This document shows, piece by piece, positions 1 through 48,684 of a stretch of DNA of 48,684 nucleotides; the first letter of the stretch is position 1, and every line of letters starts with the position of its first letter. Source of the DNA: an uncultured bacterium (GTDB lineage: Bacteria > Krumholzibacteriota > Krumholzibacteriia > LZORAL124-64-63); the NCBI GenBank assembly GCA_903912525.1, contig CAIWHK010000046.1, positions 1-48,684 on the forward strand. Reading direction: 5' to 3'. Below the pieces are notes generated by a model. It ran no database searches. It saw nothing but the letters and a program-made list of their open reading frames with translations, and was not told the DNA's origin. Made by a program: the position numbers and the translations under genes.

Positions 1-54
1 GCGCGCCAGCTTGCGGCGGTTGTCCGGCTTGGGCTCGGCGTCGGCTGTTTCGAC

Positions 55-74
55 GACTTGCGCCGGCGCAAGTC
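55..74. repeat. Dispersed palindrome, copy 1
   Basis: A perfect 20-bp palindrome: the shared 18-bp core ACTTGCGCCGGCGCAAGT with a G/C pair outside. It lies 41 bases beyond the stop of the YaaA-like gene. Six other copies occur in the window. The 1-54 stretch to its left is too short to assign, although one minus-strand frame there looks codon-like. A partial relative (gttgcgccggc) sits at 92-102. Confidence 0.9.
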
Positions 75-115
75 CTCACGGATGTGTGAGAGTTGCGCCG
101 GCCGCACGAGCACCA

Positions 116-922
116 CTACTGCGGTGCGCGGACGAACAGCCACTCGCCCGCCTGCGGCGGCGCCTCGGCCGCCTCCCACCCCATCGCCGAGAACCCGAGC
201 AGGTCCGCCGGGACGCGGGCTCCGGTGTCGATGGCGTACCGCAGCAGGGCGCCGCGGGCCATCTTGGCGTGCACCACCGGCGTGACCAGCCTTCCGCCGG
301 CCCGTCGCTCCTTGAAGACGGGGCGCACGATCGGCCCGCGCAGCCGCTTCGCGTCGACGGCCTTCAGGTACTCCTGGGAGGCAACGCTCAGCACGGGTTC
401 GTCGTCCTGCAGATCCGCGTTGAGCGCGTCGGTGAGCCGCTCCCGCCAGAACCCGGTCAGGTTCGCGCCGCCCGGCGGTGCGAAGCGGCAGCCCATCTCC
501 AGACGGTAGGCTTCGATGCGGTCGAAGGGACGCAGCAGGCCGTAGAGCCCCGAGAGGATGCGCAGCCGGCGTCGGGCGTGGTTTCGGGCAGCGGCGTCAA
601 GGGTCGACGCATCGAGATGCCTGAAGACCAGGCCGGAGAAGGCGTACAACGCAGGAACGACCGGGGAGTCGGGCCCGCCCCAACGCTGCAGGCGCAACCG
701 GGTCTCGTCGGCCAGCTCGGAATTCAGGTCCATCAGGCGACCGAGGGCGCGCGCGTCGTGTCGCCGCAGGGCATCCACGAGTCCACGTGCCGTGTCGGCA
801 AACAACGGGTCGGTCGTGGCCAGACGGGGCGGTGTCGGCGCGTCGAGGACCATGAGCTTGGTGGTATTGACGAGCAGCAGCACTGGTTCCTCCGCCGTGA
901 TCGGGTGTTCCGCCGGTAGCAT
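116..922 (-). CDS. yaaA: YaaA/UPF0246-family peroxide stress protein
   Basis: A 268-residue protein of the YaaA (DUF328) family, which in Escherichia coli limits iron-driven oxidative damage under peroxide stress. Family landmarks are visible: the RRLRILSGLYGLLRP block, YRLEMGCRFA, the FW..RLTDALN segment, SQEYLKAVD, and IVRPVFKE followed by HAKMARG. Length is close to the usual ~255. The ATG at 922 is chosen; a GTG at 883 would start nearer the conserved LLLVNTTKL strand, so the first 13 residues are uncertain. The reading frame extends further upstream, but that part runs through palindrome copy 2 and is unlikely to be coding. It lies downstream of the AlkD-like gene on the same strand, about 100 bases away, and both suit a DNA/oxidative damage response. 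Confidence 0.85.
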   Translation of the reverse strand: MLPAEHPITAEEPVLLLVNTTKLMVLDAPTPPRLATTDPLFADTARGLVDALRRHDARALGRLMDLNSELADETRLRLQRWGGPDSPVVPALYAFSGLVFRHLDASTLDAAARNHARRRLRILSGLYGLLRPFDRIEAYRLEMGCRFAPPGGANLTGFWRERLTDALNADLQDDEPVLSVASQEYLKAVDAKRLRGPIVRPVFKERRAGGRLVTPVVHAKMARGALLRYAIDTGARVPADLLGFSAMGWEAAEAPPQAGEWLFVRAPQ

Positions 923-1002
923 CGCAACGATGCGCCCGGCAGGCAACCCCGGCCTTGCGGGGAGGAAGATCAACAACACATTCCACCCCCGGCCCGGCGG
1001 AC

Positions 1003-1020
1003 ACTTGCGCCGGCGCAAGT
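1003..1020. repeat. Dispersed palindrome, copy 2
   Basis: The exact 18-bp core palindrome begins one base after the stop codon of the AlkD-like gene and lies 80 bases before the YaaA-like start. The placement would let it fold as a 3' hairpin on the AlkD transcript. Confidence 0.9.
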
Positions 1021-1021
1021 C

Positions 1022-1783
1022 TCACGGGCGGGGCGTGGGCCTGGTCTTCCGGTGTGCCGCACGGGGCTGTGCTGCTCGCGGCACGGCCAGCCACGCCTTC
1101 CTCTCCGCCTCCGGCAACCGCTCGATCGCGTAGCGCAACGCCGTGCGCGGCATCCGCGCCGCATGCTCCCCCAGGAACCCGCGCAGCACCGCCACGTCCC
1201 GCTTGCCCACCTCGCGCAGCATCCAGCCCGTCGCCTTGTGGATCAGGTCGTGCTTGTCGCCCAGCAGCACCTCGCTGATGGCCAGCGTGTCGCCGAAGTC
1301 TCCCGCGCGGATGAACGCCAGCGTCGCGACGATGGCGATGCGCCGCTCCCACAGGTCGGTCGACTTCGCGTACTTCCGCAGCAGCTTCCGGTCGGCAGGC
1401 CGCTCCAGCAGCCAGCCGCCGATGATGACCGGCGCGATCACGTCCACCAGGTCCCAGTTGTTCAGCGCGGCCCTGTGGACAAGCGTGAACTCGTAGAATT
1501 CGCGGCGGCGCGACTCGTCGGCCCGCTCGAACGCGCAGGTGAGCACGAGAAACCCGGTCAACCGCGCCTCGTGGTACGGGCTGGCCAGGAGCGTCTCCAC
1601 CTCGGGCAACGGCAGGTCCCGGAATTCCTTCGCCAGCTTTCGCTGCTCGGGCACCATCACGCCCAGGAAGCGATCGCCCTCGCCGTACTGCCCGGGACCC
1701 GTCTTGAAGAAGCGCGCGAGCACCGCAGCCTTTTCGGGCGTGGCGACCGCGCGCAGGCGCTTCATGATGGTCGATGCGGTCAT
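1022..1783 (-). CDS. AlkD-like DNA alkylation repair protein
   Basis: A 253-residue HEAT-like-repeat protein of the DNA alkylation repair family (AlkC/AlkD type), which excises bulky or positively charged alkylated bases such as 3-methyladenine and 7-methylguanine. Visible family blocks are GPGQYGEGDRFLGVMVP near the N-terminus, the NNWDLVD stretch in the middle and the LIHKATGWMLREVGKRD helix near residue 200. Length is normal for the family. The last 20 residues are Arg/Pro-rich and not conserved. ATG start at 1783. The YaaA-like gene follows on the same strand, and palindrome copy 2 starts right after its stop. Confidence 0.88.
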   Translation of the reverse strand: MTASTIMKRLRAVATPEKAAVLARFFKTGPGQYGEGDRFLGVMVPEQRKLAKEFRDLPLPEVETLLASPYHEARLTGFLVLTCAFERADESRRREFYEFTLVHRAALNNWDLVDVIAPVIIGGWLLERPADRKLLRKYAKSTDLWERRIAIVATLAFIRAGDFGDTLAISEVLLGDKHDLIHKATGWMLREVGKRDVAVLRGFLGEHAARMPRTALRYAIERLPEAERKAWLAVPRAAQPRAAHRKTRPTPRP

Positions 1784-1823
1784 GCGGACCCTTCCGGTGC
1801 GCCGACCTGCCTGCCAGCGCCCC

Positions 1824-4800
1824 TCACTTCAAGAGCATCATCTTCATCATGCCGGTCACGCCGCCGGCCGTCAACCGCGCCAGGTACACGCCGCTGGCGA
1901 CGCGGCCACCGTTGTCGTCGGTCCCGTTCCAGGTCTCGGTGTGGCGCCCCATGTAGCGAGGGCCGTCGACCAGCGTCCGCACCAGGTGGCCCTGGACATC
2001 GTACACTTCCAGGCGCACCGATCCCTCGCCGGCGAGATCATACGTGATCTTCGTCTGCGGGTTGAACGGGTTCGGCGTGATGTCGACCAGCGCCGTCACC
2101 TTCGGTGCCGGCACCTGGTCGTCCACGCCGCTGGCCCACATGGGCTTGATCAGCAATTTGTACGTACCGGCCTTCACCAGTTCGCTCGCGGTTGTCTTCC
2201 AGACCGCAATGCAATACCAGCCGGCCGCCGGCACATTGGCCACAAGTACTTCATCGCCCCCCGCTCCGCCGCCGTAATAGGACGTGCCCACGACATCGGA
2301 CTTGCCCTGGTAGGCCGCGGTCGCCAGATGCAGGCTCACGCCCCAGTCCACCGTCCCGGTCACGTTCATCAGGTGGATGCCGGTCTGTCCGGCGGGGAGG
2401 TAGACTTCCACCAGGTTGAGGATGCGGTTGGCGGGCAGGCTGTACGGCCCGTAGACCCCGTTCGGGTTAGAGAGCCAACTGGTCGTCGCTGTCGATTCGG
2501 TCGTGTAGCCCGCCCCACCCAGGTAGCGGACCGCGCCGGCGTCGTAGGACGCGAAGCCGCCGGGCGCCTGGTTGAAGTTCACCAGGACATAGTCCGAGGC
2601 ATCCCCGCTCCAGTAGGACCCGGTCACATTGGCCGCGAACCCGTTCTTGGCGCCCGTGCTGGCCGGGTGCAACCGCAGGTCGACGTCACTGCCGGCGCCG
2701 GGCATGACCGCCACCGCCCGCCAGTACCCGCCGGCATTCGGCATCCGCAGGCCGTCGCAGTTCGGATAGAACGGTTCGCCGGTGCTCAATCCCGTCCAGC
2801 CGCCGTAGGGATCGGCCGGCATGTTGCGGGCCACCGGCGTGTCGTTGGCCAGCGCCAGGGGTGACCAGACCCATTGCTCGGCATAGTCGTTGTTGTCCTC
2901 GTGGATCTCCTCGATCTCGTGGTCGGCATCCAGCTTCCAGGCCAGGGTGTGCCGACCGCCGCTGATGGTCCACGGGAAATCCCAGATGTACAGGCCGTAG
3001 CCGTAGGCCGGGTAGCCGCCCCAGGCCACCCACGCCGAATAGTTGCCGTCGAAGTAGATGTGGCCCTTCAGCCCGAGCGGCGAGGCCGACGGACTCTCGT
3101 TGGAGGAGGCCATGTTCAGGTAGGTCGAGGGCGCATTGCCGGGCAGCGTCGTCGGCGCCGGCACCGACGCGGCGGTGCCGTCGAATGCCGCTCGCGGCAC
3201 GATGGGTGCGTACCAGCCGGCCATGTACTTGGGCTGGAAGTCCGGCGGCGTCTTCTCGATCTCGATCGTGACGTTGAGCGGGCGATTGCCCAGCTTCCAG
3301 TCGGGATCGCGATAGACAAGAAGCGCATTGTAGCCCGCGCCGGCGATGGTCACATCCATCCGGGCACTGCCTGCGGCATCGGTCATCGTGCCTGCGGCAT
3401 AAGTGTACAGGCCGCCGGTCTGGAAGTTCTTGTCGAGCCACTGGGCGTACAGCGGGCCGCTGTTCGGGTCCGTTTTGACGGTGAAGCTGACCGGGCCGGT
3501 ATTCGCCGCGCCGACATAGAACTCGAAGATCCTCAGCATCTGGTTCTGCGAGAAGGCTACGTTCACCGAATCGCCAAAGGCCAGCGAGGCGTTCACGGCA
3601 TGGACCACTTCGTAGCTGGAACCGTTGCCGTTGCTGTTGATCACGCCGACATCCTGGCTGTTCCAGCCCATCGTATTGCGGTTCACGACGACCGCTTCGA
3701 TCAGGCCGCTGCCGCGGGCCGAGCCGGCCAGCGTGCCGGCAAAGCCGTCGGTGGCGCCGGTGCTGGCGGTGTGCAGGTACAGGTCGTCGTCGGTCGTCGC
3801 CGAAAGCGGGCGCAACACGGCCGCATCCCAATACGAAGCGGCGCCCATGCGCAGGCCGTCGGAGTTGTAGTAGACCGGAGAGGCATCAACCACGGCATCC
3901 CAGCCCGCGGTCTTGAGCGGCGGCGCCGACCGCACCACCGGAGTACCCGCGGTCAATTGCAGCGGCGACCAGACCCATTGATGGGCCCAGCGATTGTCGC
4001 TCTCGTTGATCTCGGCGATCACCTCGGTGCCGTCCAGGCGCGTTTCGAGCGTGTGCCGGCCGCCGCGCACGGTCAGGGGACCGAGATTGCAGCCGTATTG
4101 GCTCCAATGAATGCCGAGCTCGTTGGACCACACCCACCAGTTCCAGGCGCCATCCACGTACGCGCGGATGTCGAACCCGGCGCCCGTCGCAGATTCACCG
4201 CTGTTCCACAGGCCGACGTTCCAGTACGTCGATGCGGCATTGCCGGGCAGCGTCGCCGGGGCCGGCACGCTGCCGAAGCTCGCGTCGTTCGTTGCGCGCG
4301 GCACCAGCACGTTGTTCCAGCCGCCGAACTGGTAGACGGCCAGGTTGGCCGCCAGCGGGCCACGGATCGTATAGGGACCGCACCAGGCGTAGGTGTCGCT
4401 CCACTTCCCGGAATTGTCGACTGCGCGGATGTTGAAATAGTAGGTTCCCGGCGCCAGCGTCGGGGTCGTGTAGCTCGTCACGTCAAAGATGTCCAGGAGG
4501 TCGGACGGGATGAAGTGCGTGCCGATGACAGAGATGCCGTAGCCGACGATGCCCGAGATGTCGTCGGTCGCGGCGATCCAGGAGAAGTCGATCGTCCCGT
4601 CCGGGGAGTCGCCGCTGGTGGAGTGGCTCGTCGAATGCAAGCCGGTGACGGCCGTCGGCGGCTGCAGATCGGTCTCGTATTTGCAGTTCCTGGCCGTTGC
4701 CCACAGGTCCTTGCCCCACGCGGGATAGCGATTCCTGAACGCGTCGAGAAAGCCCGCAGCCGTGGTCGGCGCATCGAGGTCGACGCAGGCGATCAAGGGC

Positions 4801-6218
4801 GCCCAACCCACCGAAAGCTGGTCGGCGCCCGCGAAGCGCGGGTCATTGTCGTTCGTGTCGTCGCCGATGTCGCGCACGACAGCCGCCAGGAAACCCTCCG
4901 TGCGCAGGGGATCGTCGGGGGTGACGCCATCGCAGGTATTCAGGTCCTCCGTGTCGCGGACGAAAAGAGCGTCGCGTCCGTAGGCCGCGCCGAAGCTGCC
5001 GGGAATGACATCCCCCATCCAGTCGGGGAAGCCCTCCGTGAACGCGACCGTCTCGGTCTCCGGGCACCACAGGCAGTGCCCGCAATCGAGGGGCGAGTTG
5101 TCGCAGAACCCGTTGCAATAGACCGGCGCCGGGCTGGATGCGTAGATTTCCATCCAATGGTGCCCGTATTCGTGGCTTATCGTGTCCTCTTTCCAGCCGG
5201 CGCCACCGGTCAGGTAGATTTCGCCGGCATAGAAGGAGCCCGTGTCGGGACCCGGCCAGTTGCACCTGACGAACGGCGTGTCATAGCCGTAACCCATCCA
5301 CCAGCGCCAGGTCCGCGTCAGGGTGGTCTGCGCATGCACGGCGGCGTGCTGGTTGAAATCGCTCGGCTGCATCCAGCCGAAGTCCTTGTCGGTGTTGTTG
5401 TCATTCCAACTCGTGCCGGATTGCCAGGAATAGCTGGCCAGCCAAACGGGGAACTCGACCTGGACGCGACTATTTGCCGTCTCGAACTTCACATACAGGT
5501 CCGGTTCACTGTCGAACACATTGCCGTTCCACGTGAAGGTCACGTCATACCACCCCTGCGCGTCGGTCACGTCGACGGCCAGTTCCACGGGCGGCAAGGG
5601 GAGGTTGTCATCGTAAACGCGGACCGTCATGCCATCGGCGCCGGCAGTAAAGCCGTCGCTCCGCTGGTAGGTGAAGCGTCCGTGGACCCGGATGCTGCGC
5701 GACTTCCCCGCAGTGGCCGCATCCGGCGTGGCGGTGGGTTCCGAAGGCAGGGGCTCAGGCGAGACGCGGGTCGCCTCGGTCAACGAAGGCACGTCGCCGG
5801 TCGGCTTCACCGGGATCGTCGCACCCGGGTGCAGCGCGATGGCGGCCGCTTCGGGTGAGAGCATGAAGGATCGGGTGATGGCCGTGCCGTCCACGTCGAA
5901 GGTGAGTTCCAGCCACTGCCCGGGGTCGTCGGTCACGACCGAGAAGTCGAAGACGAGCGGACGTCCCTTGTCGATACTCTCGGCGGACGCGGCGGCCAAT
6001 GAAAGCTGCCGCCAGCCGTTGCCGCCGAACTTCAGGCCGACCAGTGTGGCGTCGATCCCCGACTCGATCTGCAATTGGCCGACGAACGGCACGCCGGGCT
6101 CGGCAGCGCGCGGCGTGCCGAGGATCCTGACCTGCACGGGCGGTTCGACGGTGGCCCGCGCGCCGCCGGCGCCACACAGCGCCACGGCTGCCATCAGGAG
6201 GCAAATCAATCTGCGCAT
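1824..6218 (-). CDS. Secreted zinc metalloprotease with CARDB-like repeats and CTD
   Basis: A 1464-residue exported protein. Residues 1-22 form a signal peptide (MRRLICLLMAAVALCGAGGA). A zinc-protease motif HEYGHHW lies at 349-355, inside a Trp/Cys-rich catalytic region with many CxxC-like cysteines (around 375-390). A fibronectin-III-like module follows (about 515-620). Then come two copies of a CARDB-like unit ending in an acidic E..E..DN strand and WVWSPL, each followed by a domain with HTASTGA or HPASTGA. The C-terminus is the FlgD/Por-type sorting domain (NPFNPQTKITY, WNGTDDNGGRVASGVY). The stop lies 40 bases beyond the AlkD-like gene's start. It is preceded by a small secreted gene with a 17-base gap, so the two are probably one operon. 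Substrate unknown; a cell-surface or extracellular protease is inferred. Confidence 0.85.
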   Translation of the reverse strand: MRRLICLLMAAVALCGAGGARATVEPPVQVRILGTPRAAEPGVPFVGQLQIESGIDATLVGLKFGGNGWRQLSLAAASAESIDKGRPLVFDFSVVTDDPGQWLELTFDVDGTAITRSFMLSPEAAAIALHPGATIPVKPTGDVPSLTEATRVSPEPLPSEPTATPDAATAGKSRSIRVHGRFTYQRSDGFTAGADGMTVRVYDDNLPLPPVELAVDVTDAQGWYDVTFTWNGNVFDSEPDLYVKFETANSRVQVEFPVWLASYSWQSGTSWNDNNTDKDFGWMQPSDFNQHAAVHAQTTLTRTWRWWMGYGYDTPFVRCNWPGPDTGSFYAGEIYLTGGAGWKEDTISHEYGHHWMEIYASSPAPVYCNGFCDNSPLDCGHCLWCPETETVAFTEGFPDWMGDVIPGSFGAAYGRDALFVRDTEDLNTCDGVTPDDPLRTEGFLAAVVRDIGDDTNDNDPRFAGADQLSVGWAPLIACVDLDAPTTAAGFLDAFRNRYPAWGKDLWATARNCKYETDLQPPTAVTGLHSTSHSTSGDSPDGTIDFSWIAATDDISGIVGYGISVIGTHFIPSDLLDIFDVTSYTTPTLAPGTYYFNIRAVDNSGKWSDTYAWCGPYTIRGPLAANLAVYQFGGWNNVLVPRATNDASFGSVPAPATLPGNAASTYWNVGLWNSGESATGAGFDIRAYVDGAWNWWVWSNELGIHWSQYGCNLGPLTVRGGRHTLETRLDGTEVIAEINESDNRWAHQWVWSPLQLTAGTPVVRSAPPLKTAGWDAVVDASPVYYNSDGLRMGAASYWDAAVLRPLSATTDDDLYLHTASTGATDGFAGTLAGSARGSGLIEAVVVNRNTMGWNSQDVGVINSNGNGSSYEVVHAVNASLAFGDSVNVAFSQNQMLRIFEFYVGAANTGPVSFTVKTDPNSGPLYAQWLDKNFQTGGLYTYAAGTMTDAAGSARMDVTIAGAGYNALLVYRDPDWKLGNRPLNVTIEIEKTPPDFQPKYMAGWYAPIVPRAAFDGTAASVPAPTTLPGNAPSTYLNMASSNESPSASPLGLKGHIYFDGNYSAWVAWGGYPAYGYGLYIWDFPWTISGGRHTLAWKLDADHEIEEIHEDNNDYAEQWVWSPLALANDTPVARNMPADPYGGWTGLSTGEPFYPNCDGLRMPNAGGYWRAVAVMPGAGSDVDLRLHPASTGAKNGFAANVTGSYWSGDASDYVLVNFNQAPGGFASYDAGAVRYLGGAGYTTESTATTSWLSNPNGVYGPYSLPANRILNLVEVYLPAGQTGIHLMNVTGTVDWGVSLHLATAAYQGKSDVVGTSYYGGGAGGDEVLVANVPAAGWYCIAVWKTTASELVKAGTYKLLIKPMWASGVDDQVPAPKVTALVDITPNPFNPQTKITYDLAGEGSVRLEVYDVQGHLVRTLVDGPRYMGRHTETWNGTDDNGGRVASGVYLARLTAGGVTGMMKMMLLK

Positions 6219-6235
6219 CTGTCGGCTCCTGTCGG

Positions 6236-6751
6236 CTAGCGGCCGGGACTGGTGGGGGCGGGACGATCGACCAGCTGCCGCACGGGCTGCGGTGCGTCCA
6301 TGGCGGTCAGCGCCGCCTTGATGCCGTTCACCTGTTCTTCGCTGCCGTCGCGGGTCGCGAAGTCCAACTGCACTTCCAGCAGGCGCCGATTGGTCGCCAT
6401 CTTCTCGCGTTCGATTTCCTTCTGGATCTCGACGCCGGCTGGGGAATTCCCGACCGCAGCAAAGCGATCGGTGAGCGCCTGGATCCTGGCCTGCTGTTCA
6501 GCCAGCACAGCGTCGAAGGCGAGGCGGCGGGCGTCGAGCCCAGCCTGGCTCACGGGGATGTCCGCGGTGCCGACGATCGCTTCCGACGCCACGGGACGGC
6601 CGGCGGAGGTGCCGCCCTCCTGGACAGGATCAGCTTTGCCGGCGACAGCAACCGGTTGCGGTTCCTTGGGTTGGGGGTCGTCCGCGGCGAACGCTGCTAC
6701 GGCGAGGCCGCAGATCGAGGCCATGATGAGGAATCGGTGGCACATCTTCAT
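6236..6751 (-). CDS. Small secreted protein with coiled-coil region
   Basis: A 171-residue protein I do not recognise. A signal peptide (MKMCHRFLIMASICGLAVAAFAA) is followed by a Pro/Gly-rich linker. An Ala/Gln/Glu/Arg-rich helical stretch (about 85-150) looks coiled-coil, with an ALTDRF...EIQKEIEREKMATNRRLLEVQ pattern split over two helices. The start at 6751 is supported by AGGA nine bases upstream; a longer frame has no good site. It is the first gene of an apparent operon with the large metalloprotease. A periplasmic or surface accessory role for the protease is only a guess. Confidence 0.65.
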   Translation of the reverse strand: MKMCHRFLIMASICGLAVAAFAADDPQPKEPQPVAVAGKADPVQEGGTSAGRPVASEAIVGTADIPVSQAGLDARRLAFDAVLAEQQARIQALTDRFAAVGNSPAGVEIQKEIEREKMATNRRLLEVQLDFATRDGSEEQVNGIKAALTAMDAPQPVRQLVDRPAPTSPGR

Positions 6752-6851
6752 GGGGACACGTCCTCTTCGACCGATGGTCCGGCGATGTTGCCCTGACATG
6801 AAGGAACGGGCCCGCCTCGTTGGTGAAGCCGACCGCGCCGGAACTGGATAG

Positions 6852-6915
6852 AGATGTACATTATGTCAGCAATTCACACATATTAAAAGCATATTATTTC
6901 AATGGGTTGTCAATA
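6852..6915 (-). promoter_or_regulatory. AT-rich putative promoter of the protease operon
   Basis: An unusually AT-rich stretch in GC-rich surroundings, upstream of the small secreted gene. On the minus strand it contains TTGACA (6913-6908) and several TA-rich candidates for a -10 element, none at ideal spacing. The position suits transcription of the 6.7-1.8 kb operon. Confidence 0.35.
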
Positions 6916-7018
6916 TGCCCTGGTGTTCCGCACGTCGGGCGACGTCAGAAGCCGATCAGTTGCGATGCGAGTCCTGGGGCGCCGACGCCGAGCAGCAACT
7001 TGAGGCGGAGACTTATGT

Positions 7019-7065
7019 GCAAACGGGCCGGAATGGCCCCGGGAGAGGCTTTCCGGCCCGTTTGC
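7019..7065 (-). terminator. Strong hairpin after the kinase gene
   Basis: Perfect 15-bp inverted repeat: 7019-7033 (gcaaacgggccggaa) pairs with 7051-7065 across a 17-base loop. It starts 13 bases after the kinase stop codon. There is no clear U-run on the minus side, so it may act as a stability hairpin rather than a classical terminator. Confidence 0.65.
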
Positions 7066-7077
7066 GGATGGATCGTC

Positions 7078-9777
7078 CTATTGCACCAGCCCCCGCTTCC
7101 AGTCCGTCACCAGGTGCAGGTAAGACACCTGCGCCCGGAACGCCGGGTCGGTGCCCGCCTGCAGGATGCGCTTCCCGTCCGGGCCCAGGTCGTAGTAGCT
7201 GCCGGTGCCGTCGGGCGAGCTGACCGACTGCGTCTTGCGGAAGTTGCCGATGTGGAACGTGTCACCGCTGCCGTCCACGGCGTAGGCGCGCAGGTCGCCG
7301 CTGAAGCGCGAGACCCACAGATCCTTGCCGTCGCGGCTCCACTTGGGATAGACGGCGCCGTCGGTCGTGACCTGCCACTTGCGCGCGCCGCCGGCCGCGG
7401 GCATGACGAACACGTCCCAGCCCGCGGCGGACTGGGTGTGGTAGGCGATCCAGCGGTTGTCCGGCGACAGCACGCCGCCGCCCAGGTTGGACTTGTCCCC
7501 CGACGCCACCAGCACGGGCTTCGTGCTGCCGCCGTCCAGCGACAACCGCTGCATCTCGGCCTTGCCGTCCTCGCGCTCGAAGTCCAGCAGGATGTAACGA
7601 CCGCCCGCCGCCACACTGGTGGGCAGGATCTCGCGCTTCGATTCCAGCACGATCGAGGCGCCGCCCTGCCCGTCGACGGGCTGCTCCATGATGCGGAAGC
7701 CGCCACCTTCCTTGGACTCGTAGAACACCGTGTCTCCCGTGGGCGACCAGGTGGCGTGAACCTCGTCGCCGGGCGCGAACGTGAACCGCGTGCGCAGGCC
7801 CGACACGAGGTCGACCAGCCACAGGTCGGTGCCCTCGTTCGAGGAGTTGCGCACCTCGACCACCGCGCGCTGGCCGTCGGGCGAGATCTTCGGGTGGTAG
7901 ATCTGGCCGGGCTCGCCCAGCGGCTGCGCGCCTCCCGACGCGATGTCCGTCCACGACAGCACGCGGGCGGACTCGCTCGAGGCCCCCGTCTGGTACACCA
8001 TCATGCCCGTCTGCGAGACGCTGTACACGCCCACCACCGCAGACTTGATGTAGAGCACGTTCTCCACGAGCGGCGTGCTGCCGGCGGTCGCTTTCTCCTG
8101 GCTGGGCTTGAAGGGCGTCGCCATCAGCACGCCCTCGCGCACGGTCAGCAGGTTGCCGTCGATGTACTCGGCCTGGCCCTGCGACGTGGAGATCACGCGC
8201 GGGACCTTCGTCGAGTCCACGCTCGCCAGGAAGACGCTGTGCACACCCGCGTCGCTGGACGAGCGCCCAACGAAGAGGAACTCCCGACCGCCGGGCAGGA
8301 AACGCGGGTGCCGATGGGAATTGTAGTCGGCGCCGACCTTCGTCAACCGCACGGGCTCGCCGCCGATCTCCGGCACCATGAAGATGCCGCTGTTCGCGCC
8401 GGGCGCGAAGATGATCTCGCCCCTGCTGTTCCACGAACCGCCCTTGAGGCTCTCGGCGGGACACAGCGTCACCGGCGGCCCGCCGGCCACGGCGACCTTC
8501 CTGAGCTTCTTGCCGCTCTCATCCCAATAGCCAAGATACTTGTTGTCCGGCGACCAGAACGGATACGCCGCCGACTCGGTGCCCGACATCGCGCCCGATT
8601 CGCCCTTGTCCAGGTGTCGCAGGTAGAGTTGCGTCACGCCTTCGGCGTTCGTGGCCGCGAACGCGAGCATCGTACCGTCGGGCGAGATCACAGCCCCGCC
8701 CGGGTGTGTCGAGCCCAGCGAGTACGTCGTCTTGTCCGGCGGCGGGATCATCGCGTGCAGCACAGGAGCGAGCGCCGGCCGGCCCAGCACCTTCCATCCC
8801 GCCAGCAGCCCCACCGCCAGGCACGCGACGGTCACGCCGATCAGCAGCAACGCCGGCGCGCGACCGCGCACCGCGTCGGCCGCGACCGAGGCCGGCGCCA
8901 GGCTCGAGAAGCTGAGATGCGAACCGGAGCCGCTGCCGTCCTGCAGGAAGATGCGCGCCTCGCCGATGTCGCGCAGCCGCTGCTTCGGGTTGCGCTCGAG
9001 GCAGCGCTCGACCAGCCGGCACAGCGCCGGCGCCTCGGCCACCGGCAGCAGGTTCCACTCGGGCTCGGCGCGCAGCACCGCGGCCAGCGTGTCGGAGTTG
9101 GTCTCGCCCTGGAACAGGCGCTTGCCCGTCAGCATCTCGAAGAGGATAACGCCGAACGCCCAGATGTCGGTGCGCCGGTCGACGCTGCCGCCGCGCGCCT
9201 GCTCGGGGCTCATGTAGGCCGCGGTGCCCAGCACGGTGCCCAGCTGCGTCATCGCCCCGGTGATGGTCGGCATCGACGAGGACTCGCCCTGCTTCGCGCC
9301 GTCGCCGAACCACGCCTGCGCCAGCCCGAAGTCGAGGATCTTCACCTCGCCCTCGGTGGTCTCCATGATGTTCGCCGGCTTCAGGTCGCGATGGACGATG
9401 CCGTTCTCGTGCGCCGCCTCGAGCCCCGCCGCGATCTGCCGCGCAATGCTCAGCGTCTCGGCCACCGGCACCGGCCCGGCGTCCATCCGCTTGGTGAGTT
9501 CCGAACCGACGACCAGTTCCATCACCAGGAACCGGATGCCGCCCACTTCCTCGAAGCCGTACACGGTCGCCACGTTCGGGTGCTGCAGGCTGGCCAGGGC
9601 CCGGGCCTCGCGCTGGAAGCGGGCCTCGCGCTCGGGATCGCCGGCCAATTCGATCGGCAGCACCTTGATGGCCACGTCCCGGCCCAGCTTGGTGTCGCGG
9701 GCGCTGAAGACCTCGCCCATGCCGCCCTTGCCCAGCTGGGCCTTGATCTCGTAGTGCAGCAACGACTTGCCGATCAT
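7078..9777 (-). CDS. Ser/Thr protein kinase with membrane segment and TolB/PD40 propeller
   Basis: An 899-residue Hanks-type kinase. Kinase core: glycine loop GKGGMGEV at 16-23, catalytic Lys near 38, HRDLKPAN at 129-136, DFG at 149-151 and the MSPEQARG activation-segment end at 189-196. A single membrane helix lies at about 309-328. After it come about 550 residues of WD40/PD40-like strands with repeated ISPDG, WSPDN and SPDGQRA motifs, forming an extracytoplasmic propeller sensor. The start at ATG 9777 is backed by GGAGG five bases upstream; the longer frame would read through palindrome copy 3 and is rejected. The architecture is common in Acidobacteria and related deep lineages. Substrates cannot be inferred. 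Confidence 0.92.
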   Translation of the reverse strand: MIGKSLLHYEIKAQLGKGGMGEVFSARDTKLGRDVAIKVLPIELAGDPEREARFQREARALASLQHPNVATVYGFEEVGGIRFLVMELVVGSELTKRMDAGPVPVAETLSIARQIAAGLEAAHENGIVHRDLKPANIMETTEGEVKILDFGLAQAWFGDGAKQGESSSMPTITGAMTQLGTVLGTAAYMSPEQARGGSVDRRTDIWAFGVILFEMLTGKRLFQGETNSDTLAAVLRAEPEWNLLPVAEAPALCRLVERCLERNPKQRLRDIGEARIFLQDGSGSGSHLSFSSLAPASVAADAVRGRAPALLLIGVTVACLAVGLLAGWKVLGRPALAPVLHAMIPPPDKTTYSLGSTHPGGAVISPDGTMLAFAATNAEGVTQLYLRHLDKGESGAMSGTESAAYPFWSPDNKYLGYWDESGKKLRKVAVAGGPPVTLCPAESLKGGSWNSRGEIIFAPGANSGIFMVPEIGGEPVRLTKVGADYNSHRHPRFLPGGREFLFVGRSSSDAGVHSVFLASVDSTKVPRVISTSQGQAEYIDGNLLTVREGVLMATPFKPSQEKATAGSTPLVENVLYIKSAVVGVYSVSQTGMMVYQTGASSESARVLSWTDIASGGAQPLGEPGQIYHPKISPDGQRAVVEVRNSSNEGTDLWLVDLVSGLRTRFTFAPGDEVHATWSPTGDTVFYESKEGGGFRIMEQPVDGQGGASIVLESKREILPTSVAAGGRYILLDFEREDGKAEMQRLSLDGGSTKPVLVASGDKSNLGGGVLSPDNRWIAYHTQSAAGWDVFVMPAAGGARKWQVTTDGAVYPKWSRDGKDLWVSRFSGDLRAYAVDGSGDTFHIGNFRKTQSVSSPDGTGSYYDLGPDGKRILQAGTDPAFRAQVSYLHLVTDWKRGLVQ

Positions 9778-9916
9778 GCCGACCTCCGGCCGAATGGGGC
9801 GCGCGGGCGAATTGGAAATGAGAATCGGAAGCATCATAGCATCGGAATGGGGAAATGTCTGAGGGAAATTGTCGGATTTACCTGTTTGGAGGCACCGCGA
9901 GGGTCCTTCAGCGGCG

Positions 9917-9940
9917 GCCACTTGCGCCGGCGCAAGTGGC
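9917..9940. repeat. Dispersed palindrome, copy 3
   Basis: A perfect 24-bp palindrome: the 18-bp core flanked by GCC/GGC. It begins 7 bases after the stop of the nucleotidyltransferase pseudogene and lies 140 bases before the kinase start. Confidence 0.92.
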
Positions 9941-9947
9941 GGCCTCG

Positions 9948-10649
9948 TCACCCTTCGGCAATGTCGACAAACCGACCGCGAACCAACTCGGCCCGCGCCC
10001 GGACATCGGCGAACCCGGGGATCATCCCGACAAGCCCCTCCGCGAACCCGCGCTCACCGATCATCGCGCCCATTTCGTGGCGCAACCAGGTGCGGAGTTC
10101 CGCGGGCGCACGCCGCACCTCGTCGACGATCTCGGGACGCCCCTCGACTACGGCGACCAGATCCTCGAAATCGCGGCTGGCCAGGAAGTCGCCGCCGCCG
10201 CGATCCCTGAATGCAACGAGCTTCGTGGCCATGAAGCACGGCGCCGTCGCGTGCTTCAACCGTAGGCCACCCGGCAATCGGCTGCGCACGGCTGTCTCTA
10301 CCGCAAGCGGGTACCAAAGATTGCCGAAACCCAGGACGGTCGGCGACACGGGAAGGATGTCGAGGATCAGATTCCCTTGGCGGTATCTGCAGATCGGATC
10401 AGCGGCGACGGTTCCCTGGTTGAATCCGCGCGCGCGCAGGGCGGTGCCGAACCGCGCGTATTCATGCAGTGTCACCGCCTAGATGACGAAATCGACGTCT
10501 ACGGTAACACGCGGCGACGGCGCCGCGCGGTCAGTGATCAGCAATGGGACCAGACAGCCCCCGACCAGCGTTGTTTCCGCTGCCAGCGGCCCCAACGCCG
10601 TCGCCGCCGATTCCAGCAATGTGATAGCCTGATGAACTTCTTCAGCCAT
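9948..10649 (-). pseudogene. Nucleotidyltransferase (AbiEii-like) interrupted by an amber codon
   Basis: Read from the ATG at 10649, the frame gives 56 residues containing a nucleotidyltransferase signature (VGG at 29-31, catalytic-type DVD at 51-53). It then meets TAG at 10481-10479 and continues in the same frame for about 177 codons to 9948. The downstream part carries the rest of the fold (ICRYRQGNLILDILP, LGFGNLWYP, FMATKLVAFRDRGGGDF, DFEDLVAVVEGRPEIVDEV). A single base change would restore a complete ~233-residue protein. The start overlaps the regulator's stop by 8 bases (ATGGCTGA), which implies translational coupling. A GTG at 10475 could restart a shorter product lacking the DVD site. 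The gene may be dead, or the stop may be a sequencing or strain-level change. Family name is from memory; function as toxin or defence effector is inferred. Confidence 0.8.
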
Positions 10650-11175
10650 TCCCGTCGATCATCGTCCTCAGCTGATGCACCCCGATTTCGCGCGCTCTCG
10701 GCGACGGCTGCCGCAAGATGTCGGCCAGCGCGAGACAGGCGTGGAAGCGGGGAGACTGCTGCGCGGCAACGGGCGCCTTGGCGTGCAGCGGCGTGAGCGC
10801 CAATCCCCGGACCGTCCCCCGGACCGAGGGCCACACCAGCATGTGTTCCTGGTCGGCGACCGTCAGGTGTTCGAGGCCCGGGGCGCCGAACGCCGTCGGA
10901 ATGCCGCGTACCCAACTGCCGATCTCGGCGGGGAACACGTACCGCACCCCATGGGTCATGAACTCGAGGAAGGCGGTTCGCTGGGGCTGGGGGTTCGGCT
11001 CGTCACCCAGCGCTTCGCGCATCAGCCCACAGCGGAGCATGCGCCGGACAGCGGCGTTCGCTTCGGAGGCGCTCAGCCCACAGGCCGCGGAAACCGAGGC
11101 GTAGGTCCACTTCGTGCCGTCCCGCGAGAGGAGGTACAGGAGGAGGTAGATGTCGTGTGGCTTCAGGTTTGTCAT
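10642..11175 (-). CDS. Winged-helix regulator of the nucleotidyltransferase module
   Basis: A 177-residue protein with an N-terminal winged helix-turn-helix (residues 1-60: HDIYLLLYLLSRDG, WTYASVSAACGLSASEANAAVRRML) and a conserved C-terminal half containing FLEFMTHGVRYVFPAE, a GIPTAFGAP stretch and VWP...GTVRGLAL. ATG start at 11175. It overlaps the following nucleotidyltransferase start by 8 bases. A 19-bp operator-like palindrome lies 11 bases before its start, which suggests autorepression, as in toxin-antitoxin operons. It looks MarR-like, but I cannot name a characterised family. Likely antitoxin or repressor of the pair; this is inference. Confidence 0.75.
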   Translation of the reverse strand: MTNLKPHDIYLLLYLLSRDGTKWTYASVSAACGLSASEANAAVRRMLRCGLMREALGDEPNPQPQRTAFLEFMTHGVRYVFPAEIGSWVRGIPTAFGAPGLEHLTVADQEHMLVWPSVRGTVRGLALTPLHAKAPVAAQQSPRFHACLALADILRQPSPRAREIGVHQLRTMIDGNG

Positions 11176-11185
11176 GTGAATATGC

Positions 11186-11204
11186 TATTCGCGAATCGCG
11201 AATA
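11186..11204. promoter_or_regulatory. Operator-like palindrome upstream of the regulator
   Basis: A 19-bp perfect inverted repeat with a one-base centre (tattcgcga a tcgcgaata), 11 bases upstream of the regulator's ATG in an otherwise AT-rich leader. Position and symmetry fit an autoregulatory binding site for the winged-helix protein. Confidence 0.65.
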
Positions 11205-11290
11205 TCACAACTAAATATTTTGCTGTTTTACAGCTATGCCGGTCACATTGTCATCTTCGAGAATTCCATATTGCCGCAGCCTCGACATAC

Positions 11291-11314
11291 GCCACTTGCG
11301 CCGGCGCAAGTGGC
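11291..11314. repeat. Dispersed palindrome, copy 4
   Basis: A perfect 24-bp palindrome identical in core and GCC/GGC flanks to copy 3. It lies 71 bases beyond the stop of the ABC ATPase gene and about 115 bases upstream of the winged-helix regulator. Confidence 0.92.
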
Positions 11315-11385
11315 TGTCCCCCAAAGCGGCAGCCCCGCCACCTTCCCGGGCAGCGGGGCCGTCCCATCCCCACACCTTTCCCGCG

Positions 11386-12138
11386 CTACCCCGCCGCCCT
11401 CTCCCCAAACCCGCCCTCATCCTCGTCGACCCCGGTCGGCGCCGGCGGCAAATCCGCCCCGTCATGCACCAGCCGCCCGTCGCGCAATTCGACGATGCGC
11501 GAGCACGTGCGCGCCAGCTGCAGGTCGTGGGTGATCAGGATGATGGTCACGCCCTCGCGGTGCAGCTGGTGGAACAGCGCCAGGATGCCCTTGCCGGAGC
11601 GGCTGTCCAGGTTGCCGGTGGGTTCGTCCGCCAGGATGACCCGCGGCCCGTTGGCCAGCGCGCGCGCGACGGCCACGCGCTGCATCTCGCCGCCCGACAA
11701 TTGCGTGGGCAGGTGCTCGGCGCGCGGACCCAGGCCCACCTTGTTGAGCATCTCGAGCGCACGTTCCCGCCGCTTCTTCGCGGGCATGCCGGCAAACAGC
11801 AGCGGCATCTCCACGTTCTCGCGCGCGGTGGCGTGCGGCAGCAGGTGGAACGCCTGGAAGACGAAACCGATGGATCGGTTGCGCAGGTCGGCCAGCTCCT
11901 CGGGGTTCAGCTTCGCCACTTCCCTGCCGCCGAACTCGTAGAGGCCGCGGCTGGGCACGTCGAGGCAGCCCATCAGGTTCATCAGCGTCGACTTACCCGA
12001 TCCCGAAGCGCCGATGATCGAGATCATCTCGCCGGCCGCGATGGACAAATTCAGGCCGCTGAGCGCCTCGAGCTCGACCGAGCCGCTCTTGTAGACCTTG
12101 GTGACGTCCTGCATCCTGATGATGAGATCGTCATTCAT
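11386..12138 (-). CDS. MacB/LolD-type ABC transporter ATPase
   Basis: A 250-residue ABC ATPase. Walker A GASGSGKST at 43-51, Q-loop FVFQAFHLLP, signature LSGGEMQRVAVARAL, Walker B VILADEPTGNLDS and switch His in ITHD. The DEPTGNLDS and YEFGGREV features match the LolD/MacB subgroup that powers FtsX-type permeases for efflux or lipoprotein movement. Its start overlaps the preceding permease stop by 8 bases, so it is the last gene of a four-gene operon. The C-terminal 25 residues are acidic and Gly-rich. Confidence 0.93.
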   Translation of the reverse strand: MNDDLIIRMQDVTKVYKSGSVELEALSGLNLSIAAGEMISIIGASGSGKSTLMNLMGCLDVPSRGLYEFGGREVAKLNPEELADLRNRSIGFVFQAFHLLPHATARENVEMPLLFAGMPAKKRRERALEMLNKVGLGPRAEHLPTQLSGGEMQRVAVARALANGPRVILADEPTGNLDSRSGKGILALFHQLHREGVTIILITHDLQLARTCSRIVELRDGRLVHDGADLPPAPTGVDEDEGGFGERAAG

Positions 12139-13381
12139 GACGGAGCGCCTCCACCGGGTTCAGTTTGACGGCGCGACGGGCGGGCAGCGCGCCGGCCAGG
12201 CAGCCGATGCCCACCAGCGCCAGCGCCGTGATCAGGCCCATCGGGATCGAGAGGGTGGGCTTGCCCAGGAACTGCAGCGCCTCGCTCTGGACGGGCACGC
12301 GCATGAGCGCCTCGACCAGCAGCCACGACAGCCCGATGCCGAGGTAGCCGCCCAGGGCCGCCAGCACGAGCGCCTCGCCCACGATCTGCGACGTGACGGC
12401 GCGGCGGTGGGCGCCGATCGCCATCTGCATGCCGATCTCGCGCGTGCGCCGCTGCACCATGACGAACATCATGTTGGCCAGGCCGACGCCCGCCACCAGC
12501 AGCGTCATGCCGCCGACCACGCCCATGAAGATTTCCATGGCGCGCGCGATCTTGTCGCCATCCTCGCGATTCTTCACCGTGTCCCAGAAGTGGAGCGCGC
12601 TCTCGTCCGTCGGGTCGAAGTGCTGGCGGCGCGCAAACACCTCGCGCACCTGAGACTCCACCTCTTTCGGCGTGGCGGGCGCCTTCACGGTATAGAGGAT
12701 GTTGTCGAACTGGCCCTCGCCGAACATGTTCTCGAACGTCGAGACGGGGATGTTGGCCTTGCCGATGTCGGGCCCGCCGTACATGCCGTTCTGCTGCTTG
12801 TTGATCATGACGCCGATGACCGTGAACGGCACCCCGCGCACGAACACCGTCTGGCCGACGGCCTTCGCCGAGCCGAACAGCTTGGTCGCCAGCTCGGGCC
12901 CCAGAAACAGCACGCGCCGCCCCTGCGCCTGGTCGAGGTCGTTGATGAAGCGGCCGCCGGGCCGCGCAATGTGCGTGCGCACGTGCTCGTAGCACGGCAT
13001 GACGCCGGTCAGGTGCGCGCTCACCGAGGTGGTGCCCCAGCGCAGGTCCACGGCCCAGCGGCTGTACTCGCCGGCCAGGTCGTCGATCGCGGGCACGCCG
13101 CGCCGCAACGCAGCCACGTCCTCCTTCGTGAAGCGCACCTCGCGGCCCGCCTTCAATCCTTCCCACTGCTTCGTCGTGGCGCCTGACCACAGGATGATCG
13201 GGTCGTTCCCCAGCCCCTGCTGTCCCACCGCCATCTGCCGGCGCAGGCCCTCGCCGAAGCCCATCAGCAGCATCATCGAAAGCGTGCCCCAGGCCACGGC
13301 CAGCAGGATGGACGCGGGCCGTGAACGACCCCGCCCGAGGAACTTCCACATGAGCGCGAAACCCTGCCTTGTCGATCCCAT
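12131..13381 (-). CDS. MacB-type FtsX permease (second)
   Basis: A 416-residue permease: N-terminal helix after a basic start, a large periplasmic MacB-PCD domain (about 45-260), then three C-terminal helices of the FtsX domain (around 280-310, 335-365 and 375-400), ending in the typical ARRAVKLNPVEALRHE tail. ATG start at 13381, 3 bases after the stop of the first permease. Acts with the ATPase and adaptor encoded next to it. Energy-driven export of a drug, peptide or lipid is inferred from the family. Confidence 0.9.
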   Translation of the reverse strand: MGSTRQGFALMWKFLGRGRSRPASILLAVAWGTLSMMLLMGFGEGLRRQMAVGQQGLGNDPIILWSGATTKQWEGLKAGREVRFTKEDVAALRRGVPAIDDLAGEYSRWAVDLRWGTTSVSAHLTGVMPCYEHVRTHIARPGGRFINDLDQAQGRRVLFLGPELATKLFGSAKAVGQTVFVRGVPFTVIGVMINKQQNGMYGGPDIGKANIPVSTFENMFGEGQFDNILYTVKAPATPKEVESQVREVFARRQHFDPTDESALHFWDTVKNREDGDKIARAMEIFMGVVGGMTLLVAGVGLANMMFVMVQRRTREIGMQMAIGAHRRAVTSQIVGEALVLAALGGYLGIGLSWLLVEALMRVPVQSEALQFLGKPTLSIPMGLITALALVGIGCLAGALPARRAVKLNPVEALRHE

Positions 13382-13384
13382 GGC

Positions 13385-14611
13385 TCAGCTCCTCAACGCT
13401 TCGGCCGGGTTCAGGCGCGCCGCGCGCCGCGCAGGCCCCATCCCCGATGCAATGCCGATGATGCCCAGCAGCCCCGCGGTCAGCGCCGCGATCTGCCACG
13501 AGAAGACCGGCGCTCCCATCTCGCCCATGGGCGCGTGGCCGGCCACGCCCACCACGACCACGGCCCGCAGCACGCCCGCGCCGCCGCCCACCGTGGTCAC
13601 CAGCAGGGTCTCCAGCAGGATCTGCCCGAGCACCCAGCGGTTGCGCGCGCCCAGCGCCATGGCGATGCCGATGTGCGACGTGCGGTCCTCCACCACCATG
13701 CTCATGATGTTGGCCACGCCGATGCCGGCGACGGCCAGGGTGAGCGCGCCGATCAGCGCGAGGAAGACCTTGAAGCCCAGGAAGACCGTGGTGAGCATGC
13801 CGATCATCTCGCCCACGTCCCAGGTCATCAGCGCTTCCTCGTCGGTCGGGTCGTAGTGGTGCAGGCGCCCGAACACCTGGTTGATGTCCTTCATCACAAC
13901 CTTGCCCTTGGAACCCTTCTGCAGCTCCACGACGAAGTTGCCGGGGCGCTCGATGCCCAGCGAGGCATGGGCCGTGGCGGCGGGGATGAAGACCTTGGTG
14001 TCGTCGGGCCCGTTGTAGTTGCTGTCCTGGTCCTTCTTGGGCAGCGAGCCGACCACCAGGAACGGGACGCCCGACATCTCCACCGTCTTGCCGATGGCGT
14101 CGCCCTCGCCGAACAGGTCCTGCTTCACCTGTGCGCCCAGCACGGCGACGCGGCGGCGGTCCTTCTCGTCGGGTTCGTTGATGAAGCGGCCGCCCGGCAG
14201 CACATCCAGCTTGCGCATCTTGCCGAACGACGGGCGCACGCCCGAGATCGACGGCGTCGATTCCCCGGCCGGGCCCTTCATCGCGGACTGGGTCTGGTAC
14301 TCGGGGCTCGCGTTGAGGACCGCGGGAACCTCGGCCAGCAGCGCGTCGACGTCCCTGTCCTCCAGGCGGATATACCGTCCCTGCGGCAGGCCCTCGTACG
14401 CCTTGCCGGTGCGCGAGCCCCAGATCAGGATGATCTGGTCGCCCATGGCCGAGCTCTTCCTGACCACTTCGCGGTTCAGGCCCTCGCCGAAGCTCAGCAG
14501 CACGATCACGCAGAACGTTCCCCAGCCCAGGCCGAACAGCGTCAGCCCGGTGCGCAGGCGATGCGCCTTCAGGTCGCGCCAGAACTGGGACACCACGATG
14601 CGCAGCTGCAC
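13385..14611 (-). CDS. MacB-type FtsX permease (first)
   Basis: A 408-residue paralogue of the following permease with the same layout: N-terminal helix, MacB-like periplasmic domain and FtsX helices, ending RRAARLNPAEALRS. A GTG start at 14611 is used; no better ATG lies nearby. It starts 31 bases after the adaptor's stop. Two different permeases with one ATPase suggest a heterodimeric pump. Confidence 0.88.
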   Translation of the reverse strand: MQLRIVVSQFWRDLKAHRLRTGLTLFGLGWGTFCVIVLLSFGEGLNREVVRKSSAMGDQIILIWGSRTGKAYEGLPQGRYIRLEDRDVDALLAEVPAVLNASPEYQTQSAMKGPAGESTPSISGVRPSFGKMRKLDVLPGGRFINEPDEKDRRRVAVLGAQVKQDLFGEGDAIGKTVEMSGVPFLVVGSLPKKDQDSNYNGPDDTKVFIPAATAHASLGIERPGNFVVELQKGSKGKVVMKDINQVFGRLHHYDPTDEEALMTWDVGEMIGMLTTVFLGFKVFLALIGALTLAVAGIGVANIMSMVVEDRTSHIGIAMALGARNRWVLGQILLETLLVTTVGGGAGVLRAVVVVGVAGHAPMGEMGAPVFSWQIAALTAGLLGIIGIASGMGPARRAARLNPAEALRS

Positions 14612-14642
14612 GGCCCTGCCCTGCCTTCCCCGGGAACGTTAT

Positions 14643-15734
14643 CTACTTGCGGTCGAGCGGGCTCTTGTCCGCCTCGAGCACGGCGTCGTTCAGGGCCAGG
14701 CCATCCTTGATCTCGATGGTCAGGCCGTCGGAAAGACCCGTGGTGACGTCCTTCGACACGGGCTTGCCGTCCTTGCCGGCGATGCGGACGGTGGCCTTGC
14801 CATCGGCGAACTTCACGACGCGCTCGGGCAGCACCAGCACGCTGTCGGCCTGGGCGATGACGACGCGTGCGTTGGCCGAATAGCCGGCCCGCAGCACGTT
14901 GCCGGTGCTCGGCGCGATCTCGGCCTCGATGTCGAACAGCGTGGCCGAGTCCTGCTTGCGCGCCTTCGGCGAGATGCGTCGCAGCGTGCCCGTGACGCCG
15001 GCCTGCGGGATGGCGCCCACGGTGAACCGCACGGGCAGCCCGGTGGCCAGCTTGCCCACGTCCACTTCATCGACAGTGCCGCGGAAGATGAGGCTGCTCA
15101 TGTCGGCCATCGTCAGCAGCGCGGTGCCGGCCTGGTAGGACGTCAGCGGCACCACGGAATCGCCCGGGTGCACGTCGAGGGTCAGGATGGTGCCGGTGGC
15201 CGGCGCCACGATGCGGTTGCTGACTTCCTTGCCCTCGAGGTTGGCGCGACCGTCGCGCAGCAACTGCAGCTTCTCGGCCTCGAGCTTGGCGCGCAGCTGC
15301 GCGTTGTCGAAGGCCTGCCGCGAGGTGTCGAGGTCCTTGTCCGCGAGTAGCCCCTCGTTGAAGAGCTGCTGGTCGCGCTCGAGCTTCTTCGCCGCGGCGG
15401 CCTCGTCCACCTGCGCCATCTGCAGGTTGCGCTGGGCCTCGGCGCGCTCGGTGGGCGTCGGGTGGGGCCGGATCTCGCACAGCGGGTCGCCTTCGCGCAC
15501 CAGGTCGCCGACCGCGACGTACATGCGCGAGACGATCCCCGGCACCTGCGACTTCACGGCGATCTCCTGCTCGGGCACAACGTTGCCGATCGCAAGCGCC
15601 TCCTGCACGACGTTGCCGCGCGTGACCAGGACGGTCTGCGGCGCCATCTCCGCCTTGGCCTGCCCGCGACGGACGACAGCCAGCGTGCCGGCGGCCACGA
15701 CCAGGATCGAAGCCACGATGATCCAGCGTTTCAT
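14643..15734 (-). CDS. MacA/HlyD-type periplasmic adaptor
   Basis: A 363-residue membrane-fusion protein. An N-terminal membrane anchor (IIVASILVVAAGTLAVV), the first lipoyl half (QEIAVKSQVPGIVSRMYVAVGDLVREGDPL), an alpha-helical hairpin (about 90-160, rich in Ala/Glu/Gln), the second lipoyl half (IVAPATGTILTLDVHPGDSV), then beta-barrel and proximal domains. The start at 15734 has GGAGGG five bases upstream; the longer frame lacks support. First gene of the operon adaptor-permease-permease-ATPase. No outer-membrane TolC-type channel is in the window. Confidence 0.9.
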   Translation of the reverse strand: MKRWIIVASILVVAAGTLAVVRRGQAKAEMAPQTVLVTRGNVVQEALAIGNVVPEQEIAVKSQVPGIVSRMYVAVGDLVREGDPLCEIRPHPTPTERAEAQRNLQMAQVDEAAAAKKLERDQQLFNEGLLADKDLDTSRQAFDNAQLRAKLEAEKLQLLRDGRANLEGKEVSNRIVAPATGTILTLDVHPGDSVVPLTSYQAGTALLTMADMSSLIFRGTVDEVDVGKLATGLPVRFTVGAIPQAGVTGTLRRISPKARKQDSATLFDIEAEIAPSTGNVLRAGYSANARVVIAQADSVLVLPERVVKFADGKATVRIAGKDGKPVSKDVTTGLSDGLTIEIKDGLALNDAVLEADKSPLDRK

Positions 15735-15848
15735 GGAGTCCCTCCCTGGGGCGGCGGGGAACCGCCCGTGGACGCAACAGGCCGATGTCGCCGGCGGGTG
15801 CGGGCCCGGCGGCCGACAATGGCGTATCAACAGGGGGAAAGACGTACG

Positions 15849-15871
15849 GGGAGGCGGGAAGGTTGCCTCCC
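15849..15871 (-). terminator. Hairpin after the beta-propeller gene
   Basis: A 7-bp stem (gggaggc/gcctccc) with a 9-base loop, 37 bases past the propeller gene's stop and upstream of the adaptor operon. No U-run on the minus side, so weak. Confidence 0.35.
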
Positions 15872-15908
15872 TTATTGGCAATCGTGCAACGGGGGCCGGA
15901 TGACCCGG

Positions 15909-18230
15909 CTAGCGCACCAGCGTCAACTTGACCGCCTCCACACCGCCGCCGGTCCGCAGCCGCGCGAAGTACACGCCCGACGGCAGCGCCTGCCCGCCGT
16001 CATCACACCCGTCCCACACCAGCCGATGCTCGCCGGCGTCCAGGTCGGCGTCCAATAGCCGTCGCACCAGCGCGCCGCGCGCATCGTAGATGTGCAGGCT
16101 GGCGTCGCCGGCCGCGGGCATTACCAGCGTCAGCGCGGTGCGCGGATTGAACGGGTTCGGCTGCGCGGGCAGCAGCAGGCGCCCCACCTGCGGCACGAAC
16201 TGCGGCGCCGCGCTCACCTCCGCCAGATGGTCAGGATCACCGACCCAGCGCCCGAGGCCTGCGCTCGGGTGCCCGCCGGTCATCGTGATGTCGCCGCAGA
16301 CCCACAGGCCGGCGGCCGTGCTGGCCATGTCGGCGACGCGCGTCCCGTAGCCGCCCGCCAGGCCCGAGCCCACCGGCGTCCACCGCGAGCCGGTCCACAT
16401 GGCGATGCCGGCGGCGGCGGCGTCACCCGCGCGCGAGAAGTTGCCGCCCGCGAACAGCCGGCCCCGGTGCATGACCAGCCGCGTGATGTCGCTGTTGAAG
16501 TCGCCGCCCAGGTCCGTCCACTGCGCGCCGTCGAACAACGCGACGCGGTGCGGGGAGCTCGCGGACAGGCGGTAGCTTGCGACCAGCCCACCGCCCTCCA
16601 GGGATGCCACCTGGTCGACGTGCATGCTCCCGGGCGGCGAGCCCAGGTCCTGCCAGGTGTCGCCCACGCGCCGGAGCACCTGGCCGCACGGCACGCCGGC
16701 GTTGGTCGAGAAGTTGCCGCAGATCACGAGGTCGCCCAGGTGCACGCACGAACCGTAGATATAGCGATCGAGGTCCAGGCCCGGCAGCGGCGCCTGCACC
16801 CCATTGAACGGGTAAACGCGGGACACACCGTCGTAGTCGATGACGAACAGGTCCTGCCCGATCGTCTCGAGGCGCGACGGCCACATGTCCACGTAGATCT
16901 GCTGCCACTGCCAGTGGTCGGTCGCCCAGGTCAGCTTGCCGAGCACGCGCGCCATGATGTCGGTTTCCGGGTATTCGCAGATGCCGTAGAACACGCCGTT
17001 CGCCAGGGCCAGGTCCACGAATGCGCCGTGCCTGGCGAGATCGTCCACGCGACCCAGCGGCGCCCAGGCCGATTGCGAGGCGATGCCGATGCCCGCGAAC
17101 GGTTGCCCATCGGCGATGCGATAATCACCGCCGACGAGGATATCGATGCCGACCGGAAGCAAGGCGCCGAATCCGGTATCGAAGCCGCCGCCCGGCGCGA
17201 ACGGCGGTTGCAGTTGGGTCCCATCCCAGGCAACCAGGCCCGGCGAGACGATGCCGCCGGTCGTGCCCTCGGGAGCCTGGGCGAACAAGCGGCCTTCGTG
17301 CGTCACCATCGCCTCGGAAACGAAGGCGCCGATCCCCGACCAGGCGCCGTCCACGAGCAGGCCGGTCCACTGCTCGTAGAAGTAGCCGCTCACAAGGTGC
17401 CAATAGCTGGCGACGAGATGGGAATCGTACGCGGCCAGGGACTGCACGGCGACGTTCTGCGCCAGGTTCACCCACGACTGGCCGTCCCAGCGCTCCACGC
17501 TTCCCAGCCCGTTGCCAGCGTCGGAGCCGAACACGATGCCGTCCGGCAGCGCGACGCCGTCGGTCACCGGGTATGGCCGGCCCTCGCCCAGGGGAATGAC
17601 TTGCGCGCCGTCCCACGCGAAGACATGCGCCACGCTGTCGCCGCGGACCGTCGTGAAATCGCCGCCCACGTACAGCAGACCGTCGCGCACCACCAACGTG
17701 CGCACGGTGCCGTTGACCTGCAGGACGTTGGTCCACGCGCTGCCGTCCCAGCGATAGGCGCCCGCATACAGGTCGCCGCCATAGCTGGCCAGGCTGCGCA
17801 CCCACACGCCGGGCAGGCCGGCGCCCAGCGGTTGCCACGCGGCGCCGTCCCAGAGCGCGACGCTGGACAACGCCGTCGCGCCCGAGTGGTTGAAATAGCC
17901 CCCGGCCACCACCTGTCCGTCGTGCTCGGCCAGCGCCCACACGGACTTGTCGAACCCGTCGCCGAGCGCGGACCACGAGGTGATCACGCCGCCGGTCGTC
18001 ACCAACCGCGCCACGTTGCGCGCGGGGACCTCGCCCACTGCCACGATAGAGCCGGCCACGATCAGTTCACCGGGACGCGACAGCATGGCCGACACGGTGC
18101 CCTGCACGCCGGCGTGGTGGTAGTCGGCGACCCAGTCGGCGTCGGCGGGGAGGGTGGCGGCGGCAGGGGAGAAAGTGACGACGAGTGTGGCCATGACGGC
18201 GCAGACGATCGGGTACAGGCGCAGCTTCAT
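15909..18230 (-). CDS. Secreted beta-propeller protein with CTD
   Basis: A 773-residue exported protein. A signal peptide (MKLRLYPIVCAVMATLVV...AAA) is followed by about 650 residues of repeated propeller-type blades with the pattern LF.GG.F...G...A..IA.WDG..W..LG.G. The C-terminus is a FlgD/Por-type sorting domain (QPNPFNPRTALT, WDGCDDGGQALPSGVYFARL). ATG at 18230, with GGAGGGA nine bases upstream. The reading frame continues upstream through palindrome copy 5, which is not coding. No catalytic motif seen; binding or surface display is inferred. Divergent from the DUF1579-like gene. Confidence 0.85.
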   Translation of the reverse strand: MKLRLYPIVCAVMATLVVTFSPAAATLPADADWVADYHHAGVQGTVSAMLSRPGELIVAGSIVAVGEVPARNVARLVTTGGVITSWSALGDGFDKSVWALAEHDGQVVAGGYFNHSGATALSSVALWDGAAWQPLGAGLPGVWVRSLASYGGDLYAGAYRWDGSAWTNVLQVNGTVRTLVVRDGLLYVGGDFTTVRGDSVAHVFAWDGAQVIPLGEGRPYPVTDGVALPDGIVFGSDAGNGLGSVERWDGQSWVNLAQNVAVQSLAAYDSHLVASYWHLVSGYFYEQWTGLLVDGAWSGIGAFVSEAMVTHEGRLFAQAPEGTTGGIVSPGLVAWDGTQLQPPFAPGGGFDTGFGALLPVGIDILVGGDYRIADGQPFAGIGIASQSAWAPLGRVDDLARHGAFVDLALANGVFYGICEYPETDIMARVLGKLTWATDHWQWQQIYVDMWPSRLETIGQDLFVIDYDGVSRVYPFNGVQAPLPGLDLDRYIYGSCVHLGDLVICGNFSTNAGVPCGQVLRRVGDTWQDLGSPPGSMHVDQVASLEGGGLVASYRLSASSPHRVALFDGAQWTDLGGDFNSDITRLVMHRGRLFAGGNFSRAGDAAAAGIAMWTGSRWTPVGSGLAGGYGTRVADMASTAAGLWVCGDITMTGGHPSAGLGRWVGDPDHLAEVSAAPQFVPQVGRLLLPAQPNPFNPRTALTLVMPAAGDASLHIYDARGALVRRLLDADLDAGEHRLVWDGCDDGGQALPSGVYFARLRTGGGVEAVKLTLVR

Positions 18231-18256
18231 ATCGGGTGCTCCCTCCGATCGCGCGA

Positions 18257-18306
18257 GACTTGCGTCTGCGGGACCTGCGTCTGCGGGACTTGCGCCGGCG
18301 CAAGTC
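18257..18306. repeat. Dispersed palindrome copy 5 with tandem half-units
   Basis: 18287-18306 is the perfect 20-bp palindrome (core plus G/C). It is preceded by two 15-bp tandem units (18257-18271 and 18272-18286, gacttgcgtctgcgg and gacctgcgtctgcgg) that match its left arm. The array sits 27 bases upstream of the propeller gene's ATG in the divergent region. Confidence 0.85.
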
Positions 18307-18579
18307 GCTCTTGGCGGGCAATCGTGTCGGTCATGACTTCTCCAGCCACGCCCGTCTCTGTCACGCGGTTCCCTGTCGACAAAGCCATCGGGCGGCACGC
18401 GTTGATGGTAGCATGATTTGTCCCACCAATGCCGTGCCGATGACGCCGATACAGGGATGCGACCTGTTGCGACATCATCCTCGGCGCACCCTCTTGCCCT
18501 GCGGTCGGCCATATGCAAGACTGATCATGTCCGGCATCAGCCGGCCACAACCTCGCCCCCCCAACCAAAGGTGATCAGG

Positions 18580-19164
18580 ATGTTCACGACCCAATCATTA
18601 CGGACCCTGCTCACGGCCGCCCTCGTGGCAGGCCTGGCGACCACAGCCCTGGCCCAGCCCGGGCGTCCGGATCCCGCGAAGCTGCTCGCCGCCCAGCGCG
18701 AAGCGATGGCGAAGTTCTCGTTCATGGACGGCATCTGGAAGGGCTCGGCCACCATGACCGGCCCGGGCGGCGCGCATGAACTGGTGCAGACCGAGCGTGT
18801 GGGTCCGTTCCTGGACGGCGCCGTTCGCGTCGTGGAAGGTCGCGGCTACGAGGCGGACGGGACGTTGGCGTTCAACGCGTTCGGCGTCATTTCCTATGAC
18901 CCGGCCAAGAGCGCCTACACCATGCGGTCGCACGCGCAGGGCAACACCGGCGACTTCCCGGTCACCCTGACGGCGGACGGCTTCAGCTGGGAGATCCCCG
19001 CCGGCCCGATGACGATCCGGTACCAGGCCGTGGTCAAGGACGGCATCTGGACCGAGACCGGGGACCGGGTCATGCCCGGGAAGGACCCGGTGCGGTTCAT
19101 CGAGATGCGGTTGACCCGTGTCGGGACCACGGACTGGCCGGCGGCCGGGGCTGTCACGCCCTGA
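18580..19164 (+). CDS. Secreted DUF1579-like protein
   Basis: A 194-residue protein with a signal peptide (MFTTQSLRTLLTAALVAGLATTALA) and a mature domain resembling DUF1579/lipocalin-like proteins: FMDGIWKGSA, a GGAHELVQTERVGPFLDG block, AFGVISYDPAKSAYTMRS and a long beta-rich C-terminal half. The start at 18580 is preceded by AAGGTGAT. Function unknown; family members are small beta-barrel proteins. Transcribed away from the propeller gene. Confidence 0.7.
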   Translation: MFTTQSLRTLLTAALVAGLATTALAQPGRPDPAKLLAAQREAMAKFSFMDGIWKGSATMTGPGGAHELVQTERVGPFLDGAVRVVEGRGYEADGTLAFNAFGVISYDPAKSAYTMRSHAQGNTGDFPVTLTADGFSWEIPAGPMTIRYQAVVKDGIWTETGDRVMPGKDPVRFIEMRLTRVGTTDWPAAGAVTP

Positions 19165-19187
19165 GCGTTGCCGGCTCCCTGCTTCTG

Positions 19188-19213
19188 GTTCACGGCGGCA
19201 TTCCGCTGTGAAC
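19188..19213 (+). terminator. Hairpin after the DUF1579-like gene
   Basis: An 11-bp stem with one G-U pair (gttcacggcgg/ccgctgtgaac) and a 4-base loop, 23 bases after the stop. There is no U-run. Confidence 0.5.
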
Positions 19214-19214
19214 G

Positions 19215-19335
19215 GTGACATAACTTGTTGACCGATAATCAATTGAACGATTGTACCGCATTATCTATCGCCCATACATAATACTAAATATAGTCAACAA
19301 AACTGACGAAATATCAATATCTATGAAATGGAGAC
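19215..19335 (+). promoter_or_regulatory. AT-rich leader of the FliD-like gene
   Basis: A sharply AT-rich 120-base block between two GC-rich genes. An 8-bp inverted repeat, ttgttgac at 19225-19232 and gtcaacaa at 19293-19300, brackets its centre. It probably contains the promoter and possibly an operator for the gene starting at 19384. No single -35/-10 pair is convincing. Confidence 0.4.
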
Positions 19336-19383
19336 CCAGGTGCGTCCTGCCATGATGCAGAGCCATGCCATGTCGAGGGTGAC

Positions 19384-22311
19384 GTGAGGATCGGGTCCCT
19401 CGGCCACATGTACATCGGGCCCACCACGAGCCCGTACAGCCGGACGTCGTCCACGGCGTCGAGCTCCGCGCGTTCGCGCGCCGCCGAAGATCTCTCCCTG
19501 CAGAACCTGGGGAAGTTCCTCTACGACATGCGCACGGTCCTGGACCGAACGCAGAAGAGCATCGACGGCGCGAGCCACAGCTGGCACCGCCGCGCCATCG
19601 ACCTCGCCGCGACGCATACGCTCCAGCTCAACGCCACGGCGAGCGCCGCAACCCTCCGCTCGAGCGGCGCGATCGGCGGCGCGCCCAACTCGTTCACGCC
19701 GACCGACCCGACGTGGAACGCCGCGTCGCGTTCGCAGGTGACGATCGGCGGCGCCTACGACGGCTCGAACGGTGACCAGACGCTGACGTTGCGCGCCACG
19801 CAGGGCGGCGTGATCGGCGAGGACGAGCTGGTGTTCGCCGTGCTCGACCAGAACGGCGACACGCTCGAGCAGCTCACCGTCGCGGGCAGCTATGCCGCCG
19901 GCGAGGACATCACGCTGGCCAACGGGCTGACGATGCAGCTGGGCAGCGGTCTCGTCGGCGTCGGCGCGGAGTTCACCGTGGCGGTCGCGTACGCGTCGAC
20001 GGATCCCTCCAGTTCCTTCGATCCCGCCGCGCCGTCGTGGTCGCTGACGCCGCGACCGGCATCCACGTTCGGCGGCGCCTATGACGGATCGAACGGCACG
20101 CAGCAGCTGACCTTCCGCGTCAGCAGCGGCGGCACGGTCGGTGTCGACAACCTGGTCATCGACGTGCTCGACCAGAACGGCGACCAGCTCGAACAACTCA
20201 GCGTGGACGGCGCCTACACCCCCGGCGACGCCATCACGCTGGCCAACGGCGTGACGCTGGGGCTCGCCGCAGGCTATCTGGGCAACGGCGACACATTCGC
20301 GATGGATGTCTCCAGCACCCCCGGCGCGACCGAGCGCACGTTCACGCCCGGCACGCCGGCGTGGTCGTCGGGCTCCACGACAGAGGCCACCATCGGCGGC
20401 GCCTACGACGGCTCGAACGGCAGCCAGACGCTGACCTTCCGCGTGGCGACCGCGGGCGAGGTCGGGACCGACGCCCTGGTGATCGAGGTGCTCGACGCCA
20501 ACGGCGACCCGCTGCAACAGATCGACATCGCCGCCGACTACGTCGCCGGTGACGCCATCACGCTGAACAACGGACTGACCATCAGCCTCGGCGCCGGTAC
20601 CGCCCTCGAGGGAGACACGTTCACCGTGGATGTGTCCGAGACGACCGGACCGGCGCAGAACGCGTTCACGCCCGTGGGCAGCGACTGGACGCCGGCCGCG
20701 CGGTCCGCCGCGACGATCGGCGGCGCCTACGACGGAACCTGGGGCAGCCAGCAACTGACCCTGCGCGCGACGGCGGGCGGCATAGCCGGTTCGAGCGACC
20801 TGCAGTTCGACGTGCTCGATGCCAACGGCGAGGTGCTGACGCAGTTCACCGTGGCTGCGGGCTACACGCCGGGCGACGAGATCGCGCTCGGCGGCGGGCT
20901 GACGCTGGCCCTGGGCGCCGGGGCGGTGGGCGTGGGCGATGCGTTCACGCTCGACGTCGCGTTCAACGCCGGCGGTGTGCAGAGCTCGGCCACGCCGGAC
21001 ACCACCGGCTGGAACACCGGGTCCAGCCCCACGGCGACGATCGGCGGGCAGTACGACGGCTCGAACGGGTCGCAGGACCTGACGCTGCGCGTCGCACAAG
21101 GTGGCGACATCGGGTCAGGCGAGGTCCTCATCGACGTCCTCGACGCAAACGGCGACGTGCTGGAACAACTGACCGTCGCCGCCGACTACTCGCCCGGGGC
21201 CGAGATCGCCCTCGCCAACGGCCTGACGCTCAGCCTCACGGCCGGCCAGGCCACCGTCGGCGACACGTTCGGCGTCACGGTCGGCACGAGCGCGTCGGTC
21301 GACGCCGACGCCGCCTTCGACGGCAGCCCCGCCTGGCTGCAGGAGGCGACCATCGCCGACGGCTCGTTCGAGATCAACGGCGTGGCCATCGACGTCTACG
21401 CCACGGACTCGCTCAACGCGGTGCTCGAGCGCATCAACGCCGCCGACGCCGGCGTCACGGCGTCCTTCAACGCCGCCACCAGCCGCATCGTCCTCACCAG
21501 CACGACCGCAGGCGGCGACGGCGACATCCAGGTGGCCAACGACACCAGCGGGTTCCTGGCCGCGACGCAACTGGACGACGCGACGCTGCAGGCCGGCGCC
21601 GCCAGCGACTTCGCCGCGTCGATGGACCAGGTTTCGGTGTTGTCGGACATCGGCAGCGGGACGATCAGCGTCAACGGGACCGCGATCGCCATCGACGTCA
21701 GCGCGGACTCGCTCAACGACATCCGCGCCAGGCTGTCCGCCATCGGCGTCACGCTCGACTACGATGCCGACGGCGAACGCTTCACGCTGCACGGCAGCGG
21801 CAGTGTCACGCTCGACGACGGCGACACGGGATTCTTCGCCGCCCTGGGGATCGAAGCCGGCGAGCACGAGGACCAGACCCTGGGCTTCGGCGCCCCGGAC
21901 GACATCACGAAGGCACTCGGCGAATTCAAGCGCACCTGGAACGAGCAGTTCGCCGGCAGCTTCGATGGCACGGCCGCCACCCAGTCCGCGCGCCTGAACT
22001 CGATGCTGCGCGCCTCGGTGCAGCGCTACTTCACCGATGCCGGCATCGCCGCCAGCGACGATGTCCTGCGCACCGACTTCGGGCTCACCCTGCGTTTCCG
22101 CCTCGACGGCGGGCTGGAGGTCGCCATCGACGAGGACACGCTCGCCGGCGCCATGCGCAAGGACTCCCAACGCATCCAGGACTTCCTCGTCGGCCAGGGC
22201 GAGAAGGCCGGCCTGCTCGACCTGTTCGACGCGAGCGTGCGCTCGACGAACGCCGGCGTCAGCGCGGTGCTCGGGGTGCGCGGCCTGTCCATCGTCAACA
22301 CCTACGCCTGA
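19384..22311 (+). CDS. FliD-like flagellar hook-associated protein with five 108-aa repeats
   Basis: A 975-residue protein. Residues 35-85 form helices (LSLQNLGKFLYDMRTVLDRTQKS). Residues 103-642 are exactly five tandem 108-residue repeats, each with (T/F)IGG.YDGSNG.Q, a V(I/F).VLD.NGD.LEQ strand and an ITLANGLT.(S/Q)L.AG segment. Next come two flagellin-IN-type hook motifs (about 660-700 INGVAIDV...DSLN.V; 760-795 VNGTAIAIDV..DSLNDI). The C-terminal region resembles FliD_C (LTLRFRLDGGLEVAIDEDTL). GTG start at 19384 with GAGG five bases before; an ATG just upstream is in a different frame that stops quickly. No signal peptide is seen, as expected for flagellar export. No other flagellar gene is nearby, so cap, filament accessory or a repurposed adhesin remain options. 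Confidence 0.75.
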   Translation: MRIGSLGHMYIGPTTSPYSRTSSTASSSARSRAAEDLSLQNLGKFLYDMRTVLDRTQKSIDGASHSWHRRAIDLAATHTLQLNATASAATLRSSGAIGGAPNSFTPTDPTWNAASRSQVTIGGAYDGSNGDQTLTLRATQGGVIGEDELVFAVLDQNGDTLEQLTVAGSYAAGEDITLANGLTMQLGSGLVGVGAEFTVAVAYASTDPSSSFDPAAPSWSLTPRPASTFGGAYDGSNGTQQLTFRVSSGGTVGVDNLVIDVLDQNGDQLEQLSVDGAYTPGDAITLANGVTLGLAAGYLGNGDTFAMDVSSTPGATERTFTPGTPAWSSGSTTEATIGGAYDGSNGSQTLTFRVATAGEVGTDALVIEVLDANGDPLQQIDIAADYVAGDAITLNNGLTISLGAGTALEGDTFTVDVSETTGPAQNAFTPVGSDWTPAARSAATIGGAYDGTWGSQQLTLRATAGGIAGSSDLQFDVLDANGEVLTQFTVAAGYTPGDEIALGGGLTLALGAGAVGVGDAFTLDVAFNAGGVQSSATPDTTGWNTGSSPTATIGGQYDGSNGSQDLTLRVAQGGDIGSGEVLIDVLDANGDVLEQLTVAADYSPGAEIALANGLTLSLTAGQATVGDTFGVTVGTSASVDADAAFDGSPAWLQEATIADGSFEINGVAIDVYATDSLNAVLERINAADAGVTASFNAATSRIVLTSTTAGGDGDIQVANDTSGFLAATQLDDATLQAGAASDFAASMDQVSVLSDIGSGTISVNGTAIAIDVSADSLNDIRARLSAIGVTLDYDADGERFTLHGSGSVTLDDGDTGFFAALGIEAGEHEDQTLGFGAPDDITKALGEFKRTWNEQFAGSFDGTAATQSARLNSMLRASVQRYFTDAGIAASDDVLRTDFGLTLRFRLDGGLEVAIDEDTLAGAMRKDSQRIQDFLVGQGEKAGLLDLFDASVRSTNAGVSAVLGVRGLSIVNTYA
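19690..21309 (+). repeat. Five tandem 324-bp coding repeats
   Basis: In-frame repeat units at 19690-20013, 20014-20337, 20338-20661, 20662-20985 and 20986-21309, each exactly 108 codons without indels. The units differ in sequence but keep the GG.YDGSNG.Q and VLD.NGD motifs. Confidence 0.88.
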
Positions 22312-22454
22312 ACCGGCAGGGTCCTTGACGCCGCTGCCGGACCGTGCCTAGTATCAGCCCTCGCCGCCGCCCGCTCTATCGCGCTGATTTTGACCGGGCG
22401 ATTTCCGCTCGAACGCCGCCCTGGCGACGCGCCGAGCCGCAGGAGGACGAACCC

Positions 22455-23369
22455 ATGAAGAGCACCCGCTACGCCGCCATGCTGGCCGGCGCCTACGTCC
22501 TGCTCGCCAGCGTCTACATCATCCTCTCGGGCTACCTGGCCGCCGGCGCCTCGCACAGCGTCGAGGAACTGCGCCGCATCGAGACCATCAAGGGCGTGCT
22601 GTACGTCGCCGTGACATCGTTGCTGATCTTCGCCGGTGCCCGCTGGGCCATGAGCCGCATGGAGCGCGATGCGCAGGAACTGCTGCGCCGCGAACAGGCG
22701 CTCGTCGCCAACGAAGGCCGCGTCTTCGCCGGGTTGACCGCAGCCGCCATCGCCCACGACGCCAACAACGTGCTGACCGTGGCGCTGGCCGACATCGAGA
22801 TGATGGAAGAGGATGGCAGCGGCAGCGAGGACCTGACGCGGATACACCACGCCGTCACGCGCATGGTAGGCCTGAACCAGCGGCTGCTGGACCTGGCGCA
22901 GGCCTACGTTTTGCGCGAGGGCGCTCCGCTCGACGCGCTCGAGGCGACGCAGGAAGTGCTGGTCGTGATGCGCTCCCAGCCGGACATGCGTCGCTGCCGG
23001 GTGTCCTGCGTCGGCGATGCCGGTGTCGTCGTCGCCGCCAGCCCGGTGCTGATGCACCAACTGGTGGGCAACCTCGTGCTCAATGCCGCGCAGGCGGCCG
23101 GCGACAATGGCGTCATCGAGGTGCGCGTGCGCGCCGACGCCGGGCACGCCGTGATCGAAGTGCACGACAACGGCCCCGGAGTGCCCGCGGACCGGCGCGC
23201 CGACCTGTTCACGTCGCTGGCGACGACCAAGCCGGGCGGCAACGGGCTCGGGCTGTTCTCGGTGAAGGCGTGCGCCAACGGGCTCGGTGGCCAGGTCGAG
23301 GTGGGCGATTCGCCGCTGGGCGGTGCGCTGTTCCGCATCCGGTTGCCGCTGGCGGCGTCACGCAACTGA
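22455..23369 (+). CDS. Membrane sensor histidine kinase
   Basis: A 304-residue kinase. Two membrane helices (about 7-30 and 48-68) flank a short loop. The H-box is atypical (AIAHDANNVLTV), the N-box is NLVLNAAQAA, the G1 box is DNGPGVP and the G2 box is GGNGLGLF. Short input region, normal catalytic domain. The ATG at 22455 has AGGAGG eight bases upstream. No response regulator is adjacent, so the partner is elsewhere. A terminator follows. Confidence 0.88.
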   Translation: MKSTRYAAMLAGAYVLLASVYIILSGYLAAGASHSVEELRRIETIKGVLYVAVTSLLIFAGARWAMSRMERDAQELLRREQALVANEGRVFAGLTAAAIAHDANNVLTVALADIEMMEEDGSGSEDLTRIHHAVTRMVGLNQRLLDLAQAYVLREGAPLDALEATQEVLVVMRSQPDMRRCRVSCVGDAGVVVAASPVLMHQLVGNLVLNAAQAAGDNGVIEVRVRADAGHAVIEVHDNGPGVPADRRADLFTSLATTKPGGNGLGLFSVKACANGLGGQVEVGDSPLGGALFRIRLPLAASRN

Positions 23370-23373
23370 ACAG

Positions 23374-23397
23374 CGCCCATCAATGGGCGATTTTTTC
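23374..23397 (+). terminator. Rho-independent terminator after the histidine kinase
   Basis: A 6-bp stem (cgccca/tgggcg) with a 4-base loop followed by atttttt, starting 4 bases after the stop codon. Confidence 0.8.
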
Positions 23398-23511
23398 GCG
23401 ACACACTGATATATCCACCGACCTCCATCAATATGTGATACTTTTCCTCCAGATTGCCCTTGCGCCGAAACGTGCCTCTTGCGGCGCGATCCCCACCCAT
23501 CAGGAGTCACC

Positions 23512-24345
23512 ATGCGTCACCAAACGCGGTTGTTCGCTTTTCTGTCCCTCGTCCTCCTGTTCGCGATCCTGCCCGGCGCGGCTGCCGCTTCCGGCGACCT
23601 CGCGATCTTTGCCCAGGGCGCCACCCAGGGCGTTATCCAGGGCGCGTCGACGGCCCGGGCCCACGAGAACTGGATCGACGTGTTCAGCTTCTCGCACGGT
23701 GTGTCGGTGCCCACCGGCGCCGGCGGCGCTCCCACCGGCCCGGCCGTCACATCGCCGCTGTCGGTCATGGGGAAGTTCGACCGCTCCACGATCAAGCTGT
23801 TCCGCGCCCAGGCGAACCAGGAGTTGTTCACGACCCTGAAGATGGAATGGATCGATGCCGGCACGGGCGAGATCCTGTTCCGCTACGAACTGGCCAATGC
23901 GCGCCTCATCGACGCCCAGGAATCCGGAAGCAGCGGCGGCGACAACGCACCGATCATCAGCATGTCCTTCAACTACTCGGCGATCACCATCACCGACGTG
24001 GTGCAGGGCACCACCATGACCTACAACTGGAATCCCGCCTCGGCCGCGACGCCGCCCGAGTCGCTGGCCAAGGGCATCCTGCTGAAGCCGGCGCCGAACC
24101 CGACGTACGGCCAGACGGAATTCCGTTTCTCGCTGCCGGCCGACAGCAATGCGACGCTCGAGCTCTTCGACGTGCGCGGCCGCCGCGTGCGCGAGGTGTA
24201 CAACGGCATGACCTCGACCAAGGACACGGTCGCGGTCTGGGACGGCAACGATGAGCACGGCATCCGCGTGGCGCAGGGCATCTACATCGCGCGGTTGGTC
24301 TATCCCGGGAGGGAAGTCACGCAGCGGATCACGGTGCTGCGCTGA
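23512..24345 (+). CDS. Secreted Hcp-fold protein fused to a C-terminal sorting domain
   Basis: A 277-residue protein. A signal peptide (residues 1-25, MRHQTRLFAFLSLVLLFAIL...) is followed by an Hcp/T6SS tube-protein-like domain (about 30-165). Hcp landmarks: G.IQGASTARAHENWIDVFSFSHGVS, the LSVMGKFDRSTIKLF segment, LKMEWIDAG, FRYELANARL and a final SMSFNYSAITI strand. Residues 185-277 form the FlgD/Por-type sorting domain (KPAPNPTYGQTEFRF, WDGNDEHGIRVAQGIYIARL). The ATG at 23512 has AGGAG before it. True Hcp has neither a signal peptide nor a CTD and is exported by a T6SS; no T6SS gene is in the window. A surface or extracellular ring-forming protein is inferred. Confidence 0.78.
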   Translation: MRHQTRLFAFLSLVLLFAILPGAAAASGDLAIFAQGATQGVIQGASTARAHENWIDVFSFSHGVSVPTGAGGAPTGPAVTSPLSVMGKFDRSTIKLFRAQANQELFTTLKMEWIDAGTGEILFRYELANARLIDAQESGSSGGDNAPIISMSFNYSAITITDVVQGTTMTYNWNPASAATPPESLAKGILLKPAPNPTYGQTEFRFSLPADSNATLELFDVRGRRVREVYNGMTSTKDTVAVWDGNDEHGIRVAQGIYIARLVYPGREVTQRITVLR

Positions 24346-24366
24346 GGCTGGGCCGAGGCTGAACGC

Positions 24367-24401
24367 GGACCGGGCCCTGGTCAGGGGCCCGGTCCATTTT
24401 C
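24367..24401 (+). terminator. Rho-independent terminator after the Hcp-CTD gene
   Basis: A perfect 11-bp stem (ggaccgggccc/gggcccggtcc) with a 7-base loop, followed by attttcg, 22 bases after the stop. Confidence 0.85.
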
Positions 24402-24481
24402 GTGACGATCTCCGCGCGGGTTGCGCCGGTCAACTGTGCTACGATGCCGCGCACAACCAACGCCGGGAGAGACCAAGTCCC

Positions 24482-25303
24482 ATGTTCCATGGCCCCAGGT
24501 TTGCGCGGCGGTTCGCCGCCCTGCTGCCCCTTGGCCTCGCCGCGACCGCTGCGGCGGCCACGGGCGCCGACACCTGCGGTCCCTCGCGAGCGCTTTCCGC
24601 CTATGCCCACAACGACTACCGCAACGCGCACCCCGTTGAGGACGCCCTCTCATTGGGCTACCTGGGCGTCGAGGCCGACGTCTTCTTCCGCGACGGCGTG
24701 TTCCTCCTGGCCCACGAACGCAAGGAGGTCCTGCCCGGCTTCGACCTCGAGTCCACGTACCTGCGCCCCCTGCTGGCCCGCGCACGGCAGTGCGGCCGGC
24801 TCCAGCCCGACCCGCGAACGTTCGTCATCACGATCGAGGACAAGGCGCCCACGGCCGAGAGTCGCGCGGCGATGGCGACGCTGCTCGAGCGCTACCGGGG
24901 ATTGCTGGGCGATGCCGCAGGGGCGCCGACGGCAGCGTTCATCCTGGTCGACGAGTCCGCCACGCCTGCCTCCGTCCCGGAGGAACTGAAGCGCGTGGCC
25001 GGCCTGCAATGGCGCGTGAGCCGCGGACATCCGGCCCCGCCGGTCGCTGATGCGCACGCGTATGCCCTGCTGAGCATCGACTACGGGGAAGAGATCGAGT
25101 GGGACGGCGTGGGCGATCCGCCGCCCGACGTGTGCCGGCTGGTCGCGTCCGTGGTGGACGCCGCGCATCGCGCACCCGGCTGCCTGGTGCGCGTCCACCA
25201 TGTGCCCGAGCGCCGGCGCATCTGGGAATACCTGCTCAAGGCAGGCGTCGACCGTATCGGCGTGACGGACCTGCAGCGGGGAGCCGCACTGCTGGCGCGC
25301 TAG
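24482..25303 (+). CDS. Secreted PI-PLC/GDPD-like phosphodiesterase
   Basis: A 273-residue exported protein. A signal peptide is followed by a TIM-barrel phosphodiesterase domain opening with AYAHNDYRNAHPVEDALSLGYLGVEADVFFRDGVFLLAH, split here as AHNDY (catalytic His/Asn/Asp), VEADV (Glu/Asp metal ligands) and LLAH. FVITIEDKAP is the next ligand strand, and WRVSRGHPA and GVDRIGVTDL lie near the end. It resembles the AIM6-like branch of the PI-PLC superfamily. The natural substrate is not known; phosphodiester hydrolysis is inferred. The gene runs into the next gene on the other strand with a 4-base overlap of ends. Confidence 0.8.
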   Translation: MFHGPRFARRFAALLPLGLAATAAAATGADTCGPSRALSAYAHNDYRNAHPVEDALSLGYLGVEADVFFRDGVFLLAHERKEVLPGFDLESTYLRPLLARARQCGRLQPDPRTFVITIEDKAPTAESRAAMATLLERYRGLLGDAAGAPTAAFILVDESATPASVPEELKRVAGLQWRVSRGHPAPPVADAHAYALLSIDYGEEIEWDGVGDPPPDVCRLVASVVDAAHRAPGCLVRVHHVPERRRIWEYLLKAGVDRIGVTDLQRGAALLAR

Positions 25304-25704
25304 GGCGTGTCGACCAGCAGCAGCCTGTTGTTGAGATACGACAGCAGCGAACCCGCGACATAGCACGCCAGGTCGAGCGGATCGAACGTCCCCAGGACGT
25401 TGTCGCCCGTCGCCAGCTTCAGGAGCCCCTGGATCAACTCCGCGGCACAGGCAATGACCAGCCACGCCGCGACGCTGGACCTGTTGATCGCGACCTGGGA
25501 GCGCCGCCGCAATGACGGGGCGACAGCCGCCGCGGTCGATGTGACCAGTTGCTGGTTCCTGACGCTGAACGTCGTCGACGCCAGGACGGCCACGAGCACG
25601 ACATCGTACACGGTGCCCCGCAGCATGCCGTCGGTCCGGAACTTCAACACGAGTCCGGCCACGGAGCCGCCGAGCGTCAGGGCGTAGAAGAGGATGTGCT
25701 TCAA
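25300..25704 (-). CDS. Small membrane protein of unknown function
   Basis: A 134-residue protein I do not recognise. It has about three hydrophobic segments: near the start (ILFYALTLGGSVAGLVL), around 30-45 (VVLVAVLAS), and a C-terminal one (AWLVIACAAELIQG..., LACYVAGSLLSYL). The TTG start at 25704 overlaps the cytochrome gene's TGA by 3 bases, which suggests translational coupling. It converges with the phosphodiesterase gene, and the ends overlap by 4 bases. Confidence 0.55.
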   Translation of the reverse strand: MKHILFYALTLGGSVAGLVLKFRTDGMLRGTVYDVVLVAVLASTTFSVRNQQLVTSTAAAVAPSLRRRSQVAINRSSVAAWLVIACAAELIQGLLKLATGDNVLGTFDPLDLACYVAGSLLSYLNNRLLLVDTP

Positions 25705-26690
25705 GGCTCCCGGCTCGCCAGGTACGCAGCCAGCGCGATCATGTCGTCGATGGTCAGGTTGGCCACCACCGGTTCCATCTGGTCGGCCATCTCGCCGCGG
25801 CGCGCCTTCACCTTGAAATCGTACAGCTGGCGCACCATGTAGGTCGGCGACCGTCCCACGATCGGCGGAATGTCATCCATGCCCTTCAGGTCCTCGCCGT
25901 GGCAGGTCGCGCACGACATCGCCGACTCGCCGCCCGTCCTCGCCAGCATCTCGCCGCGGGCCAGGCTGCCCGGCGGCACGTAGGCGACGAAGCGGGCGTG
26001 CGGATCGCGCGCCTCGAACTGCTCGAGGTCCTCGGGCACCTCGACGATGCGCCTGCCCAGAGGCTCGGTGGCCTTGCCCGGCGCCACCGCCATCAGCCAG
26101 CCGGCCTGCACCAGCTTCGGCGGCCGTGCGGTCTCGACGACGCGGATGTGCGGCGTCGGCTTGATCGCCGAGAAGTAGTCCGCCGCCGCCTCGATCTCTG
26201 CGTCGGTGAGCGCCTTGGACGTCGCCATCATCAAGTCGGTCGGCAGGCGGTCCTTGACCGCGGACGTTCGTGCGCCGCTGCGGTATTCCCGCAACTGCCG
26301 CACGATGTAGGCCCGGGGCAGGCCGGCGATGTTCGCGTTCTCGGGCCCGCCCGTGCCGGTCGCCCGGTGGCAAAACCCGCAGGCCATCACGTCCGGCCGG
26401 CGTCCGCGGCCCACCACGGCGGGCATCGCCGGGTGCTCCTGCGGGTGCCAGTCGGGCGCCAGAAACGAGTCGCGCAGCTGCGACACCTTGTAGCGCACGG
26501 TGCTGCCCGGCACGTGCCGCGGCACGCCGTCGTCAGGGGGCAGCTTGTAGCCGGGGGGCTTGACCAGGTACGCCCAGGCCGGTGCGCCTTCGGGGGCGGG
26601 CGCGGACGGGGCCTGCGCCGCTGCCGTCGACAGACCAATCATCATCACCGTAGCGCCCAACGCCGCCGCTCTCTTCAGGAACATGGCCAT
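25701..26690 (-). CDS. Diheme cytochrome c
   Basis: A 329-residue exported protein. The signal peptide (MAMFLKRAAALGATVMMIGLSTAAAQA) precedes two cytochrome c domains with heme motifs CGFCH at 104-108 and CATCH at 260-264. Each is followed by conserved parts (AYIVRQLREYRSG, TYMVRQLYDFK) typical of class I c4/c-type diheme electron carriers. ATG at 26690 with GGAGG four bases before; a second ATG is at 26684. The downstream small membrane protein overlaps its stop. Electron transfer in the periplasm is inferred; the partner oxidoreductase is not in the window. Confidence 0.88.
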   Translation of the reverse strand: MAMFLKRAAALGATVMMIGLSTAAAQAPSAPAPEGAPAWAYLVKPPGYKLPPDDGVPRHVPGSTVRYKVSQLRDSFLAPDWHPQEHPAMPAVVGRGRRPDVMACGFCHRATGTGGPENANIAGLPRAYIVRQLREYRSGARTSAVKDRLPTDLMMATSKALTDAEIEAAADYFSAIKPTPHIRVVETARPPKLVQAGWLMAVAPGKATEPLGRRIVEVPEDLEQFEARDPHARFVAYVPPGSLARGEMLARTGGESAMSCATCHGEDLKGMDDIPPIVGRSPTYMVRQLYDFKVKARRGEMADQMEPVVANLTIDDMIALAAYLASREP

Positions 26691-26791
26691 CCAACCTCCG
26701 GACGATTCCCCGACGCGCTCCCATGTCGCCGTCAGGGTAGGCATCCACCGGCCGAACGGCCAGCACTCTCCTGCCCTGGCGCCGGGACCAC

Positions 26792-26811
26792 CACTTGCGC
26801 CGGCGCAAGTG
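26792..26811. repeat. Dispersed palindrome, copy 6
   Basis: A perfect 20-bp palindrome (core plus C/G) in the divergent region between the cytochrome gene (start 26690) and the PAS gene (start 26939). Confidence 0.92.
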
Positions 26812-26938
26812 CCCCGCGGCGCCCCGGTCCTTCACCATGTCTCTGCCCGGAAAGAGGGGTGAACCTGCTTTTGTGTTGCCGCCGGCCGCCGGCGTGGAGT
26901 TCACTGGGACGCGAACCATCGGCACGAAGGAGCCCGCA

Positions 26939-27280
26939 TTGACGCCACACGCCTGGATCCGCGAATTTCCCGCAGCGGTCACCGTCTGCGACCCCACGGG
27001 CATCATCCTGGAGATGAACAATCGCGCGCTGGAGACGTTCGCGAGCGACGGCGGCGCCGACCTGATCGGGCGCAACGTGCTCGAGTGCCACCCGGAGCCC
27101 TCGCGGACGCAACTGGCGGCCATGCTGGCCGAGCGGGCGCCGAACTCCTACACGATCGAGAAGAACGGCGTGCACAAGCTCATCCACCAGTCGCCCTGGT
27201 TCGAGAATGGCGAGTACCGCGGCTTCGTCGAGCTGTCGCTGGTGATCCCGGCGACGCTGCCGCACCGCGTCAGGGGCTGA
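26939..27280 (+). CDS. Small stand-alone PAS domain protein
   Basis: A 113-residue single PAS domain. FPAAVTVCDPTGIILEMNNRA, LIGRNVLECHPEPSR and a final strand pair (YTIEKNGVHKLIHQSPWFE, FVELSLVIP) match the family in order. The TTG at 26939 has a strong AAGGAG six bases before it (26927-26932). The longer frame would begin inside palindrome copy 6, so it is rejected. Signal sensing or a ligand-binding switch is inferred; no output domain is attached. It converges with the dockerin-like gene with a 6-base gap. Confidence 0.75.
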   Translation: MTPHAWIREFPAAVTVCDPTGIILEMNNRALETFASDGGADLIGRNVLECHPEPSRTQLAAMLAERAPNSYTIEKNGVHKLIHQSPWFENGEYRGFVELSLVIPATLPHRVRG

Positions 27281-27286
27281 CGCGCC

Positions 27287-27934
27287 TCAGGGACAAACCG
27301 CGCCCAGCGAACGCGCCAGCATGGGGATGTCGGACAGGTCGACGGCCCCATCGGCGTGCAGGTCGGCCGCGAACGCATAGGCGCCGTTGAACGCCGCCGC
27401 GAACAGCGGCACGTCGGCCAGCGACACCACACGATCGCCGTTCAGGTCCGGGCTGTTGAAATGCAGGTCCAGCGCGGGCATGCCGGGCACCGGGGCGCCC
27501 ATGATCACGATCGTGCACGGCCCCTGGCTGTGCCCGCCCGCGCGCAGCGGCTGCGACCAGTGCGTGACGCCGTTCACGTCGGTGTCGGCATCGGCAATGG
27601 TGCCCCCGGCACACGCCACGAAGCCGCCGCCCAGGACCTCCAGCCAGATGTCCTCGCGCGGGAAGTGCGCGATGACGCCGCACGGGCCGCCTATCGTCAG
27701 TTCGATCGTCGCGTCAACCACTGCGCCGCCGGGCCGGCGCGCCCCGCCAAACGCCGCACCGGTGCCGTCCGGGACCACGAGAAGCGTCGCCGATCCGCCG
27801 AGCGCCGCGCTCCAGACGACAAAGCTGTAGGAAAGATCAGGCAGGCCCGTCACCGGGTCGTTGGGATCGCAATCCGCGACGGCCGCTGAGCCCGGCACCG
27901 CGAGCAGCATTGCGACCAGCACTGAACGCCACAT
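27287..27934 (-). CDS. Secreted protein with dockerin-like calcium repeats
   Basis: A 215-residue protein. A signal peptide (MWRSVLVAMLLAVPGSAAVA) is followed by a beta-rich domain with Cys pairs (Cys near 22, 85, 110 and 143). The C-terminus contains two dockerin-type loops: DLNGDRVVSLADVPLF and DLHADGAVDLSDIPML. Type I dockerin repeats bind calcium and often attach proteins to cohesin partners. No cohesin is seen here. It follows the M28 peptidase gene with a 22-base gap on the same strand, so it is probably its operon partner. Confidence 0.7.
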   Translation of the reverse strand: MWRSVLVAMLLAVPGSAAVADCDPNDPVTGLPDLSYSFVVWSAALGGSATLLVVPDGTGAAFGGARRPGGAVVDATIELTIGGPCGVIAHFPREDIWLEVLGGGFVACAGGTIADADTDVNGVTHWSQPLRAGGHSQGPCTIVIMGAPVPGMPALDLHFNSPDLNGDRVVSLADVPLFAAAFNGAYAFAADLHADGAVDLSDIPMLARSLGAVCP

Positions 27935-27956
27935 GTCGCCCCCCTTCCCCTCGACA

Positions 27957-29636
27957 CTACCTCACCAGGTTGAGCTTTACGCTCACCTCACCGGCCCCAT
28001 CGCCGCCCAGGTCCAAACGGCACACGTAGGTGCCGCTGGCCGCAGCCTGCCCGGAGTCATCCATTCCGTCCCATGTGAAGCGATGCGAACCCGCCTCCAG
28101 CGATCCGCCGGCCAGATCCCGCACGCGCCGCCCGGACAGGTCAAAGATCGCCAACCGCGCCGCTCCTGTCGCCGCCTCCAGTGTAAACGAGATCTCGACG
28201 CGCGGGTTGAACGGGTTCGGCGCGGCCGTCAGCACCGGCAGGCCGCGGCCCGGCACATCGCCGGCGCCCGCGACATAGTCGGGCAGCAGCCCGGCCACAT
28301 CCGCCAGCGTCGCCGCATCGGCGCGCGCGATCTGCGTGGCGATCGGCGCCGTGGCGGCGATCGAACTCCAGGTGTCGTTCGTCCGGTGGTACGGAGCGTA
28401 CGAGTCGTAGTCGTAGTCGATCGACAGGAAGGCGGCGATGCCGGCATCCTGGAACGGCACGTGGTCGCTGCCGAAGCTGTAGTAGTCCTTCTGCCTGCCG
28501 ATGTCGGTGAAGGTGTCGACGTTCGTCGCCATGATCGACATCAGCCATTCCCACGCCGTCTCGCCCTCGATGCGCATGGCGTAGTTCGCGCTGTAGTAGG
28601 CAACCATGTCGTGGAGGATGGCGCCGACGATGTTCCGCCCCTGCGCCACCGCCGTGCTCACGAAGCGCTGGCTGCCGATCAGGCCCTGCTCCTCGGCGTC
28701 GAACAGCACGAACTGGATGGAGCGCTCGAAATCGCGGCCGGCCGAGATGCGCGCCAGTTCCATGACCAACGCAGTGCCCGAGCCGTTGTCTTCGGCGCCG
28801 GGGGCGCTGGTCGAGGTGCTCTGGGAGGTCGAGTCGTAGTGTCCGCCCACGACGACGTACTCCGACGGCGTCACGGTACCCAGCTTGGTGGCGACCACGT
28901 TGCGGCAGGCGGAACCGCCCTGCGTGAACGACTCGAACGTGACCGTATAGCCCAGCGCCGTCAGCTTCGAGGCCAGGTAGTCCGCCGCCAGCGTGTGCTT
29001 GGCCGAGCTGATGTGGCGGTTGTTCACCGACTGCAACGAGCCGTTGTACCAGAAGATGGCGGCGCCGCTGATCTCCTGGATCGTCTGGAAGATCGCCGGT
29101 TGGCTGATCTTGTCGACGAACGCCGTCTTGAGGGCCAGGTCCTTGTCCGACCGCGGCGCCACGATGGCGGGCTTCACGCGGTCCCAACCGGCGGGCGGCG
29201 CCTCGAGCGGCAGGCGCTCGCGGCACAGGTCCAGGTTCGCGAACGCGTCGCCGTTCGCGGGCGGCACCTCGACCACGAGGCACGAACCGGCGTCGAGATG
29301 GATGTGCGCCACGCCCTCGAGCAGCGCCCGCGCCCCGGCCATCTCCTCGCGATGGCCCTTTGCGCGCAGCAGGTACCACTCAGAACCGCTCGCCACCGGC
29401 GTGAACGCCGTGCCGAAACGGTTGGCGGCGCCGGGCGCCAGTCGGTCGACGACCAGCAGGCCGCCGGGCAGTTCACGCGCAAGCACCGAGAGATCGGGAT
29501 TGCCGGACAGCACGTCCCGGCGTGCGGCGCCGGGCAGGAAGGCGATGCCGGCGGCAGAAGCGGCGGCCGGCAGGAGCAGAGAACCGATCACAGCAGAGGA
29601 CACGATCAGGCGGCGAAGCATGGACGACGAAGACAT
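27957..29636 (-). CDS. Secreted M28 aminopeptidase with CTD
   Basis: A 559-residue exported peptidase. The signal peptide spans about 1-29. The M28 zinc-peptidase core shows its ligands in order: GGHYDS (His266), AEDNGSG (Asp283), FDAEEQGLIGS (Glu315/316), LHDM (Asp343) and GSDHVPF (His392). The C-terminus has NPFNPRVEISFTL and WDGMDDSGQAAASGTYVCRL, the sorting domain. Likely an aminopeptidase releasing N-terminal amino acids outside the cell. ATG at 29636 with a purine-rich GGGGGAA before it. The dockerin-like gene follows; a hairpin separates it from the upstream protease gene. Confidence 0.9.
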   Translation of the reverse strand: MSSSSMLRRLIVSSAVIGSLLLPAAASAAGIAFLPGAARRDVLSGNPDLSVLARELPGGLLVVDRLAPGAANRFGTAFTPVASGSEWYLLRAKGHREEMAGARALLEGVAHIHLDAGSCLVVEVPPANGDAFANLDLCRERLPLEAPPAGWDRVKPAIVAPRSDKDLALKTAFVDKISQPAIFQTIQEISGAAIFWYNGSLQSVNNRHISSAKHTLAADYLASKLTALGYTVTFESFTQGGSACRNVVATKLGTVTPSEYVVVGGHYDSTSQSTSTSAPGAEDNGSGTALVMELARISAGRDFERSIQFVLFDAEEQGLIGSQRFVSTAVAQGRNIVGAILHDMVAYYSANYAMRIEGETAWEWLMSIMATNVDTFTDIGRQKDYYSFGSDHVPFQDAGIAAFLSIDYDYDSYAPYHRTNDTWSSIAATAPIATQIARADAATLADVAGLLPDYVAGAGDVPGRGLPVLTAAPNPFNPRVEISFTLEAATGAARLAIFDLSGRRVRDLAGGSLEAGSHRFTWDGMDDSGQAAASGTYVCRLDLGGDGAGEVSVKLNLVR

Positions 29637-29730
29637 GAAGATTCCCCCGGAAAACGGGAAGCCGCCGCCCGTTGAGTGGCCGGCGGCTCCCGATGGTTGC
29701 ACTTGCCAATCTCTGCACTTGCGAGTTGAC

Positions 29731-29769
29731 GGAGCAGGTGTCCCGGCCGTGAAGCCGGGACACCGCTCC
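29731..29769 (-). terminator. Terminator-like hairpin after the M36-like protease
   Basis: A 10-bp perfect stem (ggtgtcccgg 29737-29746 with ccgggacacc 29755-29764), extended by a further GGAGC/GCTCC pair with one bulged base. It lies 12 bases after the protease stop. There is no U-run on the minus side. Confidence 0.65.
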
Positions 29770-29780
29770 GGGTCGAAGGA

Positions 29781-32700
29781 CTACTTGACCAGCATCATCT
29801 TGCCCGACGCGGTCCTCTGGTCGGTGTCGATCCGATAGTAGTAGGTGCCGCTGGCCACCCGACGACCCGAGTCGTCCGTGCCGTCCCACTGGTACGAGTG
29901 GGTGGCGCGGACCAGGTTGTCGTCCACCAGCGTGCGCACCACGCGACCACTCAGGTCGTACACCCGCAGCGCCACGCGGCCATTCTGCGGCAGGTCGAAC
30001 TTGATGGTCGTCAGCGGATTGAACGGGTTCGGGTAGTTGCCGTAGAGCGCGAAGGCCATCGGCAGCGAGCCGGTACCCACGCGGTACTGGATCTCGTCAC
30101 TGACGAACACTTCCGCGCCGCCGCGGACCAGGCCCACGCTGTAGAACAGGATCGTGCCCTCGGCGAAGTTCGCGGACGCGTCCGTGAACTCGACGCGGCC
30201 GTCCCGGCCCGTCAACGGGTCGGCGTTCAGGCGCGTCCGCGAGCCGATCTCGGCCCGACGGTACACGTTGAAGCCGTCCGCCACGCCCGGCGCGAAGGTC
30301 CAGCTCAGCTGCGGCCGGCCACCGTTCTGCGCGACCGTCAGGTCGGGCATCTCGTTGGCCACGACGATGTTCGCGACCTTCGTGTTCAGGCACCAGTTGT
30401 TCAGCATGCCGGAGTCGCCGCTGGCGGCGTCGCGCACGTGCAACGTCCACAGGCCGATCGGCAGCTGTCCGCTGAAGTCGCCCAGTGCGCCCGGTCCGTC
30501 GACGTTCGTATCGACGCCGTAATGCGCGACGATGTTGTCCGTCGAACTGCCGGTCCGGTTGTGCAGGCGAACGGTGGTCCCCTTCGGCGAGGTCAACTCG
30601 ACGATGAGGTCACCCTTCCAGGTGTGCGTGATGTTCACCGAGCAGGTCAGGCTGACCAGGATGTCACCGCTGGTGACCAGGACCTGGCTGTTGATGCCGG
30701 TGGTGTTGTTGTCGGGAATCGCCAGCGCCGGGCTCGCGCAATACGAGACGCTCACGATCGCGTCCAGCCCGAAGTCGACGTTGGTCGCATGCTGTCCGGC
30801 GGCCAGCGTGACCGTCTGGGGCGCCGAACCGAAACCGGCCAGGGTCGCCGTCACGGTGTACGTGTTGGCGTAGAGGCCGGTCATGGTGTAGCGGCCGTCA
30901 GGACCGGTCAGCGCGGTGAAGTTGCCGGGGTTGGCCGTGATCAGGACGCCGGCGTTCGAGCCGCCGACCACCGTGCACTCGCCCGAGATGCTGGCGGTGC
31001 CGCCGACTTCGGGAGTGGTCAGGTACAGCGCCACGTTCTGCAGCAGCTTCGCGGCCTCGGCCTGGTTGGCGAGCACCGCGAAGTTGAACGCGAAGCCGAC
31101 GATCTGCGCGCTGGCGGGATCGGGGTTGTTATCGAACACCGAGACGCCGGCGGCTGCCGGGTAGTTCGTGGTGCCCAGCACGGCGTAGGCGCCGCCCGAC
31201 ACCGTGTAAGCGTCCTCGTCACCGTAGCCGGTGTAGCCGATGGCCAACGGCGCGGTGACCGCGAACGGCGTGGTCAGGATCGGATGGGCCGCCTGGCCCG
31301 CCGCGACGACCAGGGCTCCGGCATTGTCGGAGTTCCAGGCCGAACCGTGCACGACGCCGGTCTTGAACGTCGGGTAGCCGGGCGAGCTGATCACGTCATA
31401 TGCGACCTCGCCGCCCTCGAACAGCAGCTTGCCGCCCGCCGCCACGTAGGCTTCGAGCGCCGCGCGGTAGGTCGCGCTGGCGACCGGGCCGGTGTTGGCG
31501 CCCGACGACGAGATGATGAAGCTGTAGGTCGGCCACGTGGCGGGGTCGCTCGTGGCGGCCGCCTCCTGGGTGACCACCCAGCCCGCGGTCGTCAGCATCG
31601 TCGCCATCGCGTTCGCGGACGCGCCCTTGCTTTCGGGCGTCCGCTGGTGCGCCGGCAGCTCAGCCTTGCCGTCGTCGTACTTGACGTCATCCTTGGCCAC
31701 AAGGTCGTCGTTGATGATCAGCACGACACCCAGCGCATCGATGATGGCGAAGGTGTGCGGGCCGCTCGTCGTCGTGTTGGACAGGCTGCTGCCGTCCACG
31801 GCGACGATGGAGTAGGTGAACGTATCACCGGCGGTCAGGCTGGCCGCCGCTTCGGGGAACGCCACCGAGTAGGCGTTGCTGCCCAAGTCCGTCATCGCCA
31901 GCGGCGTCTGCGACACGCCGTTGATCGAGTAGTTGACCGTCGCCGACGAGATCGCGCCGTTGTCGGTGATCGTCGCGTTGACGACCGCCGGCCACACCAG
32001 CAGCGGCTTGTCGGTGATCGCCGTGTGCGCGATCACGGGCGCCTGCGAGTCCGGCCCCACGAAGAAGCTGAACACGCCGGCCGGAGCCGTCGAAGGCAGC
32101 GACGCCACGATGCCCATGGCGTCGGTGACCGTCAGGTAGTACTCCACCGTGCCGATGGCGCCGGGACCGGGCAGGGCGCCGCCCCACTGGTCGAAGCCGC
32201 CGGTCGGGTTCAGCACGACCTCGGTGAAGGCGCCCGCGCTGCCGTAGCGGTAGAACAGCTTCACCGCGTCGGCCGCGACGATCGGGCTGGTGTGCGTGAT
32301 GGTCGTTACGATGCTGTACGGGCCGACGAGGTTCTCGGTGTCCCCCTGCGGCGTGTGCGCGAAGTTCAGCAGGTACGAGGGCCCGATGCCCCGGCCGCCG
32401 AACGCCTGGTAGATGTAGCCGATGTGCGAACCGGCGTACAGGGCCTGGTCCGCGGCCACGACGCCGTCGGCGTAGTCCTGGAAGGTCGCGCTCGGGCCGG
32501 TGTAGAACATGGCTTCGACGACCAGCTGGTCACCCACGGTCGGGCCGACCAGGTTGCGCAGGTCCCACCACGCGGCCGAGATGATCTCACCGTCGGAGTG
32601 CACCTGGTTGACGATGTCCTCGGGATAGTGCTTGGCGGTATCCGTACGGCGCAGGAAGGGCGGCGGTCCCGGATTGTAGGACGTTCCATCCCACTCGCCG

Positions 32701-34046
32701 ACCAGGGCATTGTTGCCCAGGGCCGCGCCCAGGTAGTCGCCGAAGCCTTCGCTGATGGCGCCGGACTCGCCCGAGTAGACGAAGCCCGGGACGATCTCGT
32801 TGTGGATCGCATGACCGTACTCGTGCACGACGATCTCGCCGTCGTCCGAGTCATCGACGCCGCCGTCACCGTAGCGGATGCGGTCCTGCGCCGGGCTGTA
32901 GTCGGAGTTGTCGTCCTCGCCCTGGTGGACGTAGACGTTGGTCACGCGGTTGCGGGCATTGAGGATGCCCAGCGAACGCATGTACTCCTGCCAGCCGTTG
33001 ATGTGGTAGTACGCGTTCACTTCCTGGAAGTGGCCGTTCACCGGCGTTGCGCTGTACTGATAGACGAGCGAGGGCTCGTTGGCCCGGGCGGCGTCGGTGT
33101 TGAAGACCTCGACCCAGCTGCCGGCCAGCAGGCCCGAGCCGCTCAGGTTGGTCAGGCTGACCGCGTCACGCACGCCGTCAAGGCCGGCGTTGCCGTCCCG
33201 CCAGGCGTAACGCTCGGCGTGGTTGTTCAGGGGATTGGCGATGAACACATAGCCGGTGCCCGTGGCATTCGCGCTCTTGGAATTGCGCGCATCCGGCACC
33301 ATCGACGCGGTCGGCTGGCTCAGGCTCGCCGGCTTCTTCTCGGGCTTGATGCAGATCAGCAGGTCGCGGCGGGAGACTTCCGCGCCGGACGCCGCGTCGA
33401 CCAGGATTTCCCAGTCGCCGTACGGAGCGTAGCTGGCGGTCACGGTGCGCCAGACCAGGCGAGCCTGGCCGCCGTCGATCCGGATGGCCAGTTCGGCTTC
33501 CGGCTCGGTGCGCGTGGCGCCGTCGCCGCCGATCAGGCGCTGCGCCGAGGCCAACGCGGCCGCACGATCCAGCGACGCGCGGTTCTTGAGCGAGAAGTCG
33601 ACGCTGCCCAGGTCGTTGGTCACGAACAGGACCTGGCCGTCGCGCGTCAGGTGCGTCACGACGTAGGCGCCGAGGATGGGCACGCCGTCGACGGCGCCCT
33701 GCATCCACACGTGCTCGCCGGTCGTCGAGTGGTTGACCCGCAGCAACTGGAGGGTCACCGCGCCGACCTGCACGCTGCCGGCCTTGTTCGCGGCGGGCGA
33801 GCCGAACAGGACCTCAGAATTCTGGGTGACGAACTGTGCGGCGATTTCCGCCGGGGTGCCGGCATTCGGCACACGATGGTCGTTGACGAGCTTGCTGACG
33901 CTGCCGTCCGCATGGCGAAGGACGGTCAGCCCGAGATCCTGGTTGTTTGTCATGCCGAGCGCCGTGTAATCCGGCGTGGCGGCGAGCGACGTGACTGCGA
34001 ACAGGCACATGATCGCCAGACAAGTGATCATTCTTCGAAGGGTCAT
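29781..34046 (-). CDS. Secreted M36/fungalysin-like metalloprotease, multidomain, with CTD
   Basis: A 1421-residue exported protease. A signal peptide (1-22) precedes an FTP-type propeptide (about 30-230, EHVWMQGAVDGVPILGAYVV). The catalytic domain has VVHEYGHAIHNEI (His408, Glu409, His412) and the downstream glutamate in GAISEGFGDYLG (433). Next come Ig-like modules, an amidotransferase/ThuA-like segment (GVVLIINDD...WPTYSFIISSSG), a carboxypeptidase-regulatory-type fold (GRYTMTGLYANTYTV), a P-domain-like beta-sandwich (HTWKGDLIVELTSP, LPIGLWTLHVRD) and the sorting domain (NYPNPFNPLTTIKF, WDGTDDSGRRVASGTYYYR). ATG at 34046. Extracellular proteolysis is inferred; the peptidase clan is certain, the exact family less so. 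Confidence 0.85.
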   Translation of the reverse strand: MTLRRMITCLAIMCLFAVTSLAATPDYTALGMTNNQDLGLTVLRHADGSVSKLVNDHRVPNAGTPAEIAAQFVTQNSEVLFGSPAANKAGSVQVGAVTLQLLRVNHSTTGEHVWMQGAVDGVPILGAYVVTHLTRDGQVLFVTNDLGSVDFSLKNRASLDRAAALASAQRLIGGDGATRTEPEAELAIRIDGGQARLVWRTVTASYAPYGDWEILVDAASGAEVSRRDLLICIKPEKKPASLSQPTASMVPDARNSKSANATGTGYVFIANPLNNHAERYAWRDGNAGLDGVRDAVSLTNLSGSGLLAGSWVEVFNTDAARANEPSLVYQYSATPVNGHFQEVNAYYHINGWQEYMRSLGILNARNRVTNVYVHQGEDDNSDYSPAQDRIRYGDGGVDDSDDGEIVVHEYGHAIHNEIVPGFVYSGESGAISEGFGDYLGAALGNNALVGEWDGTSYNPGPPPFLRRTDTAKHYPEDIVNQVHSDGEIISAAWWDLRNLVGPTVGDQLVVEAMFYTGPSATFQDYADGVVAADQALYAGSHIGYIYQAFGGRGIGPSYLLNFAHTPQGDTENLVGPYSIVTTITHTSPIVAADAVKLFYRYGSAGAFTEVVLNPTGGFDQWGGALPGPGAIGTVEYYLTVTDAMGIVASLPSTAPAGVFSFFVGPDSQAPVIAHTAITDKPLLVWPAVVNATITDNGAISSATVNYSINGVSQTPLAMTDLGSNAYSVAFPEAAASLTAGDTFTYSIVAVDGSSLSNTTTSGPHTFAIIDALGVVLIINDDLVAKDDVKYDDGKAELPAHQRTPESKGASANAMATMLTTAGWVVTQEAAATSDPATWPTYSFIISSSGANTGPVASATYRAALEAYVAAGGKLLFEGGEVAYDVISSPGYPTFKTGVVHGSAWNSDNAGALVVAAGQAAHPILTTPFAVTAPLAIGYTGYGDEDAYTVSGGAYAVLGTTNYPAAAGVSVFDNNPDPASAQIVGFAFNFAVLANQAEAAKLLQNVALYLTTPEVGGTASISGECTVVGGSNAGVLITANPGNFTALTGPDGRYTMTGLYANTYTVTATLAGFGSAPQTVTLAAGQHATNVDFGLDAIVSVSYCASPALAIPDNNTTGINSQVLVTSGDILVSLTCSVNITHTWKGDLIVELTSPKGTTVRLHNRTGSSTDNIVAHYGVDTNVDGPGALGDFSGQLPIGLWTLHVRDAASGDSGMLNNWCLNTKVANIVVANEMPDLTVAQNGGRPQLSWTFAPGVADGFNVYRRAEIGSRTRLNADPLTGRDGRVEFTDASANFAEGTILFYSVGLVRGGAEVFVSDEIQYRVGTGSLPMAFALYGNYPNPFNPLTTIKFDLPQNGRVALRVYDLSGRVVRTLVDDNLVRATHSYQWDGTDDSGRRVASGTYYYRIDTDQRTASGKMMLVK

Positions 34047-34341
34047 GATGTCAGCCTCCCCCGGGGTCGGCATGGCGCCGGTCCCCGCTGAATACGTGCT
34101 AATCCCTGTCGGTACCGTAGCACTATTTGAGGGTTGATCTCAATCGCCGAATTGATCGCGAGGGGAATAGGCATGCGGTGTGTGGCTGACATCCGGCCAC
34201 TTGATGCGCGACGACAACGCGATCGTGACCGATTCGTGACTGGTCGGCGCGCGGTCGTGCACGAGGTGCGAAAACCATTGTAAATGCGCGGTTTTCCGTC
34301 AGTTGTACCCGAACAGCGGCGGGAACCCGGCCGGGTCGCCG

Positions 34342-35340
34342 TCAGCGCCCGTCCCCATCCGCCGGATACCGCACCCCGCACTGCGCCCGCACGGCGTCCA
34401 TCGTGCGCATGATCGCCAGGCTCTCGTGCCACGGCATCACCGGCGACTCGATGCGCCCGGCGCGGATCAGGTCCATGAACGCCTCGGCCTCGGGCGTGTA
34501 CCCGTCGCCGCGGGCCGGCAGGTCGAAGATCTCTTCGTCGCCATCGCCCACCCGCACGCCGATGCGCGTGCCGGCCCACCACGGGAAAAGGATCCGGATG
34601 CGGCCCTTCGTCCCCAGGATGTGCGCCTCACGCGGCGTGTCCACGCGCAGCGAGGCCGACAGCACCGCCAGTTCGCCGCGCGCGTGGCGCAGGATAACGG
34701 CGATCTCCTCGTCCACGCCCGTGGCGCCGAGGTTGGCGGTCGCCTGGATGTCGACGGGGTCGCCGCAGAGCATCGAGGCCAGCGTCAACGGATAGATGCC
34801 CACGTCCAGCAGCGCCCCGCCGGCCAGGTCCGGCGCGAACAGGCGGCTGTCGGGGTCGAAGGTGGCGCGAAAGCCGAAGTCGGCGGTGATCATCCGGACC
34901 TCGCCGATGTGCCCGGCGGCGACCATCTCGCGCACGCGGACGATCGACGGCAGGAACCGGGTCCACACGGCCTCCATCAGGGCCAAGTTGGCGGCGCGCG
35001 CGGCGTCGATCATGCGCCCGGCCTGGGCGGCATTGACGGCGAGCGGCTTCTCGCACAGCACGTGCTTGCCGTGCGCCAGGCAGAGCAGCGTGTGCTCCTC
35101 GTGGCCGGAGTGCGGCGTGCCGATGTAGACGGCATCGACCAGCGGGTCGGCGGCCAGGGCCTCATAGCCGGCATGCGCGTGCAGCGGCGCAATGCCGAAG
35201 TCGCGGGCGAAGGCGGCCGCGCGCGCGGCGTCGCGCGAACCGACGGCGGCCAGCTCGGCGCCCTCGGCCTCGCGCAGCGCCGCGGCGAACTTGCGAGAGA
35301 TGCGCCCCGGCCCGAGGATGCCCCACCGGATAACCTGCAT
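34342..35340 (-). CDS. Gfo/Idh/MocA family oxidoreductase
   Basis: A 332-residue NAD(P)-dependent dehydrogenase. Rossmann motif GILGPGRISRKFA at 8-20, AVGSRD, VDAVYIGTPHSGHE, the catalytic-type EKPLAVN around 102-108, and the EAVWTRFLP stretch characteristic of the dihydrodiol-dehydrogenase subgroup. Length is normal. Probably oxidises a sugar or cyclic diol; the true substrate is unknown. ATG at 35340. Transcribed divergently from pckA; the 18-bp tandem repeat lies between them. Confidence 0.88.
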   Translation of the reverse strand: MQVIRWGILGPGRISRKFAAALREAEGAELAAVGSRDAARAAAFARDFGIAPLHAHAGYEALAADPLVDAVYIGTPHSGHEEHTLLCLAHGKHVLCEKPLAVNAAQAGRMIDAARAANLALMEAVWTRFLPSIVRVREMVAAGHIGEVRMITADFGFRATFDPDSRLFAPDLAGGALLDVGIYPLTLASMLCGDPVDIQATANLGATGVDEEIAVILRHARGELAVLSASLRVDTPREAHILGTKGRIRILFPWWAGTRIGVRVGDGDEEIFDLPARGDGYTPEAEAFMDLIRAGRIESPVMPWHESLAIMRTMDAVRAQCGVRYPADGDGR

Positions 35341-35387
35341 GGTTTCGTCGCCTTTCTGGCTGCCCGCGAGTGATCGTGATCGACGCG

Positions 35388-35459
35388 TTGTTTCAGGTCG
35401 GCACTTTGTTTCAGGTCGACACTCTGATTCATGTCGACATTCTGTTTCATGTCGACGAA
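35388..35459. repeat. Four tandem 18-bp repeats
   Basis: Four consecutive 18-bp units at 35388-35405, 35406-35423, 35424-35441 and 35442-35459, with the consensus (c/t)tgtttca(g/t)gtcgacact. They form a minisatellite in the divergent region of the oxidoreductase and pckA, about 115 bases upstream of the pckA start. Each unit could hold a TTTCAKGTCGAC-type site. Confidence 0.9.
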
Positions 35460-35574
35460 CGGGCCCGGTTTGCGCAAGTTGTTGCTCGTGCGTGTGCGGG
35501 GCGTCAGCCCCCCGCGTATACTAGGTTATCCTGCGAAGACGTCAACGTCACGGCCGCACGTCCCGGGAGTCACC

Positions 35575-37158
35575 ATGCTGGACCTGAGCTACCTGAACCT
35601 GACCAACCTCGAAAACGTGTACCACAACCTGGCGACGCCCGCGCTCGTCGAGGAAGCGGTCCGCCGCCGCGAGGGCCACCTCTCGCACCTGGGTCCCCTG
35701 GTCACGCGCACCGGCCAGTACACCGGTCGTTCGGCCAACGACAAGTTCGTGGTCAAGTCGGCCGGCAGCGAAGGCAAGGTCTGGTGGGGCAAGCACAACA
35801 AGCCGTACGAAGCCGAACTCTTCGACGCCATGCTGCGCCGCCTGCAGGCCTACCTGCAGGGCCGCACGGTGTTCGTGCAGGACGCCTACAGCGGCGCCGA
35901 CCCCGACTACCGCATCCGCGTGCGCGTCATCACCGAGACCGCCTGGCACAACATGTTCGTGCGCAACATGTTCATCCGCGAATTCGACCAGGCCACGCTC
36001 GAGAAGTGGGACGCCGACTTCACCGTGCTGCACTGCCCGAACTTCCAGGCCATTCCCGAGCTGGACCACACCAACAGCGAGGCGTTCATCCTGGTCGACT
36101 TCGACCGGAAGTACGTCATCATCGGCGGCACCAGCTACGCGGGTGAAATCAAGAAGTCGATCTTCACGGTGATGAACTACCTGCTGCCCCAGCGCGGCGT
36201 GCTGACCATGCACTGCTCGGCGAACCAGGGACCCGCGGGCGACGTCGCCCTGTTCTTCGGCCTGTCGGGCACCGGCAAGACCACCCTGTCCAGCGAGGCG
36301 GACCGCGCCCTGATCGGCGACGACGAGCACGGCTGGTCCGACCGCGGCGTCTTCAACCTCGAGGGCGGCTGCTACGCCAAGGTCATCCGGCTGGACGAGC
36401 AGGCCGAGCCCGAGATCTACGAGACCACGCGCCAGTTCGGCACCATCCTCGAGAACGTCGCCATGGACATGAAGTCGCGCCGCACCGACCTGGACGATGC
36501 GACCATGGCCGAGAACACCCGCGCCAGCTACCCGTTGACGCACCTGCCGAACGTCGTGCGCAGCGGCGCCGCGGGCCATCCGCAGAACATCGTCATGCTG
36601 ACCGCCGACGCCTTCGGGGTGATGCCGCCGGTGTCGAAGCTGACGCCCGACATGGCGATGTACCACTTCCTCAGCGGCTACACCGCCCGCATCGCCGGCA
36701 CCGAGCGCGGCGTGACCGAACCGGCCGCCACGTTCAGCGCCTGCTTCGGCGCGCCGTTCATGGCCCTGCACCCGACGGTGTACGCGGAACTGCTGGGCCG
36801 GAAGATCGCCGAGCACAAGTCGGCCTGCTGGCTGGTCAACACCGGCTGGACCGGCGGCCCGTACGGCACCGGGCGCCGCATCAGCATCCAGCACACGCGC
36901 GCCATGATCCGTGCCGCGTTCAACGGCGAACTCGACAAGGCCGGTTACGAAGCGGACCCCGTGTTCGGCGTGCTGGTGCCGCGGTCGTGCCCCGACGTGC
37001 CGCAGGAAGTGCTGCGTCCGCGCGACACCTGGCAGGACAAGGCGGCCTACGACGCGCAGGCGCGCCACGTGGCCGGGCTGTTCAACGAGAATTTCAAGGC
37101 GTTCGCGTCGGTGGCAAGCGATGGCGTGAAGGCGGCGGCGCCGGTCGTCCTGGGCTAG
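35575..37158 (+). CDS. pckA: ATP-dependent phosphoenolpyruvate carboxykinase
   Basis: A 527-residue enzyme converting oxaloacetate and ATP to phosphoenolpyruvate, CO2 and ADP, the first committed step of gluconeogenesis. RTGQYTGRSANDKF near the N-terminus, HCSANQG, the P-loop GLSGTGKTTLS at 229-239, DDEHGWSD and the NTGWTGGPYGTGRR block are all present and intact. Length matches the ATP-type family. The ATG at 35575 follows GGGAG; upstream in-frame codons read through the tandem repeat area and are rejected. Cytoplasmic. A large hairpin separates it from convergent dodecin. Confidence 0.97.
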   Translation: MLDLSYLNLTNLENVYHNLATPALVEEAVRRREGHLSHLGPLVTRTGQYTGRSANDKFVVKSAGSEGKVWWGKHNKPYEAELFDAMLRRLQAYLQGRTVFVQDAYSGADPDYRIRVRVITETAWHNMFVRNMFIREFDQATLEKWDADFTVLHCPNFQAIPELDHTNSEAFILVDFDRKYVIIGGTSYAGEIKKSIFTVMNYLLPQRGVLTMHCSANQGPAGDVALFFGLSGTGKTTLSSEADRALIGDDEHGWSDRGVFNLEGGCYAKVIRLDEQAEPEIYETTRQFGTILENVAMDMKSRRTDLDDATMAENTRASYPLTHLPNVVRSGAAGHPQNIVMLTADAFGVMPPVSKLTPDMAMYHFLSGYTARIAGTERGVTEPAATFSACFGAPFMALHPTVYAELLGRKIAEHKSACWLVNTGWTGGPYGTGRRISIQHTRAMIRAAFNGELDKAGYEADPVFGVLVPRSCPDVPQEVLRPRDTWQDKAAYDAQARHVAGLFNENFKAFASVASDGVKAAAPVVLG

Positions 37159-37163
37159 GCGGG

Positions 37164-37216
37164 TTGCTGGAGCGGCGGCGGCGGCGACAGCGCCCGCCGC
37201 CGCACTCCGGCAGCAA
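37164..37216. terminator. Large bidirectional hairpin between pckA and dodecin
   Basis: Ttgctg (37164-37169) pairs with cagcaa (37211-37216), and an inner gag plus cggcggcgg arm pairs with ccgccgccg plus ctc, leaving small bulges. It lies between convergent stops at 37158 and 37220 and could terminate both. Confidence 0.65.
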
Positions 37217-37219
37217 GGG

Positions 37220-37429
37220 CTAGTCGTCCACCGAGAACCCGATCTTCACCGTGACCTGCCACTCGGAGACCTTCTCCTTGTCGATGCGGCCGCGCGTCTC
37301 CACGACCTCGAACCAGCGCATGTTGCGCACCGTCTTGCCGGCGTGGTCGACGGCGCGGCTCACGGCCTCCTCGATCGAGTTCGGGGATGTGCCGGTGATC
37401 TCGATCTTCTTGTAGATGCGGTCCGACAT
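37220..37429 (-). CDS. Dodecin family protein
   Basis: A 69-residue dodecin, a small protein that assembles into a hollow dodecamer storing flavin or related ligands. The full family pattern is visible: KKIEITGTSPNSIEEAV, AVDHAGKTVRNMRWFEVVE (the Trp packs against the flavin), and VSEWQVTVKIGF. Length is exactly typical. ATG at 37429. It converges with pckA. Confidence 0.93.
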   Translation of the reverse strand: MSDRIYKKIEITGTSPNSIEEAVSRAVDHAGKTVRNMRWFEVVETRGRIDKEKVSEWQVTVKIGFSVDD

Positions 37430-37478
37430 GGCTTCATGCTCCTTCGATTCGACGTGATGTACCCGCTCACCAGTCTTG

Positions 37479-38999
37479 TCATCTCGCCAGGATCATCTTC
37501 CTGGCGCTCAGCCCGTCCGGCGCGGCGAGCCGCGCCACATAGACGCCGCTCGGCAATTCATGTTCATCCGCCGACCGGCCATCCCAGTTGACGACGTGCT
37601 CGCCGGCGGCGACGCGCTCCCGGACCAGGGTGCGCACACAGCGCCCGGCCAGGTCGTGCACCGTCAGCGTCACATTGCCGCTCTCCCCCACTGCGTAGCG
37701 GATGCTCGTCCCGGGATTGAACGGGTTCGGCGTGTTCTGCCCCAGCCACGAACGGGATGCCGGCGGCGGGCCCTCCCCGCTCAACGGCGCCTCGATGCGC
37801 AGGGCGCGGCCGCCGCCATGGTCGAGGATGTAGAGCTCGCCGGCGGCGTCCTGCCCGAACGACGAGATCGACGTGTACCCGCCCGGCGGCGTGAGCGAAC
37901 CCGTCAGTTCGGTGACCGCGCCGAGCCCGCCGGCCGCCGTCCACTTCAGTCCCAAAATCTGGCGGCTGCAGTAGTCGGCGAACAGGTAGGTGCCCTGCAG
38001 CGACGGGATCGCAGCGCCCCGGTACACGTAGCCGCCGGAGATGGAGCACCGGTACGGCGTGCCGCCGTGCGTGTACTGGTGCACCGGCAAAGTCAGCGAC
38101 CCGCTGTTGCACCCGGTGGCCGGGTTGTAGCAGGCATTGCCCTCCATCAACCGCCACCCGTAGTTCAGCCCCGCGGCGCCGGCCGGCGCCACATCGATCT
38201 CTTCGATCAGGTCCTGGCCCACGTCGGCGATGTAGAGGTCGCCGGTCAGCCGGTCGAACGAGAAGCACCACGGATTGCGCAGCCCGAGCGCCCAGATCTC
38301 GTCGCGCGGCGGCGAGGCCAAAAACGGGTTGCCCGCCGCCGCCACGTAGCCCGGTCCCGAGACATCCAGCCTGAGCAATTTGCCGAGCAGCGTCTGGCCA
38401 TCCTGCGCCCGGTTGCCCGGGTCGCCGCCGCTGCCGCCGTCCCCGAGCCCGAAGTAGAGCATGCCGTCGGGCCCGAACTCGAGGTGGCCGCCGTTGTGGT
38501 TGGCGTAGGGCTGGCCGATGGTCAGCAGCGTGTCGGCGCTGGCGGCGACGGCGCGGTCCGGGTTCGCGCCCGCGAGATAGCGCACGAGTCGCGTGTTGCC
38601 GGACAGATCAGTGTAGTCGACGTAGAATCGTTTGCTGGTCGCGTAGTCGGGCGGAAAGGCCAGCCCGAGCAGCCCGCGCTCGCCGCCGCTGGTGATGCCA
38701 CCGACCAGGTCGAGGAAGACACCGCGGTCGCCGCCGTCATGGTCGAAGACGCGAATCTTCCCGGTTTTCTGGACGATGAACAACCGGTTGTCGCCGGGCG
38801 GGGCCACCAGGCGCACCGGCTGGTCGAGTCCCGTGACCACGACCCGCGTCGACAACTGGGCCGACGCCGACGTCACGCACGCGAGCAGCATGGCGATGGC
38901 GCACAGCGGGGCGATGCACGACGAGGGCACGAAGCAGAGAATCCGGGCGCGACTTCGCGTACCGACGAACGGAAATTGACGGTGCAGAATCGAGGGCAT
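37479..38999 (-). CDS. Secreted PQQ-type sugar dehydrogenase-like protein with CTD
   Basis: A 506-residue exported protein. The N-terminal hydrophobic segment (about 22-40, CIAPLCAIAMLLACVTSASA) is a signal sequence after a basic stretch. The propeller domain shows PVRLVAPPGDNRLFIVQKTG, GERGLLGLAFPPDY, HNGGHLEFGPDGMLYFGLGDGG, IWALGLRNPWCFSFD and YIADVGQDLIEEID, typical of the glucose/sorbosone dehydrogenase family, which uses PQQ. The C-terminus is the sorting domain (NTPNPFNPGTSIRY, WDGRSADEHELPSGVY). ATG at 38999 with GAGGT before it. Sugar oxidation outside the cell is inferred; some family members lack enzyme activity. Confidence 0.88.
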   Translation of the reverse strand: MPSILHRQFPFVGTRSRARILCFVPSSCIAPLCAIAMLLACVTSASAQLSTRVVVTGLDQPVRLVAPPGDNRLFIVQKTGKIRVFDHDGGDRGVFLDLVGGITSGGERGLLGLAFPPDYATSKRFYVDYTDLSGNTRLVRYLAGANPDRAVAASADTLLTIGQPYANHNGGHLEFGPDGMLYFGLGDGGSGGDPGNRAQDGQTLLGKLLRLDVSGPGYVAAAGNPFLASPPRDEIWALGLRNPWCFSFDRLTGDLYIADVGQDLIEEIDVAPAGAAGLNYGWRLMEGNACYNPATGCNSGSLTLPVHQYTHGGTPYRCSISGGYVYRGAAIPSLQGTYLFADYCSRQILGLKWTAAGGLGAVTELTGSLTPPGGYTSISSFGQDAAGELYILDHGGGRALRIEAPLSGEGPPPASRSWLGQNTPNPFNPGTSIRYAVGESGNVTLTVHDLAGRCVRTLVRERVAAGEHVVNWDGRSADEHELPSGVYVARLAAPDGLSARKMILAR

Positions 39000-39092
39000 G
39001 GCAAACCTCGCGGGTCCCGGCGACGCATAGCAGAGGGTTGCCACATGCTAGGCTGGATTCGCCCGTGCGGCCATGCGGACACCCGCACAATC

Positions 39093-39272
39093 CTAGCGGG
39101 CCTCGAGGTACTCCATCCGCAGCCCGCCTTCGTCCGACACGCCCCGGGCGATCGCACGATCCCCGACCTCGAGCCCATGGAACACCTGCATGACGCGCCT
39201 CACGGTGGCCAACGTCTGTTCGTCGGGCGGCGGGTAGGTGAAGATCGACGGCAGGTAGGCGCGCTTGACCAT
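39093..39272 (-). CDS. Small 59-residue protein coupled to the DUF4395 gene
   Basis: A 59-residue frame starting MVKRAYLPSIFTYPPPDE and ending GGLRMEYLEAR. It is hydrophilic, without membrane segments. It begins 5 bases after the DUF4395 stop, with GTAGGCGGC just before the ATG, so it is probably co-translated. I do not recognise the family. Codon use looks like that of the neighbours. Confidence 0.55.
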   Translation of the reverse strand: MVKRAYLPSIFTYPPPDEQTLATVRRVMQVFHGLEVGDRAIARGVSDEGGLRMEYLEAR

Positions 39273-39277
39273 GCCGC

Positions 39278-39985
39278 CTACGAACCGGCCTTGGCCTCGG
39301 CCGACGACGCGGCAGCATCCGCGCCGCCGAACAGGTCGTGCGGCGGCACGCGGTAGGTGTCCTGGAGCAGCACGACCACGGCCACGACATAGGCCACGAA
39401 GCAAAGGACGATGGCCACCTGCGCCTTCGATGTCTTCTGGATCTCCTGCCGGTCCTTGACGTCGCACACCTCGCCGGGGCAGTACTGCGCCTTCTCCCGG
39501 TAGATCAGCGCGTACACCTTGCAACCGATGCAGACGCCGAACGACGTCTCGCAGAACAGGAACACCAGGCAGGCCAGGCAGATCAGGCCCGTGATCGGGC
39601 TGTACGTGTTGGCCACCACCGCCAGCGCGAACATGACCGACGCCAGCACGACGCCGATGATCCAGGCGAACTTCTTCGCCGCGGCGCCGACGTACTCGGG
39701 CGTCTGCTTCCGCACGATGAGGCGACCGAGGATCAGGAAGGGCGCGTAGCGCGGGCTCAACAGGACGCGGATCAGCATATCGGTCAGGAAGATCGTGACG
39801 GTGTACTTCAGCAGGAGGAAGTTGTGTTTGAGCACCGCGGTCATGATCGCGACGAACATCAGGACGAAGAGCAGGCCGGCGGCGGCCCGGATCTCGCGCT
39901 CATTGAGGACGGGGATCGTGTAGCCGGCGACTTTTTCGCCGAATCCCAGCGAACGGCCACTGCTGCTGCTGCCGTCTCGTGACAT
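39278..39985 (-). CDS. DUF4395 membrane protein
   Basis: A 235-residue membrane protein with about four to five helices, two near the N-terminus (AAGLLFVLMFVAIMTAVL, YTVTIFLTDMLIRVLL), two in the middle and one C-terminal (AIVLCFVAYVVAVVVLL). The Cys-rich linker CETSFGVCIGCKVYALIYREKAQYCPGEVC matches the DUF4395 pattern; it is split here as CETSFGVCIGC and CPGEVC. Members of this family are often found near thioredoxin-like genes, hinting at thiol-redox handling. ATG at 39985 with GAGAGGAA before it. The small 59-residue gene follows at once. Confidence 0.82.
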   Translation of the reverse strand: MSRDGSSSSGRSLGFGEKVAGYTIPVLNEREIRAAAGLLFVLMFVAIMTAVLKHNFLLLKYTVTIFLTDMLIRVLLSPRYAPFLILGRLIVRKQTPEYVGAAAKKFAWIIGVVLASVMFALAVVANTYSPITGLICLACLVFLFCETSFGVCIGCKVYALIYREKAQYCPGEVCDVKDRQEIQKTSKAQVAIVLCFVAYVVAVVVLLQDTYRVPPHDLFGGADAAASSAEAKAGS

Positions 39986-40185
39986 GTAGGCATTCCTCTC
40001 GGGTTCCGGTCCGGGATGTGTTCGGCCGCGGGATGATAGTGCCGGTATCGGGTTTCGTCCAGCGCACCAGGGTCTGGCCGCAGACTGACCTGACCCCCTA
40101 GATCCAGCCCAAGCCGAATGGTGGAATCGCCCCGACGGGCAGGGGCGGTTCAGCTGAGCTGGCAAGTCAAGCGCCCGGGCATGCA

Positions 40186-40219
40186 GAAGCCCCGCCACTC
40201 CAACGAGCAGCGGGGCCTC
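40186..40219 (-). terminator. Hairpin after the RRM gene
   Basis: A 10-bp stem with one wobble pair (gaagccccgc/gcggggcctc) and a 14-base loop, 41 bases after the RRM stop. No clear U-run on the minus side. Confidence 0.5.
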
Positions 40220-40259
40220 ATACAAGCATCAACCCGCAGGCTGACCCTGCCTTAAACGA

Positions 40260-40589
40260 CTACCACCGGCTCCCGCCGCCGCCCGAGCCGCCACGGCTGC
40301 CGCCGCCGTAGCCGCCGCCGCCGCCGCCGCCGCCACCGGCGCCACGGGGCTTGTCCTCGGCCTGGTTCACGCGCAGCGCGCGGCCGCCCAGCTCCTTGCC
40401 GTCGAGGGCCTGGATGGCGCCGGAAATCGCGTCGTCATCCATCTCGATGAAGCCGAAGCCACGCGGGCGACCGGTCTCGCGGTCGTTGATCAGCGCCACC
40501 GAGTGAACGGTGCCATGCTGACCGAACAGCTGCTTGAGTTCGTCTTCGGTCGCGGTGAAGGGCAGGTTACCGATGTACAGTTTCTTCAA
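40260..40589 (-). CDS. Glycine-rich RRM RNA-binding protein
   Basis: A 109-residue RNA-binding protein. One RRM (residues 1-80) has RNP2 LYIGNL at 4-9 and RNP1 RGFGFIEM at 43-50. A Gly-rich tail (about 20 glycines with Arg/Ser, ending GGGGSRW) follows. The TTG at 40589 is preceded by GGAG eight bases upstream. Family members bind RNA and often rise in the cold. The leader between 40590 and 40830 contains strong hairpins, which may regulate it. Confidence 0.92.
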   Translation of the reverse strand: MKKLYIGNLPFTATEDELKQLFGQHGTVHSVALINDRETGRPRGFGFIEMDDDAISGAIQALDGKELGGRALRVNQAEDKPRGAGGGGGGGGGYGGGSRGGSGGGGSRW

Positions 40590-40711
40590 AACGTTCGCTC
40601 CAAGTGCGGGCGTTCCCGCTTAACCAAGCACTCGGGGTGGCCGGAGTATTCCAGCCGATCCGTCGCGCTTCAAAAATGGCCGGGGCGCCTGTGCGGCGCC
40701 ATCGGCCCCAT

Positions 40712-40728
40712 CCCCCGACGGTCGGGGG
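40712..40728. promoter_or_regulatory. GC palindrome in RRM leader
   Basis: A 17-base palindrome with a one-base centre (cccccgac g gtcggggg), 123 bases before the RRM start codon on the minus strand. A stable hairpin in the 5' leader is possible. Confidence 0.45.
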
Positions 40729-40795
40729 AATCTCGTGGCCTGCGTTGCGCGCGAGCGCGGACATCCGCAATCGTAACGCGTCGCTTTGCAGGCAC

Positions 40796-40830
40796 ATAAA
40801 AAGACCCTCGTGCCACCAGGGCCGAGGGCC
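40796..40830 (-). terminator. Terminator-like hairpin with U-run
   Basis: On the minus strand GGCCCTCG pairs with CGAGGGTC (one G-U), followed by TTTTTATG. It begins immediately after the stop of the tiny frame at 40831. It could end that transcript, or act as an attenuator before the RRM gene. Confidence 0.65.
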
Positions 40831-40929
40831 TCAGTAAACTTCGTGCTCGTCGATTCCCGTGCAGACGAGGATGGCCCCCGTAAGCAGCACCCGGATCGAA
40901 CTCATCCTGAGCGCACCACAAGATAACAT
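40831..40929 (-). CDS. Possible tiny leader or small membrane peptide
   Basis: A 32-codon frame (ATG at 40929; alternative ATG at 40905) with a hydrophobic core (MSSIRVLLTGAILVCTGIDE). The stop touches the terminator hairpin. No strong ribosome site. Very short, so it may be chance. Confidence 0.3.
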   Translation of the reverse strand: MLSCGALRMSSIRVLLTGAILVCTGIDEHEVY

Positions 40930-41100
40930 GAACAATGGCTTTTAGCCACAGAGATCGTGTATCTGACTAGTGGGAAACCACTTAACAGGCGCGAACACGC
41001 GGCCGGACTTCCCGGCCTGAATATTCCGGGCTGCTCAGGGACTCCTCATCCAGGTACGGTTGTACCCTATGAGGTGTCTGCAGAACCGGGGGAAGTCCAA

Positions 41101-42147
41101 TCAAGTCACACGCCTCCAACGCGCCCCACGTCCGCGACCATCCAACACTACGAGGCCTTCATCCCGCATCGCGACCAATTCCCGTTTGATCGTTGGCAAG
41201 CTGACGCCGGGGCATTGGGCTTTGATGTCCGCCAAGGCGAACGGACCGACCATTCGCGCGACCGCTTCACGGACGAGCATGGCCCTGCTGCCGCCTCCGC
41301 GGTTCAATTCGCCCACACGCTCGGTGAATTCGGCGTAGGCCCGCAGCAGAACACCCCAGAAGTAGTCCAGCCAGGGGTGCGGATCGTGGCGACCGTCATG
41401 CCATTGACGCGAGCTTCGCGCGAGTGCCTCGTAGTATGTCTCCTTCGATTCCTCGATGACACGCTCGAGGCTGATGTACCTGCCGACTTGGTGACCCATT
41501 CGGTAGAGCAGAAGCAGCGTCAGCAACCGCGACACACGACCGTTGCCGTCGGCAAAGGGGTGGATGCACAGGAAGTCGAGAACGGCTAGGGGCGCCACCA
41601 CCAGACCGGGACGTTCTTCCGCATACAGCGCACGGCGCAGACCGGATGCCAGGTCATCCATGGCCTGAGGCGTGGCCACGGCCGGCACGGGCTTGAATCG
41701 TACGCACAACACACCAGTGGGATCGCGCTCGACGATTTCGTTGTCCACCATCTTCCAGTTGCCGCCGGGCTGCGGCAGGTAGCGATACATGACCGCGTGG
41801 AGTTGGCGGATGACGTTTGCCGTCATGTCCATGTCGGCGGCCGAATCATGGATCAGGGCCAGAACATCGCGATATCCCGCGATCTCCTGTTCCGACCGGT
41901 TGTCCGGCGTGGTGTGTTCGATCACGATGCCCTGGATGCGCTTGCGGGGCGCCCGGATGCCCTCTATCCGGTTGGACGACTCGGCCGATTCGACCTGGGC
42001 AATCCTGCGCATCGTCTTGAGCACTTCCGGCAGGCGGTCAGCATAGAGAGCCTGTTTGCCTTGGTATTCGCCGATGCGATTCAGCGTCTCGAGCTGCAGT
42101 GCCGAGAACTGCAGGCCGTCGAGGTAACCTGGCGTCAGGGAATGCAT
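41101..42147 (-). CDS. Fic-domain AMP-transferase (class II)
   Basis: A 348-residue protein. The Fic active site HPFADGNGRVSR at 196-207 is complete. The N-terminal autoinhibitory motif of class II, (S/T)xxxE(G/N), is present as SNRIEG at 58-63. A C-terminal winged-helix-like segment (AVARMVGPFALADIKAQ, SLPTIKRELVAM) may read DNA and self-regulate. Fic enzymes transfer AMP (or other nucleotide parts) to protein targets. ATG at 42147 with AAGGAG eight bases away. Upstream, three TGGCTCA boxes look like operators. Confidence 0.93.
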   Translation of the reverse strand: MHSLTPGYLDGLQFSALQLETLNRIGEYQGKQALYADRLPEVLKTMRRIAQVESAESSNRIEGIRAPRKRIQGIVIEHTTPDNRSEQEIAGYRDVLALIHDSAADMDMTANVIRQLHAVMYRYLPQPGGNWKMVDNEIVERDPTGVLCVRFKPVPAVATPQAMDDLASGLRRALYAEERPGLVVAPLAVLDFLCIHPFADGNGRVSRLLTLLLLYRMGHQVGRYISLERVIEESKETYYEALARSSRQWHDGRHDPHPWLDYFWGVLLRAYAEFTERVGELNRGGGSRAMLVREAVARMVGPFALADIKAQCPGVSLPTIKRELVAMRDEGLVVLDGRGRGARWRRVT

Positions 42148-42173
42148 GAGGGCTCCTTCCAGCGTCGCCGGAT

Positions 42174-42240
42174 TGGCTCACTTCGTCTTTTTGGGATCAT
42201 TTTGCATCAACTTGAGCCATTTGTCGAATGCTTTGGCTCA
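42174..42240. promoter_or_regulatory. TGGCTCA box array upstream of fic
   Basis: Three copies of TGGCTCA or its complement at 42174-42180 (+), 42213-42219 (-) and 42234-42240 (+), 27-93 bases upstream of the Fic start. The last two form a 7-bp inverted repeat with a 14-base gap. They suit binding by the Fic protein's own winged helix or by another regulator. Confidence 0.6.
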
Positions 42241-42417
42241 TTTCACTGTCGTAGCGCAGCCGATTTCGTCCGAAGTGCAACGCTGATGCACAATGGACGC
42301 GTCACGTGCTATATTGTTGTATACCTTGCTTTTATCTCTCGACCGGGGACGAATGGAATCGAAAGCACGGCCATATTGAAAATCGGCCGCGTTTGGTGTT
42401 AACTAAATACCCTACAA

Positions 42418-42555
42418 TCAATTAACTTCACTTTCGATTCGCTTTCTCATTGCCGCAGCGATCCGTGCGTCGTTGTACGCCGCCGGAGTGGATGCGGCGG
42501 CCGCATAGATCAACTCGCAATTATCCAGAACGGCTGGGTCCCCGCACGGTCCCAT
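42418..42555 (-). CDS. Possible 45-residue peptide downstream of a DUF4143 gene
   Basis: A frame of 45 codons (MGPCGDPAVLDNCELIY... ending RKRIESEVN) starting 16 bases after the first AAA/DUF4143 stop. The ending looks protein-like, but no ribosome site is clear and the family is unknown. It may be a remnant C-terminus of another gene. The rest of 42241-42570 shows nothing. Confidence 0.25.
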   Translation of the reverse strand: MGPCGDPAVLDNCELIYAAAASTPAAYNDARIAAAMRKRIESEVN

Positions 42556-42570
42556 CCTCGAACCCCGCGG

Positions 42571-43821
42571 TCACACCTTCCCGGTCCAGAGCCGACTCAA
42601 CGGCACGGCGAAGAGGCCCTCCCCGAACGGAATGGAGACCTCTCCATCGTACAGCACGACACCGGCCGTGAAGCGGCTGCCGACGGCTTCCCGCAACTTC
42701 TTCAAGCCCCGGAAATCCTTCGCCACGACGGTTCCGGACAGCTTGACTTCGATCCCCGCGATCTGTCGTCCGGCGCGTTCGAGAACGGCATCGACTTCGG
42801 CGCCCTCCTTGTCGCGGAAATGATGGAACTGGATCCGCTCCTGAGACCAGCCGGCCTGCCGCCTGAGTTCCTGGACCACCCAGGTCTCGAGCAGGTGACC
42901 GAGCAAGGGCCGGTCTTCGCGAAGCGCCGCGGCTGAGTGGTTCAAGACAGCGCAGGCGACGCCCGTGTCTCCCACGTGGAGCTTCGGCGTCTTGATCAGG
43001 CGGCTGAGGCGGTTGCTGTGCCAGGCAGGCAACCGCTGGATCAGGAAGACCTGCTCGAGCAGCGTCACGTAGTCGCCGATCGTCGGCCTGCTCAGGCGGA
43101 ACGGGCTGGCGAGCTCGGCCAGATTGAACAGTTGAGCGGTCTGGGCCGCCGCCAGCGCCATGATCTGAGGCAGGGCCTCGATCTCCCGGATGCGGGCGAG
43201 ATCCTTGATATCGCGCTGGGCGATGGTCTCGACATACTCGCGATACCAATCGGTCCGCCTGCGCTCGTTCGTGCGGGATAGCGCGGCCGGGTAGCCTCCG
43301 GCAGCGACGATCTCCGCAATCCCATGACCGAGGCGTTCGGCCTGGTGCATCAAGCCCGCGCCGGCGAAGAGATCGTCGATGAACCCTGACCTCCGGCCCA
43401 GGATCTCACAGCGGGACAACGGATGCAGGCTGATGATCTCCATCCGTCCGGCAAGGGAGTCGGACACCCTGGGGATCATCAGGATGTTTGCCGAGCCGGT
43501 GAGGATGAAGCGCCCCGGCGTGCGGTCGCGATCGACCGCCAGCTTGATGGTCGAGAAGAGCTCCGGAACCCGCTGGACCTCGTCCAGAATGACCCGGTCC
43601 GGCAACCCGGCGATGAACCCGGCCGGATCGTCCTTCGCCGCCGAGCGGACGCCGACGTCATCGAAGCTGTAGTACGCGTATTCCTTCAGCTTGCCGACAT
43701 GACGGGCCAGCGTGGTCTTCCCGCTCTGACGGGGACCGTGGATCAGGACGACCGGGGTGTCGGCCAGGGCTTCCTCGACACGGTCCTGAATGAACCTCGT
43801 GATGTAGGGCGGCTGGCTCAC
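42571..43821 (-). CDS. AAA+ ATPase with DUF4143 (first paralogue)
   Basis: A 416-residue ATPase: Walker A GPRQSGKT at 29-36, Walker B RVILDEVQR near 76-84, ILTGSANILM sensor stretch, and the C-terminal DUF4143 domain, with a nuclease-like end (EVDAVLERAGRQIAGIEVKLS, an ExK pattern). GTG start at 43821 with GGAG seven bases upstream; a TTG at 43851 is the longer alternative. The related gene at 44421-45677 has the same order of motifs, so the two are local paralogues. The role is unknown; such genes are frequent in mobile and defence neighbourhoods. Confidence 0.88.
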   Translation of the reverse strand: MSQPPYITRFIQDRVEEALADTPVVLIHGPRQSGKTTLARHVGKLKEYAYYSFDDVGVRSAAKDDPAGFIAGLPDRVILDEVQRVPELFSTIKLAVDRDRTPGRFILTGSANILMIPRVSDSLAGRMEIISLHPLSRCEILGRRSGFIDDLFAGAGLMHQAERLGHGIAEIVAAGGYPAALSRTNERRRTDWYREYVETIAQRDIKDLARIREIEALPQIMALAAAQTAQLFNLAELASPFRLSRPTIGDYVTLLEQVFLIQRLPAWHSNRLSRLIKTPKLHVGDTGVACAVLNHSAAALREDRPLLGHLLETWVVQELRRQAGWSQERIQFHHFRDKEGAEVDAVLERAGRQIAGIEVKLSGTVVAKDFRGLKKLREAVGSRFTAGVVLYDGEVSIPFGEGLFAVPLSRLWTGKV

Positions 43822-43868
43822 GTTCCTGCTCCGGATTGAAAGAGCGGCCAAATGAAAGGTTATTGCCT

Positions 43869-43900
43869 GGCCAATTGTAGATTTATTTGGCGTCCATTTG
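43869..43900 (-). promoter_or_regulatory. Shared leader motif, first DUF4143 gene
   Basis: CCAATTG..AGATT.ATTTGGCGTCCA (plus strand sense) lies 48 bases upstream of the GTG start and matches the leader of the second paralogue at 45688-45717. Probably promoter or operator. Confidence 0.45.
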
Positions 43901-44138
43901 CAACCTTATATCGCGTCTGAATGAAAGTTGCTCCGGAGTCAGGTCAACAGACCAGTCGCACGATCGGACGCCATGCCGGTGATGAGTGCGTGATGGGGAT
44001 GGGGTTTGGCATTAGCTCACCGGCAATCTCGTCCAAAATGCAGTTTCACTGCACATCAGCCGCAACATGCATTAACTAATTGCTAAACAACGAGTTATGT
44101 CTCGGCCGGATTCCCAGCCGACCGATAGACCTCCCATC

Positions 44139-44158
44139 GACTTGCGCCGGCGCAATTC
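44139..44158. repeat. Dispersed palindrome, copy 7 (degenerate)
   Basis: Core TTGCGCCGGCGCAA (44142-44155) intact, but the right arm reads aattc where other copies have aagtc. Lies between the two DUF4143 genes. Confidence 0.8.
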
Positions 44159-44212
44159 CGCAAGCAACCATCATATTTAGCAATCACTTATCTCTAGGGC
44201 CCCACCCTGTGA

Positions 44213-44358
44213 AACAGAGATTCCGACCCCGCCCGGCGAAATCGCCCAATCCGTTGCCAGACTTGGGAATAAACGAATAGCCCGAGAGCTCTCGCCCCGG
44301 GCCACGTCGTTAACCGGAAGGTATGTCGAATTCCGCTGAAAAAGGATTGGCTCCCCAA
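44213..44358. repeat. 146-bp direct repeat, copy A
   Basis: Matches 48440-48585 over 146 bases with 7 differences and no gap. It contains a CGAGAGCTCTCG palindrome (44283-44294). Same orientation as copy B, so the pair brackets the second DUF4143 gene, the toxin-antitoxin pair and the transposase. Confidence 0.9.
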
Positions 44359-44420
44359 GGGCTACCCTCCTCGAACCGCCTTCAGACCACTTGGGCGATT
44401 CCGGCGATCAGCGATGAGGC

Positions 44421-45677
44421 CTACCCACCCCAAACCACGCCCAGCGGAACCGCGTAGATGCGGTCGCCCATGGGGACCAATGTCTCCCCGTCGTACAGCA
44501 GCACACCGCAACAGAAGCGCTCGCCGGTAGCGTCGCGCAGGCGCTCAAGCCCGCGACGATCCGCATCGCGGAGAGTAGCGGCGGCCTTGACCTCGATGCC
44601 GACAATGCGGTTCGGGCCACGTTCCAGGACGATATCGACTTCCTGCTGGTCCTTGTCGCGGTAGTGGGAGAAGCGCACGTCGTGCTCCCAGCCGCTGGCC
44701 TGGCGGCGAAGTTCCTGGACGACGAAGGTCTCGAGCAATTGCCCCAGCAGCGTTCGGTCACGGCTCAGATCAGCGGCCTCGACACCGAGCAGCGCGCACG
44801 CCAGGCCCGTGTCGGTCATGTGGAGCTTCGGTGTCTTGACCAGGCGCTTCAGGCGATTGACATGCCAGGCCGGCAGTTCTTCCACGAGAAAGACATGGCG
44901 CAGCAGGGTCAGGTACTCCCGCACGGTCGTGCGGCTGACGCCGAACGGGCCGGCGATCTCGCTCACGTTGACCAGCCGTGCCGTCTGGCTCGCGGCCAGT
45001 TCCAGCAGGCGGGGCAGGATGTCGAGTCTCTGGATGCGCGCGAGATCACGGACATCCCGCTGGATGATCGCTTCCAGGTAATCGCGAACCCAGGCCCGTC
45101 GACCGCGTGCGGTGTCCCGTCGCACAGCCTCGGGAAATCCTCCCCTGACGATGAGATTGGCCAGCCGCGGCCCCAGCCGTTCGCTTTGGGTCACCTTGAA
45201 ATCGGCAGCGAATATCCTGTGGAGGAACGTCGGCTGACGGTGGGCGATTTCCACTTCGCTCAGGGGATGGAGGCGAACGATCTGCATCCGGCCGGCGAGC
45301 GAATCGGCCACACTGGGAACGAACAGGGCGTTCGCCGAGCCCGTCAGCAGAAAGCGTCCGGACCGACGGTCGCGATCGACCGACTGCTTGATAGCAAGGA
45401 ACAACTCGGGAACCCGCTGCACCTCATCGATGGTGACCGGGCCCTCGAGGTCGAGCACGAATCCGGCCGGGTCAGCCTGTACCGCGAGGAACGTTGCCGA
45501 GTCGTCCAGGGTCAGATACCGGCGGGCACCATCTGCGCCAAAGCTCCGTGCAAGTGTGGTCTTGCCGCACTGGCGGGGCCCGTGCAGCAGCACCACCGGG
45601 GAATCGGCGAGGGCCTCGCACAGGCGGGCCTGGACCAGACGGGGATGGAGGTTGGGTGTGTCCATGCGGCTGAGCAT
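44421..45677 (-). CDS. AAA+ ATPase with DUF4143 (second paralogue)
   Basis: A 418-residue ATPase: Walker A GPRQCGKT at 33-40, Walker B VTIDEVQR, LLTGSANALFV, ending in a DUF4143 domain and a nuclease-like EVDIVLERGPNRIVGIEVKAA strand. Roughly half identical to the first paralogue by eye. ATG at 45677 with AAGG just upstream; ATG 45665 and TTG 45695 are alternatives. Its leader shares a motif with the first gene. Function unknown. Confidence 0.88.
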   Translation of the reverse strand: MLSRMDTPNLHPRLVQARLCEALADSPVVLLHGPRQCGKTTLARSFGADGARRYLTLDDSATFLAVQADPAGFVLDLEGPVTIDEVQRVPELFLAIKQSVDRDRRSGRFLLTGSANALFVPSVADSLAGRMQIVRLHPLSEVEIAHRQPTFLHRIFAADFKVTQSERLGPRLANLIVRGGFPEAVRRDTARGRRAWVRDYLEAIIQRDVRDLARIQRLDILPRLLELAASQTARLVNVSEIAGPFGVSRTTVREYLTLLRHVFLVEELPAWHVNRLKRLVKTPKLHMTDTGLACALLGVEAADLSRDRTLLGQLLETFVVQELRRQASGWEHDVRFSHYRDKDQQEVDIVLERGPNRIVGIEVKAAATLRDADRRGLERLRDATGERFCCGVLLYDGETLVPMGDRIYAVPLGVVWGG

Positions 45678-45687
45678 CAACCTTTTT

Positions 45688-45717
45688 GCGTCCAATTGCC
45701 AGATTAATTACGTCCAA
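45688..45717 (-). promoter_or_regulatory. Shared leader motif, second DUF4143 gene
   Basis: Plus-strand reading gcgtccaattg then agattaatt then acgtccaa; nearly the same blocks occur before the first paralogue. It carries TTGGACG at both ends on the minus strand. Confidence 0.45.
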
Positions 45718-45801
45718 GTGTCACAAGTTTCTTAACATATTGCCATGATTCGACAATAATCGTTTGTCCAACAGTAGCTTAAGACTCAAACGACACGCAC
45801 C

Positions 45802-46047
45802 GTGGCCGATACCCAGGTCATGTTTACAACCCTCCTAGCCCTCCTGCGCGACCTCCTGCGCCCCCGCCACGATCTGCTCCTGGAAAACCTGGCCCTGCGC
45901 CAGCAGATCCTGGTCTTGCAACGCACCAACCCGAGGCCACCGTTCCGGAATCGCGACCGCGCGTTCTGGGTCGTGCTCCGCCAGTGGTGGACACCCACAA
46001 ACGACAAAAACGACCCCGATCCGCATCAGGATCGAGGCCGCTGTTAA
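45802..46047 (+). pseudogene. Truncated transposase, N-terminal fragment
   Basis: An 81-residue frame from GTG 45802. From residue 10, LLALLRDLLRPRHDLLLENLALRQQILVLQR matches the start of the complete transposase at 47137 up to FWVVLRQ, then diverges at about 45990 and stops. Only the first ~55 residues of the homologue remain, so the DDE core is gone. It is a remnant of the same element, about 1.3 kb away and in the same direction. Confidence 0.85.
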
Positions 46048-46125
46048 CCTCTCGCGCGACGATTTCCAGGCTGGAGAGATTTGGCTGCTCGGGCAAGGCG
46101 CTCTTCGAACCAATTCCCTGGAATC

Positions 46126-46530
46126 CTACCGGCCTAGTTTTGCCGAAATCCCGGTGGCCACATCCTTGGCCAGGTTCAACGCCTGTTCGGCTTCCTCCCG
46201 GTCCACCTCGGGACTATCCCCGGGATATCGGACCTGAACGCCGTATACGGTCAAAATTTCGGCTAGGCGAAGCTCCTGAGCGAAATCGCCATCACGTCCC
46301 TCCAGGGAGTCCAGCAGTACGGCAATGTCGTGGGTTTTGCTGAACTCGACCTGCAAGGAAGTAAGCATGGCCTTGAGAAATTTCTCCACCGACTGCTGGC
46401 AGTGGAAGGCCACAATAGACCACAACTCCGCCCCGTGATCGAACAAAGCCTGTGCCGCGTTCAGGTCGTCCCCGGCCTTGTCCAGCCACTGGTTCGTCAA
46501 CTCCCGGACAAGCTCATCACGTGAGGGCAT
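46126..46530 (-). CDS. HEPN domain protein (toxin-antitoxin partner)
   Basis: A 134-residue HEPN protein (PF05168-type): WLDKAGDDLNAAQALFDHG, FHCQQSVEKFLKAML, a THDIAVLLDSLEG turn and the terminal YGVQVRYPGD. ATG at 46530 overlaps the MNT stop by 14 bases, which implies coupling. In such pairs HEPN is usually the toxin-side subunit (RNase or scaffold). The usual R-X4-6-H RNase motif is not clear here, so activity is uncertain. Confidence 0.85.
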   Translation of the reverse strand: MPSRDELVRELTNQWLDKAGDDLNAAQALFDHGAELWSIVAFHCQQSVEKFLKAMLTSLQVEFSKTHDIAVLLDSLEGRDGDFAQELRLAEILTVYGVQVRYPGDSPEVDREEAEQALNLAKDVATGISAKLGR

Positions 46531-46852
46531 AGAGCACCCTCCCGTATCGGTTGGCCGGATACGCGACACTGCCGATGATGTTCTTGGTTTCATCGAACCT
46601 GGCCGTGTCCATGACCAGGATATCGATCGGCCACCCCAGGCCCCGGAGCTGACTCCTGATCCGAACGCTCTCCTGCCGAGTGTTCCGAGGGGAATCCATC
46701 AGGACCAGCAGATCCAGATCGCTGTCGCGGTTCATGTCCCCGGTCGCGGCGGAACCGAACAGAATGATGCGATCCGGACTGGCGGCATCGCGAATCCGCC
46801 TGGTCACTTCATTCAGCACGGTTTCATCAACCTGGAGTTTCTGGCCGCTCAC
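46517..46852 (-). CDS. Minimal nucleotidyltransferase (MNT) of a HEPN/MNT pair
   Basis: A 111-residue nucleotidyltransferase with the signature GS-X10-DxD complete (GS at 33-34, DLD at 45-47), then WPIDILVMD with the third acidic residue. The GTG at 46852 has AGGAGG five bases before it and is better than the GTG at 46873. In HEPN/MNT systems this protein AMP-ylates the HEPN toxin. It comes first, and the HEPN gene overlaps its end. Confidence 0.88.
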   Translation of the reverse strand: MSGQKLQVDETVLNEVTRRIRDAASPDRIILFGSAATGDMNRDSDLDLLVLMDSPRNTRQESVRIRSQLRGLGWPIDILVMDTARFDETKNIIGSVAYPANRYGRVLYALT

Positions 46853-46886
46853 GAGTTCCTCCTTGCGTGACACATCATACCAAATA

Positions 46887-47090
46887 TCACCTCCAGTGGG
46901 CTATTGCACCCATCAATCGATTCCAGTTAGAAATTAACAGGTCGAGATCGCTCTCGCCGGGCCGAAAGTCCCCGCGCAGTGCCGAACCGAACACGTCAAG
47001 GCGCGTGATGCGACAGCGCCGGCAGAAGTTCTCGATGGTCCCGCGGCGACGACAGTGCCGTCGCGCCGAGCCATAAGTGTCCCATTCCAC
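46887..47090 (-). pseudogene. Truncated second MNT nucleotidyltransferase
   Basis: The N-terminal part of an MNT protein: [19 protein letters not shown] and ESDLDLLI form the GS...DxD site, but the frame then switches to unrelated residues ([14 protein letters not shown]) and stops at 46887, so two thirds of the fold is missing. Homology ends near 46932. It lies between the intact MNT and the transposase, and insertion or deletion probably broke it. Confidence 0.75.
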
Positions 47091-47136
47091 AACGTGTTAT
47101 GGCTTATGGCACGGCAGACGCAGCCGATATTTCCCC

Positions 47137-48159
47137 ATGCTCAACCTCCTTATCGCCACCCTGCGCGACCTCCTGCGCCCAAGTCACGACCTGCTCCTGG
47201 AGAACCTGGCCTTGCGCCAGCAGATCCTGGTGCTGCAACGAACCAACCCGAAGCCGCCATTCCGGAACCGCGACCGCGCGTTCTGGGTCGTGCTCCGCCA
47301 TCTGTGGGATGGGTGGCGCCGACCGCTGCGCCTGGTCCAACCCGAGACGGTGATCAAGTGGCACCGCAAGTCATGGCGGATGTGGTGGCGATGGAAGAGC
47401 AAGCCACTGCAGCAGCCGGGTCGGCCGCGCATTCCGTGGGAAGCCATCCTTCTGATTCGCCGGCTCTCGCGCGAGAATCCGATGTGGGGCGCGCCGCGCA
47501 TCCATGGCGAGTTGATGAAGCTCGGGTACTTCCTGCACGAGTCCACCGTCGCACGCTACATGCTCAAGCGGCGCGGCCGGCCGACGCAGAACTGGAAGAC
47601 GTTCCTGCGGAACCACCTGCACGAAACGGCGGCCATCGATTTCCTGACCGTGCCCACCGTGACGTTCCGCACGCTGTACGTCTTCGTGGTGCTGTCGCTG
47701 GATCGGCGGCGCATCGTGCATTTCAATGTGACGACGCATCCGACTGCCGAGTGGACGGCGCTTCAGATACGGCAAGCGTTCATGTTCGATGATGCACCGC
47801 GGTTCCTGCTGCGCGACCACGACAAGATTTACGGCGATGCCGTCGTGGCTGCTCTTGACGAGCTGGGCATCAAGCAGGTTGTGACCGCCGTGCGTTGCCC
47901 CTGGCAGAACGGGTATTGCGAGCGCGTCGTCGGCACGCTCAAGCGCGAATGCCTGAACCACATGATCGTGTTCAACGAGGCGCACGCGCGCCGCATCCTT
48001 CGCGGCTACCTCGAGTACTACCATGGATCGCGCACGCACCTTGGGCTCGACAAGGATGCGCCGGATGGGCGGGCTGTCGAACCGGTGGAATTGGGACCGG
48101 TGCAGCGGCGGCCGATGGTGGGCGGGCTTCATAGTCGGTATTACCGGGCTGCTGCGTAG
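47137..48159 (+). CDS. Integrase-core (rve, DDE) transposase
   Basis: A 340-residue transposase. N-terminal helices (LRDLLRPSHDLLLENLALRQQ), HTH-like WGAPRIHGELMKLGY, then the DDE core: AAIDFLTVPT (Asp), FLLRDHDKIYG (Asp), CERVVGTLKRECLNH (Glu). The ending THLGLDKDAPDGRAV is the common end of this family. ATG at 47137; a longer frame to 47077 lacks homology. It is intact, whereas a relative at 45802 is truncated. No clear terminal inverted repeats were seen. Confidence 0.9.
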   Translation: MLNLLIATLRDLLRPSHDLLLENLALRQQILVLQRTNPKPPFRNRDRAFWVVLRHLWDGWRRPLRLVQPETVIKWHRKSWRMWWRWKSKPLQQPGRPRIPWEAILLIRRLSRENPMWGAPRIHGELMKLGYFLHESTVARYMLKRRGRPTQNWKTFLRNHLHETAAIDFLTVPTVTFRTLYVFVVLSLDRRRIVHFNVTTHPTAEWTALQIRQAFMFDDAPRFLLRDHDKIYGDAVVAALDELGIKQVVTAVRCPWQNGYCERVVGTLKRECLNHMIVFNEAHARRILRGYLEYYHGSRTHLGLDKDAPDGRAVEPVELGPVQRRPMVGGLHSRYYRAAA

Positions 48160-48646
48160 CGATCAGTGAGCGGAGAACGATGCGACCACATCGGGCTGGG
48201 CCGGCGTCTGTCAGTTCATCGCGATGGGATGCTGCCGCCGGGGGAATGATCGTGCGATCTTCTGGATCTTACCTATCTGCGTGGCTTTTACCGGTTCAAA
48301 TCCTGAAGAATGGACGATCAGTCTTGCCGTGGATGCGCCAAGCCTGTGATGAATGCGTGATGGATGAGGTTTTGCATAGGGTCAGGGGTCCGGTCGTAAA
48401 CCCTGACTGTTCCCACCGACCCCCAAACTCTCCTCCCAAAACAGAGAATCCGACCCCACCCGGCGAAATCGCGCAATCCGTTGCCAGACTTGGGCATAAA
48501 CGAAAAGCCCGAAAGCTCTCGCCCCGGGCCACGTCGTTAACCGGAAGGTATGTCGAATTCCGCTGAAAGAGGATTGGCTCCCCAAACGTTACCGTCATCG
48601 AACACAAAGCACCGGATCGGCCAGACGGGGAACTGCGGGCGAAAAT
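48160..48646. other. Right-end intergenic region
   Basis: No gene certain in 487 bases. 48347-48379 resembles 43977-44013, and 48440-48585 is repeat copy B. Minus-strand frames across it repeat in copy A and show no other support. Confidence 0.6.
48440..48585. repeat. 146-bp direct repeat, copy B
   Basis: The partner of copy A, 7 differences in 146 bases. On the minus strand it includes GCCCG...CGGGC followed by TTTTCG, which could terminate the gene running off the right edge. Confidence 0.9.
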
Positions 48647-48684
48647 CTAGCCCTTCACGATCTGGCCGTCAAGGATGCCGGGCC
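48647..48684 (-). CDS. Possible C-terminus of a gene running off the right edge
   Basis: The minus-strand frame gives PGILDGQIVKG and a TAG at 48649-48647. Only 12 residues are visible, so the family cannot be judged. The U-run hairpin in repeat copy B lies just after it, consistent with a real gene end. Confidence 0.3.
   Translation of the reverse strand, partial: PGILDGQIVKG

What the first reader, a model, noticed from the sequence alone, without database searches (positions are those of the whole stretch)
23512..24345. Hcp tube-fold domain fused to signal peptide and sorting CTD
An Hcp-like domain normally moves through a T6SS without a signal peptide. Here it has Sec-type signal and a FlgD/Por-type CTD, so the route would be Sec plus a CTD-dependent outer-membrane step. 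No T6SS genes are near. It could form rings or tubes on the cell surface: a possibly undescribed use of the Hcp fold.
Basis: partly seen in the sequence, partly recalled or inferred. Interest (0 to 1): 0.72.

Follow-up and report, generated by a model that had tools for sequence, protein, structure and literature searches.

The report
Hcp tube protein rerouted for export
A bacterium with no type VI injection machine detected carries the machine's needle-tube protein with an ordinary export signal in front and a type IX secretion tag behind, and similar exported versions arose several times in other bacteria, so the tube protein appears to have a second, unstudied life outside the cell.

Summary
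Window 23512-24345 (+) encodes 277 aa: Sec signal peptide, Hcp domain (Pfam T6SS_HCP 70 bits, cut-off 23.5; best structural matches are solved Hcps) and C-terminal T9SS type A sorting domain (TIGR04183 35 bits, cut-off 23). It is a single-gene unit with a ribosome site, terminators either side and purifying selection. The genome has no other Hcp and no T6SS sheath genes (TssB, TssC). It does have the T9SS translocon SprA, six PorV-family proteins and 126 copies of the same tag. The likely route is Sec, then T9SS, to the cell surface or medium. In this phylum (80 genomes), ordinary Hcp travels with the T6SS sheath; signal+Hcp+CTD occurs in four genomes of two families, none with a sheath. Signal+Hcp proteins without this CTD also occur in Planctomycetota (two with dockerin-like tails) and Bacteroidota; one origin for all is rejected (AU p=0.0002). 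A 2021 Hcp survey had already set aside PEP-CTERM-bearing Hcps, so exported Hcps sit unremarked in databases; the T9SS-tagged form and repeated conversion appear undescribed in the papers searched. Hexamer or tube formation and function are untested.

The parts
23502..23506 (+). Shine-Dalgarno-like AGGAG, 5 nt before ATG 23512
   Evidence: sequence read directly
23512..24345 (+). 277-aa exported Hcp protein: signal peptide + Hcp domain + T9SS-type CTD
   Evidence: conserved in G036, G038, G009
23512..23589 (+). Sec signal peptide (about residues 1-26, AXA-type cleavage, not a lipobox)
   Evidence: sequence; conserved in type but not in letters in four relatives; hydrophobicity rule
23629..23994 (+). 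Hcp domain (PF05638)
   Evidence: 72.5 bits in genome search, 70.4 bits in protein
24094..24336 (+). T9SS type A sorting / FlgD-Ig-like C-terminal domain, one of 126 in the genome
   Evidence: TIGR04183 36.3 bits, 35.3 bits in protein
24367..24395 (+). intrinsic-terminator-like hairpin after the gene
   Evidence: 12-pair stem with 10 G-C, T-rich tail
23374..23389 (+). terminator-like hairpin that separates the gene from the histidine-kinase gene upstream
   Evidence: 6-pair stem + TTTTTT

Best explanation
The gene makes an exported, T6SS-independent Hcp-fold protein. The signal peptide sends it through Sec to the periplasm (inferred from sequence). The CTD is the lineage's general T9SS sorting tag, recognised by the SprA/PorV outer-membrane step, so the mature ~150-residue Hcp domain ends up on the cell surface or in the medium (inferred; the machinery and like-tagged cargo are shown to be present). 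Outside the cell the Hcp domain most likely serves as a structural or binding module, perhaps as hexameric rings, in the way secreted matrix or surface proteins do, and not as the needle of a contractile machine (inference; oligomer not tested). The module was recruited from T6SS-type Hcp more than once, and lineages add whatever sorting or anchoring tail they use.
For: Domains and fold. Genome: single Hcp, no VipB/TssC, no VipA/TssB, SprA PF14349 and TIGR04189 492 bits with cut-off 200, six PorV-family proteins over cut-off, 126 TIGR04183 domains including M28 and M36 peptidases in this window. Segregation in 80 phylum genomes: VipB in seven, none of them a signal+Hcp+CTD carrier; six of seven ordinary-Hcp genomes have VipB, against 0 of 4 secreted carriers (Fisher p 0.015). 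Purifying selection, dN/dS about 0.4 for the whole gene between G000 and G038. Solitary transcription unit. Signal+Hcp also in 7 Planctomycetota and 6 Bacteroidota genomes, six of the planctomycete carriers tested without VipB; one clade rejected, p 0.00024.
Against: No localisation data. PF18962 is under its cut-off, and the CTD is as close to FlgD_ig as to the T9SS family. The PorU sortase and the PorKLMN motor were not searched for. A periplasmic or membrane-anchored end point is not excluded. The Hcp domain evolves faster than the CTD (dN 0.49 against 0.22 to G036), so ring contacts may not be kept. The genome is a 97.75% complete assembly, so T6SS genes could in principle be missing.
Confidence: 0.8

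Rival explanations
1. It is a T6SS Hcp after all (or an orphan-island Hcp) used by a T6SS elsewhere in the genome; the signal peptide and CTD are incidental.
For: The Hcp domain scores above the TssD subfamily cut-off; orphan hcp genes away from T6SS clusters are common in the literature (PMC13098142).
Against: No TssB or TssC in a 97.75% complete genome; the phylum's real T6SS Hcps are ~163 aa, lack a signal and, where the locus is long enough, sit next to VipB; the architecture is conserved in four sheath-less genomes.
Confidence: 0.04
2. The exported Hcp domain is a monomeric (non-ring) binding domain: the fold is kept but the tube use is lost.
For: Hcp-domain dN is higher than CTD dN to G036; only five columns are invariant between secreted and ordinary Hcps of the phylum.
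Against: The long loop that in T6SS Hcps helps stack rings (established knowledge) is kept in Hcp3/EvpC-like form, HGVSVPTG..GAPTGP; no oligomer test was possible.
Confidence: 0.4
3. It is exported only to the periplasm or the outer-membrane inner face, and the FlgD-like domain is an ordinary Ig fold rather than a T9SS tag.
For: PF13860 FlgD_ig is the best Pfam name for the CTD and PF18962 misses its cut-off; Bacteroidota and several Planctomycetota exported Hcps have no tail at all.
Against: TIGR04183 is over its cut-off, FlgD equivalogs score far below theirs (14 against 230-383); the same domain ends 126 frames in a genome with SprA and PorV.
Confidence: 0.12
4. Assembly or gene-calling artefact: an Hcp gene joined by chance to other sequence.
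For: The genome is a draft in 72 contigs.
Against: G038 carries the same three-part gene at 82% identity, G036 at 57% in other surroundings, G009 two tandem copies; dN/dS well under 1.
Confidence: 0.005

Closest known systems
T6SS tube protein Hcp/TssD (PF05638, TIGR03344), nearest solved relatives 6a2v, P. aeruginosa Hcp3 (3he1), EvpC (3eaa)
   Same: Same fold and family by profile, sequence and structure search
   Different: Has a Sec signal peptide and a sorting CTD; no sheath, no second Hcp in the genome
T9SS type A cargo proteins (TIGR04183 CTD; SprA/PorV export)
   Same: Signal peptide at the N-terminus, CTD at the extreme C-terminus, T9SS translocon in the genome
   Different: The passenger is an Hcp domain, not a protease, glycoside hydrolase or adhesin
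Hcp-domain proteins with PEP-CTERM sorting signal (filtered out in PMC8262886)
   Same: Exported Hcp with a lineage-specific C-terminal sorting tail
   Different: A different tail and system (exosortase instead of T9SS); I did not examine those sequences here
Specialised (evolved) Hcps with C-terminal toxin extensions (Hcp-ET)
   Same: Hcp core plus a C-terminal domain
   Different: Those lack a signal peptide and depend on a T6SS (established knowledge, not tested here); the extension here is a sorting domain, not a toxin

Membership tests
Hcp domain family (PF05638) | Profile score over the curated cut-off | tested here: met
   70.4 bits against 23.5
Hcp domain family (PF05638) | Hcp beta-barrel-like fold | tested here: met
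   AlphaFold2 model (mean pLDDT 64.8, core blocks mostly 70-83); the 50 best PDB matches listed are Hcps or Hcp fusions
Functional T6SS tube protein (TssD) | Encoded in a genome with sheath TssB/TssC | tested here: not met
   No PF05591 or PF05943 match in G000; none in G036, G038, G009 for PF05943
Functional T6SS tube protein (TssD) | No Sec signal peptide (loaded from the cytoplasm) | tested here: not met
   Typical signal peptide
Functional T6SS tube protein (TssD) | Hexameric ring stacking into a tube | not testable with these tools
   Only single chains can be modelled
T9SS cargo (type A) | N-terminal signal peptide plus C-terminal TIGR04183 domain | tested here: met
   35.3 bits against 23, domain at residues 195-275 of 277
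T9SS cargo (type A) | SprA translocon and PorV-family shuttle in the genome | tested here: met
   TIGR04189 492.4 bits against 200; six NF033709 over cut-off
T9SS cargo (type A) | PorU sortase and PorKLMN motor in the genome | not tested
T9SS cargo (type A) | CTD-dependent secretion and CTD cleavage | not testable with these tools
   needs an experiment

The most novel reading that the evidence does not exclude
Hcp has been recruited several times independently as an exported, T6SS-free building block that self-assembles into extracellular rings or tubes, with lineage-specific tails (T9SS CTD, dockerin-like, PEP-CTERM) for display: a second biology of the needle-tube fold.
Probability: 0.3. 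Interest if true: 0.8.

Novelty: new variant of a known kind. Interest (0 to 1): 0.6.

Why it matters
Annotation pipelines call PF05638 proteins a T6SS tube or effector, so exported Hcps can produce false T6SS calls in genomes with no T6SS. More broadly, repeated conversion of a phage-tail-like tube subunit into a Sec-exported surface protein would show that the fold has uses outside contractile machines, and gives a defined set of proteins with which to ask whether it still forms rings.

Tried and rejected
Viral contig search for relatives: none. Plasmid protein search: one ordinary Hcp of Gemmatirosa, no signal peptide. Operon logic: the gene sits between two terminator-like hairpins; the histidine-kinase ORF before it gave no match next to the gene in G038, and G036 and G009 have different surroundings, so no conserved partner gene was found. 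Literature searches for Hcp with T9SS, Planctomycetes, PEP-CTERM, Eisenbacteria gave no description of exported Hcps beyond the filter step in PMC8262886. The phylum of the window could not be named for certain: the nearest named hits to the CTD include Candidatus Eisenbacteria and Krumholzibacteriota, but the two same-genus contigs are filed only as 'bacterium'. Considered and rejected: orphan T6SS effector Hcp, assembly artefact, flagellar FlgD-type protein.

Full report
What is there. Window 23512-24345 on the + strand is a 277-codon gene. Its start, ATG 23512, has AGGAG five bases before it. The protein opens with a classical signal peptide (MRHQTRLFAFLSLVLLFAILPGAAAAS), has no cysteine, and its mature part is about 27 kDa. 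Residues 40-161 are an Hcp domain (PF05638, 70.4 bits against a cut-off of 23.5; TIGR03344 62.2 against 58.9). The best PDB sequence matches are EvpC and Hcp3. An AlphaFold2 model made from five homologues (mean pLDDT 64.8) matches solved Hcps first in the PDB (6a2v, E 1.2e-10; TM-score by target up to 0.85). Residues 195-275 are a T9SS type A sorting domain by TIGR04183 (35.3 bits against 23). Pfam gives FlgD_ig just over its cut-off and Por_Secre_tail under it. The chance of these profile matches is negligible.

Surroundings. A terminator-like hairpin at 23374-23389 ends the histidine-kinase gene upstream and another at 24367-24395 follows the Hcp gene, so the gene looks like a single-gene unit. 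In G038 (same genus) the FliD-like gene upstream and the cytochrome and M28-peptidase genes downstream are kept but the kinase ORF gave no match there; in G036 and G009 the neighbours differ. No partner gene is conserved. The gene is under purifying selection: dN 0.116 and dS 0.292 between G000 and G038; to G036 the Hcp part has dN 0.49 and the linker plus CTD 0.22 at similar dS.

Machinery. The genome (97.75% complete) has this one Hcp, no TssC/VipB and no TssB/VipA. It has the T9SS outer-membrane translocon SprA (PF14349 50.7 bits; TIGR04189 492 bits against 200), six PorV-family proteins over cut-off and 126 TIGR04183 domains, among them peptidases in this same window. So the CTD is the genome's standard export tag. 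PorU and PorKLMN were not searched.

Relatives in the phylum. In 80 genomes of the phylum, 11 have PF05638. Seven carry the ordinary form (about 163 aa where complete, no signal peptide). Four carry signal+Hcp+CTD: the window's genome, G036 and G038 of its genus, and G009 of another family, which has two in tandem. VipB is in seven genomes: six of the seven ordinary-Hcp genomes plus incomplete G043, and none of the four others (Fisher p 0.015 without correction for kinship).

Relatives beyond. Of 392 Planctomycetota genomes 87 have PF05638, and of 395 genomes in the Bacteroidota sample 42. Most of these loci were read. With a home-made hydrophobicity rule for signal peptides, seven planctomycete and six Bacteroidota genomes carry signal+Hcp. 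Two planctomycete proteins have a dockerin-like tail by eye (L044, L132; Dockerin_1 is only 14 bits, under its cut-off); the others and all Bacteroidota ones have no known tail. Six of the planctomycete carriers were tested for VipB and had none. A tree of 164 Hcp domains needs 10 changes of the secreted label and the data reject one clade for all 18 secreted rows (AU p 0.00024); the tree has few columns and long branches, so the number of origins is rough. The five T9SS-tagged ones group together only with low support (43).

Mechanism. Shown: domains, fold, presence of T9SS core parts, absence of sheath genes, conservation. Inferred: Sec export, T9SS-dependent passage to the surface or medium. 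Open: whether the exported Hcp domain forms rings or tubes, and what it does. I give export 0.8, ring formation about 0.4, extracellular tubes less.

Known or new. Hcp-domain proteins with PEP-CTERM signals were removed in the methods of a 2021 Hcp survey (PMC8262886). No paper found describes exported Hcps as a group or a T9SS-tagged Hcp; the library holds only open-licence papers, so this is weak evidence of absence. I file it as a new variant of a known kind: a true member of the Hcp domain family, not a member of the T6SS tube component class, and very probably a T9SS cargo.

Noticed in passing
window 19384-22311 (+): 975-aa protein with about six diverged copies of a ~100-residue repeat (TIGGAYDGSNG..LT.R) and a weak FliD C-terminal match (16 bits, under cut-off); a homologue (57% identical) also precedes the Hcp gene in G038. 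It could be an unusual filament-cap-like or repeat surface protein.
   Followed up: partly
L144 3631-10464 (-), SprA of the same genome: The SprA homologue has a weak match (24 bits, under cut-off) to a phage tail tube protein model over residues 785-847.
   Followed up: no
L011/L012 (G009 C38:38151-39442): Two tandem signal+Hcp+CTD genes that share only about a third of their residues in the Hcp domain; the second has lost the PNP motif at the start of its CTD and has no TIGR04183 match at E 0.001.
   Followed up: partly
L096, L101, L102 (Planctomycetota): A well-supported subgroup (99) of small signal+Hcp proteins with no tail, which would stay in the periplasm unless another route exists.
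   Followed up: partly
window 24479-25303 (+): Signal-peptide protein that looks by eye like a phosphodiesterase (AHNDYRNAHPVEDAL motif); no Pfam match.
   Followed up: no
L113 1341-2594 (-) (G443, Planctomycetota): Long ORF with what look like two weak Hcp-like domains in tandem.
   Followed up: no
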